Positions 1 through 64,000 of a stretch of DNA of 64,000 bases are shown here, piece by piece. The position numbers and the translations under genes are program-made. Source of the DNA: Sulfurimicrobium sp. GTDB taxonomy: Bacteria > Pseudomonadota > Gammaproteobacteria > Burkholderiales > Sulfuricellaceae. Numbering within the stretch: the stretch's first letter is position 1; the number at the start of each line of letters is the position of its first letter. Under the pieces are notes generated by a model. That model was not told where the DNA came from. It saw only the letters and a program-made list of their open reading frames with translations, and ran no database searches. The stretch lies in the NCBI GenBank assembly GCA_030652035.1, contig JAUSBJ010000035.1, forward strand, positions 310,001 to 374,000, read 5' to 3'.

Positions 1-861
1 GGGACCTGGCATCCACTCCATCATTAGCGCCATCAGATAAGACAGCTGTGGCGATAGATTGATGATTTTGCGGTTGTGGCCAGTCAGTTTGGCGACCAGT
101 TCGACCAACTCGCGCAAGGTATAAACCTTGGGGCCGCACAAATCATAACGCTGCCCAAATGTAGCCTGGTTATTGAGGCTTGCAACAAACGCCTGCGCCA
201 CGTCTTCCACAAAAACCGGCTGAAATTTTGCGTTCGGACCAGCCAGCGGCAGCACTGGAGCAATTTTCAGCAAACCGGCGAACATGTTGATGAAGCTGTC
301 CTCGCGCCCGAAAATCACGGAAGGCCGGAACACGGTCACAGCCAGTCCATAGCCATGCACGAATTTCGGTCCGTTGAGGTACCAGTTTTCATTTTCGCTG
401 TGCTGCATGCCAGCTTCGCGCACAATCGTCTCACCCAGCCCCTTGGAACGGAGATAGCCACTTGACGCATTGGGGTCGGCATTGAGCGCACTCATGTGCA
501 GCAGGCGCTTGACCCCCGAGGCGGCACAGGCATGAACAATTTTGCGCGGCAATTCCACATGGACTTCGTGAAAGTCCCCGCGCCGCGCCATGGGCTTATC
601 CACCCGGCTCGGCTTTTCCTCCCTCAATATGCCCACCAGATTGATCACGGCATCCATGCCAGAAAAATGGCGATTCAGCTCGGATGGATCAAAAATATTG
701 GCTTCCACCACTTCAACCTTGGGCAGAACAGAAACATTCTTGGCATGGTCGCGCTTGCTGGTCAGGACTCGAACCGCATATCCCGCCATTTCCAGCTTGT
801 TCACAAGATGAATGCCGACAAAACCTGCACCACCCAAGACACATACTTTCTTGATATTCAT
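1..861 (-). CDS. NAD(P)-dependent epimerase/dehydratase, NDUFA9-like (3' end outside window)
   Basis: Read directly from the minus strand; it is absent from the ORF track because its stop lies beyond base 1. The protein opens MNIKKVCVLGGAGFVG, a Rossmann fold with the GGxGFVG dinucleotide-binding motif of extended short-chain dehydrogenases. Later segments (VINLVGIL, RLLHMSAL, YLRSKGLGE) fit the atypical NDUFA9/complex-I-like epimerases, where a YxxxK motif is usually degenerate; here YLRSK keeps the Tyr and Lys. 287 codons are visible and the family is about 310-320 residues, so only a short C-terminus is missing. These proteins are common near cell-envelope or tRNA nucleotidyltransferase genes in betaproteobacteria; the substrate is unknown. 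The next gene on this strand is the lytic transglycosylase upstream, with about 140 bp between them. Confidence 0.85.
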   Translation of the reverse strand, partial: MNIKKVCVLGGAGFVGIHLVNKLEMAGYAVRVLTSKRDHAKNVSVLPKVEVVEANIFDPSELNRHFSGMDAVINLVGILREEKPSRVDKPMARRGDFHEVHVELPRKIVHACAASGVKRLLHMSALNADPNASSGYLRSKGLGETIVREAGMQHSENENWYLNGPKFVHGYGLAVTVFRPSVIFGREDSFINMFAGLLKIAPVLPLAGPNAKFQPVFVEDVAQAFVASLNNQATFGQRYDLCGPKVYTLRELVELVAKLTGHNRKIINLSPQLSYLMALMMEWMPGP

Positions 862-1004
862 AACGTATTTGTCGCTTTCTGTAGAAAATGTCTGATCTGC
901 TTAGTTCACCATAAGGTCACTAAAACCTCGCACCATTCGAAACAAAATATGCCCATAACCGTTTTTTATAAAGAAGATAATTCTAGCCTGATACCGCCCG
1001 CCCG

Positions 1005-2963
1005 TCACGGGTCACAGGAAGGGCTCCGCTCATCGGGGTTCTGACAATCGTTTTTTGCATCCTTGCCTGCAATTGTCCCTAAGCGCTGTCTCAAAGGCAC
1101 GATTTGGCGTCCAAAGCGATTTGCATAATAACTGGCATTGCTCATTACCTTCTGCACATAGCCACGGGTTTCCGTGAAAGGAATGGATTCCGTGTAAATC
1201 GCCCCCTCCAGCGCTTTCTCATCCTTCCAGCGTCGGGCTCGCGACGGTCCGGCATTGTAGGAGGCAGTGGCGAGCACCGGCTGGCCATCATTGGTGTCGA
1301 GCACATATCTCAGATAGTACGTGCCAAAGGAAATATTGGTATCGATCTGGTTGACCAGACTCTGACGGAAGTGCTTCATACCCATCCGGCTGGCAATCCA
1401 CTTGGCTGTAGCCGGCATCAACTGCATCAGGCCGGAGGCACCCACACTTGAGCGCGCGTGCTGCACAAAACGGCTTTCCTGACGAATCAGGCCATATATC
1501 CACGCCTCATCCAGTTCATGCTCTCGGGCATAAGCCTGCATCAAATCACGATGAGGTGCAGGGTAACGCAAGCTGAAATCATGCCGGGCGCGGGTTTTGT
1601 CGGCGGTATTGATGGCGCGATCAAGCCAGTTGTTGCGCTTTGCCAGTTCAGCTGCCGCCAGCAGTTGCTCATCGCCGAAATTGCGGGTCGACCACAGCCA
1701 TTCCCGGTTTGCCTCGGTTCTCTGGTCGAGCCGATAAAGCGCCAGCGCACGTTGAATACCGCGGATTTCCCTGATTTCCCTGATTTCATCTTCACTGGGC
1801 TCATAAGTGGAGGCAGGGTTACTGACGACCGCACCCAGTTCTTCGAGCGACAATTGACCATAAAAATTATGCTCCAGCGACAGGGGCGCCAGAATGGCAT
1901 TGGCAGCCGTTTTGTTTCCGATGCTCTTGAGCCCACGCGCCTTCCAATAACGCCACGCCCCCTGACTCTGCATCTCCTCCGGCATCGCTGCGATCCCGGA
2001 CAACACCTGCTGCCAGTCTTGAATCCGCAATGCAGCACGAACGCGCCAAGTCAACTGGAGTTCATTCATGGGCGTATCACCGGCCTCGCGGAACCATTGC
2101 AGAGCAATGGGATCATGCTTGCGCGCAGCGTGGAAAGCCATCTGACCCCACACATAACGCTGTTCCTCAGGGCTGAACTGTGTGCGTATCCGATCCCAGT
2201 ATGTTAGCGCGCTCATTGGCTGACTGCGGGCCAGGCGATAGATGGCGAACATGGCCAGTTCGCGTTCAGGCCGACCTTGTAGAGCAGCACTCCCGACATC
2301 AAGGAAACGTTGCGGATTCTCAGCCACCTTTTCCACTTCTCTTAAACCGGATTTTTGCGCCTCAGGCAAATCCAGGGCCGCCTGACGCGCCACGCTGACA
2401 TTTCCCAACTCAAGGGCAAGGCGAATGCGCGACCAGACGTCCTCGGTTTTCAACTCGCCTGCGGCGGTCATGGCTTCGAATACCGGCCTGCACGCTGCGG
2501 CAGACTCTGTCCCGCTCAACCACTTGCGCCGCCCCTCCTGAAACACGCCCGGGTCGTTGCGCTGCATCCGAGCCTGCAAGGCGAAGCAGGAAAGCTCGGC
2601 ATCATCATTACCGTCCAGCAAGGGATACTCTTCCAGAAAGAGCGCCCATTTCTGCTGCTGCCCCAACATCTTGAGCCAGTCGGCACGCAGGCGATCCGCA
2701 AGGTAGGAACCCGCATTCGCCGCAATATATCCACGGACTTCTGAAGGGCTGGCTTCTTTAAGCCGCATCAGAAGTTTGTAATACTCCAGATAGGGCGCCA
2801 ACACGTGATGCTCGAGGCGTTTTGCCGCCAAATTCAGGCGCGCTGCATCCCCCTTGCGGAATGCGTCACGCGCAGAAAGGAATTCATCATCCGCGCTGCC
2901 TGCGGCAGCATTCGCAAGAGAAAACAGCAACATGAAGAAAAACAGAAAAATGGATTTGAACAT
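1005..2963 (-). CDS. slt: soluble lytic murein transglycosylase (Slt70-like)
   Basis: Cleaves the MurNAc-GlcNAc bond of peptidoglycan with formation of 1,6-anhydro-MurNAc, in the periplasm. The ORF-track start lies 25 codons upstream, but the ATG at 2963 begins a clear signal peptide (MFKSIFLFFFMLLFSLANA), so I place the start there (652 aa, normal for the family). A long alpha-helical N-terminal part (about residues 25-450) is the superhelical U-domain. The C-terminal goose-type SLT domain (about 470-620) carries RQESRF with the catalytic Glu, then GLMQLMPATA and ASYNAGP, all hallmark motifs. It lies just upstream of the epimerase gene on the same strand. No odd features. Confidence 0.92.
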   Translation of the reverse strand: MFKSIFLFFFMLLFSLANAAAGSADDEFLSARDAFRKGDAARLNLAAKRLEHHVLAPYLEYYKLLMRLKEASPSEVRGYIAANAGSYLADRLRADWLKMLGQQQKWALFLEEYPLLDGNDDAELSCFALQARMQRNDPGVFQEGRRKWLSGTESAAACRPVFEAMTAAGELKTEDVWSRIRLALELGNVSVARQAALDLPEAQKSGLREVEKVAENPQRFLDVGSAALQGRPERELAMFAIYRLARSQPMSALTYWDRIRTQFSPEEQRYVWGQMAFHAARKHDPIALQWFREAGDTPMNELQLTWRVRAALRIQDWQQVLSGIAAMPEEMQSQGAWRYWKARGLKSIGNKTAANAILAPLSLEHNFYGQLSLEELGAVVSNPASTYEPSEDEIREIREIRGIQRALALYRLDQRTEANREWLWSTRNFGDEQLLAAAELAKRNNWLDRAINTADKTRARHDFSLRYPAPHRDLMQAYAREHELDEAWIYGLIRQESRFVQHARSSVGASGLMQLMPATAKWIASRMGMKHFRQSLVNQIDTNISFGTYYLRYVLDTNDGQPVLATASYNAGPSRARRWKDEKALEGAIYTESIPFTETRGYVQKVMSNASYYANRFGRQIVPLRQRLGTIAGKDAKNDCQNPDERSPSCDP

Positions 2964-3093
2964 CGCGGAATACCTACATCCTGGCACTGCTGCGCCACGG
3001 GCGCATGAGGGTAAACTACTGCACTTGGAGGATAGCACGGAGCCATGGCTGCCAAATACAACGGGGCGGAATAGAAGTTACAACACGCTGGGT

Positions 3094-3260
3094 CTAGTGG
3101 TCTGCTTCGCAAATGCCGGAACATGAAAACGCGTCTTCCGGCCCCTGGCGGCGTTGCTCATCCTCGCAATAGGCGTGGCTATTGCTGCGGTTCGCGCCTT
3201 GCCACAGACCAGAATCCATCGTTTTCATCATGTTCCTTGATTTACGAAGCAGACCACTAG
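3094..3260. mobile_element. MITE-like inverted-repeat element, 167 bp, with CTAG ends
   Basis: Bases 3094-3109 (CTAGTGGTCTGCTTCG) are the exact reverse complement of 3245-3260. The similarity continues inward: both arms carry GGAACATG and AAAACG, with a few mismatches and one 3-base indel, so the arms are about 40 bp each. The centre contains a further small hairpin (GCAATAG...CTATTGC) and no ORF of substance. CTAG at each end could be a 4-bp target duplication of the YTAR type used by some IS5-family elements, or simply part of the repeat. The right-hand CTAG contains the queD stop codon. Calling it a mobile element is inference; the inverted repeat itself is directly visible. Confidence 0.65.
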
Positions 3261-3697
3261 CGCCTTGCATCCGCCCAGTTATTCGGGGTTTCATACAAGC
3301 GCACCTGCTCCAACCGAAGCTGGTTGGCATAACGATCGATATAGGCGGCATCAAGCAACTGAAATGCCACAGCAGCAAGATTTTCTGCTGTGGGCACCAC
3401 GTCCAGCACCACCGTCTTGTGCCCGGGCAATGTTGCCAGAAAAGCCACTACTTCAGCATCGCCCCGGTAGGCCAGAAAAGCATGATCCCACTGATTGACC
3501 ACCACTTCCTGAGCGATGGATTTGACCTCGGTAAAATCCATCACCATGCCCTGCTCGGATGCGCCCTCGGTAGCAATAATCTGCCCAGACAGGGTGATCT
3601 CTATTGCATAACGATGGCCATGAAGGTGGCGGCACTGACTGTTGTGGTTTGGGATACGGTGGCCGGCATCGAACTCCAGCCTGCGGGTAATCAGCAT
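3257..3697 (-). CDS. queD: 6-carboxy-5,6,7,8-tetrahydropterin synthase (QueD/PTPS family)
   Basis: QueD converts 7,8-dihydroneopterin triphosphate into 6-carboxytetrahydropterin, the second step towards queuosine and other deazapurines. The 146-aa protein has the PTPS zinc ligands: a His in FDAGHRI and the HLHGH pair. It also has MVMDFTEVK, WDHAFL with the catalytic Asp-His, and a C-terminal RLYETPNNWAD with the substrate-anchoring Glu. The ATG at 3697 is the only sensible start. The gene is divergent from a radical SAM gene with about 77 bp between them. Its stop codon TAG falls in the CTAG end of the adjacent inverted-repeat element, so the last two residues (RR) may be altered by the insertion; the catalytic fold is complete. 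Confidence 0.92.
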   Translation of the reverse strand: MLITRRLEFDAGHRIPNHNSQCRHLHGHRYAIEITLSGQIIATEGASEQGMVMDFTEVKSIAQEVVVNQWDHAFLAYRGDAEVVAFLATLPGHKTVVLDVVPTAENLAAVAFQLLDAAYIDRYANQLRLEQVRLYETPNNWADARR

Positions 3698-3705
3698 GAA
3701 ATAGT

Positions 3706-3724
3706 GCGCTCAAAAAGTGAGCGC
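3706..3724. promoter_or_regulatory. perfect 7-bp inverted repeat between queD and the radical SAM gene
   Basis: GCGCTCA-aaaag-TGAGCGC lies 8 bases upstream of the queD start codon and about 50 bases upstream of the radical SAM start. It could be an operator shared by both divergent genes or a 5'-UTR hairpin of queD. No known regulator consensus is recognised. Confidence 0.4.
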
Positions 3725-3774
3725 TGATTATAGCATTCTTGCCCGATGCGTCGTTCAGTGGTTCAATCGGCCCC

Positions 3775-4635
3775 ATGACCCAGCGTTCAATACCGCTCAG
3801 CACGCACGACCACAGCCGCGACAGCGCCGGGCTGACCTACGTTTACCCGGTCATTTCGCGCCGGGCCGGAGGCATATCCATAGGCATCAACCTGAATACC
3901 AACAACGCCTGCAACTGGCGCTGTATTTATTGCCAAGTGCCGGACTTGAGGCGCGGCAGTGCCCCACCGGTTGACTTGGCATTGCTGGAAAAGGAATTAC
4001 GTCATTTTTTGCATGAACTGCTGCACGGCAGCTTCATGACTGAGCACGTCGCGCCGGAAACAAGACGCCTGAACGACATTGCGCTTTCCGGCAATGGCGA
4101 GCCCACCAGCGCCGCTGAGTTCGAGCAGGTTATCGAACTGGTCGGACGAATTCTGGATGACTTCAGGCTAACTGGTCACATCAAATTGGTTTTGATCACG
4201 AATGGCAGCCTGATGCACCGACCGAACGTGCGCAGGGGACTCAAGAAAATGGCCCGCCTGAATGGGGAAGTGTGGTTCAAACTGGACAGCGCCACAGCAG
4301 AAGGCCGGCTACGAATCAACCATAGCCGCCAAAAACTGGAAACCGTCATAAGCAACCTGCGCACAGCGGCCAGCCTATGCCCCACCTGGATTCAGACCGC
4401 AGTTTTCGCGCTCGATGGGCAAGTACCAGATACCAGCGAACGAGAAGCCTACCTGGCCTTTCTGTCACACTGCCTGGATCGCGGCATCCCCTTGCGGGGT
4501 GTACTACTGTATGGCTTGGCGCGCCCATCCATGCAGCCGGAAGCCCCGCGCCTGACACACCTGCCCCAAGCCTGGATTGACGCTTTTACAGCAGACATCC
4601 GGGCACTGGGGCTAGAGACAAAAAGCAGCGCTTAG
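3775..4635 (+). CDS. radical SAM protein of unassigned function
   Basis: 286 aa from the ATG at 3775; the track start is a TTG 12 codons upstream with no visible ribosome site. The motif CNWRCIYC (C-x3-C-x2-C) near residue 50 binds the 4Fe-4S cluster that cleaves S-adenosylmethionine. LSGNGEPTS is the GGEP-like SAM-binding strand, and LITNGSL follows as in the TIM-barrel core. The family resembles COG0731-type Fe-S oxidoreductases. It is divergent from queD, which suggests but does not prove a role in modified-nucleoside metabolism; it does not look like QueE, which is shorter. There is no C-terminal SPASM-type cysteine cluster. Its stop overlaps the stop of the convergent XRE gene by 3 bases. 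Confidence 0.8.
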   Translation: MTQRSIPLSTHDHSRDSAGLTYVYPVISRRAGGISIGINLNTNNACNWRCIYCQVPDLRRGSAPPVDLALLEKELRHFLHELLHGSFMTEHVAPETRRLNDIALSGNGEPTSAAEFEQVIELVGRILDDFRLTGHIKLVLITNGSLMHRPNVRRGLKKMARLNGEVWFKLDSATAEGRLRINHSRQKLETVISNLRTAASLCPTWIQTAVFALDGQVPDTSEREAYLAFLSHCLDRGIPLRGVLLYGLARPSMQPEAPRLTHLPQAWIDAFTADIRALGLETKSSA

Positions 4636-4937
4636 TGCACATCCCCACTCTTGTGGGTAGAGCGCACAGCCTTCTTCATGCTCTTGTAAAGATCAGCATG
4701 AGATTGCTTCATGTACTCTACGATCTCGAAGTCTTCGCGTCGCACTTTGGTGAGATCAACATGCTCCATATGCACCAGGCGCAATAATTCGCGCACCGGT
4801 TTGGGCATATCCCGCCCACTCTCATAGCGCGACCCGCCGCTTTGAGTCACACCAATTTTAGTCCAGAATTCCTGCTGATTCATACCCAGTTTGCGCCGGA
4901 TTTCGCGGGGATTTGCAATCTTGTCAAAAAGTTTCAT
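4632..4937 (-). CDS. small XRE-family helix-turn-helix regulator
   Basis: 101 aa. Residues 10-55 form an XRE/Cro-type HTH: an IRRKLGMNQQEF helix, a turn, then a recognition helix around TQSGGSRYESGR, followed by PVRELLRLVH. The C-terminal 40 residues are charged and helical and may mediate dimerisation. The start ATG at 4937 follows an AT-rich leader shared with lysC, which is transcribed the other way. There is no partner toxin beside it, so a toxin-antitoxin role is not supported. Target unknown; an 18-bp palindrome in the shared upstream region is a candidate binding site. Confidence 0.75.
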   Translation of the reverse strand: MKLFDKIANPREIRRKLGMNQQEFWTKIGVTQSGGSRYESGRDMPKPVRELLRLVHMEHVDLTKVRREDFEIVEYMKQSHADLYKSMKKAVRSTHKSGDVH

Positions 4938-5081
4938 GGCTCCACACCTATATTAATCAACTGATTTAGAATGAATTATTTAAGCAACATCGAAAATGAC
5001 ATAAAGATATTACCACAGAATAATGGTTTCCCCTATAGACATTTCAATATTTTTCGTGGAAGCAGTTGCCTGTTTACCCCC

Positions 5082-5099
5082 TTTCCCCGCCCGGGGAAA
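5082..5099. promoter_or_regulatory. 18-bp palindrome upstream of lysC
   Basis: TTTCCCCG-CC-CGGGGAAA, a perfect 8-bp inverted repeat with a 2-bp centre, lies 64 bases before lysC and 145 bases before the divergent XRE gene. It has no T-run on either strand, so it is unlikely to be a terminator. It may be an operator for a dimeric regulator. Confidence 0.4.
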
Positions 5100-5163
5100 A
5101 CACTAAGCCTCTCGTGTTATGTAAGCAATTAAGCTAGAATTCCTAATTTTTGCAGAGCTAGCG

Positions 5164-6405
5164 ATGGCATTAATTGTACAAAAATATGGCGGCACTTCTG
5201 TCGGCGATCCCGAACGGATCAAAAATGTCGCTCGCCGCATCGCCCGATTCCACGGCCAGGGACATCAAATCGTAGTTGCAGTATCCGCCATGAGCGGTGA
5301 AACCAACCGCCTCATCGCCCTTGCCAAGTCAGTTCAGGCCCATCCTGACCCGCGCGAACTGGACGTCATGGTTTCGACTGGAGAGCAAGTCACCATCGCC
5401 CTTCTCGCCATGGCCCTCAAGGAACTCGGCCTCAAGGCCAAAAGCTATACCGGCGCGCAAGTCCGCATCGTGACCGATAACGCCCACACCAAAGCGCGCA
5501 TCCTTTCCATCGACGAGAGCAGCATCCGCGCCGACCTCAACGACGGACAAGTCGTCGTCGTCGCCGGGTTCCAGGGTGTGGATGAAAACGGCAACATCAC
5601 CACGCTGGGCCGCGGCGGATCGGACACTACCGGTGTTGCACTGGCTGCTGCGCTCAAGGCAGACGAATGCCAGATATATACCGATGTGGACGGCGTTTAC
5701 ACCACCGACCCGCGCATCGTGCCTGAGGCGCGCCGCCTGGAAACCATTACCTTTGAAGAGATGCTTGAACTGGCCAGTCTGGGCTCCAAGGTATTGCAGA
5801 TCCGCTCGGTTGAATTCGCGGGAAAATACAAAGTAAAACTGCGTGTCCTGTCCAGCTTCGACGAGGGCGGCGACGGCACGCTGATCACATTTGAGGATGA
5901 CGACAACATGGAAAAAGCAATTATTTCGGGCATCGCCTTCAACCGTGACGAAGCCAAGATTACCGTGCTGGGCGCGCCAGACAAACCGGGTATCGCCTAT
6001 CAGATCCTGGGCCCGGTAGCTGAAGCCAATATTGATGTGGACATGATCATCCAGAACGTCGGCGCAGATGGCAGCACCGACTTTACCTTTACCGTACACC
6101 GCAACGAGTATGCCAAGGCTATCGGCATTCTGAAGAATGTTCAGGCTCACATCGGCGCACGCGAAGTTAGCGGCGACGACAAAATTGCCAAGGTTTCAGT
6201 GGTAGGTGTCGGCATGCGTTCGCACGTTGGCATTGCCAGCACCATGTTCCGCACCCTGGCCGAGGAAGGTATTAATATCCAGATGATCTCCACTTCAGAA
6301 ATCAAGATTTCGGTAGTCATTGACGAGAAATACCTGGAGCTGGCGGTGCGCGTTCTGCACAAGGCATTCAACCTCGAACAGAGCGGCTCTCCACTTCTGG
6401 CGTAG
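5164..6405 (+). CDS. lysC: aspartate kinase (aspartokinase)
   Basis: Phosphorylates L-aspartate, the first step towards lysine, diaminopimelate, threonine and methionine. 413 aa. The N-terminal amino-acid kinase domain begins LIVQKYGGTSVGD (ATP/aspartate site), with VSAMSGETNRL, GRGGSDTTGVALAAAL and YTDVDGVYTTDPR. Two ACT domains follow from about residue 265 (ITVLGAPDKPGIA, then VSVVGVGMRSHVG), the feedback-inhibition module. The length and ACT pair fit the monofunctional LysC of beta- and alphaproteobacteria, in which an internal beta-subunit start is often used. It is transcribed alone and closed by a strong terminator; dapB in this window acts further along the same pathway. Confidence 0.97.
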   Translation: MALIVQKYGGTSVGDPERIKNVARRIARFHGQGHQIVVAVSAMSGETNRLIALAKSVQAHPDPRELDVMVSTGEQVTIALLAMALKELGLKAKSYTGAQVRIVTDNAHTKARILSIDESSIRADLNDGQVVVVAGFQGVDENGNITTLGRGGSDTTGVALAAALKADECQIYTDVDGVYTTDPRIVPEARRLETITFEEMLELASLGSKVLQIRSVEFAGKYKVKLRVLSSFDEGGDGTLITFEDDDNMEKAIISGIAFNRDEAKITVLGAPDKPGIAYQILGPVAEANIDVDMIIQNVGADGSTDFTFTVHRNEYAKAIGILKNVQAHIGAREVSGDDKIAKVSVVGVGMRSHVGIASTMFRTLAEEGINIQMISTSEIKISVVIDEKYLELAVRVLHKAFNLEQSGSPLLA

Positions 6406-6425
6406 GGCTGGCCCCATACTCGAAG

Positions 6426-6450
6426 AGGGGCTTCGCGCCCCTTCTTTTTT
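6426..6450 (+). terminator. rho-independent terminator of lysC
   Basis: AGGGGC-ttcgc-GCCCCT stem followed by TCTTTTTT, 20 bases after the lysC stop. Confidence 0.88.
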
Positions 6451-6500
6451 GCGCGCCACCTCTGTATTATGAAATTCGTTAACCAGACATCACTCTGCCC

Positions 6501-7466
6501 ATGAAAACCATTTTTCTCGATTTTGAACAGCCAATCGCTGAGCTAGAATCAAAGATCGAAGAACTGCAAAATGTTCACGACGATTCCGATCTGGATATTT
6601 CGGAAGACATTGCCCGTCTGAACAAAAAAAGCCAGACACTCACCAAGGAAATCTACAGCAAACTTGGCGCGTGGCAAATTTCCCAGGTGGCACGCCACGC
6701 CCAGCGCCCCTACACGCTGGATTACCTGCAGAATATCTTTACCGACTTTGAAGAGTTACATGGCGACCGCGCCTACGCCGACGACCCGGCGATCGTCGGC
6801 GGATTAGCACGTTTCGACGGCCAATCGGTCATGGTGATTGGCCACCAGAAAGGTCGTGACACCAAGGAAAAGATTTACCGCAACTTTGGCATGCCCCGCC
6901 CAGAAGGTTACCGCAAGGCGCTACGCCTGATGCGCATGGCGGAGAAATTCGGCATCCCGGTGATGACCTTCATCGACACCCCTGGCGCCTACCCAGGCAT
7001 TGGCGCCGAAGAACGCGGACAATCCGAGGCCATCGCACGCAACCTCTACGTCATGTCTGAACTGCGCACGCCAATCATCTGCACCATCATTGGCGAGGGC
7101 GGTTCCGGCGGCGCCTTGGCGATCGGCGTGGGCGACGTCACCCTGATGTTGCAATATTCAAGCTACTCCGTCATTTCCCCAGAAGGATGCGCATCGATCC
7201 TGTGGAAGAGCGCAGACAAGGCACCCCAGGCAGCCGAAACGCTGGGCATCACCGCCAACCGTCTCAAATCCCTGGGCTTGATCGACAAGATTGTCAGTGA
7301 ACCCATCGGCGGCGCGCACCGCGACCCGGATGCCATGATGCAAACCCTCAGAAAAGCGCTGCAGGACAGCATGAACCTGATCCAGGAAAATCCGTCCCTG
7401 GATGAATTGCTGAAAGCCCGCTACCAGCGACTCATGAGCTATGGCAAGTTCAAAGAAACTGCCTGA
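6501..7466 (+). CDS. accA: acetyl-CoA carboxylase carboxyltransferase subunit alpha
   Basis: Alpha subunit of the carboxyltransferase that moves the carboxyl group from carboxybiotin to acetyl-CoA to make malonyl-CoA for fatty-acid synthesis; works as an alpha2beta2 complex with AccD in the cytosol. 321 aa, the standard length. It opens [16 protein letters not shown], the conserved N-terminal helix. The crotonase-like core has [49 protein letters not shown] and [15 protein letters not shown], the last forming the oxyanion and CoA site. Its 3' end overlaps tilS by 26 bases, the accA-tilS order seen in many betaproteobacteria. Confidence 0.97.
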
Positions 7467-8784
7467 AAACCTCGTCACTCAAGTTGCACTCGTATTAAGC
7501 CAGCGAGTCCGCCCAGGACAACACCTCGCACTAGGCCTTTCCGGCGGCCTCGACTCTGTCGTTCTGCTTGACCTGCTGGCACAGCTTCGGCCAACCCTGC
7601 AATTTCGACTTTCCGCCATCCACATCAACCACCAGCTCAGCCCCCATGCCGGAGACTGGGCCGACTTTTGTTCCACGCTTTGCCAGTCTTTCGCAGTTCC
7701 ACTGGATATCACCGTTGTACAGGTTCCCTTCCAGCCGGGCGACAGCCTGGAAGCGGTCGCCCGTACCGTGCGCCACGAGGCATTGGCACGCCACTCTGCG
7801 GATCATATCGTACTGGCCCACCATCTCGACGATCAGGCGGAAACCCTGCTGTTGCAACTCCTGCGCGGCTGCGGCGTGGATGGCGCCAGCGCCATGGCCG
7901 AACAGGGCGGCCGTCTACTGCGTCCACTCCTGAAAGCATCTCGCGCCCAGCTCGAGCAGCATGCCCGCCAGCGCGGCTTGAACTGGGTGGAGGACGAAAG
8001 TAATCTGGATACCCGCTTTGACCGCAACTTTATGCGCCACAGCTTATTGCCCGTGCTGGCGGAACGTTTCCCCGCCTATCGCGAAACCCTCCTGCGCGCC
8101 AGCCGTAACTTCTCCGAAAGCGCACAGTTGCAGGAAGAGCTGGCCCGCCACGATGCAGCCGGTGCCATACAGGATAGAAAGCTGTCTGTTCAGGCACTAG
8201 CGCGCCTTTCGTTACCGCGCGCCAAGAATCTGCTGCGCCATTTCCTGAAACTGCATGGCATCGCCGCGCCCAGTTCGACACGCCTGGAAGACATGCTGCA
8301 TCAATTGCTCAGCGCAAGGCAGGATGCACAAATCAGAATCCCGCTCGGACCAGTCGAACTCCGTCGCTTTCTCGGTCAAGCCTGGGTAATTCATCCGACC
8401 TTAAACTTGCCGGACCGCAGCCTTAGGCGGGCCTGGCAGGGCGAGAAAGAGCTCACACTAAATGAACTGGGAGGCACTTTGATTCTCTGGCCGGTTCATG
8501 GCCAGGGCATCAGTCGCGCACGACTGGAACAAGCACCGGTCACTCTGCGCCTGCGGCATGGCGGTGAGCGCCTGCAGCCTGATTGCCTGCGGCCTCGGCG
8601 AAGCCTGAAGAACCTTTTTCAGGAAACCGGAATCCCGCCCTGGATGCGCCAGACACTACCCTTGCTTTTCAGCGGGGAGCACATGGCTGCCGGACTGGGA
8701 ATAGGGATAGACTGCGCATATCAGGCACACCCTGACGAGCCGGGCATCATGCTTGAATGGAAATCGAACGGCAGCCTTGATTAG
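7441..8784 (+). CDS. tilS: tRNA(Ile)-lysidine synthase
   Basis: Converts C34 of tRNA-Ile(CAU) to lysidine with ATP and lysine, changing both its charging identity and its codon recognition from AUG to AUA. 447 aa. The N-terminal PP-loop ATPase carries [13 protein letters not shown] near residue 30, and [16 protein letters not shown] forms the second conserved block. C-terminal TilS substrate-binding and tRNA-recognition domains follow ([12 protein letters not shown], then [16 protein letters not shown]). The ATG at 7441 gives the usual spacing from the start to the SGGxDS loop, and the 26-base overlap with accA suggests coupled translation. Downstream is a weak CCCGAT/ATCGGG stem (8795-8809) without a T-run. 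Confidence 0.95.
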
Positions 8785-8850
8785 AGCAGGGCATCCCGAT
8801 AACATCGGGCGAATACGTTGATACCACATAGACAGGCTCAGGAGAATAAA

Positions 8851-9870
8851 ATGAAACTAAGTACAACATTGATGGCGGCACTGGTTCTGGGCGCAAGCAG
8901 CATGGCCCTGGCCGCTGACGAAATCGTGATCAAGTTCAGTCATGTGGTTGCCCCCGACACCCCCAAGGGAAGAGCAGCGGATAAATTCAAGCAACTGGCA
9001 GAAGAGCGCACCAAAGGCCGAGTCAAGGTCGAAGTCTACCCCAATAGCCAACTCTACAAGGACCGAGAGGAAATGGAAGCATTACAGCTCGGTGCGGTGC
9101 AGATGTTGGCCCCCTCCCTGTCCAAATTTCGCCCCATGGGTGCTCCCGAATTCGAACTCTTTGACCTGCCCTATATTTTTCCCAACTACGAGACCGTACA
9201 CCGTGTGATGGACGGGGAAGTCGGCAAGCGCATGTTTGCCAAACTTGAAACCAAAGGCCTCCAGGGCCTGGCATTCTGGGACAACGGTTTCAAGCAGATG
9301 AGCGCCAATAAGCCGCTGCGCACCATTGCCGATTTCAAGGGGCTGAAAATGCGCATTCAATCCTCCAAGGTGCTTGATGCACAGATGAAAGCCCTGGGCG
9401 CGAACCCTCAGGTCATGGCATTCTCCGAGGTTTATACTGCCTTGCAACAGGGCGTGGTGGACGGCACTGAGAACCCCCCCGACAACCTTTACACCCAAAA
9501 AATGCACGAAGTCCAGAAACATCTGACCGTATCCGATCATGGCTTCCTGGGTTATGCCGTGATCGTCAACAAGAAATTCTGGGAAGGCATTCCTTCTGAT
9601 ATCCGCGCCACACTTGAACAGGCCATGCAAGAAGCCAGCACTTTTGAACGCAATATCGCCAAAGCAGAAAACGACGATGCACTGAACAAGGTGCGTGCAG
9701 CAAAAACCACTGAAATCTACATCCTTCCCAACGAGGAACGAGCCAAATGGCATGCTGCATTTATGCCGGTACACAAGGAGTTTGAAGGTTCCATCGGCAG
9801 GGATCTGATCCAGATGGCTTATGCAATTGCCGCCCAGGTGCAGAAAGAGAAAGCAGCCGTCGGAAAATAG
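8851..9870 (+). CDS. dctP: TRAP transporter substrate-binding protein, DctP family
   Basis: Periplasmic receptor of a tripartite ATP-independent transporter. 339 aa from the ATG at 8851, preceded by a good AGGAG site; the track's TTG start 11 codons upstream is unlikely because MKLSTTLMAALVLGASSMALA is a complete signal peptide cleaved before ADE. The DctP fold is seen in IKFSHVVAPDTPKGRAADKFKQL, the VKVEVYPNSQL segment and MRIQSSKVLDAQMKALGANP, where the conserved Arg clamps a substrate carboxylate. FSEVYTALQQGVVDGTENP is the family signature. C4-dicarboxylates are the likely substrate, but related receptors bind other organic acids. First gene of dctPQM. Confidence 0.93.
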   Translation: MKLSTTLMAALVLGASSMALAADEIVIKFSHVVAPDTPKGRAADKFKQLAEERTKGRVKVEVYPNSQLYKDREEMEALQLGAVQMLAPSLSKFRPMGAPEFELFDLPYIFPNYETVHRVMDGEVGKRMFAKLETKGLQGLAFWDNGFKQMSANKPLRTIADFKGLKMRIQSSKVLDAQMKALGANPQVMAFSEVYTALQQGVVDGTENPPDNLYTQKMHEVQKHLTVSDHGFLGYAVIVNKKFWEGIPSDIRATLEQAMQEASTFERNIAKAENDDALNKVRAAKTTEIYILPNEERAKWHAAFMPVHKEFEGSIGRDLIQMAYAIAAQVQKEKAAVGK

Positions 9871-9907
9871 GCGAGACTTCCGAGCCGAGGCCGGAGATCC
9901 CTGGGCC

Positions 9908-10429
9908 ATGTTCAACCGCCTCCTCAACCACCTTGAAGAATGGCTAATCAGCTTTCTTATGGCTGCCGCCACCTTGGTAGCCTTTGCTGCCGTAGCGCTG
10001 AGATACACCACCGGTAGCGGCATTAGCTGGGCCCAGGAACTGACCATCTACCTCTTTATCTGGATGGCGAAATTTGGCGCAGCCTATGGCGTGCGCACCG
10101 GAATCCATATCGGTGTGGATTTTGTGGTGAATGCGGCCAGCCCGCCGATCAAACGCCTTCTGGTCATTACTGCCATGTCACTGGGTGTAATTTTCACGGG
10201 TGTGATCGCTTTTTTCGGCGCACGCTGGGTGGTTTTCATCTACGGCACGGGGCAGATATCGCCCGATCTGGAATGGCCAATGTGGATCATTTACCTGGCC
10301 ATCCCCCTTGGTTCCGGCCTGATGTGCTACCGCTTTATCCAGGCAATGGCACTTTTCCTGAAAACCGGCCGCCTGCATAGCCACGGTGCAGCAGATGCCG
10401 TCCAAGAGGATCAGGAAGCGCTGCCATGA
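9908..10429 (+). CDS. dctQ: TRAP transporter small permease, DctQ family
   Basis: Small membrane subunit that pairs with DctM to form the Na+/H+-driven TRAP channel. 173 aa from the ATG at 9908; the track start at 9821 would read back into dctP and add a hydrophilic run. Four hydrophobic segments are visible (about residues 15-35, 45-65, 85-105 and 125-145). ISWAQELTIYLFIWMAKFGAAYGVR is the characteristic DctQ segment. The C-terminus is a short charged tail. The 3' end overlaps dctM by the ATGA arrangement, so translation is probably coupled. Confidence 0.92.
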   Translation: MFNRLLNHLEEWLISFLMAAATLVAFAAVALRYTTGSGISWAQELTIYLFIWMAKFGAAYGVRTGIHIGVDFVVNAASPPIKRLLVITAMSLGVIFTGVIAFFGARWVVFIYGTGQISPDLEWPMWIIYLAIPLGSGLMCYRFIQAMALFLKTGRLHSHGAADAVQEDQEALP

Positions 10430-11715
10430 CCTTCCTTCTGATCATCTCCATCCTGCTGTTATTGCTCCTCACCAGCACACCGATTTCCATCGCCCTGGGC
10501 ATGACCGTGCTGGTATTCCTGCTGGGCTTTTCCTCCTTTTCGTTCGACACCGTCAACATTATTTCACAGCGCCTGTTCACCGGCCTGGAAAGCTTCGCCA
10601 TCATGGCGGTGCCGTTTTTCGTCCTGTCCGGCCAGTTCCTGATCGACGGCAAAATCGCCTCACGCATCATCCGCTTCGCCAACAATCTGGTGGGATGGAT
10701 GCCAGGCGGAATGGCAATGGCCTCAGTGCTGGCATGCGCCTTCTTTGCCACCATTTCAGGCTCCAGCCCGGCGACGGTAATGGCGATCGGCTCGGTCATG
10801 CTGCCAGCCATGGTAAAAGCCGGCTATCCGAAACGTTTCGGCGTAGGCGTCATCGCCACCTCAGGCTCATTGGGCATCCTGATTCCACCCTCCATCGTGA
10901 TGATCATCTATGCCGTCGCGACTTCCGAGAGCGCAGGAAAGATGTTTATCGCAGGTATCGTCCCAGGCATCCTGCTCGCAAGCATCATGATGGGGCTGGT
11001 TTTCATCCAAGCCAAACGGCATGGCTTTCCGACCCAGCCAAAACCCACGGCAAAGGAATTCTGGGACTCGCTCAAGGATGCCTGGGGTGGCTTGTTCCTT
11101 GTGGTCATTATCATTGGCGGGATCTACGGTGGCATTTTCACCCCCACCGAAGCAGCGGCGGTAGCCGCGGTTTATGCCTTCCTGGCCGCGATGTTCTTTT
11201 ATGGTGACCTGAAGTGGAAGGATGTCCCCAAGGTGTTGCTGAAAGCCGCCAATACCAGCGCAATGCTGCTTTATATCATCACCAACGCCATCTTGTTTTC
11301 CTTCCTGCTCACCTCCGAACAGATCCCGCAGGCCATGTCCGCCTGGGTGCTGGCACAGAATCTGGAGCCGTGGATGTTTCTGCTGGTGGTAAATCTCGCC
11401 CTGCTCGCGGCGGGGCAGTTCATGGAACCCAGTTCCATCGTGCTGATTCTGGCGCCATTGTTCCTGCCCATCGCCAAAGTGTTAGGCATCGACCCGATTC
11501 ACCTCGGTATCATCATGGTGGTAAATATGGAAATCGGCATGATTCACCCTCCCGTCGGGTTGAACCTGTTCGTTGCCAGCCATCTGGCCAAGATGGGTCT
11601 GACCGAGGTGTCGCTCGCCACCCTGCCCTGGGTAGGCGTCATGCTGCTCTATCTGGGCCTGATTACCTATGTACCAGAAATCTCACTATGGCTGCCCAAT
11701 CTGCTTTACCGTTGA
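10426..11715 (+). CDS. dctM: TRAP transporter large permease, DctM family
   Basis: Twelve-helix elevator-type permease that transports the organic acid delivered by DctP. 429 aa, standard length. Family landmarks are PFFVLSGQFL, the ACAFFATISGSSPATVMAIGSVMLPAMV region, SGSLGILIPPSIVMIIYAV, IFTPTEAAAVAAVYA and the C-terminal HPPVGLNLFVASHLA. The gene follows dctQ with a 4-base overlap and ends the operon. The next gene, pstS, has its own regulatory region, so the transporter and the phosphate genes are separate units. Confidence 0.95.
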   Translation: MTFLLIISILLLLLLTSTPISIALGMTVLVFLLGFSSFSFDTVNIISQRLFTGLESFAIMAVPFFVLSGQFLIDGKIASRIIRFANNLVGWMPGGMAMASVLACAFFATISGSSPATVMAIGSVMLPAMVKAGYPKRFGVGVIATSGSLGILIPPSIVMIIYAVATSESAGKMFIAGIVPGILLASIMMGLVFIQAKRHGFPTQPKPTAKEFWDSLKDAWGGLFLVVIIIGGIYGGIFTPTEAAAVAAVYAFLAAMFFYGDLKWKDVPKVLLKAANTSAMLLYIITNAILFSFLLTSEQIPQAMSAWVLAQNLEPWMFLLVVNLALLAAGQFMEPSSIVLILAPLFLPIAKVLGIDPIHLGIIMVVNMEIGMIHPPVGLNLFVASHLAKMGLTEVSLATLPWVGVMLLYLGLITYVPEISLWLPNLLYR

Positions 11716-11750
11716 TTGCTTTGCGCCTGGCTGCGCCTGGGCACAACCGA

Positions 11751-11808
11751 TTTTCATAATTCTGTAACATTTTCGCCATAAACTGCCTGCACTTTCAAGT
11801 TCTGTAAC
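11751..11808 (+). promoter_or_regulatory. two Pho-box-like sites upstream of pstS
   Basis: The PhoB consensus is two CTGTCAT-type heptamers separated by 4 bp. Bases 11751-11768 read TTTTCAT-AATT-CTGTAAC, and bases 11791-11808 read ACTTTCA-AGTT-CTGTAAC. The second heptamer is identical in both sites and they start 40 bp apart, on the same face of the helix. The downstream site ends 22 bases before pstS. The match is by eye; binding by PhoB is inference from the adjacent pst genes. Confidence 0.55.
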
Positions 11809-11830
11809 GCCAAACCAATAGGAGCAATAC

Positions 11831-12868
11831 ATGAAACTGCAATTCGGCCGTACCCTGATCGCTGCTGCGGTGCTCTCCATGAGCGCCTCCGCCTCCGCCG
11901 CCGACATGACCGGCGCCGGCGCAACTTTCCCCTATCCGATTTACGCAAAATGGGCAGAAGCCTACAAAGCTAAAACCGGCGTCAGCATGAACTATCAGTC
12001 CATCGGCTCTGGCGGCGGCATTAAACAGATCAAGGCCAAGACCGTTGATTTCGGCGCCTCCGACAAGCCCCTGAAGCTTGAAGAACTGGAAAAAGACGGC
12101 TTGACCCAGTTCCCAACCGTGATGGGTGGTGTAGTGCCCATCATCAACCTGGATGGCGTCAAGGAAGGTCAGATCAAGCTGACCGGTGCAGTACTGGCCG
12201 ATATTTTCATGGGCAAGGTCAAGAAGTGGAATGATCCCGCGATTGCCAACTTGAACAAGGGTGTTGCTCTGCCTGCCAGCGACATCACCGTTGTGCATCG
12301 TTCTGACGGTTCTGGCACCACCTTCCTGTTCACCAACTATCTGACCAAAGTCAGTTCCGAGTGGAAAGACAAGGTCGGTAGCGATGCCTCCGTAGCTTGG
12401 CCTGTAGGCACCGGCGGCAAGGGCAATGAAGGTGTTGCCAATTTCGTGAAGCAGATCAAGGGATCGATCGGCTACGTTGAATTCGCCTATGCCAAGCAAA
12501 ACAAGATGAATTACACCCAGTTGCAGAACAAGGAAGGCGTATTCGTAGCCCCGACCGAAGACAACTTCAAGGCGGCCGCCGCCAACGCAGAATGGGATAA
12601 AGCCCCCGGCTTTTACGAAATCCTGACCGACGAGCCCGGCAAAGCCAGCTGGCCCATCACCGGTGCCACCTTCATCCTGATGCACAAGTCACAGGCCAAT
12701 CCAGCACAAGCGGCTCAGGTACTGAAATTCTTTGATTGGGCCTATGCCAACGGTGACGCCATGGCACTGGAACTGGATTACATCCCAATGCCTGACTCGG
12801 TGGTTAAACTGATCCAGAATTCCTGGAAAACCAACATCAAATCCGCTGACGGCAAAGCCATTTACTAA
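11831..12868 (+). CDS. pstS: phosphate ABC transporter periplasmic binding protein
   Basis: Binds inorganic phosphate in the periplasm and delivers it to PstCA. 345 aa, preceded by an AGGAG site. Signal peptide to about residue 24 (ends ASASAA). The mature start MTGAGATFPYPIYAKW is the PstS signature. IGSGGGIKQI, DFGASDKPL and VVHRSDGSGTT supply the phosphate ligands. YVEFAYAKQNKM lies in the C-terminal lobe. It is followed by a weak terminator-like hairpin and a second stem-loop before pstC, which would favour more receptor than permease. Confidence 0.96.
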   Translation: MKLQFGRTLIAAAVLSMSASASAADMTGAGATFPYPIYAKWAEAYKAKTGVSMNYQSIGSGGGIKQIKAKTVDFGASDKPLKLEELEKDGLTQFPTVMGGVVPIINLDGVKEGQIKLTGAVLADIFMGKVKKWNDPAIANLNKGVALPASDITVVHRSDGSGTTFLFTNYLTKVSSEWKDKVGSDASVAWPVGTGGKGNEGVANFVKQIKGSIGYVEFAYAKQNKMNYTQLQNKEGVFVAPTEDNFKAAAANAEWDKAPGFYEILTDEPGKASWPITGATFILMHKSQANPAQAAQVLKFFDWAYANGDAMALELDYIPMPDSVVKLIQNSWKTNIKSADGKAIY

Positions 12869-12886
12869 GACTGGGAAAATGAGACT

Positions 12887-12920
12887 CAGGCCGGGCAAAG
12901 CAGCACACCCGGCCTGTTTT
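12887..12920 (+). terminator. partial (attenuating) terminator after pstS
   Basis: CAGGCCGGG / CCCGGCCTG 9-bp stem followed by only TTTT. It lies between pstS and pstC, so it probably reduces rather than stops transcription into the permease genes. Confidence 0.65.
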
Positions 12921-12940
12921 ACGCTCATGACCCTGAACCA

Positions 12941-12973
12941 TTTCCAGCGCTCAGCCTTCTTTAGTGCTGGAAA
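12941..12973 (+). promoter_or_regulatory. stem-loop in the pstS-pstC spacer
   Basis: TTTCCAGC / GCTGGAAA, 8-bp stem with a 17-base loop and no T-run. It sits between the attenuator-like hairpin and pstC. It may protect the pstS mRNA 3' end after processing; this is inference. Confidence 0.4.
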
Positions 12974-13099
12974 TGCTTCAGAGCCATGTTTATTAGTTCA
13001 ACAAATTACCAGACAACGGCTGGCAGCACAGCTCAAACTGGTTATAATTATCAGCTTGCTGTCCAACCAGCTCATTCTTCAGTTCAGCGAAGCCAAATA

Positions 13100-14062
13100 A
13101 TGTCAAAATCACTCTCCTCGGCCACCACCAACAGGCATTATCTGTTTGACCGGATTTTTCGCTACACGACATTGCTGTTCGCTTTTCTCGTCTTCGCGCT
13201 GCTCGCCGGCATCATCGCCTCCCTCATCATCGGCAGCATACCTGCGATCAAGGAATTCGGCATCGGCTTCGTGTACAGCGCGGAATGGAACCCAGTCACG
13301 GAAAAATTCGGCGCACTGGTTCCCATCGTCGGCACGCTGGTCACTTCCATTATCGCCCTGGCAATCGGCATTCCGGTAAGCTTCGGCATAGCGCTGTTTC
13401 TCACCGAAATGTCCCCGCCCTGGCTGCGCCGTCCGCTTGGCACTGCAATCGAACTGCTGGCAGGCATTCCCAGCATCATTTACGGCATGTGGGGCCTGTT
13501 CGTTTTTGCCCCGGTTTTCGCAGAATATGTGCAACCCTGGCTCAAGGCGACATTCGGAGATTCACAGCTTATTGGCTTCCTGTTTGAAGGCGCACCCATG
13601 GGCATCGGCATCCTGACAGCCGGCATCATTCTGGCAATCATGGTCATCCCTTTTATTGCAGCCGTGATGCGCGATGTGTTCGAGATCGTCCCACCCTTAC
13701 TCAAGGAATCCGCCTACGGACTTGGCGCCACGACCTGGGAGGTAGCGTGGAACGTAGTGCTTCCCTACACCAAAATCGGCGTGGTTGGCGGCATCATGCT
13801 CGGCCTTGGGCGCGCCTTGGGAGAAACCATGGCGGTCACTTTCGTCATCGGCAACGCGCACAAATTACATACCTCGTTATTCATGCCGGGCAACAGTATT
13901 GCTTCCGCGCTGGCCAACGAGTTTACCGAAGCGGATGGAGAGTTATACACATCATCACTAATCGAACTCGGCCTGATCCTGTTCTTCATTACCTTCGTTG
14001 TGCTGGCCAGTTCAAAGATACTGCTCTCCCAGCTCAAGAAACGCGAAGGCAAGGTCACCTAG
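13100..14062 (+). CDS. pstC: phosphate ABC transporter permease PstC
   Basis: One of the two membrane subunits of the Pst phosphate importer. 320 aa from the ATG at 13100 ([11 protein letters not shown]); the track start at 12986 adds a non-membrane 38-residue stretch not typical of PstC. About six transmembrane helices are visible, starting with [21 protein letters not shown] long periplasmic loop follows ([16 protein letters not shown]). The cytoplasmic EAA loop that contacts PstB is [20 protein letters not shown]. It is followed by pstA with a 10-base gap. Confidence 0.95.
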
Positions 14063-14072
14063 AGACAATCCC

Positions 14073-14918
14073 ATGCTTTCCATCTATACCCGTCGACGCA
14101 TTATCAACTTCTTCAACCTGACCGCCTCCATGCTGGCCATGGCGTTTGGCCTGTTCTGGCTGGCCTGGATTCTTTTCACCCTGGTGCAGAAGGGACTGGG
14201 CGGCATCAGCATCGCCCTGTTCACGCAGATGACTCCGCCTCCAGGCAGCGCTGGCGGTTTGCTTAACGCCATCGCAGGGAGCGCAGTGATGGCCACGCTT
14301 GCCACACTGATCGGCACCCCGATCGGCATCATGGCCGGCACTTATCTGGCTGAATTCGGCCAGCGCGGCTGGCTTGCCCCCACTACCCGCTTCATCAACG
14401 ACATTCTTCTGTCCGCGCCTTCCATTGTCATCGGCCTCTTCATCTACACCGTATATGTGGCCAAGGTCGGCCATTTCTCAGGCTGGGCGGGGATTTTGGC
14501 GCTATCCCTGATCGTTATCCCGGTAGTGGTGCGCACCACCGAGGACATGTTGCGCCTGGTACCGGACAGTCTGCGCGAAGCGGCTGCCGCGTTAGGCGCG
14601 CCACAATGGAAAGTAGTAACGCTGGTCACCTGGCGCGCATCCAAGGCCGGGATGGTCACCGGTGTGCTATTGGCCGTGGCGCGCATCAGCGGAGAAACCG
14701 CCCCGCTGCTTTTCACGGCGCTCAACAACCAGTTCTGGAGCGCCGACATGAATAAGCCGATGGCCAATCTGCCGGTTGTCATTTTCCAGTTTGCCATGAG
14801 TCCCTATGAAGATTGGCAAAAACTTGCCTGGGCAGGTGCGCTCCTGATTACGATCGGGGTGCTTGGCCTGAATATCGCAGCTCGAATCATGTTCCGCAAG
14901 AATTCGTCACTTAACTAG
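14073..14918 (+). CDS. pstA: phosphate ABC transporter permease PstA
   Basis: Second Pst membrane subunit. 281 aa from the ATG at 14073 ([15 protein letters not shown]); the longer track start reads through the pstC end. Six helices. [27 protein letters not shown] and the EAA loop [22 protein letters not shown] are conserved PstA features, and [13 protein letters not shown] is the family signature near the C-terminus. The stop is followed by pstB after 8 bases, so pstCAB form one translation-dense unit. Confidence 0.96.
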
Positions 14919-14926
14919 AATCCGAG

Positions 14927-15706
14927 ATGAGTATGCCCCATTCTCAAGCCAAACCGCCCAAGGTCACAGTACGCGACCTGAATTTCTACTATGGCAAATT
15001 CCACGCCCTGAAAAACATTAACCTGGAAATCCCGGAAAAACAGGTGACCGCCTTCATCGGCCCTTCCGGCTGCGGCAAGTCAACGCTACTACGCACCTTC
15101 AACCGCATGTACCAACTCTACCCCGGCCAGGAGGCCAAAGGTGAGATCCTGATGGATGGGGCGAACATCCTAGACAAAAAACAGGATCTCAACATTCTGC
15201 GTGCAAAAATGGGCATGGTTTTTCAAAAACCGACTCCGTTCCCGATGTCGATCTTCGACAACGTCGCCTTCGGGGTCAAACTGTATGACAGCCTGAGTCG
15301 CCGCGAACTGGCTGAACGCGTTGAGTGGGCGCTGCGCAAAGCTGCGCTGTGGGACGAGGTAAAGGACAAATTGGGGCAAGGCGGTACCAGCCTGTCTGGC
15401 GGCCAGCAGCAGCGCCTGTGCATTGCCCGCAGCATCGCGGTCAAACCGGAAGTGGTACTGCTCGACGAACCGGCCTCGGCGCTCGATCCGATTTCCACCG
15501 CACGCATCGAAGAACTGATCTTCGAGCTCAAGGAAGACTACACCATCGCCATCGTGACGCATAATATGCAACAAGCTGCGCGCGTATCCGACTATACCGC
15601 CTATATGTACCTGGGCGAACTGATCGAGTTTGGCGACACCGACACCATTTTCACCACCCCAAAGCAGAAAGCCACTGAAGATTACATCACTGGAAAATTT
15701 GGCTGA
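14927..15706 (+). CDS. pstB: phosphate ABC transporter ATP-binding protein
   Basis: ATPase that powers phosphate import through PstCA. 259 aa, full length. Walker A is GPSGCGKST near residue 47, the Q-loop is [12 protein letters not shown], the ABC signature is [16 protein letters not shown], and Walker B is [12 protein letters not shown] followed by the H-loop [14 protein letters not shown]. The ATG at 14927 is used; an in-frame ATG two codons later is also possible. No phoU follows, unlike in many pst operons. Instead a terminator and an inverted-repeat element come next. Confidence 0.97.
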
Positions 15707-15728
15707 CCCCTACTTCCTTGCTGCCCAG

Positions 15729-15754
15729 AGCCCGCTCCTTTAGCGGGCTTTTTC
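15729..15754 (+). terminator. rho-independent terminator of the pst operon
   Basis: AGCCCGC / GCGGGCT 7-bp stem with loop TCCTTTA, then TTTTCATTTT, 22 bases after the pstB stop. Confidence 0.85.
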
Positions 15755-15756
15755 AT

Positions 15757-16001
15757 TTTAACCTAGAAACCTCAGTTGGACGTGGTGGAGGGTGCGGTTT
15801 TTGGGGTGCAGGGCAAGGCGCAATGACGCGGAATGGTCGTTCCATTCCAAGGAGTTGCAACGCAGCCATGCGCTCCAAAAACCGTGCAATCCACCACGTA
15901 GCAGCCTCACCAAATGGGTGAACCCATGATTAACGAAGAAATCATTAAATTCATTGCATTACGCACTCAATGGAGCGGTCAACTGGGGTTTCTAGGTTTA
16001 A
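15757..16001. mobile_element. MITE-like element with nested hairpins, about 240 bp
   Basis: Outer arms: 15760-15778 (AACCTAGAAACCTCAGTTG) and 15980-15998 are reverse complements with one mismatch. Nested inside, 15781-15804 and 15875-15898 pair at 20 of 24 positions (CGTGGTGGA...GGTTTTTGG). At the apex GGAATGG/CCATTCC forms a third stem. TTAA flanks both sides (15758-15761 and 15998-16001) and may be a target duplication, although CTAG also occurs symmetrically in the arms. The track ORF 15718-15921 over this element has no protein-like character. The whole 363-base gap from pstB to 16070 is otherwise only the pst terminator and a short leader. Confidence 0.65.
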
Positions 16002-16069
16002 TGCCATAAAAGATTCACATTGGGCTGTCACAATCTGCTAACTTCCCAGAAACCCGATGTGAATTCACC

Positions 16070-16630
16070 ATGAAAAAACCCGGCATCAAATCCAGCCTGT
16101 TTACAGGCACGCTGCTGACCGCCATCATGCTGTGCGTGCTGGCGGCTGAAAATTTTCTGGTATTACGTAACAGCGACTCCGCCATGCAGGCCGTGTACGA
16201 GCAATCCGTCGTCCCTTCCACATTGCTGCTGGATATCGACAGAAAACTCAAGGAAACCCGCTTCAACATGGCCGCAGTCATGTTCGACAAGGTGACGTTC
16301 GAACAGGCAGGCACGCAACTGACCGAACTCAGGAGCAGCCTGCCCACACTATGGGATGCATTCAAGCAGGCCAAACACCTCCACGCGAGCGAATCTGAGC
16401 AACGCGAGATTGATGCCGGGGCGAAACGTACAGCCCAAAGCATAGGAGAGATTGCGAGCGCGACGCATGAGCAACAGGCTGCAAGCCAGGAAATCGACCG
16501 CAACGTGGAAAAGATTTCGATCATGGCGGAAGATAATTCGCGCTCAATCAGTGGCCTTTCCAGTGCTGTTCACAAGCTCAAGAAACTGGCACTCAACTTT
16601 GAATCCGGCGGAGCGCAATTCCAGACCTAG
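16070..16630 (+). pseudogene. methyl-accepting chemotaxis protein with large in-frame internal deletion
   Basis: 186 aa against about 540 for a normal receptor. Residues 1-112 are the N-terminus of a chemoreceptor: a short cytoplasmic end, TM1 (about 9-28) and roughly 80 residues of a four-helix-bundle periplasmic domain (RNSDSAMQAVYEQSVVPSTL). From about residue 115 the sequence jumps to the far C-terminal methylation helix (IGEIASATHEQQAASQEI, VEKISIMAEDNSRSI). TM2, HAMP, the first signalling helix and the CheA/CheW-binding tip are all missing. The join, at about 16400-16425, is in frame and free of stops. The product could still be made and inserted in the membrane but cannot signal as a normal receptor. 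Convergent with glmM. Confidence 0.8.
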
Positions 16631-16664
16631 ATTTAAGCGCTGCACTAAAGTCCGAGGTCTGGCC

Positions 16665-18011
16665 TCAGGCGGCTCCCTCGCGTACCTTGTCCGCTAAAAC
16701 TTCAGCCCAGTAACGTACTCTTTCCTCATCCTTGCCTTCCACCATCACGCGCAACAGGGGCTCGGTACCAGAAGGGCGGAGCAGAACCCTGCCTTCTCCA
16801 TCCAGCGCCTGTTCAGCCAAGGCCAGCGCATCCTGGACTGCCTTGCTGGACTTGAAATCGAATCCCTTTTCGATCTGCACATTGATCAGAATCTGAGGAT
16901 AAAGCACTAGCTCTTGAGTAAATTCGGACAAGCTTTTGCAACTTAGTTTGAGCGCCTCCAACACCTGCAGGGCAGAGATGATACCGTCGCCAGTGGTGTG
17001 CCGGTCGAGGCACAGAATATGTCCGGAGTTCTCCCCCCCCAGGTACCAGCCTCGTTCCTGTATCAGTTCCAGCACATAACGATCTCCCACTTTCGCGCGA
17101 CAAAAAGGGATGGCCAGCTTCGCCAGGGCATGTTCCATGGCCAGATTGGTCATCAACGTGCCAACCACACCCCCTTTTAGGAAGCCCTGCTCTTGACGAA
17201 ACTTGGCAATGGCATAGATCAATTGATCGCCATCGAATAATTTACCGGAACGATCTGCCATCATGACCCGATCGCCATCGCCATCCAATGCAATGCCGAT
17301 ATCAGCGTCATACTCCAGAACTGCTGCGCGCAATGCCTCCGGCTTGGTCGATCCGCAATCCTTGTTGATATTCAGGCCATCCGGCTGGTTTCCCACCGCG
17401 ATTACCTCTGCCCCAAGCTCATGAAAAACGGGAGGCGCAACATGATAGGTTGCGCCATGGGCGCAATCCACCACGATTTTCATCCCGCGCAAATCAAGTT
17501 CATTGGGAAAAGAACTCTTGCAGAATTCGATATAGCGCCCGGCGGCATCATTCACCCGCTTCACCTTGCCTAATTTCGCCGAAGGCATGGTGCGCATGGG
17601 CTGTTCAAGCTCAGCCTCGATAGCCAGCTCGATTTCATCCGACAGCTTGTTGCCGCTGGCAGAGAAGAATTTGATCCCGTTATCCTCAAATGGATTATGT
17701 GATGCGGAAATCACGACCCCGGCCTGAGCGCGCAAGGCGCGGGTGAGATAAGCCACGCCAGGCGTCGGCATGGGCCCGAGCAGCAGCACATCCACGCCGG
17801 CAGCAGACAGGCCGGCTTCCAGCGCCGACTCCAGCATGTAACCGGAGATACGCGTATCCTTGCCGATCAAAACGCTGGCACGCCCCCCCTGCTCCTCCTG
17901 CGCCAGCACGCGACCTGCCGCATAGCCCAGACGCATGACGAAATCCGGCGTAATGGGCGCCTCACCCACCTTGCCGCGCACGCCGTCTGTTCCGAAATAT
18001 TTTCTGCTCAT
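16665..18011 (-). CDS. glmM: phosphoglucosamine mutase
   Basis: Interconverts glucosamine-6-phosphate and glucosamine-1-phosphate on the way to UDP-GlcNAc for peptidoglycan and lipopolysaccharide. 448 aa, standard length. The start [16 protein letters not shown] is diagnostic. [14 protein letters not shown] contains the phosphorylated active-site Ser; DGDGDRVM is the metal-binding loop; GGENSGHI is the sugar-binding loop; and [17 protein letters not shown] is the phosphate-binding loop. It sits 1 base after folP, the end of the rlmE-ftsH-folP-glmM series conserved in proteobacteria. Confidence 0.97.
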
Positions 18012-18012
18012 A

Positions 18013-18840
18013 TCACTCCCCTAATGCGCCGACGATCTGCAGCGCCTGCCTAGTCTCTTTCACATCATGCACACGAAGAATTTTGGCGCCCTTCATGGCC
18101 GCAATTACAGCTGATGCAACACTGGGCACCATTCTTTCCATTACCGGCAAACCAGTCAATATGCCCAGCATCGATTTGCGCGACAGGCCGGCCAGCAGCG
18201 GCACGCCCAGGCTGGCAAAAGAATCCAGCCGTTTCAGCATGCCAAGGTTATGTTCCAATGTTTTACCGAAGCCAAAACCAGGATCAATCATTAAGCGGTT
18301 ACGCTGTATACCGGCCTGTTCAGCGACAGAGATGCGCTCCGCCAGGAAGCTTATCACCTCATTCACCACATCCTGGTAAACGGGACTGTGCTGCATGGTG
18401 CGCGGCTCACCCTGCATGTGCATCAGACAGACTGCCACAGCAGAGTCCGCTACTACCTGCAGCGCGCCCTTGGCACGCAGGGCATTGACGTCGTTGATCA
18501 TGTCGGCGCCAGCCTCAATTGCTGCACGCATGACTTCAGGCTTCAGCGTATCAACCGAAAGCGGAACGCCACAATCACTTAAAGCGTCAAGCACCGGCAG
18601 CAAGCGCCTCAACTCTTCCTCGACTTCAACCGCCTGCGCACCTGGACGCGTCGACTCAGCGCCGATATCCAGCAGTTCAGCACCTTGTTCTATGAGTTGC
18701 ATGGCGTGGTCGACGGCACGCTCAGAAGAAAAGAAATGGCCACCGTCTGAAAATGAATCGGGCGTAACGTTGACGATGCCCATTATGAGAGGGCGATCAA
18801 GGGAAAGGGTGAAACGGCCGCAGTGAAGCATACTGGTCAA
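18013..18840 (-). CDS. folP: dihydropteroate synthase
   Basis: Condenses p-aminobenzoate with dihydropterin pyrophosphate in folate synthesis; the target of sulfonamides. 275 aa, a TIM barrel. Visible motifs are [16 protein letters not shown] (loop 1), [12 protein letters not shown] (loop 2), [23 protein letters not shown], and [14 protein letters not shown] with the pterin-binding Asp and Lys. The ATG at 18840 is used, with an alternative Met at codon 4. Upstream, between folP and ftsH, is a 16-bp perfect hairpin. Confidence 0.96.
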
Positions 18841-18841
18841 G

Positions 18842-18890
18842 GGTAATGAGTGATGGGAGGGGGACTACCCATCACCCATCACTCATTACC
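18842..18890. repeat. junction hairpin between ftsH and folP
   Basis: GGTAATGAGTGATGGG (18842-18857) pairs perfectly with 18875-18890. The right arm also repeats the unit CCCATCA. The hairpin fills almost the whole 56-base spacer. Its sequence is closely related to the dnaK-dnaJ junction hairpin and more loosely to the carB-carA one. There is no T-run on the transcribed (minus) side. Confidence 0.7.
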
Positions 18891-18896
18891 TGCTTT

Positions 18897-20798
18897 TCAG
18901 GCTTCCTGTACCGGTGCTGAGGTGCTGGTTGCCGGCGCACTAGGCGTATGGTCCTGGGGTGGAGGAGTCGCACTGCCCTGACTCGGTTTGGGCGGACGCG
19001 GCGATCTGCCTTCCATGATGTCGTTGATCTGATCTGCATCAATAGTTTCCCATTCCAGCAGGGCTTTCGTCATTGCTTCGATTTTGTCGCGGTTGTCTTC
19101 GATCAGCTTGCGTGCAAGAGCATACTGCTGGTCTATGATGCGGCGGATTTCCTTGTCCACCTGCTGCATGGTGGCTTCGGATACATTCTTGTGGGTCGTC
19201 ACTGAACGACCAAGGAACACCTCGCCCTCATTCTCGCCATAGACCATCGGCCCCAGTGCATCGCTCATGCCCCACTGGGTCACCATGCGCCGTGCCATTT
19301 CGGTGGCACGCTCGAAATCGTTGCTGGCGCCGGTGGTCATCTGCCCCATGAACACTTCTTCGGCAATGCGTCCGCCGAATAAAACAGCGATATTCTGCAG
19401 GATACCTTCACTGTTCAAGCTGTAGCGATCTTCAACCGGAAGCTGCATGGTTACACCCAAAGCGCGGCCACGCGGAATAATGGTGACTTTATGCACCGGA
19501 TCGGTCTTGGGTAGCAGACGTGCCACCACTGCATGTCCGGACTCGTGATAAGCGGTATTCCTGCGCTCTTCTTCCGGCATCACGATAGAGCGGCGTTCGG
19601 CGCCCATGATGATCTTGTCCTTGGCCTTTTCGAAGTCATCCATGTCTACCAGACGTTTGTTGAAGCGTGCGGCGAACAGAGCCGCCTCGTTCACCAGGTT
19701 GGCCAGATCCGCACCGGACATCCCAGGTGTTCCACGTGCCAGGATATCGGCCTTAACATCGGGTGCAATCGGCACCTTGCGCATGTGGACCATGAGAATT
19801 TGCTCGCGACCGCGTATGTCGGGCAACGGCACCACCACCTGACGGTCAAACCGGCCTGGTCGCAGCAATGCGGGATCCAGTACATCAGGACGATTGGTTG
19901 CGGCAACCACAATCACGCCCGAGGTGCCTTCGAAACCATCCATTTCCACCAGCAACTGGTTCAGGGTCTGCTCGCGCTCATCATTACCGCCACCCAGGCC
20001 AGCGCCGCGCTGACGGCCAACGGCATCAATCTCGTCGATGAAGATGATGCAGGGAGAATTTTTCTTGGCCTGTTCGAACATGTCGCGCACACGTGCTGCG
20101 CCAACGCCCACGAACATTTCGACAAAATCGGAACCGGAGATGCTGAAGAATGGCACTTTAGCCTCACCGGCGATCGCCTTCGCCAACAGGGTTTTACCCG
20201 TGCCGGGATTGCCCACCATCAGGACGCCGCGCGGAATCCTGCCACCCAATTTCTGGAATTTGCTCGGGTCACGCAGGAACTCGACCAGTTCTGAAACCTC
20301 TTCCTTGGCTTCATCGCAACCCGCAACATCGGCAAAAGTCACCGTATTGGTGGCCTCATCCAGCAATCTCGCCTTGCTCTTGCCGAAGGAAAAAGCGCCG
20401 CCCTTGCCGCCTCCCTGCATCTGGCGCATGAAAAACACCCATACTCCAATCAGGAGCAGCATGGGAAACCAGGAAATAAAGAGATTCATCAGAAAGGAGG
20501 GCTCTTCCTCCGGTTTGGCTTCGACGATCACGCCACTCTTGAGCATGTCTGAAACCATCCACGGGTCGGAAGGTGCGTAGGCCGTAAAGCGTTTGCCGTC
20601 GGTGCTCACACCCTTCAGGACATGGCCTTCAATTGTCACCTTTGTCACTTTCCCGTTTTTCACTTCATCTATGAATTGGGAATACTCCATCTGGCTCTGC
20701 GCCGTCTGCCGTGTTCCAAACTGGTTGAACACGGTCATAAGAACCAGAGCGATCACCAGCCAGATAGCTACATTTTTCATCAGATTATTCAAGCTCAT
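18897..20798 (-). CDS. ftsH: ATP-dependent zinc metalloprotease FtsH
   Basis: Membrane-bound AAA+ protease that degrades misfolded membrane proteins and regulators such as sigma-32 and LpxC in enterobacteria. 633 aa. TM1 is at residues 9-25 and TM2 at about 100-120, with a small periplasmic domain between them. The AAA module has Walker [16 protein letters not shown], Walker [12 protein letters not shown] and the SRH around [18 protein letters not shown]. The zinc motif is HESGH. The C-terminus is a Pro/Ser/Thr-rich tail. It follows rlmE on the same strand, the conserved order. The window also encodes sigma-32-type promoters, which fits a classical heat-shock circuit. Confidence 0.97.
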
Positions 20799-20837
20799 TC
20801 CTTGCTAAAACACATATTTAGTTCGATTTTAAACGCT

Positions 20838-21488
20838 TTACTTGTGTGCTGGTAAGATTTCTTTTTCTTGCCCATGCAGGCCCTTACCCAGCATGTAGAC
20901 CTCTGTGCTGCGACCCCTGGATGCTTTAGGCTTGCGCACTTGAACCTGGGAAAAACGTGCACGCATTTCGCGCACAAAATCATCAAAACCGTCACCCTGA
21001 AAAACTTTGACCAGAAAATTGCCCCCCGGTTTCAAATGCTGGCATGAAAACTCCATAGCCAACTCGGCGAGGTGCATACTGCGAGCCTGATCAGAAAGAC
21101 CTATGCCGCTGATATTGGGGGCCATATCGGAAATCACAAGGTCCACCGGACGCCCCTGCAAGGCTGCTTCAAGCTGCGACAGCACCGCATCCTCTCGAAA
21201 ATCGCCCTGAATGAATTTCGCTCCATGCACCGGTTCCATGGGCAGAATATCGAGAGCGATCAGCAAGCCGGCCGATGAGATTTTCTTCGCCACCACCTGG
21301 GTCCAGCTGCCCGGCGCCGCCCCCAAATCAACTACGGTCATGCCTGGCTTGAGCAAATGGTCGCGCTCATCGATCTCCATTAACTTGTAAACGGCGCGAG
21401 AGCGGTACCCTTCCTTGTTTGCCATCTGCACGTAGGGATCTGTGAGATGTTCGCGCATCCAGGCTTTACTGGTTCGGCTTCGTTTCAT
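20838..21488 (-). CDS. rlmE: 23S rRNA (uridine2552-2'-O)-methyltransferase
   Basis: RlmE (FtsJ/RrmJ) methylates the 2'-OH of U2552 in the A-loop of 23S rRNA in late 50S assembly and is heat-inducible in E. coli. 216 aa. The SAM-binding motif I is [26 protein letters not shown] carries the first catalytic Lys of the K-D-K-E tetrad; [11 protein letters not shown] has the Asp; [11 protein letters not shown] the second Lys; and [11 protein letters not shown] the Glu. It is divergent from yhbY, with a 35-base gap between start codons, a conserved arrangement in proteobacteria. Confidence 0.96.
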
Positions 21489-21523
21489 AAGGTAGACTGT
21501 CGCATTTTTTGGACCATTTAAGA

Positions 21524-21823
21524 ATGTTGAATCTTACTCCCGGTCAGCGCCGCTTCCTGCGCGCTCAGGCCCACTCGCTCAACCCCGTGGTTCTGATCGG
21601 CGATGCGGGCCTCACCGAAGCCGTGATGAAGGAAATCGAACGCAGCCTGAACAGTCATGAACTGATCAAAATCAAGGTCGCCAGCGGAGATCACGCACAG
21701 CGCGAAAGCATGTTGGCGGAAATCTGCAACACGCTGGATGCCGCACCGGCACAACATATCGGCAAAACGCTGATCATTTACAAAGCGGCAAAGAAACCGA
21801 AACTGGTACTGCCCAAAGACTAG
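21524..21823 (+). CDS. yhbY: CRM-domain ribosome assembly RNA-binding protein YhbY
   Basis: 99 aa from the ATG at 21524; the track start is a TTG five codons earlier. A single CRM (YhbY) domain covers nearly the whole protein. [25 protein letters not shown] includes the conserved strand, and the GxxG-like RNA-binding loop is IGDAG. ELIKIKV follows, then the C-terminal LVLPKD. YhbY associates with pre-50S particles in E. coli. It is divergent from rlmE, which fits a common theme of 50S maturation. The stop overlaps the stop of the DUF4149 gene. Confidence 0.92.
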
Positions 21824-22275
21824 TTCCGGCGCGGCGCCAGCACCAATACCAGTCCAAGCAGGCTCTGTATCAGGTAAACAATGCTGGAGATGCCATGCCA
21901 GCGCGCGAAGCGGTCGCGAAACATGCTCTCCATGACGCCCTTCGGTAGCGCCTGGCTTTTGAGGCTCTCCATAATCGGCTGGATGCCAAAATGGCCAGCG
22001 ATCGTCAGCAGCAGCATCACCAACGCGGCCCAGAAAAACCCCTGTTTCAGCGCACCACTGCCAAAGCTTGCCAGACGGTGGATCAGCAAATAAAACCCGC
22101 ACACCATGCCGACATAGGCGACCAGTGTAAACATCTTGCCCGCCAGCATTCCCGCCATGCTCTTGTCGGCCAAGGCCGAAAACAGCACTGGCGCCGCCAG
22201 GTAGCCAATCGCCCACATGCCGCCCACCCACAATGTGATGGCAACAAAAGCCAGTTTGTCGGCTGCGCGATTCAT
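21820..22275 (-). CDS. DUF4149 (TMEM205-like) membrane protein
   Basis: 151 aa with four hydrophobic helices at about residues 7-28, 47-68, 80-98 and 125-147. LWVGGMWAIGYLAAPVLF near the N-terminus and FYLLIHRL are typical of DUF4149. The start codon shares a base with the greA stop, so it is probably translated with greA. The function is unknown. The placement after greA is common in betaproteobacteria and supports that it is a real gene. Confidence 0.85.
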   Translation of the reverse strand: MNRAADKLAFVAITLWVGGMWAIGYLAAPVLFSALADKSMAGMLAGKMFTLVAYVGMVCGFYLLIHRLASFGSGALKQGFFWAALVMLLLTIAGHFGIQPIMESLKSQALPKGVMESMFRDRFARWHGISSIVYLIQSLLGLVLVLAPRRN

Positions 22276-22751
22276 CAGATGTACTTCACATCCAGAATTT
22301 CATACTCACGCACGCCCCCGGGCGCCATCACTTCTGCCACGTCCCCCGCGTACTTGCCTATCAGGGCACGTGCAATCGGAGAGCTGATGGAAATCTTGCC
22401 CAGCTTGATATCGGCTTCGTCATCGCCCACGATCTGGTATGTAACGACATCTCCGCTTTCCATATCTTCCAGTTCCACAGTCGCGCCAAACACACAGCGG
22501 CCCTCCGCATCAAGCAGTGTGGGATCGATGATCTGGGAATTGGATAGCTTGCCCTCAACTTCGGCGATGCGTCCTTCAACGAAGCTCTGACGCTCCTTGG
22601 CCGCATCGTATTCGGCATTTTCAGACAGATCGCCGTGGGAACGGGCTTCAGCGATGGCGGCGATGACACTTGGCCGCTCGACGTTTTTCAGATTCTGCAA
22701 TTCGGCGCGTAATAACTCAGCTCCAACCACAGTCAATGGCACTTTGCTCAT
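22275..22751 (-). CDS. greA: transcription elongation factor GreA
   Basis: Rescues backtracked RNA polymerase by stimulating transcript cleavage. 158 aa, standard. The N-terminal coiled coil contains the tip acidic pair in [17 protein letters not shown]. The C-terminal FKBP-like domain carries [10 protein letters not shown] and [12 protein letters not shown]. It is downstream of carB on the same strand but separated by a probable terminator, so it likely also has its own promoter. Confidence 0.97.
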
Positions 22752-22771
22752 TTCTCATATTTCCTTGAAAT

Positions 22772-22807
22772 CAAATAACAATGCGGATTGGGTCACCCCA
22801 ATCCGCA
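22772..22807 (-). terminator. terminator-like hairpin between carB and greA
   Basis: On the minus strand the 11-bp stem TGCGGATTGGG/CCCAATCCGCA with a 4-base loop is followed by TTGTTATTTG. It lies about 20 bases after the carB stop. Confidence 0.65.
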
Positions 22808-22828
22808 CAATTCAGACTTCCAGCTGTT

Positions 22829-25800
22829 TTAAACCAGACGCTGGTGCAACTCCTGAAGGCTATACACCTGCAATTCCTTCATGTGCTGCATACCGATGCA
22901 CGCCGCGCGCGCCCCGGACAAAGTCGTGTAATAGGTAATCCGGTTCTGCAAGGTCGCATGGCGGATGGCATAGGAATCCTGCACCGCGCGCCTGTCCTCT
23001 ACCGTGTTGATGATCAGGCTGATTTCACCATTCTTGATCAGATCGACAATATGCGGGCGACCTTCATGCACCTTATTCACGGCGGTAACCGGAATACCCG
23101 CCTCTTGAATCGCAGTTGCAGTACCGCGCGTGGCATACAGACCGAAACCGAGGCCAGACAAATTACGGGCGATGTCCAGCACCTTCTCCTTGTCCGAATT
23201 TCTGACGCTGATCAGCGCCTTTCCGCCCGAAGGCAGTTTCACGCTCGCGGCCATCTGCGACTTGAGGAAAGCTTCCGCAAAGGTATTTCCAACCCCCATG
23301 ACCTCGCCGGTGGATTTCATTTCCGGGCCGAGGATGGGGTCCACGCCGGGGAACTTGATAAAGGGAAATACCGCTTCCTTCACCGAGTAGAAAGGTGGAA
23401 TCACTTCACGCGTCACGCCCTGCTGTTTCAGGCTCTGGCCCACCATGCAGCGCGCAGCGACTTTGGCCAGCGCTACGCCGGTTGCCTTGGAAACGAAAGG
23501 CACGGTACGCGATGCGCGTGGGTTGACCTCCAGCACATACACCGTCGGCCCCTGAATGGCAAACTGGACATTCATCAGCCCGACCACGTTCAAACCTCTT
23601 GCCATGGCGACCGTCTGGCGCCGCAATTCATCCTGAATTTCTTGCGACAGGCCGTAAGGCGGCAGAGAGCATGCCGAGTCGCCGGAATGCACACCAGCCT
23701 CCTCGATGTGCTCCATGATGCCACCAATAAGCACGTCGGTGCCGTCACAGATGGCATCCACGTCCACTTCGGTTGCGTCATTCAGGAAACGATCCAGCAG
23801 CACAGGAGAATCATTGGAAACTTTGACCGCCTCGCGCATGTAGCGCTCGAGGTCGGATTGCTGATGCACGATTTCCATGGCCCGGCCGCCCAGCACGTAG
23901 GAGGGGCGCACCACCAGGGGATAGCCGATTTCTTCCGCCGCCTGGATGGCAGCCTCTGGCGCCCGCGCCGTACGATTTGGCGGCTGCTTGAGCTTGAGGT
24001 CTTGCAGCAGCTTCTGGAATCGCTCGCGATCTTCGGCGGCATCGATCATGTCCGGCGTGGTACCGATAATGGGCACGCCATTGGCTTCCAGGTCGCGCGC
24101 CAGCTTGAGTGGCGTCTGGCCGCCATACTGCACGATCACGCCGTACGGCTTCTCGACATGAACGATTTCCAGCACGTCTTCCAGCGTCAGAGGCTCGAAA
24201 TACAGGCGGTCGGAAGTATCGTAATCGGTGGATACGGTTTCCGGGTTGCAGTTGACCATGATGGTCTCGTAGCCGTCTTCGCGCATCGCAAAAGCCGCAT
24301 GTACGCAGCAATAGTCGAACTCGATGCCCTGGCCGATACGATTGGGACCGCCGCCCAGCACCATGATTTTTTTCTTGTCCGTGGGTGCGGACTCGCACTC
24401 TTCCTCGTAGCTTGAATACATGTAGGCGGTATGCGTAGCAAATTCTGCCGCGCAGGTATCCACGCGCTTGTAGACCGGACGCACACCCATGGCATGGCGC
24501 GCACCGCGCACTTCATGCTGGGTCACGTCCAGCAGCTTGGCCAGACGGCGATCTGCAAAACCGCTACGCTTGAGGCGCCACATCTCGTTGCGGGATAGGT
24601 CGGCCAGCCTGCGTCCGGAAAGCGCCTGCTCCTGCTCGACCAAATCTTTCATTTGCGCAAGAAACCAGGGGTCGACGTGGGTCAACTGGTAAATCTTTTC
24701 CTGCGTCATACCGCAGCGCATGGCATCCGCGATATACCAGATGCGTTCTGGGCCGGGTTCACCCAGTTCGGTTTCCAGAATATCAATATCAGTGGTCTTC
24801 TCATCCAGGCCATCATTGCCGGTTTCGAGGCCGCGCAAAGCCTTCTGCAACGACTCCTGGAACGTACGCCCCATCGCCATCACTTCGCCCACCGATTTCA
24901 TCTGCGTGGTCAGGCGACTATTGGCCTGGGGGAATTTTTCAAAAGCGAAACGCGGGATCTTGGTCACCACATAATCGATGCTGGGCTCGAACGAGGCGGG
25001 AGTGGTACCGCCAGTAATTTCATTTTGCAGTTCATCCAGGGTATAGCCGATTGCCAGCTTGGCCGCCACCTTGGCAATAGGGAAGCCCGTTGCCTTGGAT
25101 GCCAGCGCCGAAGAACGCGACACGCGGGGATTCATCTCGATCACCACCATCTGCCCGTTTTTCGGGTTAATACCGAACTGCACGTTGGAGCCGCCGGTTT
25201 CCACGCCGATTTCACGCAGCACCGCCAAGCTTGCGTTGCGCATGATCTGGTATTCGCGGTCGGTGAGCGTTTGCGCCGGAGCCACGGTGATAGAGTCGCC
25301 GGTATGCACGCCCATGGCGTCGAAGTTCTCGATCGAGCAGATGATGATGCAGTTGTCCTTCTTGTCCCGCACCACCTCCATTTCGTATTCTTTCCAGCCG
25401 ATCACCGATTCCTCGATCAGCAGTTCGCGTGTAGGAGACGCCTCCAGGCCACGCTCACAGATGGCAACAAATTCTTCCTTGTTGTAGGCAATACCGCCGC
25501 CGGAACCGCCCATGGTGAAGGACGGGCGGATAATGGTGGGATAGCCCACCATGGCCTGCACCTGGAAGGCTTCTTCCAGGCTGTGGGCAATCGCGGCGCG
25601 CGGGCAGGCGAGGCCGATCTTCTCCATCGCCTTCTTGAACTTTTCCCTGTCCTCGGCCTTGTCGATCGCCTCGCGCGTTGCGCCGATCATCTCCACCGAG
25701 TATTTTTCCAGCACCCCGTGCCTGGCCAGATCGAGCGCGCAATTCAATGCCGTCTGCCCGCCCATGGTGGGCAACAGGACATCCGGGCGCTCTTTCTCGA

Positions 25801-26032
25801 TAATTTTTTCCACCACCTGCCAGGTAATTGGCTCGATGTAGGTGGCATCCGCCATGCCCGGGTCGGTCATGATGGTGGCGGGATTGGAGTTCACCAGAAT
25901 GACGCGGTAGCCCTCCTCACGCAGGGCTTTACAAGCCTGGGCCCCGGAGTAATCGAATTCACAGGCCTGGCCAATGACGATTGGGCCGGCGCCGATGATG
26001 AGGATGGATTTTATGTCGGTACGTTTTGGCAT
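22829..26032 (-). CDS. carB: carbamoyl-phosphate synthase large subunit
   Basis: Makes carbamoyl phosphate from bicarbonate, ammonia delivered by CarA, and 2 ATP, for arginine and pyrimidines. 1067 aa, standard. It begins [30 protein letters not shown]. Two homologous ATP-grasp halves follow ([13 protein letters not shown] in the first, [14 protein letters not shown] in the second). The oligomerisation domain lies between them, and the C-terminal MGS-like allosteric domain is at about residues 935-1067 ([15 protein letters not shown]). It is separated from carA by a repeat hairpin. Both strands carry long ORFs here; the opposite ones are shadows. Confidence 0.98.
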
Positions 26033-26040
26033 TTCTTTAG

Positions 26041-26112
26041 GTGAGGAGTGAGGGATGAGGAGTGAGGGGGAAAGCCGCCTCTATTCCTCACTCCTCACTC
26101 CTGGCTCCTCAC
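26041..26112. repeat. junction hairpin between carA and carB
   Basis: The left arm 26041-26067 and right arm 26086-26112 pair over GTGAGGAG and over TGAGGAGTGAGG, with a short mismatched centre. Both arms are made of GAGTGAG/GAGGA units. The right arm covers the carA stop codon (26109-26111). The layout matches the ftsH-folP and dnaK-dnaJ junction hairpins. Confidence 0.7.
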
Positions 26113-27302
26113 TTTTGCTGTTGCATCATGGAGATGAAGCGGTCAAACAGGTAAGCCACATCGTGCGGTCCCGGGCTCGCTTCAGGGTGTCCCTGAAAAC
26201 TGAACGCCGGCACATCAGTGCGGGCAATACCCTGATTGCTGCCATCAAACAGGGATTTGTGCGTTACACGCAGAGTGGCGGGCAGCGAGGCCGTATCGAC
26301 TGCAAAACCGTGGTTCTGGCTGGTGATCATCACCCGCCCGCTGTCCAGATCCTGCACCGGGTGGTTGGCGCCATGGTGGCCGAATTTCATTTTCACGGTC
26401 CTGGCGCCCGAGGCCAGCGCCAGCAACTGATGGCCAAGACAGATGCCAAAAGTGGGGATTTTCCGCTCCAGCACTTTCTGGATCGCGCTGATGGCGTAAT
26501 CGCAAGGCTCGGGATCCCCCGGGCCGTTGGACAGGAACACGCCATCCGGATTGAGCTTGAACACCTCTTCCACCGGCGTTTGCGCCGGCAGCACGGTGAC
26601 CTTGCAACCGCGCTCGGCGAGCATGCGCAGGATATTGCGCTTGACGCCATAATCGTAGGCCACGACATGGTACTTTGGCGCCGCCTGCTGGCTAAATCCG
26701 CCTCCCAGCTTCCACTCGCCCTCCAGCCAGACTTCGCTGCTGGTGCGACTCACCACCTTGGCCAGGTCCATGCCGGCCAGGCCCGCAAAGCCGCGCGCCA
26801 GTTCCAGCGCACGGGCCTCGTCCACCTCGCCCGCCATACCCGAATAGGGCATGCCCGGCGAGGATGCGCCGAGCGTTCCGCTCGCCGGTCCCGCCGCCAT
26901 CAGGCATCCGCTCTGGGCGCCCTTGTCGCGCAGGATGCGCGTCAGCTTGCGGGTATCGATATCGGCAATCGCAACTACATTATTGCGTTGGAGATATTGC
27001 GGCAGCGTTTCCGTTTCGCGCCAGTTGCTGGACAACAAGGGCAGATCACGTATCACCAAGCCGGCAGCATGAATCCCACCGGACTCTGCATCATCAGGAT
27101 TGGCGCCGGTATTGCCGATATGAGGGTAAGTCAGGGTAACGATCTGACGGCAGTAGGAGGGGTCGCTAAGGATTTCCTGGTACCCGGTAAGCGCGGTATT
27201 GAATACCACTTCGCCTACGGTATGGCCTGCCGCGCCAATGGAAATACCGCGAAACACTGTCCCATCTGCGAGCACGAGTATGGCTGGCTGGTGTTGCGGC
27301 AC
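26109..27302 (-). CDS. carA: carbamoyl-phosphate synthase small (glutaminase) subunit
   Basis: Hydrolyses glutamine and channels ammonia to CarB. 397 aa from a GTG at 27302 with GGAGAG five bases before it. The N-terminal domain has ALVLADGT-like [12 protein letters not shown] and [12 protein letters not shown]. The class I amidotransferase domain has NGPGDPEPC, the nucleophile Cys in [13 protein letters not shown], and a C-terminal [13 protein letters not shown] with the His-Glu pair. About 18 extra residues ([18 protein letters not shown]) sit between GCLM and AGEVDEA, where most CarA proteins have no gap. This accounts for a length slightly above the usual 375-385. Confidence 0.96.
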
Positions 27303-27326
27303 AAGAACTCTCCGAATCTATATCGA

Positions 27327-27385
27327 GGGGGCTCGAACCGCCCCCGGATATGCAAAGCGGGACGGGCTTATCGCCCATCCCGCTT
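27327..27385 (-). promoter_or_regulatory. two hairpins in the dapB-carA spacer
   Basis: In transcription order (minus strand) the first stem is 27355-27385, AAGCGGGATGGGC pairing over 13 bp including one G-U. The second is 27327-27345, GGGGGC/GCCCCC. Neither is followed by a clear T-run. The second ends 24 bases before the carA GTG. They could be a leader/attenuator of carAB or a processing site after dapB. Confidence 0.45.
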
Positions 27386-27426
27386 GCACTAACTGCGTGA
27401 AATTATACCGTAATCCCGGGTTCGAT

Positions 27427-28637
<1,211 letters not shown>

Positions 28638-28685
28638 GAAAGACTTATATTATGATAGCCCAATTTGACGTTTCGAGCATACCGC

Positions 28686-29111
28686 ATGAGCCAGCCCACT
28701 GACCTGAAAAACGTTGGCCTCAAGGCCACGCTGCCACGGCTAAAAATCCTCAACCTGTTTGAGACCAACGAAGTCCGCCACCTTGCCGCAGAAGACGTGT
28801 ACCGCATCCTGCTTGCAGATGGCGTGGACGTCGGCCTGGCAACCGTTTACCGCGTCCTGACGCAGTTTGAGACGGCAGGATTGTTGGTGCGCCACCATTT
28901 CGAAGGCGGCAAGGCGGTATTCGAACTGAATCAGGGCCATCACCACGACCATCTGGTATGTTTGCAATGCGGCCTGGTGGAAGAGTTTTACGATCCGGAA
29001 ATCGAACGCCGTCAAGAACAGATTGCCAAGGAGCGGGGGTTTCGCATCCAGGAGCACTCGCTTTACCTCTACGCAGACTGCCTCAAAGACAAATGCCCGC
29101 ACAAGGCTTAA
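28686..29111 (+). CDS. fur: ferric uptake regulator
   Basis: Iron-responsive repressor. 141 aa from the ATG at 28686 ([15 protein letters not shown]); the track start is seven codons upstream. A winged-helix domain ([37 protein letters not shown]) is followed by the metal-binding dimerisation domain with [12 protein letters not shown] and C-terminal CLKDKCPH. These give both the sensory-site histidines and structural-zinc CxxC pairs, so all expected ligands appear present. It shares a short divergent promoter region with bamE. Confidence 0.97.
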
Positions 29112-29119
29112 CCTGAAAT

Positions 29120-30778
29120 TTACTGCATGCCCAGCATCTCCGCCGCATGCTGCCGGGTAGTATCGGTGATGGTCACACCACCAAGCATGCGGGCCACTTC
29201 CTCGATACGCTGGAACCGGTCAAGAGCAGCGATCCGGCTTACCACCTGGTCATCGCGAGTAATTTTGCTCACCTGCCAATGCTGATGCCCCAGAGCCGCC
29301 ACCTGGGGCAGATGGGTAATACATAACACCTGGCGCTCCCTTCCCAGTCCTTGCAGCATCATCCCCACCACTTCCGCCACACCGCCACCGATCCCCACAT
29401 CGACTTCATCGAAAATCAGGGTGGGCACTGCCGCCACTTTGCTGGTCACCACCTGAATCGCCAGACTGATGCGTGACAACTCGCCGCCGGAAGCCACCTT
29501 GGCAAGAGGTTTTTCCGCGAGGCTGGAATGCGAGCTCACCAAAAATTCGACCTGCTCGAGGCCGTGCACATTTCCCTCTGGCAAGGCATGGAGCGCCACT
29601 TCGAAACGGCCGCCCGTCATCGCCAGTTGCTGCATCCCCTCGCTCACTTTTGAGCCCAGTTCCTGCGCGGCAAGCCGCCGAGCCGCGCTCAACACCTTGG
29701 CCCTGGACAAATAAGCCGCCTCCGCTTCCGCTTCCTGGCGCTGCAATGCCTCTGCCGAGCCCAGCTGCTGCAACTCTTCCAGCCGGGCCGCGCGCTCCTG
29801 CAATAGCTGCGGCAAAGCTTCTGCGGCTATCCGGTACTTGCGCGCCATGTCATGCACTTGCTCCAGCCGCTGCTCGATCTGGCGCAAACGATCAGGATCC
29901 ATATCCAGTCGTTGCGCATAATGACGCAGGCCGTATGCCGCTTCCTGCATCTGTGCGGCAGCCGAATCCAGAATAGCCAAAGGCTCGCCCAGGGCTGAAT
30001 CGAACTCCACCACCTTGTTGATCCGCCCGATCAGCCCATTGAGCTGGGGCAACAATGCCTGATCGCCTTCTGCGAGCAGTTCAACAGCATATTGCGCATT
30101 TTCCAGCAGACTCGCGGAATGCGCGAGGCGGGCATGTTCCGCCTGCAATTCCGGCCACTCCTCCTCGCCCAGGTCAAGCGCTCGCAACTCGCGCACCTGC
30201 CATTCGAGCTGCTCCAGTTCGACAGCCGCAGCGGCAGAATCCTTCTCCCAGGCCAGGAAGCGCTCACGCACGGCCTGCCAATCGCGGAAATAGCGGGCCA
30301 CCTCACGCGCCGAATCGCCCGACCCGGCATACCCATCAAGAAGTTCGCGCTGAGCCGAGGATTTGAGCAGAGACTGGTGTGCATGCTGACCATGTATATC
30401 GACCAGACACTCTCCCGCCTCTCGCAACTGCTGCAGAGTCACGGCACGGCCATTGATAAAAGAGCGTGAACGCCCACTCGCGTCAATAACACGGCGCATC
30501 AGACACACGCCCGGCTCATCCGCCAAACCATTTTCGTCCAGCCAGTTCTTGAGAACAGGGATTTTTGCGGCGTCGAATTCAGCTGACAATTCCGCCCGCT
30601 CGCAAGCCGCGCGCACCACGCCGGCATCCGCCCGCTCACCCAGCACCAGGGCCAGGGCATCAATCAGGATCGATTTGCCTGCACCGGTTTCCCCGGTCAG
30701 CACGGTAAAACCGGGCTTGAACTCCAACTCCAGCCGGTCGACAATGACAAAATCGCGAATCGCAAGGGACAGCAGCAT
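29120..30778 (-). CDS. recN: DNA repair protein RecN
   Basis: SMC-like ATPase that acts early in double-strand-break repair. 552 aa. Walker A GETGAGKSILIDALALVLG lies near the N-terminus. A long coiled-coil region follows (about 150-370). The C-terminal half has the ABC signature ASGGELSRISLAIQV and Walker B TLIFDEVDVGIGG. Its start immediately abuts the nadK stop, so the two are co-transcribed, as in many proteobacteria. Convergent with fur with 8 bases between. Confidence 0.97.
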   Translation of the reverse strand: MLLSLAIRDFVIVDRLELEFKPGFTVLTGETGAGKSILIDALALVLGERADAGVVRAACERAELSAEFDAAKIPVLKNWLDENGLADEPGVCLMRRVIDASGRSRSFINGRAVTLQQLREAGECLVDIHGQHAHQSLLKSSAQRELLDGYAGSGDSAREVARYFRDWQAVRERFLAWEKDSAAAAVELEQLEWQVRELRALDLGEEEWPELQAEHARLAHSASLLENAQYAVELLAEGDQALLPQLNGLIGRINKVVEFDSALGEPLAILDSAAAQMQEAAYGLRHYAQRLDMDPDRLRQIEQRLEQVHDMARKYRIAAEALPQLLQERAARLEELQQLGSAEALQRQEAEAEAAYLSRAKVLSAARRLAAQELGSKVSEGMQQLAMTGGRFEVALHALPEGNVHGLEQVEFLVSSHSSLAEKPLAKVASGGELSRISLAIQVVTSKVAAVPTLIFDEVDVGIGGGVAEVVGMMLQGLGRERQVLCITHLPQVAALGHQHWQVSKITRDDQVVSRIAALDRFQRIEEVARMLGGVTITDTTRQHAAEMLGMQ

Positions 30779-31651
30779 TTAAAGTTTCTCGCCCCAACGC
30801 AGCTTCTGGCGCAAGGTATCGTAATAACTATGCCCCAGGGGATGAAGCAGACGGATATTTTTTTCGGAGCGGCGCACCACCACCCAATCATTCTGCTGCA
30901 ACTCCATGTGACTCTGACCATCGAAGTGGGCACTTACGTCAACCGCATGCAGGACCAGAATTTCCATCACGCTGTGGCTATTGACGGCAATCGGACGGTT
31001 GCTCAAGGTGTGCGGGCAAATCGGCACCAGCACCATCGCCTCCAAAGTGGGATGCAAAATGGGGCCACCGGCGGAAAGCGCATACGCTGTCGATCCGGTT
31101 GGTGTAGCCACTACCAGCCCATCGGAACGCTGGCTATACACAAACTGGCCATCGATGAAGACTTCCAGCTCGATCAGACGCCCGGACACCCCTTTGCTCA
31201 CCACCACATCATTGAACGCATAGGCCTGTGAAATGATCTGTCCCTGGCGGCGCACAGCGGTATGGAGCAGAAAACGCTCCTCGGCGGCGAATTCGCCATT
31301 GAGGATTTCATCCATGGTTTCCAGCATGCCTTCGATGGATACGTCGGTCAGGAAACCCAAACGCCCCTGGTTCACACCCACCAGCGGCACGTCGAATTCG
31401 ACCAGTTCACGCGCGATATTCAACATCGTGCCATCCCCCCCCATGACCACGGCCAGATCAGCGCGTGCGCCGATCTCCGCCATGCTTACGGCAGCATAGG
31501 GAACGGATCCGATGCGCTCCGCGGTCTGCTGCGACAGCAACACCTCAAGCTTGCGCTGCTCAAGAAAAGACGCCAGACGCAACAGTGGCTCGCCAAGTTC
31601 GGCACTATTGTATTTGCCGATCAGGGCAATGGTCTGAAAGGGGCTCGTCAT
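30779..31651 (-). CDS. nadK: NAD kinase
   Basis: Phosphorylates NAD to NADP. 290 aa from the ATG at 31651 (MTSPFQTIALIGKYNS); the 405-aa track ORF runs 115 codons further upstream into the hrcA coding region and should be trimmed. Motif VVMGGDGTML is the GGDGT site; GVNQGRLGFLTD, DGLVVATPTGSTAYALSAGGPI and the C-terminal sheet are typical. It is divergent from hrcA with only 39 bases between start codons and is directly followed by recN. Confidence 0.96.
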   Translation of the reverse strand: MTSPFQTIALIGKYNSAELGEPLLRLASFLEQRKLEVLLSQQTAERIGSVPYAAVSMAEIGARADLAVVMGGDGTMLNIARELVEFDVPLVGVNQGRLGFLTDVSIEGMLETMDEILNGEFAAEERFLLHTAVRRQGQIISQAYAFNDVVVSKGVSGRLIELEVFIDGQFVYSQRSDGLVVATPTGSTAYALSAGGPILHPTLEAMVLVPICPHTLSNRPIAVNSHSVMEILVLHAVDVSAHFDGQSHMELQQNDWVVVRRSEKNIRLLHPLGHSYYDTLRQKLRWGEKL

Positions 31652-31690
31652 GGCCGGAATTATAACCGGAAGTTGTTGTAAAATAACTCG

Positions 31691-32707
31691 ATGATCAATG
31701 AACGCGCCCAACTCCTGCTCAAGACCCTGATCGAGCGTTACATCGCCGAAGGCCAGCCGGTCGGCTCGCGCACGCTTTCCAAGCATTCCGGCCTCGATCT
31801 GTCCGCCGCCACCATCCGCAACGCCATGGCGGACCTGGAGGAAATGGGTTTCATCATCAGCCCGCACACATCCTCCGGAAGGATTCCAACGCCGCGCGGA
31901 TACCGTTTCTTTGTCGACACTTTGCTCAAGATACAACCTCTTGACGCCGCGCAGGTGCACCAACTGGAAAACCAGTTGCACCCATCCGACAAGCAACAGC
32001 TTATCGCTTCCGCCTCACGGCTGCTGTCGGATCTGACCCGGTTCGCGGGCATCGTGATGACGCCCAAGCGCCACTCGCCAACCTTCCGCCATCTGGAATT
32101 TTTGCCGCTATCGGAAAAACGCATTCTGCTGATCATCGTCACCACCGACGACAATGTTCAGAACCGCATCCTCTTGACCGACAAATCCTATACAGCAGCG
32201 GAGCTGACCCAGGCCGCCAACTTTTTTAACCAGAATTATGCCGGCTGCACCCTGGAAGATGCACGCACCCGCATGCAGGATGAGCTGAAACGCCTGCACC
32301 TCAACCTGACCACACTCATGTCCGCAGCGCTTGACGCCAGCAGCCAGGCGCTCGAACCCAGCGATGGCTATGTCCTGTCTGGCGAAAAAAACCTGCTGCA
32401 TGTGGACGACCTGTCTTCCAACATGAATTCATTGCGCAAACTGTTTGATGCCTTTGAACAGAAAACCACGCTGATCCAACTGCTGGATGTCAGCCAGGGC
32501 GCGCAGGGCGTGCAGATCTTCATCGGCGGAGAGTCGGGCCACGTCCCGCTCGATGAATGCAGCGTCGTCACCGCTCCCTATGAAGTGGACGGCCAGGTGG
32601 TCGGCACCCTGGGCGTTATCGGGCCGACCCGCATGGCCTACGAGCGCGTCATTCCGATCGTGGATGTCACTGCCAAGCTTCTGGGCAGCGCGCTTTCCTA
32701 TCACTGA
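31691..32707 (+). CDS. hrcA: heat-inducible transcription repressor HrcA
   Basis: Repressor of chaperone operons that binds CIRCE inverted repeats and is stabilised by GroE. 338 aa. N-terminal winged helix: [58 protein letters not shown]. The remaining part has the GAF-like regulatory domain, with [18 protein letters not shown] and the C-terminal [15 protein letters not shown]. All conserved blocks are present. I did not see a CIRCE (TTAGCACTC-N9-GAGTGCTAA) in front of grpE or dnaK in this window, so its main target is probably elsewhere, such as groESL. Confidence 0.97.
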
Positions 32708-32713
32708 GAAACC

Positions 32714-33802
32714 ATGTCCTATTTCCCCGAACCGCCCCACGTGCATGGCACCACGAGCAAAATCGGCATCCTGCTGATCAATCTCGGCACCCCCGACGCG
32801 CCCACCCGGCAGGCATTGCGCCCCTACCTCAAACAATTCCTCAGCGACCCGCGCGTGGTCGAGATCCCGCGTTTGCCGTGGTGGCTGATTCTCAATGGCA
32901 TCATCCTCAACACCCGCCCCGGCAAATCGGCGCAGAAATATGCCCAGATCTGGACCCCGGAAGGCTCCCCCCTGTTCGCCCACACCCGCAAACAGGCGAA
33001 AATGTTGCAGGGCCACCTGGGCGAACGCACCCGGGCACCGTTGGTGGTGGAATACGCCATGCGTTACGGCAACCCCTCGATTCAATCCGTGATCACCAAG
33101 CTCAAGCAGCAGGGCTGCGAGCGCATCCTCGCCTTGCCGCTGTATCCGCAATATGCGGCGAGCAGCACCGCATCCGCGCTGGATGCAGTGTTCCAGACCC
33201 TGGTGCAGAGCCGCAACATGCCGGAACTACGCACCGTGCGGCACTACCATGACCACCCCGGCTATATCAATGCGCTGGCCAACAGCGTGCGCGAGCACTG
33301 GCAGCAGCATGGCCGCCCGGACCAGTTGATCATGAGCTTTCACGGCGTGCCCAGATACACCCTGGACAAGGGCGATCCCTACCACTGCGAATGCCACAAA
33401 ACCGGGCGCCTCCTGGCGGAAGCGCTGGGCCTCTTGCCCGACAGCTTCCAGGTCACCTTCCAGTCGCGCTTCGGCCGCGCCGAATGGATTCAGCCCTACA
33501 CCGCGCCCACGCTGCAAATGCTGGGCAAAAAAGGGGTCAAGCGAGTAGATGTGATCTGCCCCGGATTTGCCGCCGACTGCCTGGAAACCCTGGAGGAAAT
33601 CGCCATGGAATGCAAGGCCGAATTCCTCAATGCCGGTGGGCAGGAGTTCCATTACATTCCCTGCCTCAACGAGCGCGATGACTGGATACGCGCCCTGTGC
33701 GACATCACGCTCAATCATCTGCAAGGCTGGCTGGAAACGCCCAACCCCGCCACCGCACTGGAAAGCAGGACACGTGCGGTTGCCATGGGCGCCAAGGATT
33801 AA
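32714..33802 (+). CDS. hemH: ferrochelatase
   Basis: Inserts Fe2+ into protoporphyrin IX, the last step of haem synthesis. 362 aa, the longer form common in betaproteobacteria. [12 protein letters not shown] opens the fold; [16 protein letters not shown] contains conserved substrate-site residues; [11 protein letters not shown] has the metal-binding His; and [14 protein letters not shown] with [14 protein letters not shown] complete the active-site cleft. It follows hrcA with 6 bases between. The haem-dependent chemoreceptor and the GGDEF/EAL block begin after the next spacer. Confidence 0.97.
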
Positions 33803-34125
33803 GCCCTCAAGTTCTGCTCTACCTTGCTGCCAGATTCAAGCCTCCCCATCCAGCACCCCAAAGCGGCAAAACCGCCGATGGCAGGAAAATTGCGTTAAGA
33901 GCGCGTTGGCTGCTGATGGCATGGGCGGCCACCAGTGGATAGACGAGCACGATACTCAGTTTCAAGGGTCAAATAATTTTTAAAACCTTAGTTCGATAAC
34001 CAACTGGGCGCCTTTGGCAGGCACCATGCGACTTTCCGTCGCACCCCATCGCGCATGAGGGCTGCTATAGTAGCCGCTTTAAAATTTCAGCGTTTCCCCG
34101 ACCCCACCATAAGAGGAACCCGAAC
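33803..34125. other. 323-base gene-free spacer between hemH and the chemoreceptor
   Basis: I see no gene. It holds a very weak GCGG-caaaa-CCGC stem near 33863 without a T-run, an AT-rich stretch around 33970-34000, and a short leader before the chemoreceptor. Small track ORFs here are out-of-frame extensions from hemH. Confidence 0.5.
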
Positions 34126-35766
34126 ATGTTCGGATCAAGCATTCGCAACATCCATAATCTGAAAATCTGGATCCGCCTGGTGGGCGTTATCTGGCTGATG
34201 CTGATGCTGGCCTGGAGCGGCATGATTTTATGGGCCTCGCACTCGCAGCGAGCAACCGCCATTGAGGAAGCCAAAAGCTTCTCTCTCGCCATTCACCAGA
34301 TGACCATGTCCAGCCTTACCGGGATGATGATCACGGGCACCATTGCGCAACGCGCGGTGTTCCTTGACCAGATCAAGCAGGCCGACAACATTACCTCTCT
34401 TAAAGTACTGCGCAGCGAGGGCGTCTCCAAACAGTTCGGCCCGGGCAATGCCGAAGAGGGCGGCATGGATGCGCTTGAAAAACAGGTCATGCAAAACGCA
34501 AAGCCCTACTTCCAGGTACTTGCAGCAAATCGCCAGGATGAGGAAATCCTGCGCGCCGTCATTCCTGTCACTGCGGAAAAAAACTACCTTGGCAAGGATT
34601 GCCTGCTGTGCCATACCGTCCCCGAAGGCACCGTGCTCGGCGCGGTCAGCATGAAAATCTCCCTCGACAAGGTAAACAAATCAGTAGCAGACTTCAGGGC
34701 CAAGATTTTCCTTGCCGCCGTGCTGATCAGCATCCCGCTGCTGGCCTTCATCTACCTTTTCATTCGCCGCTTCGTCACCAAGCCGCTGGAAGAAATGGCC
34801 CACGGTCTGCATGACATCGCCGCAGGCGAAGGTGATTTGACACGGCGCCTGAAGGTGCGCAGTGCGGACGAAATCGGCGAGGCAGCCGACCTATTCAATC
34901 AGGTCATGGAAAAGTTTGGCCAACTGGTGCACCAAGTCAACAACTCTGCGCTCCAGGTTTCGGCAGCTGCGAGGCAGCTCGCCCTGGGTGCGCAGCAGGT
35001 GGTGGACAGCTCGGAACGGCAACGCGACAAGTCCGCCGCCACGGCTGCGGCAGTGGAGGAGATGGCTGCCAGCATTTCCACTGTGGCGCAAAACACGGAC
35101 GAGGTGCAACAGCTTTCGGAGCAAAGCCTGGAGCGCTCGCACCAGGGCAATGAAAGCATTTCCATGCTGGTGGGCGAGGTCGACCAGGTGGAATCCGCCG
35201 TCAAGGATATCGCTGCCGCAGTCAATGAATTTACCCGCAGCACGGCGTCCATCCACGCCATGACCAGGCAGGTAAAGGACATTGCCGAACAGACCAACTT
35301 GCTCGCACTCAACGCCGCGATTGAAGCCGCCCGCGCCGGAGAACAGGGGCGCGGCTTTGCCGTGGTCGCCGACGAAGTCAGAAAACTCGCCGAAAAATCC
35401 TCCCAGTCGGCCAGCCAGATCGACACCGTCACCCAGTCCCTTGCCCAGCAGTCGGTAACGGTGGACCAGGCCATCGAAAGAGGCCTGTCTCACCTGCTGT
35501 CCAGCCAGGATTCGATGGAAACCGTTGCCATCGTCTTATCCGAAGCCAATAGCTCGGTCAATGCAGTCGGCAGCAAGGTCGCCGATGTGGCCGTCATTAC
35601 GGAACGCCAGCGTAGCACCAGCTGCGAGGTGGCAGCAAACGTCGAGGCGATCGCCGCAATGGCCGCGGAAAACAGCCTTGCCGTGGGCCAGACCGCCAAA
35701 GCCGCGCAACATCTGGAACAGCTGGCAGAATCCCTGCAAAACACGGTTAGCCGCTTCAAGGTTTAA
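34126..35766 (+). CDS. methyl-accepting chemotaxis protein with periplasmic c-type haem motif
   Basis: 546 aa. TM1 at about residues 19-37, a periplasmic sensor at 38-194, TM2 at 195-213, HAMP at about 211-265, then the cytoplasmic signalling domain with the conserved tip [35 protein letters not shown]. The sensor carries CLLCH at residues 159-163, a CxxCH haem c attachment motif, next to [11 protein letters not shown], as in the haem-PAS sensors of some Geobacter chemoreceptors. This predicts a redox- or gas-sensing receptor that needs periplasmic cytochrome c maturation. It is followed after 9 bases by a histidine kinase. Ligand unknown; haem binding is inferred from the motif. Confidence 0.9.
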
Positions 35767-35775
35767 CACGAAGAT

Positions 35776-36864
35776 ATGCAAGGTATACAGCTACACGACC
35801 ATCGGGCCCGGCTTGAAGGCATGACCGCCAACATCCCCGGCCTGGTTTTCCAGTTGCAACAGCGCGCCGATAAAAGCCTGCACGTCCTTTACAGCAGCAG
35901 AAGCTTGAGCACCTTATGCGGCGAGTGTACAAACGCCGACGACACGGCCTGGACAGGCTGCATCAACAACTTCCACCCGGAGGACCGGGCAGGCTTCTTT
36001 GCCACTATGGAAGCTTCCGCTCAAAGGCTGACCCACTGGAACTGGGAAGGCCGCATCACTGCGCCTGCCTGCAATACAAAATGGATCAACCTGCGCGCCA
36101 TGCCGAGTGTCATGGCGGATGGCTCCACCATTTGGGATGGCATCATTCTCAACATCACGCGGTCCAAACAACGTGAAAATGAAAGCCTGCATGCGCGGGA
36201 ATTACTGGAAAAACTATCCGGCCATATCCAGCACGCGCGAGAGGACGAGCGCACCAAAATCGCGCGGGAAATCCACGACGAACTGGGCGGCATCCTGACC
36301 ACGCTCAAAATGGATCTGGGCTGGCTTGGAAAACGCATCGCGCACGATCCGGCGCTGCTGGAACGCACTCAGGCCATGACACAGCTCATCATGGAGGCAT
36401 TGCACACCGCCCGGCGCATTGCCGCGGACCTGCGCCCCGCCGCCCTGGACAATCTGGGCCTCACGGCGGCGATGGAAGAGCATGCCGCAAAGCTGCTGGG
36501 GCGGAGGGGAATCACTTACCGCCTCACCCCGCCCGAGCAGGAATTTGACCTGGATGACCTGCACGCCACTGCCATTTTCCGCATCTTCCAGGAATCGCTC
36601 ACCAACATCGTGCGCCATGCCGCTGCAACCGCCGTGGAGATTCTGCTCACGCGCTCCCCGCATGGCCTGGGCGTCACCATCCGCGACGATGGCAGCGGAA
36701 TAACGCCACACCGCGCGCCTTCCTCCCCATCTTATGGCATTCTTGGCATGCAGGAGCGCGCCAAACGGCTGGGTGGCGATTTGAGCATCAGCAGCATGCC
36801 TGGCCGTGGCACCACAGTCTGCCTGCATATCCCCGTAGCCTCTGCCGGAAATGCCCTGCCATGA
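35776..36864 (+). CDS. PAS-containing sensor histidine kinase, NarX/UhpB type
   Basis: 362 aa, no transmembrane helix, so probably cytosolic. Residues 10-130 form a PAS-like domain (NIPGLVFQLQQ at the start, WDGIILNITRSKQRE at the end). A HisKA_3 dimerisation domain has EREDERTKIAREIHDELGG-like sequence with His167 in IHDELGG. The HATPase_c domain has FRIFQESLTNIVRHA, IRDDGSGI and YGILGMQERAKRLGG. The PAS part contains three cysteines (48, 51 and 62), including CGEC, that could bind a metal or act as a thiol switch. The gene overlaps the response regulator by 4 bases, so they form a two-component pair. Confidence 0.9.
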   Translation: MQGIQLHDHRARLEGMTANIPGLVFQLQQRADKSLHVLYSSRSLSTLCGECTNADDTAWTGCINNFHPEDRAGFFATMEASAQRLTHWNWEGRITAPACNTKWINLRAMPSVMADGSTIWDGIILNITRSKQRENESLHARELLEKLSGHIQHAREDERTKIAREIHDELGGILTTLKMDLGWLGKRIAHDPALLERTQAMTQLIMEALHTARRIAADLRPAALDNLGLTAAMEEHAAKLLGRRGITYRLTPPEQEFDLDDLHATAIFRIFQESLTNIVRHAAATAVEILLTRSPHGLGVTIRDDGSGITPHRAPSSPSYGILGMQERAKRLGGDLSISSMPGRGTTVCLHIPVASAGNALP

Positions 36865-37490
36865 TCAGCCTCCTCATCGCTGATGACCACAATATTTTTC
36901 GTGACGGCCTGAAGCGGATTTTTGCCGACACGCCGGATATCCAGGCAAAAGCCGAGACCGGCAGCGGACATGAAGCCCTGGAGCTTATGCGCGGCGAAGA
37001 CTGGGATACCGTGCTGCTGGACATCAACCTGCCGGGCAAATCCGGGCTTGAAGTGCTGAAACAGATCAAGATGGAAAAACCCGATCTGCCGGTACTCATT
37101 CTCAGCATGTACCCTGAGGAGCAATATGCACTGCGGACCATCAAGCTCGGTGCTGCCGGCTATCTCTCCAAGGATGCCGATGCCGATGAACTCATCATGG
37201 CCATCCGCAAAACCGCAGCAGGCGGCAAGTACGCCAGCCGCACCCTGGCCGACCACCTGCTGCACTCGCTGTATGGCAACGCACAGCAACGGCACGCTCT
37301 GCTGTCTGACCGGGAGTATCTGGTTTTCCGTCATATCGTGGCGGGAAAGTCTCTCACCGACATCGCCCAGGCCCTTTCCCTCAGCATCAAAACCATCAGC
37401 ACCTATCGCGCGCGCCTGCTGGAAAAAATGGGCTTGGCCAACAATGCCGAATTGATTCGCTATGCACTTGAACATCAGCTTTTCGATTAA
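36861..37490 (+). CDS. NarL/FixJ-family response regulator
   Basis: 209 aa. Receiver domain: acidic pocket Asp8/Asp9, phospho-acceptor Asp54 in VLLDINLPG, Lys104 in YLSKDAD. The C-terminal LuxR-type HTH spans about 140-205 (LSDREYLVFRHIVAGKSLTDIAQALSLSIKTISTYRARLLEKMGL). The full set of phosphorylation residues is present. It overlaps the upstream histidine kinase by 4 bases, so the pair is almost certainly cognate. Targets are not visible; the neighbouring c-di-GMP genes are plausible but unproven. Confidence 0.94.
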   Translation: MISLLIADDHNIFRDGLKRIFADTPDIQAKAETGSGHEALELMRGEDWDTVLLDINLPGKSGLEVLKQIKMEKPDLPVLILSMYPEEQYALRTIKLGAAGYLSKDADADELIMAIRKTAAGGKYASRTLADHLLHSLYGNAQQRHALLSDREYLVFRHIVAGKSLTDIAQALSLSIKTISTYRARLLEKMGLANNAELIRYALEHQLFD

Positions 37491-37637
37491 CCGGGGCGCC
37501 GCAACGTCAAGGCAAGAATAATCCTACAGGTTGACCGCATATTCCTACGTTTCTTTCAGACTACTCCGGCAGCCCATCTCCCGGAAACCCCTTATGATCC
37601 AGCCAGGGATACGATTGTCCCGTTACCAGCGACCCTG

Positions 37638-39074
37638 ATGCCATTCCAGAATTCCGCCAGCGAAGAGACGCTTTACCCATCGGAGAATGTACCGGACCTG
37701 GGGCTACCCGGCGCACCTGCATTTCACGACACACTGACCGGGCTATCCAATTGCGCCCTGTTCATAAAGCAACTGGAACTCTGCCTGTCGCGCGCCGAGC
37801 ACAAAGCACACAGCCTCGCCATCCTGGTCGTGGGGCTGGACCGTTTCAAGCAGGTCAACGACACTTATGGATATGCGGCCGGCGACATGGTGTTGCTCTC
37901 GGCAACCCGGCGCCTGAGCGAACTTGGCATGGGAAATTGCCCACTGGCTCGCCTGGGCGGCGACACCTTTGCGCTGGCGCTCGAAAACCCAGAGAATAGT
38001 CAAGTTGCCGTGAATGCGGCCGAGTCCATCAGGGCACGCCTGTCTTTACCGTTCTCCATCGAGGACGAGGAAATTTTCCTCAGTGCCAGCATCGGCATCA
38101 GCCTTTACCCGCATCAAGGCGAAAAAATCCGCACGCTCATCGCCAACGCCAAGAAAGCCATGGACCAGATCAAAAATCACGGGCGCGACAATTATGCGGT
38201 TTTTGATCCGGAACACCACCAGAGCCGGCGCTCGTCGCGCCGCTCAACACTGGAACGCGCCCTGCACCATGCGCTGGAGAAGAATCAGCTGGCCCTGCTC
38301 TACCAGCCCCAGATCGACCTGGAAAGCGGCGAAATACGTGGCGTTGAGGCCCTGCTGCGCTGGCACCACCCGGAGCTGGGCACAATTTCACCTGCCGAAT
38401 TCATTCCCCTGGCGGAAGAATCCGGCCTCATCCACCCCATCAGCGCCTGGGTACTGCGTAATGCCTGCGCCCAGAACAGCGCCTGGCATCAAGAGGGCTA
38501 CACCGGCCTGCGCATGGCGGTCAACCTGTCGGCGCAGCAATTCAGCAGGCCCGGGCTCGATCAGCTGGTCCATGAGGTGCTGCAGGACACAGGCCTGGCG
38601 CCGCGCTGGCTGGAGCTGGAGCTGACGGAAACCATCGCCCTGCAGCATATCGACGACGCCATCTCCACGCTGCAAAAGCTCAAGACCATGGGGGTCAGAA
38701 TCGCCATAGACGATTTCGGCACCGGCTACTCCTCGCTTAGCTACCTCAAGCATTTTCCCGTCCACAGCATCAAGATCGACCGCTCCTTCATCAACGGCAT
38801 CACCACTCATTCCAGCGATGCCGCCATTACCCGCGCCGTGATCGCCATGGCGCAAAATCTCGGTGTCCGGGTGGTGGCTGAAGGCGTGGAAAGCGAAAAG
38901 CAACTGGTTTTCCTGCGCACCTACCAGTGCAATGAGGTGCAAGGCTATTACTTCTCCCCCCCCTTATCGGCCAGAGGCGCCAGCCAACTACTGCTGCACC
39001 ATGCCAACAAAACCGCCCTGGCATTAACCTGGAGCAATCCCACTCTGCTCGGATTTCCCAGCGGAGCCTCCTAG
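37638..39074 (+). CDS. GGDEF/EAL protein with degenerate GGDEF, probable c-di-GMP phosphodiesterase
   Basis: 478 aa, cytosolic. The N-terminal GGDEF domain starts [12 protein letters not shown] and keeps [16 protein letters not shown], but the active-site motif reads GGDTF (residues 107-111) instead of GGDEF, so diguanylate cyclase activity is doubtful. The EAL domain has all key motifs: [11 protein letters not shown] (EAL at 237-239), [14 protein letters not shown] and VVAEGVES. It most likely degrades c-di-GMP, with the GGDTF domain as a GTP-binding regulator. The start ATG at 37638 follows a 147-base gap after the response regulator. Followed after 10 bases by a second GGDEF/EAL gene. Confidence 0.88.
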
Positions 39075-39084
39075 GGGTCACCAA

Positions 39085-41781
39085 ATGTCAGGGTTCAGCA
39101 TCAAGAAAGTCCTGTTACTGCTATTTCTGCTCGGCAACGGCGCCGGACTGTTGATCTCCGGAATCGGTTACTGGAGCATGGAACAATCGCGCCAGAACAT
39201 CACCTGGATAGAAAAGAACAGCCTGCAGCAAATCAATCTGATGTCAAAGATCCACCAGGACCTGAACACCATGAGACTCTTGCAGGAAAGCCCGCCCAAA
39301 AGCCAGAACAAGGCTGAGCAACTGGCCTACCTGGCCGAAAAAACCGGGGAAAACCTGGCCGCACTCCGGCAGAACTGCCAATGCACCCGGAACCGCAGCA
39401 TCATGACCGGACTGCAGAACGCCTACGCCAAGCTGCTGGCCATGCAAAACGCCCTCCTGGCACAGGAGAAAGCGCCCCAAATGGGCACAACGGAACAAGC
39501 CCATGCGCAGGGCCGGTACTTGCATAAGCAGATAAACGCTCTGCTTGACGATGCCGCGCAGAACCTGATGTTGCGCACCAACGCGATCTACAAGGAAAGC
39601 ATGGACAACTACCACCGCAGCAAGCTGTTTTTGCTGCTTGCCGTGGTATGCGCCGGACTGTTTTTCAGCATAGCCACGTTTCTTTCCTGGCGCTTCGTGT
39701 CCAGCAGGGAAAAACTGGATGCCGAATTTGTTCGCGAGAAAAGAAAATACCAGGCGCTGTTTGAATCTTCCAACGACGCCATCCTGGTGCTGGATCAAAA
39801 TGGTTTCGTCAATTGCAATCCGGCGGCACTCAGCATGTTTCATCTCCCTTCTGTAGAGATCTTTCGCTCGCTCTCGCCCATGGACATCAGCGCGGCCCGG
39901 CAGGCCGGCGGCAAGCCCGCAGAGGATGAGATCCGGCACCGCATCAAATTGGCAAGCTTTGATCAGACCCAGCATTTTGAATGGCTGTTTCAGCGCCACA
40001 ACGGCGAAATTTTTCCGGCCAAAACCGTGATGGGCGCGATACAACTGGACAACGAGACGCTGATCCAGATCACCATCCACGACATCACCCAGCAAAAAAA
40101 TGACGAGCTGTCCCTGCGGCTTGCGGCAGCGGTGTTCGAAAACTCGCTCGACGGCATCATCATCACCGATGCAACAGGAAAAATCCTTACGGTAAACCGC
40201 ATGTTCAGCGCAGTTACGGGTTATGAACGCAAAGAAGTCCTGGGGCGGAACCCCAGCTTCCTCAAGTCTGGCAAGCAGGATGACGCTTTCTATCAAGCCT
40301 TCTGGCATTCCCTGAAAACCACCGGGCAGTGGCAGGGAGAAATCTGGAACAAGCGCAAAAATGGAGAGGTTTTTGCTGAATGGATGCAAATCTCCAGCGT
40401 CAAAAACGAGGATGGCGACACCCTGCACTACATCAGCGTGTTCAGCGACATTACCGAGCGCAAGCAGAGCGAAGATAAAATCATCCACCAGGCCTACCAC
40501 GACGCCCTCACCGACCTGCCCAACCGCGTGTTATTCAAGGACCGTCTGGAACAAGCCCTGGCGTTCGCTCAACGTCTCAAGCACCAGAACGTGGCCGTGC
40601 TGTTCATGGACCTCGACCGCTTCAAGTTCATCAATGACACCCTCGGCCACGACGCCGGCGACCAGTTGCTGCAGGAAGTGGCCGTGCGCCTGCACAACTG
40701 CGTGCGCGCAAGCGACACCGTCGCCCGCCTGGGTGGCGACGAGTTCACCATTCTGCTGCCCGAGGTGGATCACGCGGACGAGGCCATGCTGGTCGCAGCC
40801 AAGGTGCTGGCCGCCATGAAGCGCCCCTTCACGCTCTCTGGAAAAGAGTTGTTCGTCACCGTTAGCATTGGCATCAGCATGTACCCCAAGGATGGGGAGA
40901 ATGTCGACACCCTGATGAAAAATGCCGATGCCGCCATGTACCATGTCAAGGGACAGGGGCGCGCCGGCTTTCACTGCTACACCGACGATCTGTCGCTACA
41001 GACCATGCGCCGCCTTGAACTGCAAAACCAGCTCTACAACGCCCTGGATCGCAGCGAATTCGTGCTTCACTACCAGCCCCAGATGAATCTGGCCACTGGC
41101 GCCATTTACGGCGTCGAAGCCCTGATCCGCTGGCAACATCCGGCCCTCGGCCTGATCCCGCCGGCCGAATTCATCCCGCTAGCGGAAGAAACCGGCCTGA
41201 TTCAGCCGATTGGCGCGTGGGTACTCGAAGAAGCCTGCTGCCAGGGAAAAGCCTGGCTGGACATGGGGATCGAGCTACAGATCGCCGTCAATCTCTCGGC
41301 TCGCCAGTTTCAAAAGAAGGATCTGGCCGGGTTGGTGACCCGAACCCTGCATCTGTGCGGGCTGCCGCCCGAATTGCTGGAGCTGGAAATCACCGAAAGC
41401 GTGGCGATGGAGAACGCCGAGCTCACCATGCGCGCCATGCAATCCCTCACCCAGCTTGGCATCCAGACTGCCATTGACGATTTTGGCACGGGTTACTCCT
41501 CACTCAGCCAACTCAAGAAATTGCCGCTGCACACGCTGAAAATTGACCGGAGTTTCATCAAGGATCTAATGACAGACAGCGACGATTCCGCGATTGTGAC
41601 AGCCGTGATCACCATGGCCCACAGTCTGGGGCTTAAGATGATCGCCGAAGGGGTGGAAACTGCGGATCAACTGCAACGCCTGCGAGAACTGGGCTGCGAG
41701 CGCGCCCAGGGCCACCTGCTCGGGCGCCCGGTGGCGCCCCATGAAATTACCGAACTGATGCAAAACAAGAAAACAGTTTGA
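39085..41781 (+). CDS. membrane-anchored PAS-PAS-GGDEF-EAL protein
   Basis: 898 aa. TM1 is at residues 7-27, followed by a helical periplasmic domain with a CQC cysteine pair near 110, then TM2 at about 183-203. PAS1 begins near 220 ([15 protein letters not shown]) and PAS2 near 350 ([18 protein letters not shown]). The GGDEF motif is intact ([11 protein letters not shown], residue 550), with RASD five residues before it, a c-di-GMP inhibitory I-site. The EAL motif is intact ([14 protein letters not shown] at 678), with [13 protein letters not shown] and IAEGVET. It may therefore both make and break c-di-GMP, with the direction set by the PAS and periplasmic inputs. Last gene of the signalling block before grpE. 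Confidence 0.92.
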
Positions 41782-41906
41782 ACAGCGGGGAATACGCCTG
41801 TCCTTAAGCAACAAATTTAACGCTCATGAAGATTCTGTCTTGCGGCATGTAAACCTGCAATTCCCATTCGATCAGCCTTTCACGGCCAAATTCTTTTACC
41901 CATATG

Positions 41907-41934
41907 CTTGAAATGGGAAAGTCCGTTCCCATAT
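41907..41934 (+). promoter_or_regulatory. sigma-32 (RpoH) type promoter of grpE
   Basis: CTTGAAA-N14-CCCATAT (preceded by T) against the E. coli heat-shock consensus CTTGAAA-N11-16-CCCCATNT. It ends 28 bases before the grpE start. Confidence 0.75.
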
Positions 41935-41962
41935 CGACCTCAGTTGATCAAGGAGCCCGTTG

Positions 41963-42511
41963 ATGCAAGATGAACAGAACACACCCGAACTGGAGCAGAA
42001 AGACGGCGTCACGCAAACCCCGGATGCCGCCAGTGCCATAGACACCATGCCAAGCATGGAAGAACTCCTGAAGCAAGCCGAGCTGGCCGCCCAGGAGCAC
42101 CACGATGCCTGGCTGCGCGCCAAGGCGGATGCCGACAACATCCGCAAGCGCGCGCAGAGCGACGTCGCCAATGCGCACAAATATGCCGTAGAAAGTTTTT
42201 CCAGCGAGCTGCTGGCAGTCAAGGACAGCCTCGAAGCCGCTCTGGCAGTCGAAACGGCCACGATCGAGAGCCTCAAGAGCGGCGTCGAGCTGACCCTGAA
42301 GCAACTGGTTTCCGCCTTTGAAAAATCCAGCATCGCAGAGCTCAATCCTGCCGGCGAGAAATTCGATCCGCACAAGCACCAGGCCATCAGCATGGTGGAC
42401 AGCGAAGCCGAGCCCAATACGGTGGTGACGGTATTGCAGAAAGGCTACCAGCTGCACGACCGCATCCTGCGCCCGGCGCTGGTGATGGTCGCAAAAGCCC
42501 GCGAAGCATAA
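41963..42511 (+). CDS. grpE: nucleotide exchange factor GrpE
   Basis: Releases ADP from DnaK. 182 aa from the ATG at 41963, with AGGAG 8 bases before it. The N-terminal region is a charged, disordered and then coiled-coil segment ([32 protein letters not shown]). The C-terminal beta domain has the conserved [18 protein letters not shown] and [22 protein letters not shown]. It begins the grpE-dnaK-dnaJ series and is preceded by a heat-shock promoter. Confidence 0.96.
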
Positions 42512-42524
42512 GCCATTCGAACCG

Positions 42525-42552
42525 CTTGAAAGCCGCGCACTCAACCCCACTT
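42525..42552 (+). promoter_or_regulatory. sigma-32 type promoter of dnaK
   Basis: CTTGAAA-N13-CCCCACTT, one base from CCCCATNT, in the 102-base grpE-dnaK spacer, about 60 bases before the dnaK start. It would give dnaK-dnaJ a second heat-shock promoter. Confidence 0.7.
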
Positions 42553-42613
42553 TAGCAGCAAGGGTTTTTTCAGACCCGCCTAATTTTATGAATTTTGCTT
42601 ACAAGGAATAATC

Positions 42614-44524
<1,911 letters not shown>

Positions 44525-44530
44525 GGGGAA

Positions 44531-44592
44531 ATGGGTAATGAGTGATGGGTGATGGGGGTTTTCCCCATTCCCCATTCCCCATTCCCCATCAC
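44531..44592. repeat. junction hairpin between dnaK and dnaJ
   Basis: The left part has ATGGGTAATGAGTGATGGG and GTGATGGGG. The right part is four copies of the unit CCCCATT (CCCCATC in the last), which pair with it imperfectly. GGTAATGAGTGATGGG is identical to the left arm of the ftsH-folP junction hairpin. It lies just after the dnaK stop and 5 bases before dnaJ. Confidence 0.65.
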
Positions 44593-44597
44593 AGCAA

Positions 44598-45728
44598 ATG
44601 TCAAAACGCGACTATTACGAAATCCTCGGCGTCAACCGCGACGCCTCGGATGAAGACCTCAAGAAAGCCTACCGCAAGCTGGCGATGAAATACCATCCGG
44701 ACCGCAATCCGGACAATCCCAAGGCGGAAGAGCACTTCAAGGAAGCCAAGGAAGCCTACGAGATTCTCTCGGACAGCGGCAAGCGCGGCGCTTACGACCA
44801 GTACGGCCACGCCGGGGTTGACCCGCAGGCCGGCATGGGTGGCGCCGGGGGCGCCGGCATGGGCGGATTTGCCGACGCCTTCGGCGACATCTTCGGCGAC
44901 ATCTTCGGCGGTGGCGGCGGGCGCGGCGGACGCTCCAACGTCTATCGCGGCGCGGACCTGCGCTACAACCTGGAAATCTCGCTGGAAGACGCCGCACGGG
45001 GCGCGGAAACCAAGATCCGCATCCCCACCATGGAAAAGTGCGACACCTGTAACGGGACCGGCGCCAAGCCCGGCACCCAGCCGACCACCTGCACCACCTG
45101 TGGTGGCCACGGTCAGGTACGCATGCAGCAGGGCTTCTTCTCGATCCAGCAGACCTGCCCGCGCTGTCACGGCAGCGGCAAAATGGTGCAAAGCCCCTGC
45201 GGCCCTTGCCAGGGTTCCGGGCGCGTCAAGCAGCACAAGACGCTGGTGGTCAAGATTCCATCCGGCGTGGACGAAGGCGATCGCATCCGCCTTTCCGGCG
45301 AAGGCGAGGATGGTGTCAACGGCGGCCCGCCGGGCGACCTCTACGTCGTCATCCAGATCAAGCCACACGGCGTGTTCCAGCGCGACCATGACGACCTGCA
45401 CTGCGAAATGCCGATCAGCTTCACCGTTGCAGCCCTGGGCGGGGAAATCGACATTCCCACCCTGGACGGCCACGCCAAGATCAAGATCCCCGCCGAGACC
45501 CAGAGCGGCAAGGTCTTCCGCCTGCGCGGCAAGGGCATCAAGGGCGTGCGCAGCCAGCACCACGGCGACCTGATGTGCCACGTCATCGTGGAAACGCCGG
45601 TCAGCCTGACCGAGCGACAAAAGGAATTGTTGCGTGAACTCGAAGCCCTCAATCTGGCCGACGGCGACCGCCACAACCCGCGTGCAAAATCGTGGATGGA
45701 CAAGGTCAAGGCGTTTTTTGGGCCGTAA
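44598..45728 (+). CDS. dnaJ: chaperone protein DnaJ (Hsp40)
   Basis: Stimulates DnaK ATPase and presents substrates. 376 aa. The J domain has [24 protein letters not shown] and HPD in [12 protein letters not shown] Gly/Phe-rich region follows ([28 protein letters not shown]). The zinc region has four CxxCxGxG repeats: [24 protein letters not shown] and CGPCQGSG. The C-terminal substrate domains end with [11 protein letters not shown] strong terminator follows. Confidence 0.98.
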
Positions 45729-45752
45729 ACCATTCTCAAACACAATCCACCC

Positions 45753-45787
45753 ATAAGCCGGTCACGCATGACCGGCTTATTTTTTAT
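45753..45787 (+). terminator. rho-independent terminator of the dnaK operon
   Basis: ATAAGCCGGTCA / TGACCGGCTTAT 12-bp perfect stem with loop CGCA, followed by TTTTTATT. Lies 24 bases after dnaJ. Confidence 0.93.
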
Positions 45788-45821
45788 TCTTTCCAAATCG
45801 CCTCAATGCCACGCAAAATAC

Positions 45822-45838
45822 GTGTAGCATAGTTGCAC
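45822..45838 (+). promoter_or_regulatory. imperfect inverted repeat upstream of vapB-like antitoxin
   Basis: GTGTAGC-ata-GTTGCAC, 5 of 7 positions symmetric, 16 bases before the antitoxin start. It may be the autoregulation operator usual for ribbon-helix-helix antitoxins. Weak by eye. Confidence 0.35.
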
Positions 45839-45854
45839 TTGGAGGGATGTCACT

Positions 45855-46100
45855 ATGAAACAAAATATAACGCTCGCGCTGGACCAGGAAATTCTCAAGG
45901 CGGCCCGAGTCTACGCCGCACAACAAGGAACCAGCATCAGCGCCCTTCTCGCAGAAAATTTGCGAGAGAAAGTAGAACAGCAACGCCACTACGAGCAATC
46001 CCGGCAGATTGCGCTAGCCCTGCTCGACCAGGCCTGGTCTCTCGGTGGCAGTGGAATCGGTGATCGCGAGACACTTCATGACCGCTCTGCGCTTCGTTGA
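45855..46100 (+). CDS. VapB-like antitoxin (ribbon-helix-helix type)
   Basis: 81 aa. The N-terminal MKQNITLALDQEILKAARVYAAQQGTSISALLAENLREKV has the beta-strand plus two-helix layout of CopG/DUF6364-type antitoxins. The C-terminal 35 residues would wrap the toxin. GGAGG precedes the ATG. It overlaps the PIN-domain gene by 23 bases, a typical antitoxin-first pair. Antitoxin function is inferred from fold and pairing. Confidence 0.82.
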   Translation: MKQNITLALDQEILKAARVYAAQQGTSISALLAENLREKVEQQRHYEQSRQIALALLDQAWSLGGSGIGDRETLHDRSALR

Positions 46101-46521
46101 CACAAACATTCTTCTCTATGCGCATGACCGCGATGCTGGCGAGAAGCATACGCTCGCCAGAAGAACCCTGATCGATCTGTGGAACGAAGAAAATGGCTGC
46201 CTGAGCGTTCAGGTGCTGCAGGAATTTTTCGTCAACGTAACCCGAAAAATACCCCAGCCACTGCCAACCGCTGTTGCGCGTGAAGTCATGCGCACCTATC
46301 TGCCATGGGTTCGGGTTTCAAGCGATGGCGAGATGGTGATTCGCGCTTCCGAAATCGCCGATGCCTGGCAAACCTCGTTCTGGGATGGAATGATCATCGC
46401 TGCGGCGGAGCGCTCCGGTGCTTCCGAGCTCTTGAGCGAGGACCTGCATAACGGACAGCGCATCGCCGGACTGATTGTGTTAAACCCGTTTGTGTCACCG
46501 GCCAAATCAAACCCGGCTTAG
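46078..46521 (+). CDS. VapC-like PIN-domain toxin (ribonuclease)
   Basis: 147 aa from the ATG at 46078 (MTALRFVDTNILLYAHD); the track start 11 codons earlier lies within the antitoxin frame overlap. PIN-domain acidic residues are visible: Asp in FVDTNILLY, Glu in VLQEFFVN, and Asp in SFWDGMIIAAA and SEDLHNG. Together they form the Mg-binding site of VapC nucleases, which usually cut tRNA or rRNA. Overlaps its antitoxin by 23 bases. The pair sits between the terminated dnaKJ unit and pilA. Confidence 0.87.
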   Translation: MTALRFVDTNILLYAHDRDAGEKHTLARRTLIDLWNEENGCLSVQVLQEFFVNVTRKIPQPLPTAVAREVMRTYLPWVRVSSDGEMVIRASEIADAWQTSFWDGMIIAAAERSGASELLSEDLHNGQRIAGLIVLNPFVSPAKSNPA

Positions 46522-46832
46522 TGCTCTACTTTGGTAAACCAAGGGCCTGCACCTTCGATATAGCATCACCCATGTGACGTTCAGCGTCACATCCTGACAT
46601 TATACAAAAGGCATATCCGGGCGTGGCCATAGCAACGTAGCGCCACAGCCATGTCATTAACGATTCGGCATTAATCCAATATTTGCTTATTGTTCAATGC
46701 ATTAAGACACATGATCCACGCAGGATTGAATAAACGGATCATGGCTGGCACGGACTGTGCTCAACATATTGCAAACACCTGAACCGTGTTTTCAAGTGAA
46801 CTGAACCCAAACCGAAACTGAGGAGAAACACC
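46522..46832. other. 311-base spacer between the toxin gene and pilA
   Basis: No gene seen. It contains a perfect 8-bp inverted repeat ATGTGACG-ttcag-CGTCACAT (46572-46592) after the toxin gene, without a T-run. It also contains the sigma-54-type promoter listed separately and an AT-rich stretch at 46680-46720 that could hold activator sites. Confidence 0.5.
46746..46761 (+). promoter_or_regulatory. sigma-54 (RpoN) type promoter of pilA
   Basis: TGGCACGGACTGTGCT against TGGCACG-N4-TTGCW: GG and GC are exactly 12 bases apart, with one mismatch in the -12 element. It lies about 72 bases before the pilA start. PilR/RpoN control of pilA is well known in Pseudomonas and others. Confidence 0.65.
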
Positions 46833-47234
46833 ATGAAAAAGGTACAACAAGGTTTTACCCTGATCGAACTGATGATCGTTGTTGCAATTATCGGCATTCT
46901 GGCTGCAGTGGCGATTCCTGCTTATCAGGACTACACTATTCGCGCCCGTGTTACTGAGGCCTTCTCATTAGCATCCTCTGCCAAAACTGCTGTTGCTGAA
47001 ACGTTCCAAAGCAACGGGTCATTTACTGTAGCCACATCCGGCTGGACTGTCCCTCCTGCGACGCCTAACGTAGCCAGCGTAGGCATGGCTGACACTGGCG
47101 TGATCACAATGGTTACGACTGCCGCTGCGGGTTCCGCCACCATCACCTTGACGCCATCTCTGGTTGTAGGCAACCCAGTTACTTGGGTTTGCTCGGGCAC
47201 CCCCGCAAAATATGTTCCTGCAAACTGCCGCTAA
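46833..47234 (+). CDS. pilA: type IV major pilin
   Basis: Structural subunit of type IV pili. 133 aa. The prepilin leader MKKVQQG is cut before F, then [26 protein letters not shown] is the conserved hydrophobic assembly helix with Glu5. The globular part is short and Thr/Ala/Val-rich. Cys pair [13 protein letters not shown] forms the usual C-terminal disulfide loop. AGGAG lies before the ATG. The processing enzyme PilD and the assembly proteins PilB and PilC are encoded 8-11 kb downstream. Confidence 0.96.
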
Positions 47235-47277
47235 TTGAATAATTAATTAGATTTTAGGCCCCCCCCCTATTATCGTA

Positions 47278-47306
47278 ACGGCCACCTTCGGGTGGCCGTT
47301 TTTTTA
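47278..47306 (+). terminator. rho-independent terminator of pilA
   Basis: ACGGCCACC-ttcg-GGTGGCCGT followed by TTTTTTT. A run of nine C (47259-47267) lies just before it. Confidence 0.93.
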
Positions 47307-47362
47307 TCACGAACAAATTCAATGGCAGACTGCAAATAATGAGGGATTTTGGCGCTCACACT

Positions 47363-48262
47363 TTAGCCGCGCGGATGGTGAACCGCATGCAGCCGTTTCA
47401 ATCTTTCCCGCGCCACGTAGGTGTAAATCTGGGTGGTGGAAATATCGGAGTGCCCCAGCAGCATCTGCACCACTCTCAAATCGGCGCCGTGATTGAGCAA
47501 ATGGGTGGCGAAGGCATGGCGCAGGGTGTGCGGCGAGAGATCACCGGCCAAACCCGCCTGGGCGGCATAGCGTTTGACGAGATACCAGAATGCCTGGCGT
47601 GTCATGGCACCGCCACGCTGGGTCACGAATACCGCAGCGCAAGGGTGGCCAGCCAGCAAACCGGGGCGGGCCTCGGCCAGATAGCGCTGCAGCCAGTCCG
47701 CCGCTTCAGCCCCCAGCGGCACCAGACGCTCCTTGGAACCCTTGCCCATGACCCGCACCACACCCATCTCCAGGCTCAGCCCCTGCAGCGGCAAGGCCAC
47801 CAGTTCCGACACGCGCAATCCGGTGGCATAGAGTGTCTCCAGCATTGCCCGGTCGCGCAGCCCGAGAGATTCATCAACATTCGGCGCATTCAGCAAGGCT
47901 TCCACGTCCGCTTCGCTCAGGGACTTGGGCAGGGCACGCGGCAATTTGGGCATTTCGATCTGTAGCGTGGGATCGGCATGTATTCCTCCCTGCCGCAGCT
48001 GGTAACGGTAAAATCGGCGCAAACTGGACAGCAGACGGCTGCTCGTCGTCGCCTTGGCGTGCATAGCGAACTGATGCGAAAGGTAGGCGAGCAGATCGGC
48101 CTGGCCCGCCTCGAGCAGTTTCAGATGGCACTCGCGCTCAAGCCATGCGGCGAACTGGCTTAGATCGCGCCGGTAGCTTTCCAGCGTGTTGCGCGCCAAA
48201 CCCTCTTCGAGCCACAACGCATCGCAAAATTCATCCAGCAGTTCGGAGTTGGACATGCTCAT
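47363..48262 (-). CDS. xerD: site-specific tyrosine recombinase XerD
   Basis: Resolves chromosome dimers at dif with XerC. 299 aa. The N-terminal SAM-like core-binding domain (FCDALWLEEGLARNTLESYRRDL) is followed by the catalytic domain with ATGLRVSELVAL (Arg), HTLRHAFATHLL (His-x-x-Arg) and GHSDISTTQIYTYV (His and the Tyr nucleophile). All five active-site residues are seen. The start overlaps the 3' end of ogt by 32 bases, so the two are in one operon. No adjacent integrated element suggests an integrase role. Confidence 0.94.
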   Translation of the reverse strand: MSMSNSELLDEFCDALWLEEGLARNTLESYRRDLSQFAAWLERECHLKLLEAGQADLLAYLSHQFAMHAKATTSSRLLSSLRRFYRYQLRQGGIHADPTLQIEMPKLPRALPKSLSEADVEALLNAPNVDESLGLRDRAMLETLYATGLRVSELVALPLQGLSLEMGVVRVMGKGSKERLVPLGAEAADWLQRYLAEARPGLLAGHPCAAVFVTQRGGAMTRQAFWYLVKRYAAQAGLAGDLSPHTLRHAFATHLLNHGADLRVVQMLLGHSDISTTQIYTYVARERLKRLHAVHHPRG

Positions 48263-48713
48263 GCTCCAGCAACCAGCGTTTGATCTGCAGTGGGCTGCCT
48301 TCTGCGTGATTCATGAAACCGCCCAGGCCTGTTTTCGCCAGCACGCGGTGGCAGGGAATAATCACGGGAATGGGATTGGTGCCGCAGGCCTGGCCGACGG
48401 CGCGCGGGGCGGAACCAAGCTGGCTTGCCAGCGCGCCGTAACTTTCTGTCTGGCCCGAGGGAATTTCCAGCAACGCCTGCCACACCCTGTGCTGATAAGA
48501 CGTGCCCCTTGGCAGAAGCGGAAGGTCGAAGCGGAAAGCCGGGTCGGCGGCATAGGCTTGCAGTTGGGCGCAAACCTCACGCGCCAGGGGGGTTTGCGCG
48601 TGCAGCAGAGGCGTTTCTCCGGGCAGGAAATCGATCTGCGACAGGGCCTCGCCCTCCGTCACGACACCCAGCACGCCGAAAGGCATGGCCAGCCGTGCAT
48701 GGTAGGTTTTCAT
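48231..48713 (-). CDS. ogt: methylated-DNA-protein-cysteine methyltransferase
   Basis: Repairs O6-alkylguanine by transferring the alkyl group to its own Cys. 160 aa. NPIPVIIPCHRVL carries the acceptor Cys in PCHR. YGALASQLG, PRAVGQACGTNP and the C-terminal KRWLLEHE are family motifs. The single-domain form lacks an Ada regulatory part. It overlaps xerD downstream. Confidence 0.95.
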   Translation of the reverse strand: MKTYHARLAMPFGVLGVVTEGEALSQIDFLPGETPLLHAQTPLAREVCAQLQAYAADPAFRFDLPLLPRGTSYQHRVWQALLEIPSGQTESYGALASQLGSAPRAVGQACGTNPIPVIIPCHRVLAKTGLGGFMNHAEGSPLQIKRWLLEHEHVQLRTAG

Positions 48714-48822
48714 GGCTGCGGTTCCTGCATCGGTGCGAGTCTATAGACGGGAAACGCTAAAAAAGGGCGAAAAAAATAGCGCATCGCGCCATTCTAATGT
48801 ATTCGGATAGATTGTGCGGCAT

Positions 48823-48854
48823 CCCTGCTGCCCGGAACAGCCCGGGCAGCAGGG
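48823..48854 (-). terminator. strong hairpin after rplS
   Basis: CCCTGCTGCCCGG / CCGGGCAGCAGGG 13-bp perfect stem with a 6-base loop, 15 bases after the rplS stop. No T-run follows on the minus strand, so it may be a rho-assisted or RNA-stabilising 3' end. Confidence 0.55.
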
Positions 48855-48868
48855 AGACCCGCAGGGAA

Positions 48869-49246
48869 TTACTGCGCTGCCGCCTGCTTGCGGTTAGGCA
48901 GTTTTTCCTTGATACGTGCAGACTTGCCGGAGCGGTCACGCAGGTAGTAGAGCTTGGCGCGGCGGACATCGCCGCGGCGCTTCACTTCAATGCTTGCCAC
49001 CAGCGGGGAATAGGTCTGGAAAGTACGCTCAACGCCTTCACCGGAAGAAATCTTGCGCACGATGAAAGCGGAATTCAAGCCGCGATTGCGCTTGGCAATC
49101 ACCACGCCTTCATAGGCCTGCAGACGCTCGCGCGTGCCTTCCTTCACTTTGACCTGCACCACAACGGTGTCGCCGGGGGCAAAAGCGGGAATGGTTTTAC
49201 CCAGGCGGGCGATTTCTTCCTGTTCCAGTTGTTCGATGATATTCAT
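48869..49246 (-). CDS. rplS: 50S ribosomal protein L19
   Basis: Bridges the 30S and 50S subunits. 125 aa. [37 protein letters not shown] is the standard N-terminus. Then come [36 protein letters not shown] and the C-terminal [19 protein letters not shown]. Last gene of rpsP-rimM-trmD-rplS. Confidence 0.98.
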
Positions 49247-49258
49247 GTTTGCTTCCTT

Positions 49259-50026
49259 TTATTTTACGGCGTCTTGTTCCTGCTGATACTCCGTCAGCAG
49301 CCGAGACTCCTCTTTGGTCAACTGGCGCTTTGCCAGCATATCAGGGCGACGTTGCCAGGTGCGTCCAAGCGCCTGTTTCAGCCGCCACTTCTGTATCAGG
49401 GCGTGGTTTCCGGACATCAATACTTCCGGGACACGCTCGCCCTGATAAACCTCGGGCCGGGTATAGTGCGGAAAATCCAGCAGGCCATTCACAAACGAAT
49501 CCTGCTCGGCCGATTCCGCATCGCCCAGCACCCCCGGCAACTGCCGGATAATGCAATCCATCAGCACCATGGCGGGAAGCTCCCCCCCCGAAAGCACATA
49601 GTCGCCGATGGAAATTTCTTCATCCACCTGGCGTTGCAGGAGGCGTTCATCCACCCCCTCGTAACGCCCGGCCAATAAAATCAGTCCGCCCGTATCTACC
49701 AGATCCATCACCAGAGCATGATCGAGCAAGCGTCCTTGCGGCGAGAGATAAACCACCCGGGTTTGCTCCGCACCCGCCGCGCTTTGCGCCTGCCGTGCCG
49801 CAGTGATGGCCTGCTCCAGTGGCTCCGCCAGCATCACCATGCCCGGGCCGCCGCCGTAGGGCCGGTCATCCACCGTGCGGTAATTATTGCTGGTGAAATC
49901 GCGCGGATTCCACAGCCGCAACTGGTAGCTGGATTGCTCCTGCGCCCGCCGCGTGATGCCGCTCGCGGTGACAGCTTCAAACATCGGCGGGAACAGGGTG
50001 ACGACATCGAACTGGTAGGGTGTCAC
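49259..50026 (-). CDS. trmD: tRNA (guanine37-N1)-methyltransferase
   Basis: Methylates G37 next to the anticodon and prevents +1 frameshifting. I use the GTG at 50026 ([13 protein letters not shown]), which overlaps the rimM stop in a GTGA arrangement, giving 255 aa; the track start is a GTG five codons upstream. The SPOUT trefoil-knot motifs are [31 protein letters not shown] and [20 protein letters not shown]. Second-to-last gene of the rpsP operon. Confidence 0.96.
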
Positions 50027-50532
50027 CAATCCAGGCCCCACTCCACCCGGATCGTGCCGGCAGCCAGATCCACATCCTGTATCACCTGAGGCACGAAAGG
50101 AATCAGTCTTTCGCGATCGCCCTGCACCACCAGCACGTCATTGGCACCGGTTTCCAGCAGTTCGCTGACCTTGCCCAGGGTCTGCTGCTCGGTGTTAAGC
50201 ACGCTCAAGCCGATCAGGTCAGACCAGTAATATTCGTTCTCCGCAGGCTCGGGCAGCGCATCGCGTGGCACCGCAATTTCGCAGCCGCGCAACGCGGCGG
50301 CGGCGTCCCGGTCATCGCAGCCGGCAAGGTGTACTACCAGCGATTTGCTATGCACCTCGGAATCCAGCACCTCGACCTCACGCCACTGGCCATTCTTGCC
50401 CAGCCACCATGAGGGGTAATCGAGCAGGCTATCCGTGTATTCGGTATGGGCGTGGATTTTGACCCAGCCGCGCACTCCGAACGGGACGCCGACGCCCCCC
50501 ATGACAACGAGGTGATCAGGTTGCAGCGCCAC
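50023..50532 (-). CDS. rimM: 16S rRNA processing protein RimM
   Basis: Assists 30S head assembly and binds S19. 169 aa. The N-terminal RimM domain has [17 protein letters not shown]; the C-terminal PRC-barrel has [14 protein letters not shown] and NDVLVV, ending in [23 protein letters not shown]. Standard position between rpsP and trmD, with translational overlap to trmD. Confidence 0.96.
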
Positions 50533-50563
50533 CTCTTGCTTAGACTGGGGTAGAAGCCGGTTA

Positions 50564-50815
50564 CTAGGCTGCTGCGACTGCGGCGCGCTTGACCAGTTTC
50601 GCCACCGCGTCGCTCAGTTGCGCACCCTTGCTTTGCCAATAAGCAACGCGCTCGGCATTGACGCGCATGCCTTCCTGGCCTTCTGGCGCCAGCGGGTTGT
50701 AGAAACCCACGCGTTCGATGAAACGGCCGTCGCGACGCTCGCGAGAATCAGCCACCACCAGATTGTAGAATGGGCGTTTTTTTGCGCCGCCACGGGCGAG
50801 TCGAATGATAACCAT
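50564..50815 (-). CDS. rpsP: 30S ribosomal protein S16
   Basis: 83 aa. [41 protein letters not shown] is the family's typical N-terminus. The C-terminus ends in an Ala/Val-rich tail. First gene of rpsP-rimM-trmD-rplS; the promoter should lie in the 71 bases between it and ffh. Confidence 0.98.
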
Positions 50816-50886
50816 AGTTTCAGCCTACTTAAATTCTTGAAAAAGAGCGCGATTTTACGACATTCCGGGCACAGATTGCAAGGGTG

Positions 50887-52239
50887 TTATCGCATGCCGG
50901 GCAGAATGCCTTTCATACCGCGCATCATTTTTGCCATTCCGCCGCCCTTGGAAAACATTTTCATCATTTTCTGGGTTTGTTCGAACTGGCTTAACAGACG
51001 GTTCACGTCCTGCACCTGAACCCCCGCACCCGCAGCGATGCGCCGTTTGCGCGAAGCCTTGATGAGCTCCGGTTTACGCCGTTCCTGCGGGGTCATGGAA
51101 TTGATGATGCCTTCCAGTCGGCCAACCATCTTGTCGTTGACCTGGGCATCGCCCGCCATCTGTCCCAACTGACCTGGCAGCTTGTCCATGACCGCGGCCA
51201 TGCCACCCATTTTCTTCATTTGCTGCATCTGCTGCTTGAAGTCTTCGAGGTCAAAGCTTTTGCCGGATTTGAGCTTCTTCGCCAGCTTTTGCGCCTCTTC
51301 CTGATCCACGCCGCGCTGCGCATCTTCAATCAACGACAATACGTCGCCCATGCCCAATACACGGGAAGCCATGCGGTCCGGGTAGAACGCCTCCAGGCCA
51401 CCCGATTTCTCGCCCACGCCAACAAATTTGATCGGCTTGCCAGTGACATGCCGTACCGACAACGCCGCTCCGCCCCGCGCATCGCCGTCCAGCTTGGTCA
51501 AGATCACGCCGGTGAGCGGTAACGCTTCGCTGAAGGCGCGGGCGGTATTCACCGCATCCTGGCCCTGCATCGCATCGACCACGAAAAGGGTTTCCACCGG
51601 GTCAAGCGCCGCATGCAGACGCTTGATCTCCCCCATCATGGCCTCGTCGATCGCCAGCCGGCCGGCCGTATCGACAATCACGACATCAAAAAAATGCTTG
51701 CGTGCGAAATCTACCGCACCAAGTGCAATCTGCTCCGGCTGCTGCCCGACATCCGAAGGAAAAAAATCCGTCTCCAACTGCTGCGCCAGGGTTTTCAACT
51801 GCTCGATCGCCGCCGGACGATAGACATCGCAACTGGTCAGCAGCACCTTCTTCTTCATCTGCTCACGCAGAAATTTTGCCAACTTTCCGGCCGTCGTGGT
51901 TTTACCCGCGCCCTGCAGGCCCGCCAGCAAAATCACTGCGGGCGGACGGGCAGCCAGATCAAGAGTGGCATTGTGCTCGCCCATGAGGCGAGTCAGCTCC
52001 TCGTAAACCACCTGCACCACCGCCTGCCCCGGCGTCAGACTGGACAGCACTTCCTGGCCGAGCGCGCGCTCCCTGACCTGAGCGATGAAATCCTTCACCA
52101 CCGGCAGCGCCACGTCCGCCTCCAGCAAAGCCATGCGCACTTCACGCAAGGCATCCTGGATATTGGCTTCGGTCAATCGCGCCTGGCCGCGCAGGTTTTT
52201 TATGACGCCGGAAAGGCGCTGAGAAAGATTGTCAAACAT
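50887..52239 (-). CDS. ffh: signal recognition particle protein Ffh
   Basis: GTPase that binds 4.5S RNA and signal peptides and targets nascent membrane proteins to FtsY. 450 aa. N domain, then G domain with LLAGLQGAGKTTTAGKLA, DVYRPAAIEQL, VDTAGRLAIDEAMM and TKLDGDARGGAALSV. The Met-rich M domain covers about 300-450 (KQMQQMKKMGGMAAVMDKLPG, KRRIAAGAGVQVQDVNRLL, and a C-terminal MMRGMKGILPGMR). Divergent from ypjD, as in E. coli and many proteobacteria. Confidence 0.98.
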   Translation of the reverse strand: MFDNLSQRLSGVIKNLRGQARLTEANIQDALREVRMALLEADVALPVVKDFIAQVRERALGQEVLSSLTPGQAVVQVVYEELTRLMGEHNATLDLAARPPAVILLAGLQGAGKTTTAGKLAKFLREQMKKKVLLTSCDVYRPAAIEQLKTLAQQLETDFFPSDVGQQPEQIALGAVDFARKHFFDVVIVDTAGRLAIDEAMMGEIKRLHAALDPVETLFVVDAMQGQDAVNTARAFSEALPLTGVILTKLDGDARGGAALSVRHVTGKPIKFVGVGEKSGGLEAFYPDRMASRVLGMGDVLSLIEDAQRGVDQEEAQKLAKKLKSGKSFDLEDFKQQMQQMKKMGGMAAVMDKLPGQLGQMAGDAQVNDKMVGRLEGIINSMTPQERRKPELIKASRKRRIAAGAGVQVQDVNRLLSQFEQTQKMMKMFSKGGGMAKMMRGMKGILPGMR

Positions 52240-52318
52240 GTGAATTCCTGTTACTCATCGTGTTGCCGCTGGAAGCGGTTAGTGTAGAATCGGAAAAAAC
52301 TGAATTTTATCCCAAACC

Positions 52319-53137
52319 ATGCCGGAATTATTACCTCTTTTCCTGACCGCCTTTCTCTATGCCGGACTCGGCGCCTATTTCTGGCGCGCGCTCTGGCTCG
52401 GGGCGAATACCGCCACAGCGCCTCATGCATGGGAAAAACCCGCCATTTTGCTGCCGCTGCTGCTCCATGCCTGGCTATTGCTGCAATTAATCATTCAACC
52501 GGACGGAATCAAGCTTGGCGTTGGGCACGCAATATCCGCCATCGCCTGGCTCACGGTGCTCGTGTACTGGCTGGGCAGTCTGCGCAACAACCTGGGATGT
52601 CTTCAGGGCTTTGTGCTGCCCTTTGCCGCTCTCAGTCTGGTCGCCCCCTTGGTTTTTCCTGCCTCCCATACCCTGCTTCATACCGAACAAACCCTGTTCA
52701 AAATACATCTATTCATTGCGACCCTTGCCTACAGCCTGTTTACCATCGCTGCCATGCACGCTCTTCTGATGGCGATGGCGGAGCGCCATCTCCATCATTC
52801 CAGGTCACTTTCGACCCTGCTGCAAAGGCTTCCACCGTTGCTTACGATGGAGCATCTTTTATTCCGCATCCTGTGGGCAGGCTTCATCCTGCTTACTCTC
52901 ACGCTGGCCAGCGGCATGCTGTTTTCCGAGGAATTATTTCACAAGGCTCTACAACTCAGCCACAAAACCATATTTGCATTAATTTCGTGGGGCATTTATG
53001 CCGCCCTGTTGGGCGGGCGCCTGCACTATGGCTGGCGCGGACGTACTGCCATACGCTGGACGCTGAGCGGGTTCATGGCTCTGCTGTTGGCTTATATCGG
53101 CAGCAAATTCGTACTCGAAATCATTCTTGGCCGTTGA
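52319..53137 (+). CDS. ypjD: YpjD/CcsA-like cytochrome c assembly family membrane protein
   Basis: 272 aa with about eight hydrophobic helices. It matches the inner-membrane YpjD group of the CcsA/CcmC haem-handling superfamily by size, by topology and by its place beside ffh. Segments such as LHTEQTLFKIHLFIATLAYSLFTIAA and LEEALFH-like FSEELFHKALQLSHKTIFALISWGIYA carry conserved histidines that may bind haem. A direct role in c-type haem delivery is not established for YpjD, although the c-haem chemoreceptor in this window makes the question relevant. Followed by the CorB-like gene. Confidence 0.85.
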   Translation: MPELLPLFLTAFLYAGLGAYFWRALWLGANTATAPHAWEKPAILLPLLLHAWLLLQLIIQPDGIKLGVGHAISAIAWLTVLVYWLGSLRNNLGCLQGFVLPFAALSLVAPLVFPASHTLLHTEQTLFKIHLFIATLAYSLFTIAAMHALLMAMAERHLHHSRSLSTLLQRLPPLLTMEHLLFRILWAGFILLTLTLASGMLFSEELFHKALQLSHKTIFALISWGIYAALLGGRLHYGWRGRTAIRWTLSGFMALLLAYIGSKFVLEIILGR

Positions 53138-53204
53138 AGAAACAAATAAACACATGATCAGCGCCCCACCCCCCCAGTTTTTCATCGCATAAGGATTCCG
53201 TCCC

Positions 53205-54482
53205 TTGGACGACACCCCCACCAGCGTGCTATTAGGCGCGCTCGTCGCTCTGCTGATCCTTTCGGGTTTTTTTTCCATCTCCGAAACCAGCATGATGGCA
53301 CTCAACCGTTACCGCCTGAAACACCTCGCCCAATCCGGCCACCGTGGCGCAAAACTCACCACGCAATTGCTGGCCAGAACCGACAAGCTGCTCGGCGTAA
53401 TCCTGCTGGGCAACAACCTGGTCAACGCCGCATGCGCAACCCTGGTGACCATCATCACCGTCCGTCTTGTCGGCGAAGGTGAGCTTGCCCTGTCCATTGG
53501 CACTCTGGCAGTCACTTTTGCCATCCTGGTATTTAGCGAGATCACACCCAAGATCATGGGGGCAGCCTATCCGGAACGGATTGCACTGCCTCTGAGTTTC
53601 ATACTGACCCCCTTGCTGAAACTGTTTTACCCCGTCATATGGTTCGTCAACCTGTTCGTTCAGGCACTATTGTGGATACTGCGCCTGAAGCCGGGAACGG
53701 CAAACTCCAGCAGCCTTAGCCTGGAGGAATTACGCACGATGGTGCTGGAAGCAGGGCACTACATCCCGAAAAAACACCAGAGTATCCTGATCAACCTGTT
53801 CGAGCTGGAAAACATCACCGTTGATGATGTCATGACGCCGCGCAACCAGATCGAAGCGATCGACATTGATGCGCCAGCAGAAGATATTCGCAGTCAACTC
53901 TCCACCAGCCATCACACCCGCATCCTCGTTTATCAGGGGCAGCTGGATAACATCATCGGTCTGGTCCATGTGCGTAAAGTACTGCACCAGACCCAGACAG
54001 GCGAACTCGACGCCGACGCGTTGCGTGACATCCTGCGCGAACCCTACTTCATCCCCGCCGGCACCGCCCTGTTTACCCAATTACAGCATTTTCAGGAAAA
54101 CCAGCGCCGCCTCGGCATGGTAGTCGACGAATATGGCGAACTGCTTGGATTGGTCAGCCTGGAAGATATTCTGGAAGAAATTGTAGGTGAGTTCACAACC
54201 CACGCCCCGGCCCAGGGCAGCTCCTACCGCCATCAGGATGACGGCAGCTGGCTGGTGGACGGAAGCAGCCAGTTACGCGACCTGAACCGCAAGTTGGGAC
54301 TGCAATTTCCGCTGGATGGGCCAAAAACCCTGAACGGCCTGATTCTCGAACATCTGGAGGATATACCGGAAGCCGGTATCAGTCTGAAAATCAGTGGCGT
54401 AACGCTGGAAATCATGCAAACCCAGGACCGCTCCGTAAAAGGAGTCAGAATCTTCCCCGCAGCCAACACGGCCGAGCAATAG
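53205..54482 (+). CDS. CorB/HlyC-CorC family protein (CNNM transmembrane plus CBS domains)
   Basis: 425 aa from a TTG at 53205; AAGGA lies nine bases before it and no better start fits. The N-terminal DUF21/CNNM domain (about 1-190) has three to four helices (GALVALLILSGFFSISETSMMALNRYRL, FAILVFSEITPKIMGAAYPER). Two CBS domains follow (VDDVMTPRNQIEAIDIDA, and LGLVSLEDILEEIVGEF), then the C-terminal CorC_HlyC domain (LVDGSSQLRDLNRKLGLQFP). Homologues act in Mg2+ export or homeostasis; the name follows E. coli YfjD/CorB, which also lies near ypjD and ffh. The CBS domains suggest adenylate-nucleotide regulation. Confidence 0.9.
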   Translation: MDDTPTSVLLGALVALLILSGFFSISETSMMALNRYRLKHLAQSGHRGAKLTTQLLARTDKLLGVILLGNNLVNAACATLVTIITVRLVGEGELALSIGTLAVTFAILVFSEITPKIMGAAYPERIALPLSFILTPLLKLFYPVIWFVNLFVQALLWILRLKPGTANSSSLSLEELRTMVLEAGHYIPKKHQSILINLFELENITVDDVMTPRNQIEAIDIDAPAEDIRSQLSTSHHTRILVYQGQLDNIIGLVHVRKVLHQTQTGELDADALRDILREPYFIPAGTALFTQLQHFQENQRRLGMVVDEYGELLGLVSLEDILEEIVGEFTTHAPAQGSSYRHQDDGSWLVDGSSQLRDLNRKLGLQFPLDGPKTLNGLILEHLEDIPEAGISLKISGVTLEIMQTQDRSVKGVRIFPAANTAEQ

Positions 54483-54559
54483 CGCCGCCCGCCTTTACAA
54501 AAAAACATGCAGGGGGCATCATTTGAAAACATTTCTACATATGGGGCAAAGAACTCAAG

Positions 54560-56284
54560 ATGGCGGCTGCAACGGTTTCAACTGGATTAAGCGGTCTGGC
54601 GCGCTCCCTGGTTCAACAGGGTCTGTTGATTGACGCCGACGCCGACGCAATCCAGGCGCAGGCCACCGCATCAAAAGTCAGCTTCGTCAGCCAACTGATT
54701 CAAAGCAATAAGCTGAATGCCCTGCAAGTGGCCGAATTTGCCTCTCAGAATTTCGGCTTTCCGCTACTCGACCTGAGTACGGTTGATGCCGACCATCTAC
54801 CCAAAGGCGTCCTGGACGCCTCGATCGTTCAAAGCCGGCGCATTCTCGCCCTGTACCAGCGCGGCACCCATCTTTTTATTGCCACGTCCGACCCCACCAA
54901 TCTGCAGACGCTCAATGATGTCCGCTTTCAAACCAACCACACCGTCGAACAGGTGGTGGTGGAGGATAACAAGCTTGGCAAGCTGATCGAAAAATTTGTC
55001 GAATCCAGCGACACATCGATGAAAAGCCTGGATATCGAAGACATCGGCGATCTCGAATTCACAGACGACGAGACTCAGGCAAAGGCAAAACAGGATGAAA
55101 GCGCCAGCGCAGAGATCGACGATGCCCCGGTAGTCAAGTATCTCCAGAAAATTCTCATGGACGCGATCAATGGCGGCGCTTCCGACATTCACTTCGAACC
55201 CTACGAGAAGTTTTTTCGCATTCGCTACCGCACCGACGGCATACTGTATGAAGTGGCCCAGCCCCCACTCGCCATCAAGGACAAGATTTCTTCTCGCATC
55301 AAGGTAATCTCCAAGCTGGACATTGCAGAAAAGCGTGTCCCGCAAGATGGCCGAATGAAGCTGGTGCTCTCCAAGAACCGCGCCATCGATTTCCGCGTTA
55401 GCACCCTGCCCACGCTGTATGGCGAGAAAATCGTGATGCGTATTCTCGACCCCTCCAGCGCCACACTGGGCATTGACGCCCTGGGCTACGATCCGGACCA
55501 GAAAGAAGCCCTGCTCAATGCGGTAGAACGCCCCTATGGCATGGTACTGGTTACCGGCCCGACCGGTAGCGGAAAAACGGTATCGCTTTATACCTGTCTG
55601 AACATTCTCAACAAACCGGGCGTCAACATTTCCACTGCCGAGGACCCGGCCGAAATCAATTTACCGGGCGTCAACCAGGTCAACGTCAACGACAAGGCGG
55701 GGCTGACATTTGCCGCCGCGCTCAAATCCTTCTTGCGCCAGGATCCGGACGTGATCATGGTGGGTGAGATCCGCGACCTCGAAACGGCCGATATTGCCAT
55801 CAAGGCTGCACAAACCGGCCACATGGTCTTGTCCACCCTGCACACCAACGATGCGCCGGCCACCCTGACGCGACTGATGAACATGGGCGTGGCACCTTTC
55901 AACATCGCCTCGTCGGTGATCATGATTACCGCTCAGCGTCTGGCGCGCCGTTTATGCAGTTGCAAGAAACCCATCGACATTCCCCGCGAGGCCCTGCTGC
56001 GAGCCGGTTTCGCCGAGGAGGAACTGGATGGAAGTTGGCAACCCTATGGCCATACTGGCTGTGAAAAATGCAAGGGTTCCGGCTACAAGGGTCGGGTTGG
56101 CATTTATCAGGTCATGCCGATCACCGACGAGATGAGCCGCCTCATCATGAAAAATGGTACGGCCCATGACATCGCCGATCAGGCGCGCCGCGAGGGCGTA
56201 CAGGATTTGCGCCAGGCCGGACTGCGCAAGGTCAGGGCCGGGCTGACTTCGCTGGAAGAAATTGAAGCCGTGACCAACGAATAA
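54560..56284 (+). CDS. pilB: type IV pilus assembly ATPase PilB
   Basis: Extension motor for type IV pili. 574 aa. The N-terminal MshEN/GSPII_E domain (about 20-150) may bind c-di-GMP, as shown for some homologues. The ATPase core has Walker A VTGPTGSGKTVSLYT, the Asp box HFEPYEKFFRIRYRTDG, Walker B DPDVIMVGEIRDLETADIA and the His box STLHTNDAPATLTRL. A tetracysteine zinc motif is present (CSCKK with CEKCKGSGYKGR). First of pilB-pilC-pilD. A c-di-GMP link to the nearby GGDEF/EAL genes is possible but not shown. Confidence 0.97.
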   Translation: MAAATVSTGLSGLARSLVQQGLLIDADADAIQAQATASKVSFVSQLIQSNKLNALQVAEFASQNFGFPLLDLSTVDADHLPKGVLDASIVQSRRILALYQRGTHLFIATSDPTNLQTLNDVRFQTNHTVEQVVVEDNKLGKLIEKFVESSDTSMKSLDIEDIGDLEFTDDETQAKAKQDESASAEIDDAPVVKYLQKILMDAINGGASDIHFEPYEKFFRIRYRTDGILYEVAQPPLAIKDKISSRIKVISKLDIAEKRVPQDGRMKLVLSKNRAIDFRVSTLPTLYGEKIVMRILDPSSATLGIDALGYDPDQKEALLNAVERPYGMVLVTGPTGSGKTVSLYTCLNILNKPGVNISTAEDPAEINLPGVNQVNVNDKAGLTFAAALKSFLRQDPDVIMVGEIRDLETADIAIKAAQTGHMVLSTLHTNDAPATLTRLMNMGVAPFNIASSVIMITAQRLARRLCSCKKPIDIPREALLRAGFAEEELDGSWQPYGHTGCEKCKGSGYKGRVGIYQVMPITDEMSRLIMKNGTAHDIADQARREGVQDLRQAGLRKVRAGLTSLEEIEAVTNE

Positions 56285-56312
56285 GCGTGACCAACGAAAC
56301 AGGAAAGCACCC

Positions 56313-57527
56313 ATGGCAGTCGCGAAAAGAATAGCCGTAAAAGAATACAACTTCAGCTGGGAAGCCAAGGACAAGAAGGGAAAAATTGTCAAAGGCGACA
56401 TGGTGGCAGCGACCGAAACCGTCGTCAATGCCACGCTGCGCCGCCAGGGCCTGAACGTAATCCGTGTCAAGAAACAGCGTACGCGGGGCGGCAGGATCAC
56501 AGACAAGGACATCACGCTTTTTACCCGCCAGCTTTCCACCATGATGAAAGCCGGCGTGCCGCTGCTACAGTCGTTCGACATCGTGGGCAAGGGCCACAGC
56601 AATCCGGCGGTACAGAAACTGCTGCTCGACATCAAATCCGACATTTCCACCGGCAGCAGCATGAGCCAGGCATTCAAGAAATATCCCATCTATTTCGACG
56701 CCCTCTACTGCAACCTGATCAATGCCGGCGAACAGGCCGGCATTCTCGATACCATTCTCGATCGCCTGGCCACCTACAAGGAAAAAATCCAGGCGATCAA
56801 GGGCAAGATCAAGGCGGCCCTGTTTTACCCCATATCGATTATTGTCGTCGCTTTCGTGATCACCGCCGTGATCATGATTTTCGTGATCCCGGCCTTCAAG
56901 GAACTTTTCACCAGTTTCGGCGCCGATTTGCCGGCCCCAACGCTGTTCATCATGGCCATATCCGATTTCTTTGTCAGCTACTGGTATCTGATTTTCGGTG
57001 GGATCGGCGGAGGCTTATGGTTCTTCTTCTACACCTGGAAACGCTCGCGCGCCATGCAGGAAGTGATGGACCGGCTGTTTCTGAAACTCCCGATTTTTGG
57101 CGCGGTAATCGAAAAGGCCACCATCGCCCGCTGGAGCCGTACCCTGGCCACCATGTTCGCTGCCGGCGTGCCGCTGGTGGAAGCAATGGAATCTGTGGCA
57201 GGCGCGGCCGGCAATATCGTTTACTACAACGCCACCAAGAAAATCCAGAGCGAGGTCAGCACCGGCACCAGCCTCACTGTGGCGATGCAGAACACCAACC
57301 TGTTCCCCAATATGGTATTGCAGATGGTCACCATAGGCGAGGAATCCGGCTCACTCGATTCCATGCTGAGCAAAGTCGCCGATTTTTACGAGGCAGAGGT
57401 GGACGATGCGGTGGATGCGCTTTCCAGCCTGATGGAACCGATCATCATGGTGGTGCTCGGCACCCTCATCGGCGGCATGGTCGTCGCCATGTATCTGCCG
57501 ATCTTCAAAATGGGCCAAGTGATTTAA
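56313..57527 (+). CDS. pilC: type IV pilus inner-membrane platform protein PilC
   Basis: 404 aa. Two GspF domains, with conserved TRQLSTMMKAGVPLLQSFDI in the first and WSRTLATMFAAGVPLVEAMESVAGAAGN in the second. Three to four transmembrane helices lie at about residues 170-195, 215-240 and 375-400. It couples PilB to pilin movement through the membrane. Spaced 28 bases after pilB. Confidence 0.96.
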   Translation: MAVAKRIAVKEYNFSWEAKDKKGKIVKGDMVAATETVVNATLRRQGLNVIRVKKQRTRGGRITDKDITLFTRQLSTMMKAGVPLLQSFDIVGKGHSNPAVQKLLLDIKSDISTGSSMSQAFKKYPIYFDALYCNLINAGEQAGILDTILDRLATYKEKIQAIKGKIKAALFYPISIIVVAFVITAVIMIFVIPAFKELFTSFGADLPAPTLFIMAISDFFVSYWYLIFGGIGGGLWFFFYTWKRSRAMQEVMDRLFLKLPIFGAVIEKATIARWSRTLATMFAAGVPLVEAMESVAGAAGNIVYYNATKKIQSEVSTGTSLTVAMQNTNLFPNMVLQMVTIGEESGSLDSMLSKVADFYEAEVDDAVDALSSLMEPIIMVVLGTLIGGMVVAMYLPIFKMGQVI

Positions 57528-57594
57528 GCCACGGGCAGGTTCCGTTTCCTCAACAGGAAGCGGAACCTGCCTGCCCAACCCCGGAATCCCCCTG

Positions 57595-58473
57595 ATGGAA
57601 ACATTGCAACTTCTCCAAACCACCCCGGTGGCCTTTATAGCCTTGTGCGGCCTGCTTGGCCTGATAGTGGGCAGCTTCCTGAATGTCGTCATCCATCGCC
57701 TGCCCCGGATGATGGAGGCGGAGTGGCGCGAACAGTGCGCCTCGCTGGATACCGACCCAACGCAAGCCACGGCGGCGCCAACCGGCCCGCGCTACAATCT
57801 GATCGCCCCGCGCTCCGCCTGCCCGGCCTGCGGGCACCAGATCCGGGCGCTGGAAAACATTCCCGTGCTGAGTTACCTGGCGCTGCGCGGCCGCTGCGTC
57901 CAGTGCAAAGCCCGCATCAGCCCGCGCTATCCCGTTGTGGAAACACTGACGGGTGTGCTCAGCGCTTTTGTTGCATGGCATTTCGGCTTTGGCATCGCAG
58001 CACTGAGTGCGCTGGTGTTCGTATGGGCGTTGATAGCACTGACCTTCATTGACTTCGATACCCACCTGCTGCCGGACAGCATCACCCAGCCGCTACTATG
58101 GCTGGGATTGCTGGTCAATTTCGGCGGCACTTTTACCGGGCTCCAGTCTGCCGTCATCGGTGCGGTGGCCGGTTATCTCATCCTGTGGTGCGTTTACTGG
58201 CTGTTCAAGCTCACCACCGGCAAGGAAGGCATGGGTTTCGGTGATTTCAAACTGCTTGCCGCCATCGGCGCCTGGCTGGGATGGCAAGTGTTGCCTCTGA
58301 CCATATTGCTATCCTCCATGGTGGGAGCGGTCGTGGGCATCACACTCATCCTGTTCGCCGGACATGGCCGTCAGATCCCCATCCCCTTCGGTCCCTACCT
58401 CGCCGGCGGTGGTTTAATTGCACTGTTCTGGGGACAGTCCATCACGCAGGCCTATCTCGGGGTTGCACTCTGA
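57595..58473 (+). CDS. pilD: prepilin peptidase / N-methyltransferase PilD
   Basis: Cleaves the prepilin leader and methylates the new N-terminal Phe. 292 aa. The N-terminal GSFLNVVIHRLP motif is followed by a zinc-type four-Cys region (CPACGHQ and CVQCKA). The peptidase aspartates are in LTFIDFDTHLLPD and in GMGFGDFKLLAAIGAWLGW. Seven or eight helices. Its substrate here includes the pilA product. coaE starts 2 bases after its stop. Confidence 0.97.
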   Translation: METLQLLQTTPVAFIALCGLLGLIVGSFLNVVIHRLPRMMEAEWREQCASLDTDPTQATAAPTGPRYNLIAPRSACPACGHQIRALENIPVLSYLALRGRCVQCKARISPRYPVVETLTGVLSAFVAWHFGFGIAALSALVFVWALIALTFIDFDTHLLPDSITQPLLWLGLLVNFGGTFTGLQSAVIGAVAGYLILWCVYWLFKLTTGKEGMGFGDFKLLAAIGAWLGWQVLPLTILLSSMVGAVVGITLILFAGHGRQIPIPFGPYLAGGGLIALFWGQSITQAYLGVAL

Positions 58474-58475
58474 GC

Positions 58476-59081
58476 GTGTTGGCAATCGGACTGACCGGCG
58501 GCATTGGTTGCGGCAAAAGCACCGTGGCGGAACGGTTTGCCGAACTGGGCGTTTCCATAATCGACACCGACCAGATCGCCCACCAGTTGACTTCAGCAGG
58601 CCAACCCGCCCTGGCCGCCATCGCAAATCAATTCGGCACGGATTTTCTGCTCCCGGATGGCAACCTGAACCGCCCCCTCATGCGTCATACAATTTTCGCC
58701 TCCCCCGAAGCAAAGAAAGCACTTGAAGCCATTCTTCATCCTCTGATCCGCGCGGAAGTCAGGCGCCGTATCGCACTGGCGCAATCCCCCTATGTCATTG
58801 TCGCCGTGCCGCTATTACTGGAAAGCGGGGCCTACCGGGAAATTGTGCAGCGGGTACTGGTCGTGGATTGCAGCGAAGCACAGCAAGTGGAGCGGGTCAT
58901 GGCGCGGAACGGCCTGGATGAAGCCGAAGTCCGCGCCATCATGGCCCATCAGCTCAGCCGTCAGGAACGGCTACGCCAAGCGGACGACATCATAGACAAT
59001 TACCGCAATCACGCCTCACTGGGGCCACAGGTGGAGCAGTTACATCAGCGCTACCTGACACTGGCAAACGCTCAGGGTTGA
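58476..59081 (+). CDS. coaE: dephospho-CoA kinase
   Basis: Last step of coenzyme A synthesis. The track ORF (266 aa) extends back into pilD; I place the start at the GTG at 58476, giving 201 aa and the standard N-terminus MLAIGLTGGIGCGKSTVAERF. P-loop GGIGCGKST, IIDTDQIAHQL, LHPLIRAEVRRRI and PLLLESG are conserved. The pilBCD-coaE order is common in proteobacteria. The 3' end overlaps the convergent BepA-like gene by 10 bases. Confidence 0.94.
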   Translation: MLAIGLTGGIGCGKSTVAERFAELGVSIIDTDQIAHQLTSAGQPALAAIANQFGTDFLLPDGNLNRPLMRHTIFASPEAKKALEAILHPLIRAEVRRRIALAQSPYVIVAVPLLLESGAYREIVQRVLVVDCSEAQQVERVMARNGLDEAEVRAIMAHQLSRQERLRQADDIIDNYRNHASLGPQVEQLHQRYLTLANAQG

Positions 59082-60502
59082 GGCGGCTTGCGCAGCTCCT
59101 TTTCCAGTTCGCGCAACTGGCGCAGACGTGCCTCAGCCATCGAAAGCTGGTAGAAATCGCCATCCCGGGTTTTCAGGGCGATCTGCAACTGCACGATCGC
59201 CTCGGGCAGGCTACCCTGCAAGACATAAGCCTCCGCCAGAGCGCGGTGCTGCGGCACAATCTTGCCCAAGGCAGCATAGGCCTGGGCCTGAAGCATATAC
59301 AGGCGAGCATCGTTAGTACGGCTTTTCAAGGCGCCGCTCACCAGATCGAGCGCATCAGCGGCCGCGCCGGTCTGCAACATGGTTTCAGCGCAGCCATGGA
59401 TCAGGGCACGATGACTGGGAGAACGTTTCAAACCCACACGGCAGACATCGAGCGCCGCCCCAGGCTGCCCCAGCGCAAGCTTGATCCGCATCGCCAGCAC
59501 GTCGAACATGGGGTGTGGCCCCTGCTTGCGCGCCAGCACCAATTCACGTTCAGCCCGGAGGTAATCCTTGCCGCGCAACAGCGCACTGGCCAGGCCATAA
59601 TGCTGCGCGGCTTCATTACTGTATTTCTTTTCCGCAAGCGCCACTTCAAACATCTTGATCGCATTCTGGGGCAAGCCTTCTTCGGCTTCCAGTTTTGCCC
59701 TCACCAACTGGAAATCCAGACTGTCCGGCACCTGGCGGTAAGGCAGCGCGCCCACCCGGTTTTCCACATCCGCGATGCGTTCGGTGGTGAGCGGATGGGT
59801 GCGTAAATACACCGGGGCATTATTTTCATACAGGCGACCGTACTTCTGCATACGCCCAAAAAAATCGACCATCGCTCGGGGGTCGAACCCTGATGCGTTC
59901 AAGACCTGAAGGCCAATGCGATCCGCCTCCCGCTCGTGTTCACGCGTGTAATCGAGCCGACTCTGAACACCGGTTGCCTGCGCCGTAACCAGTGCGGCAT
60001 TCGCCACCTGGGGATTGGAGCGGGCCGCCAGAATGGCGACCGCCAATGCGGCAAGCGTAGTCAAAGTATTCTTCTGCGTCCCCGCGATCACCCGCGCCAG
60101 ATGGCGCTGGGTAACATGGGAAATCTCATGTGCCAGAACGCTCGCCAATTCTGATTCGCTCTGCGCCGAAAGGATCAGTCCACTATGCACACCGATAAAG
60201 CCGCCCGGCAATGCAAACGCGTTGAGCGTGCTGTCACGCAGCGCAAAAAACTCAAAGCTGCGGGCTGAATCCTGGCTATTGGCTATCAGCCGCGCACCCA
60301 GTGCATTGAGGTAATCCGTCACCTCTGCATCCCTCATCAGCTCTCGGCTGGCGCGGATATCCGCCATGATGGATTCGCCGATGCGTTGTTCCTGCTGGAG
60401 AGAAAATACAGCTTGCGAAGACTCGCCCAGATCGGGCAATTCACCGGCCACAGCATGGGGGAGAATCCCCCCCAGAAACAGCAGTAAATAAATCAATTTC
60501 AT
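59072..60502 (-). CDS. bepA: periplasmic M48 metalloprotease with TPR domain (BepA/YfgC-like)
   Basis: Outer-membrane protein quality-control protease and chaperone. 476 aa from the ATG at 60502, which starts a signal peptide (MKLIYLLLFLGGILPHAVAG); the track start adds 32 residues of non-signal sequence. The zinc motif is HEISH in LASVLAHEISHVTQRHLAR, and the third ligand is in YTREHEREADRIG. The peptidase domain ends near 270, then TPR repeats run to the C-terminus (KMFEVALAEKKYSNEAAQHYGLA and others). The tail is KELRKPPQP. It is next to moaC, divergent. Confidence 0.92.
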   Translation of the reverse strand: MKLIYLLLFLGGILPHAVAGELPDLGESSQAVFSLQQEQRIGESIMADIRASRELMRDAEVTDYLNALGARLIANSQDSARSFEFFALRDSTLNAFALPGGFIGVHSGLILSAQSESELASVLAHEISHVTQRHLARVIAGTQKNTLTTLAALAVAILAARSNPQVANAALVTAQATGVQSRLDYTREHEREADRIGLQVLNASGFDPRAMVDFFGRMQKYGRLYENNAPVYLRTHPLTTERIADVENRVGALPYRQVPDSLDFQLVRAKLEAEEGLPQNAIKMFEVALAEKKYSNEAAQHYGLASALLRGKDYLRAERELVLARKQGPHPMFDVLAMRIKLALGQPGAALDVCRVGLKRSPSHRALIHGCAETMLQTGAAADALDLVSGALKSRTNDARLYMLQAQAYAALGKIVPQHRALAEAYVLQGSLPEAIVQLQIALKTRDGDFYQLSMAEARLRQLRELEKELRKPPQP

Positions 60503-60620
60503 GATGCTATGATAGCCGTTCGCAGCAATAAGTTCTAAGAAGCTGTTTAATCCAGATAGTCCGTATATGCATGACGCGAGATCACAAATTTTAATCAAAC
60601 AACTTCTTTAAGGAAAAGTG

Positions 60621-61103
60621 GTGAACCAACTGACACATTTCGATGCGCAAGGACAGGCTCACATGGTGGACGTGGGCGCCAAGGATGAAACCCTGCGTAT
60701 CGCCCGTGCCGCGGGCAATATCCGGATGCGACCGGAAACCCTGCAACTCATCCTTTCCGGGAATGCAAAAAAAGGCGACGTCCTCGGCATCGCACGCATC
60801 GCCGCCATCCAAGGAGCGAAACGCACTGCTGACCTGATCCCCCTCTGCCATCCACTGGCGCTGACCCGAGTGGCGGCAGAATTCAATGTGGACCCAATCA
60901 ATTCAGCGATAGAATGTGTGGTGACGGCCGAAACCCGGGGGCGAACCGGAGTTGAAATGGAAGCGTTAACTGCTGTCAGCGCCGGTTTGTTGACCATCTA
61001 CGACATGTGCAAGGCCGCTGACCGTGGCATGCAGATCGATGCCATCCGCCTGCTGGAAAAGAAGGGTGGAAAATCCGGGCATTGGACCAGGGAAATCGAT
61101 TGA
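60621..61103 (+). CDS. moaC: cyclic pyranopterin monophosphate synthase MoaC
   Basis: Second enzyme of molybdopterin synthesis; converts the MoaA product to cPMP. 160 aa from the GTG at 60621, six bases after AGGA; the preceding GTG at 60618 is the track start. Motifs are [25 protein letters not shown] with the conserved Cys-His, [37 protein letters not shown] with the catalytic Asp and Lys, and KKGGKSG at the end. No other moa genes are in the window. Confidence 0.96.
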
Positions 61104-61217
61104 TGCCACCGGTCAATCTGCTTGGGACCGGAGCGCTGCACCCACAAGACACTATATGACAGTGTACTTCCGAAAGATGATTTTTATGGCAAGATATTAA
61201 AGCCAGAATAGAGCACC

Positions 61218-61379
61218 ATGAGATTTCAAATTAACAATGCTCTCAAGCACATTCTCCACGTGGAAGACGAACCAGACGTTCAGGCAATCACCCAACTCGC
61301 GCTGGGGACTATCGGCGCGCCTGATGCGCCTTTTGACCCGAACACAGTTGTCTCGACCGTCAAATCCTTTGTAGCGTGA
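61218..61379 (+). pseudogene. response-regulator remnant with in-frame internal deletion
   Basis: 53 codons, too short for the ORF track. Residues 1-32 are the start of a CheY-like receiver (HILHVEDEPDVQAITQLALGTIG, including the acidic-pocket residues). Residues 36-53 (APFDPNTVVSTVKSFVA) match the last helix of such receivers after the conserved Lys-Pro-Phe. The phosphorylation Asp, the Thr/Ser switch and about 65 residues between are gone. The join, near 61308-61326, carries GCGCC-tgat-GCGCC, a short direct repeat. It is followed 4 bases later by a hybrid kinase, so it probably was the partner regulator. Could alternatively be a genuine tiny gene. Confidence 0.7.
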
Positions 61380-61383
61380 GCAT

Positions 61384-64000
61384 ATGGCTGAAATTACGGT
61401 TGACATACGCGAACGTCTAGCCGCACTGCGGCGCGAGTACGTCCGGCAATTGCCGGAAAAAATCTGCCGGGCACGCCAAACCTGGCGCGATCACCTGGCC
61501 GCCGAAGAAAACCAGTCTCACCTCACCGCCTTGCACCGCCAAGTTCACAGCCTGGCTGGATCGGGGGCCACCTTTGGATGTGAGGCGCTAGGCCAGGCCG
61601 CGCGGCATTTCGAGGTATTCATCAAACAATTATTGGAAAGCGGCCTGCCCCCCTCATCCACCCAACAGAACCAAGCCCGCCTCTTTCTCGCCTCGCTTGA
61701 AATGGCCCAGCAGCAGATACAGCAGCCCCCTTCCGCTACAAAAAGAATGCAGATTGAACTTGAGCAGGGCCACAAATACTCTGATTTGCACCAGGGAAAA
61801 CGGGTGTTTCTGGTCGACGACGATCCTGATCTGACCACCCAACTCGATGCCCACCTGCGCCAGTATGGTTATGAAGTGCGCGTTTTCAACCAGCTCGGGG
61901 CCGCGCAACAGGCGATCGATGAAACCCCGCCTCTCGCCATCATCATGGACATGATGTTTCCGGAGGGAGAACAGGCTGGCGCCGAAGCCATCCGGCAGAT
62001 CAATGACCGTCGTGCCAAGCCGATTCCCGTGATTTTCATGTCGGTACGCGATGATTTTTTTGCGCGCCTTACCGCCGTGCGTGCCGGCAGCACCCACTAC
62101 TTCACCAAGCCGCTCGACATACCACGCCTAATACACACTCTAGACGAACTGGTCGCCAACCGCCCGCGTATACCCTATCGTATTCTGGTAGTGGACGACG
62201 ACCCTGAACTGGCCAATGCCTACAAGCTGCATCTCGAGGGTGCCGACATGCTTGCACAGGTCGTCAACAACCCGTTCGAAGTGCTCGATATCCTGCGCGA
62301 TTTCAAGCCCGATGTAGTGCTGATGGATATTTACATGCCGGAATGCAGCGGCACCGAGCTCACAGCCATCATCCGCCAGCAGATTGAGCACGCAAGCATT
62401 CCGGTGCTGTTTCTCTCGACCGAAAGCGCCCCAGATCGCCAGATAAGCGCACTTAATCAGGGCGGAGACTCTTTCCTGACCAAACCCATCGAACCCTGGC
62501 ATCTGGTTCGCGCGGTCCTGGCCCGTGCCAAACGGTCGCGCGAACTCAGCCTCTCGAACGAGCGCCAACGTGCCCTGCTACATGAACTCGAATACCAGAA
62601 ATTCGCACTCGACCAGCACGCCATTGTCAGCGTGACGAACGCCCAGGGTCAGATTACCTACGCCAACCAGAAATTTCTCGAAGTCAACCAATATTCCGAG
62701 TTGGAACTGCTTGGCCAGGATCATCGTATCGTCAACTCAGGCTATCACAGCCGGGATTTTTTTCGGGACATGTGGAATACGATCTCCAGCGGGCAGGTCT
62801 GGCACGGTGAAGTTCGCAATCGCGGCAAGGGAGGCCGTATCTACTGGGTCGCGACTACCGTCGTACCGTTTCTCGACCAGGCAGGTAAACCATATCAGTA
62901 CATTTCCATCTGCACCGACATCACTCATGCGAAGCAGGCCGAAGAAGCCCTGCGGCTTAGCGAAGAACGCTTCCGCCGCGGCCAGAATTACGCCAATATC
63001 GGCACCTGGGACTGGAACATCGAAACCGGTGAACTGTTCTGGTCAGAGCGTATCGCCCCACTGTTTGGCTACGGGATAGGCGAGCTTGAAACCACTTACG
63101 AGAATTTCCTCGCCGCAGTGCATCCGGAAGATCGCCAGTATGTCGTCGATTCCATCAGCGCCTGCGTCGAAAAAGGCACTGAATACAACATCGAACACCG
63201 CATTGTCTGGCCGGATGGCAGCACCATCTGGGTCGGGGAAGCCGGCGACGTGGTACGCGACGCAAATGGCAAGCCGCTGAAAATGCTTGGCATGGTGCAA
63301 GACATCAGCCGGCGCAAACAGGCTGAAGCGGAAGCCCTGCGGGCGCGCGACGATGCGGAACGGGCAAACCAGTCGAAATCTGATTTTCTCGCCCGCATGA
63401 GCCACGAGTTGCGCACACCGCTCAATGCTATTCTGGGGTTTGGCCAACTGATGGAATCGGACCTGAGCGAGCCACTCGGTTCTTCGCAGCGAGACAATCT
63501 CGAGCAGATCATCAAGGCCGGCTGGCATCTTCTGGAACTGATCAATGAAGTGCTGGATCTGGCGAAGATCGAATCGGGCAATATCGACCTGTCGATCGAA
63601 GACGTTGGCATCGCGGACGTGCTGGATGACTGCCTCGGCATCATCAGCCCGCTGGCTGAACAGCGCAACATTAGTATAGACAACAAAAATCACGGCCATG
63701 CACAGTACGTGGCGCATGCCGACCGGACACGCCTCAAACAGGTACTGCTGAACCTGCTTTCCAATGCGATCAAATACAATCGCGAGCATGGCAGCATCAC
63801 GCTTCATTACAACACCCCATATCCCGGGCGGCTGCGAATCGAGATCACCGACCAGGGAGTCGGTCTGACGGCAGAGCAGCAGGCCAACTTGTTTCAGCCA
63901 TTCAACCGGCTGGGCGCCGAGAATTCCGAAGTGCAGGGCACAGGCATCGGTCTCATCATCGCACGCCACATGATCGAGTTGATGGGTGGAGCCATCGGTG
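61384..64000 (+). CDS. hybrid histidine kinase HPt-REC-REC-PAS-PAS-HisKA-HATPase (3' end outside window)
   Basis: 872 codons are visible and no stop, so it is absent from the track. An N-terminal HPt domain contains VHSLAGSGATFG, with His55 as likely phosphotransfer site. Two receivers follow: REC1 from about 138 (VFLVDDDPD, acceptor in IIMDMMFP) and REC2 from about 262 (ILVVDDDPE, acceptor in VLMDIYMP). PAS1 is near 405 and PAS2 near 528 with PAC-type ends. HisKA has MSHELRTPLNAILGF (His about 673), and the N box is LLNLLSNAIKYN, with the G box GTGIGLIIARHMIELMGG at the window edge. No transmembrane helix is seen. Signal unknown. Confidence 0.9.
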   Translation, partial: MAEITVDIRERLAALRREYVRQLPEKICRARQTWRDHLAAEENQSHLTALHRQVHSLAGSGATFGCEALGQAARHFEVFIKQLLESGLPPSSTQQNQARLFLASLEMAQQQIQQPPSATKRMQIELEQGHKYSDLHQGKRVFLVDDDPDLTTQLDAHLRQYGYEVRVFNQLGAAQQAIDETPPLAIIMDMMFPEGEQAGAEAIRQINDRRAKPIPVIFMSVRDDFFARLTAVRAGSTHYFTKPLDIPRLIHTLDELVANRPRIPYRILVVDDDPELANAYKLHLEGADMLAQVVNNPFEVLDILRDFKPDVVLMDIYMPECSGTELTAIIRQQIEHASIPVLFLSTESAPDRQISALNQGGDSFLTKPIEPWHLVRAVLARAKRSRELSLSNERQRALLHELEYQKFALDQHAIVSVTNAQGQITYANQKFLEVNQYSELELLGQDHRIVNSGYHSRDFFRDMWNTISSGQVWHGEVRNRGKGGRIYWVATTVVPFLDQAGKPYQYISICTDITHAKQAEEALRLSEERFRRGQNYANIGTWDWNIETGELFWSERIAPLFGYGIGELETTYENFLAAVHPEDRQYVVDSISACVEKGTEYNIEHRIVWPDGSTIWVGEAGDVVRDANGKPLKMLGMVQDISRRKQAEAEALRARDDAERANQSKSDFLARMSHELRTPLNAILGFGQLMESDLSEPLGSSQRDNLEQIIKAGWHLLELINEVLDLAKIESGNIDLSIEDVGIADVLDDCLGIISPLAEQRNISIDNKNHGHAQYVAHADRTRLKQVLLNLLSNAIKYNREHGSITLHYNTPYPGRLRIEITDQGVGLTAEQQANLFQPFNRLGAENSEVQGTGIGLIIARHMIELMGGAIG

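Follow-up and report, generated by a model that had tools for sequence, protein, structure and literature searches.

MITEs are classified by their ends, and each is viewed as a shrunken copy of one transposon. Their ends usually match an autonomous transposon but need not, and to our knowledge Correia elements likewise lack a matching autonomous transposon. Correia elements (CREE/NEMIS) form hairpins that are cleaved by RNase III in Neisseria (PMC2649163, PMC2229807). The element described here, found in a window of 64,000 nucleotides (the whole stretch of Sulfurimicrobium sp. DNA that was analysed), resembles them as a small element with terminal inverted repeats (TIRs), a TA duplication and ends beginning TAGTGG. 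The Correia inner core GCGTTGC..CTGCGG-TTCG-CGCCTTG around a small hairpin may represent a further likeness. In contrast, Correia ends read TATAGTGGATTAA.. instead of TAGTGGTCTGCTTCG, the 26-bp Correia repeat tatagtggattaa.. is absent from the window element with TAGTGG alone in common, and Correia elements are 104-108 or 153-157 bp long compared with 165 bp here (PMC9778887).

YPAL or RU-2 of Yersinia is also a palindromic, non-coding mobile repeat of about 168 bp and is cotranscribed with upstream genes, but it lacks a terminal TA and has duplications of 3-26 bp and internal inverted repeats (PMC2229807), whereas the window element has TA and terminal repeats. ERIC, RUP and other TA-inserting bacterial MITEs share a size of about 100-200 bp, TIRs, a TA duplication and a long stem-loop with the window element (PMC2229807), but no sequence relation is seen and an exact stop-codon habit is unreported in the literature searched. 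BRE (beta-proteobacterial repeat elements) are non-coding repeats known from across the Betaproteobacteria, Azoarcus among them (Hot et al. 2011, PMC3110155); by description, the only basis on which they were compared, they differ in being 75-91 bp long and often arranged in tandem arrays (PMC3110155). The ISAzo13 family inserts at TA and has ends CTAAGG../TTAGGG.., ends of a kind that one double-core element of this genome also carries, but no examined ISAzo13 end matches those of the window element.

The element at the end of queD

An earlier note on this DNA had proposed an inverted-repeat element with 16-bp perfect ends at 3094-3260. The element is real: its arms (3094-3126 and 3228-3260) form an ungapped match of 33 nt at 88% complementarity, and it folds better than dinucleotide shuffles by 4.8 sd, none of 200 being as good. 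The perfect ends measure 16 bp when the flanking C and G of CTAG are counted and 15 bp (TAGTGGTCTGCTTCG) from the TA inwards. A length of 165 bp, a 15-bp perfect TIR, the lack of any gene within the element, a short target-site duplication (TA) and the existence of dispersed copies with filled and empty sites, with a single full copy in this genome, all correspond to a MITE. The window element is a MITE of a new family, BRE having been compared by description only, and its unusual part is the apex that it shares with other MITEs. None of 4227 Rfam models matches it, and a literature search, mostly without subscription journals, found no paper on a MITE family with TAGTGGTCTGCTTCG ends.

Table 1. 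Positions of the element, its parts and the neighbouring genes in the window.
Feature	Coordinates	Strand	Remarks
MITE	3095..3259	+	165 bp, TA to TA; 167 bp (3094-3260) counting flanking C and G; length and ends as in 59 elements of 161-166 bp
Left terminal inverted repeat TAGTGGTCTGCTTCG	3095..3109	+	15 bp, perfect
Right terminal inverted repeat TAGTGGTCTGCTTCG	3245..3259	-	15 bp, perfect
Duplicated target TA, left copy (target CTAG)	3095..3096	.	From flank and empty-site comparison
Duplicated target TA, right copy	3258..3259	.	Forms queD TAG with G3257 (element end)
Conserved apex hairpin GGCGGCGTTGCTCATCCTCGC-AATAG..CTATT-GCTGCGGTTCGCGCCTTGCC	3146..3204	+	R1 match 74.5 bits, E 3.5e-16; covariation; common to MITEs with other ends
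queD (6-carboxytetrahydropterin synthase-like, named from sequence)	3257..3697	-	146 aa, ends ..WADARR-TAG in element junction
queD stop codon TAG	3257..3259	-	Target TA plus the element's first base G
Gene next downstream of queD, soluble lytic transglycosylase-like	1005..2963	-	Named by motif reading

The queD stop codon lies inside the right-hand CTAG, as the earlier note had read it, but the suggestion that the element supplies this stop gives way on comparison with orthologues. The queD gene of a sister species (L260) lacks the element and has its ..WADARR-TAG end at the very codon where the window gene stops; the ATG of the next gene follows only 7 nt past this stop. A further orthologue from the same genus (L263) likewise ends in TAG. 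Re-joining the window flanks without the element yields ..GGCGC-TAG-ACCC... Since the re-joined flanks restore TAG and L260 ends with TAG at the same codon, the queD stop is, by sequence comparison, ancestral. The element-free orthologue also bears out the proposal that a mobile element inserted right at the 3' end of queD with frame and stop kept, the stop being preserved on insertion because the element starts with G.

Copies, target sites and the shared apex hairpin

This genome contains one full copy of the element and one isolated 16-bp end. The latter is located at G000:C33:82803-82818 (G000 being this genome), upstream of an enoyl-CoA hydratase-like gene; its partner end was not seen at this locus and it is possibly a relic. 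In a first search of 61 relatives, most matches lay in other genera and covered the central part of the element. Scanning GTDB genomes for the exact end identified at least 80 loci, those from related metagenome-assembled genomes being not fully independent, mainly in Rhodocyclales (Dechloromonas, Azonexus, Aromatoleum and Propionivibrio) and Formivibrio. About 60 of these loci are elements of 161-166 bp with near-identical ends and the same apex, and the nearest relative of the window copy (L252) is 92% identical. The element has thus been mobile and clearly neither lacks copies in relatives nor represents unique conserved DNA. The 165-bp consensus is conserved in three blocks, one at each end and one at the apex.

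The target of the family is YTAR, mostly CTAG. Among 52 scored targets, 20 read CTAG, 9 TTAG and 5 CTAA, with decayed ends explaining other readings. The flanks of the copies fit a duplication of TA. CTAG had been put forward as the duplicated target site, but TA alone is duplicated: the flanks of L018 (CTAG/CTAA) and L021 (TTAG/CTAG) fit TA only and a 4-bp CTAG duplication was rejected.

Landing in stop codons is general in the family and not peculiar to queD. Using gene ends from a home-made dicodon-score caller trained on the loci rather than curated annotation, empty-site scoring placed 23 of 52 sites in stop codons; the corresponding figure for control YTAR sites within these loci was 45 of 369 (p = 2e-7). 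Two of these 23 sites serve two genes at once. At filled loci, 33 of 64 genes with their 3' end facing the element stop exactly at the junction, a flanking gene ends exactly at the element junction in 29 of 52 scorable loci, and at L182, L252 and L256 both neighbouring genes do so. Elements of other end types are found in stop codons as well (15 of 49). With a naive longest-ORF caller the enrichment was not significant (p = 0.13) because its calls were dominated by long antisense ORFs, and the dicodon caller replaced it.

Selection acts on the folded structure of the apex. Standard pairs make up 96.8% of the paired cells in an alignment of 47 elements, and 121 cells changed on both sides compared with 35 in shuffles, none of 500 being as high; control structures slid along the alignment gave 3-34 two-sided changes. 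A covariance model of the ca. 58-nt apex hairpin (R1) was run on 399 genomes from the order, with 13 candidates scored per genome, and matches at least 109 of them. Under a more stringent threshold R1 matches 17 of 274 genomes drawn from the class, 15 of the 17 lying outside the order. In this genome it matches twelve places with several end types, some elements carrying two apices. Most single-apex elements are 160-168 bp long regardless of end type.

MITEs of 17 or more end types have the apex in common but not the ends. Over 17 end types, apex identity averages 0.71 with a minimum of 0.58, whereas the outer 45-nt arms average 0.51, the value after shuffling being 0.48; in 105 of 136 pairs the arms are no more alike than shuffled ones. 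We infer that the ends were either swapped or have diverged. A conserved, structurally selected apex amid unrelated ends contradicts the one-transposon picture of MITEs and suggests that the central part has a function.

The apex is probably related to the Correia core, as alignment of the two suggests without proving it. Only 2-8 of 5000 shuffles aligned as well, local alignment with one Correia element was marginal (9 of 1000), and R1 scores of about 13 bits on Correia cores are not convincing. If the link is true, a long-studied repeat of a human pathogen gains a wide environmental family in which to seek its mobiliser.

Proposed mechanism and alternatives

The explanation we favour, with a probability of about 0.87, is that of a non-coding MITE that inserts at TA within YTAR and rebuilds TAG, whose copies accumulate at stop codons and whose apex is shared among families. 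A DDE transposase encoded elsewhere, now or formerly, would recognise the TAGTGGTCTGCTTCG ends, move the element in trans and duplicate TA. Because the element starts with G, insertion into TAG rebuilds TAG at both junctions, and on either strand, CTAG being palindromic. Insertion into a stop codon therefore leaves the protein unchanged and copies accumulate there, some of them between convergent genes, both of which retain TAG. Such accumulation likely results from the CTAG/YTAR target preference combined with tolerance by selection, and active targeting of gene ends may be involved. Exact landing in stop codons illustrates a route for a transposon into dense bacterial genomes without protein cost.

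A transposase gene with matching terminal repeats, which the earlier note had recommended looking for, was found neither in this genome, nor at the at least 80 exact-end loci, nor in eight copy-bearing genomes. End pairs in the latter are all about 165 bp apart except for one of 206 bp. A single span of 1550 bp (L180) was considered as an insertion sequence with the same ends and rejected, one end carrying 4 mismatches and the ORFs inside being ordinary chromosomal ones; no other end pairs of ca. 1-2 kb occur among the exact-end loci. ISAzo13 transposases (PF07592) were rejected as partners, their ends CTAAGG..AAATAACTTG differing from those of the window element.

The stop-codon enrichment could be trivial, with CTAG being rare in coding DNA and genic insertions being purged without any targeting. 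The target is indeed mostly CTAG/YTAR and insertions within genes would do harm, but stop codons are over-used even relative to the intergenic YTAR sites (odds 4.4, p = 3e-5) or intergenic CTAG sites (odds 3.6, p = 0.003) of the same loci. Selection against promoter insertions could account for part of this excess over intergenic controls, and we rate a trivial origin slightly below even odds. The strong hairpin, the compensatory changes along the arms and the position at gene 3' ends would also suit a cis-regulatory 3' hairpin, either a terminator or an mRNA stabiliser, that is selected at gene ends and whose placement reflects function instead of insertion. This is unlikely given that no T-tract terminator is called at the window element, that the strand bias relative to genes (21 vs 12) is not significant, that the sister-species queD has no element, and that the remaining re-joined sites are intergenic (18 of 52) or called coding (11 of 52).

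Resemblance among apices might likewise be due to chance or convergence if any GC-rich imperfect hairpin looked alike. Hairpin apices form easily and some of the weaker matches are divergent, yet R1 E-values reach 1e-17 and both strands of asymmetric bulges are conserved over the 17 end types down to the minimum identity, which makes a chance origin very improbable. Under the favoured explanation of a mobile MITE with a shared apex, these elements most likely form one old superfamily whose members took on new ends as the parasitised transposases changed, or by exchange, and retained the apex because, we propose, they depend on it. The apex may act in transposition as a folded strand, or it may act as an RNA hairpin in the host transcript, whose 3' end it would protect or process; these roles are predicted and the orientation counts do not decide between them. 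A broader proposal is that the ca. 58-nt apex is a portable module, kept during end exchange or itself generating MITEs when adjacent IS ends are copied by fold-back. Numerous unnamed MITEs from Burkholderiales and other Gammaproteobacteria would then belong with the Neisseria Correia elements to one superfamily settling preferentially in stop codons. We regard this broader proposal as conceivable but rather doubtful.

Other apex-bearing elements

The window contains a second apex-bearing MITE of about 235 bp (15762-15996) with ends CCTAGAAACCTCAGTTG.., in which R1 matches 15811-15868 on the minus strand with 27 bits. This genome has three or more further elements with CCTAGAAACCTCAGTTG ends (L084, L085 and L087). 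Two elements about 270 bp long, each with a double apex and CCTAGTGTAGTGTTGCACGC ends, are located at the end of contig C37 (L088) and the start of contig C39 (L089) of G000; the two contigs have one flank in common and the other flank different, and the L089 copy adjoins the apparent TAG stop of an AcrB-like gene. Another double-apex element (L082, G000:C34:5302) carries the ISAzo13-like ends TTAGGGCTCGTTAATGAATAACTTGG mentioned above, with a similar one in the sister genome G004 (L024).

A MITE with different ends is nested at CTAG/CTA in a TAGTG-type element at L218 (2314-2739) and L227 (7555-7843). In genome G395, elements of 331-336 bp with ends TAGTGTAGTGYTTC (L143-L146) possess an apex enlarged by a long extra hairpin, and 193-bp forms without this extra hairpin are also observed (L147 and L148). 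A search of phage sequences gave no matches. An IMG/VR contig (L178) contains an apex-bearing element with ends CTAGGGATGGTCTGCACGAATC directly after an apparent TAG stop (..CTCAGCACCTAG). The apex is also found in unannotated DNA of Cupriavidus and Comamonas plasmids (NZ_AP025174.1, NZ_CP083452.1 and others), where the matches cover the apex only.
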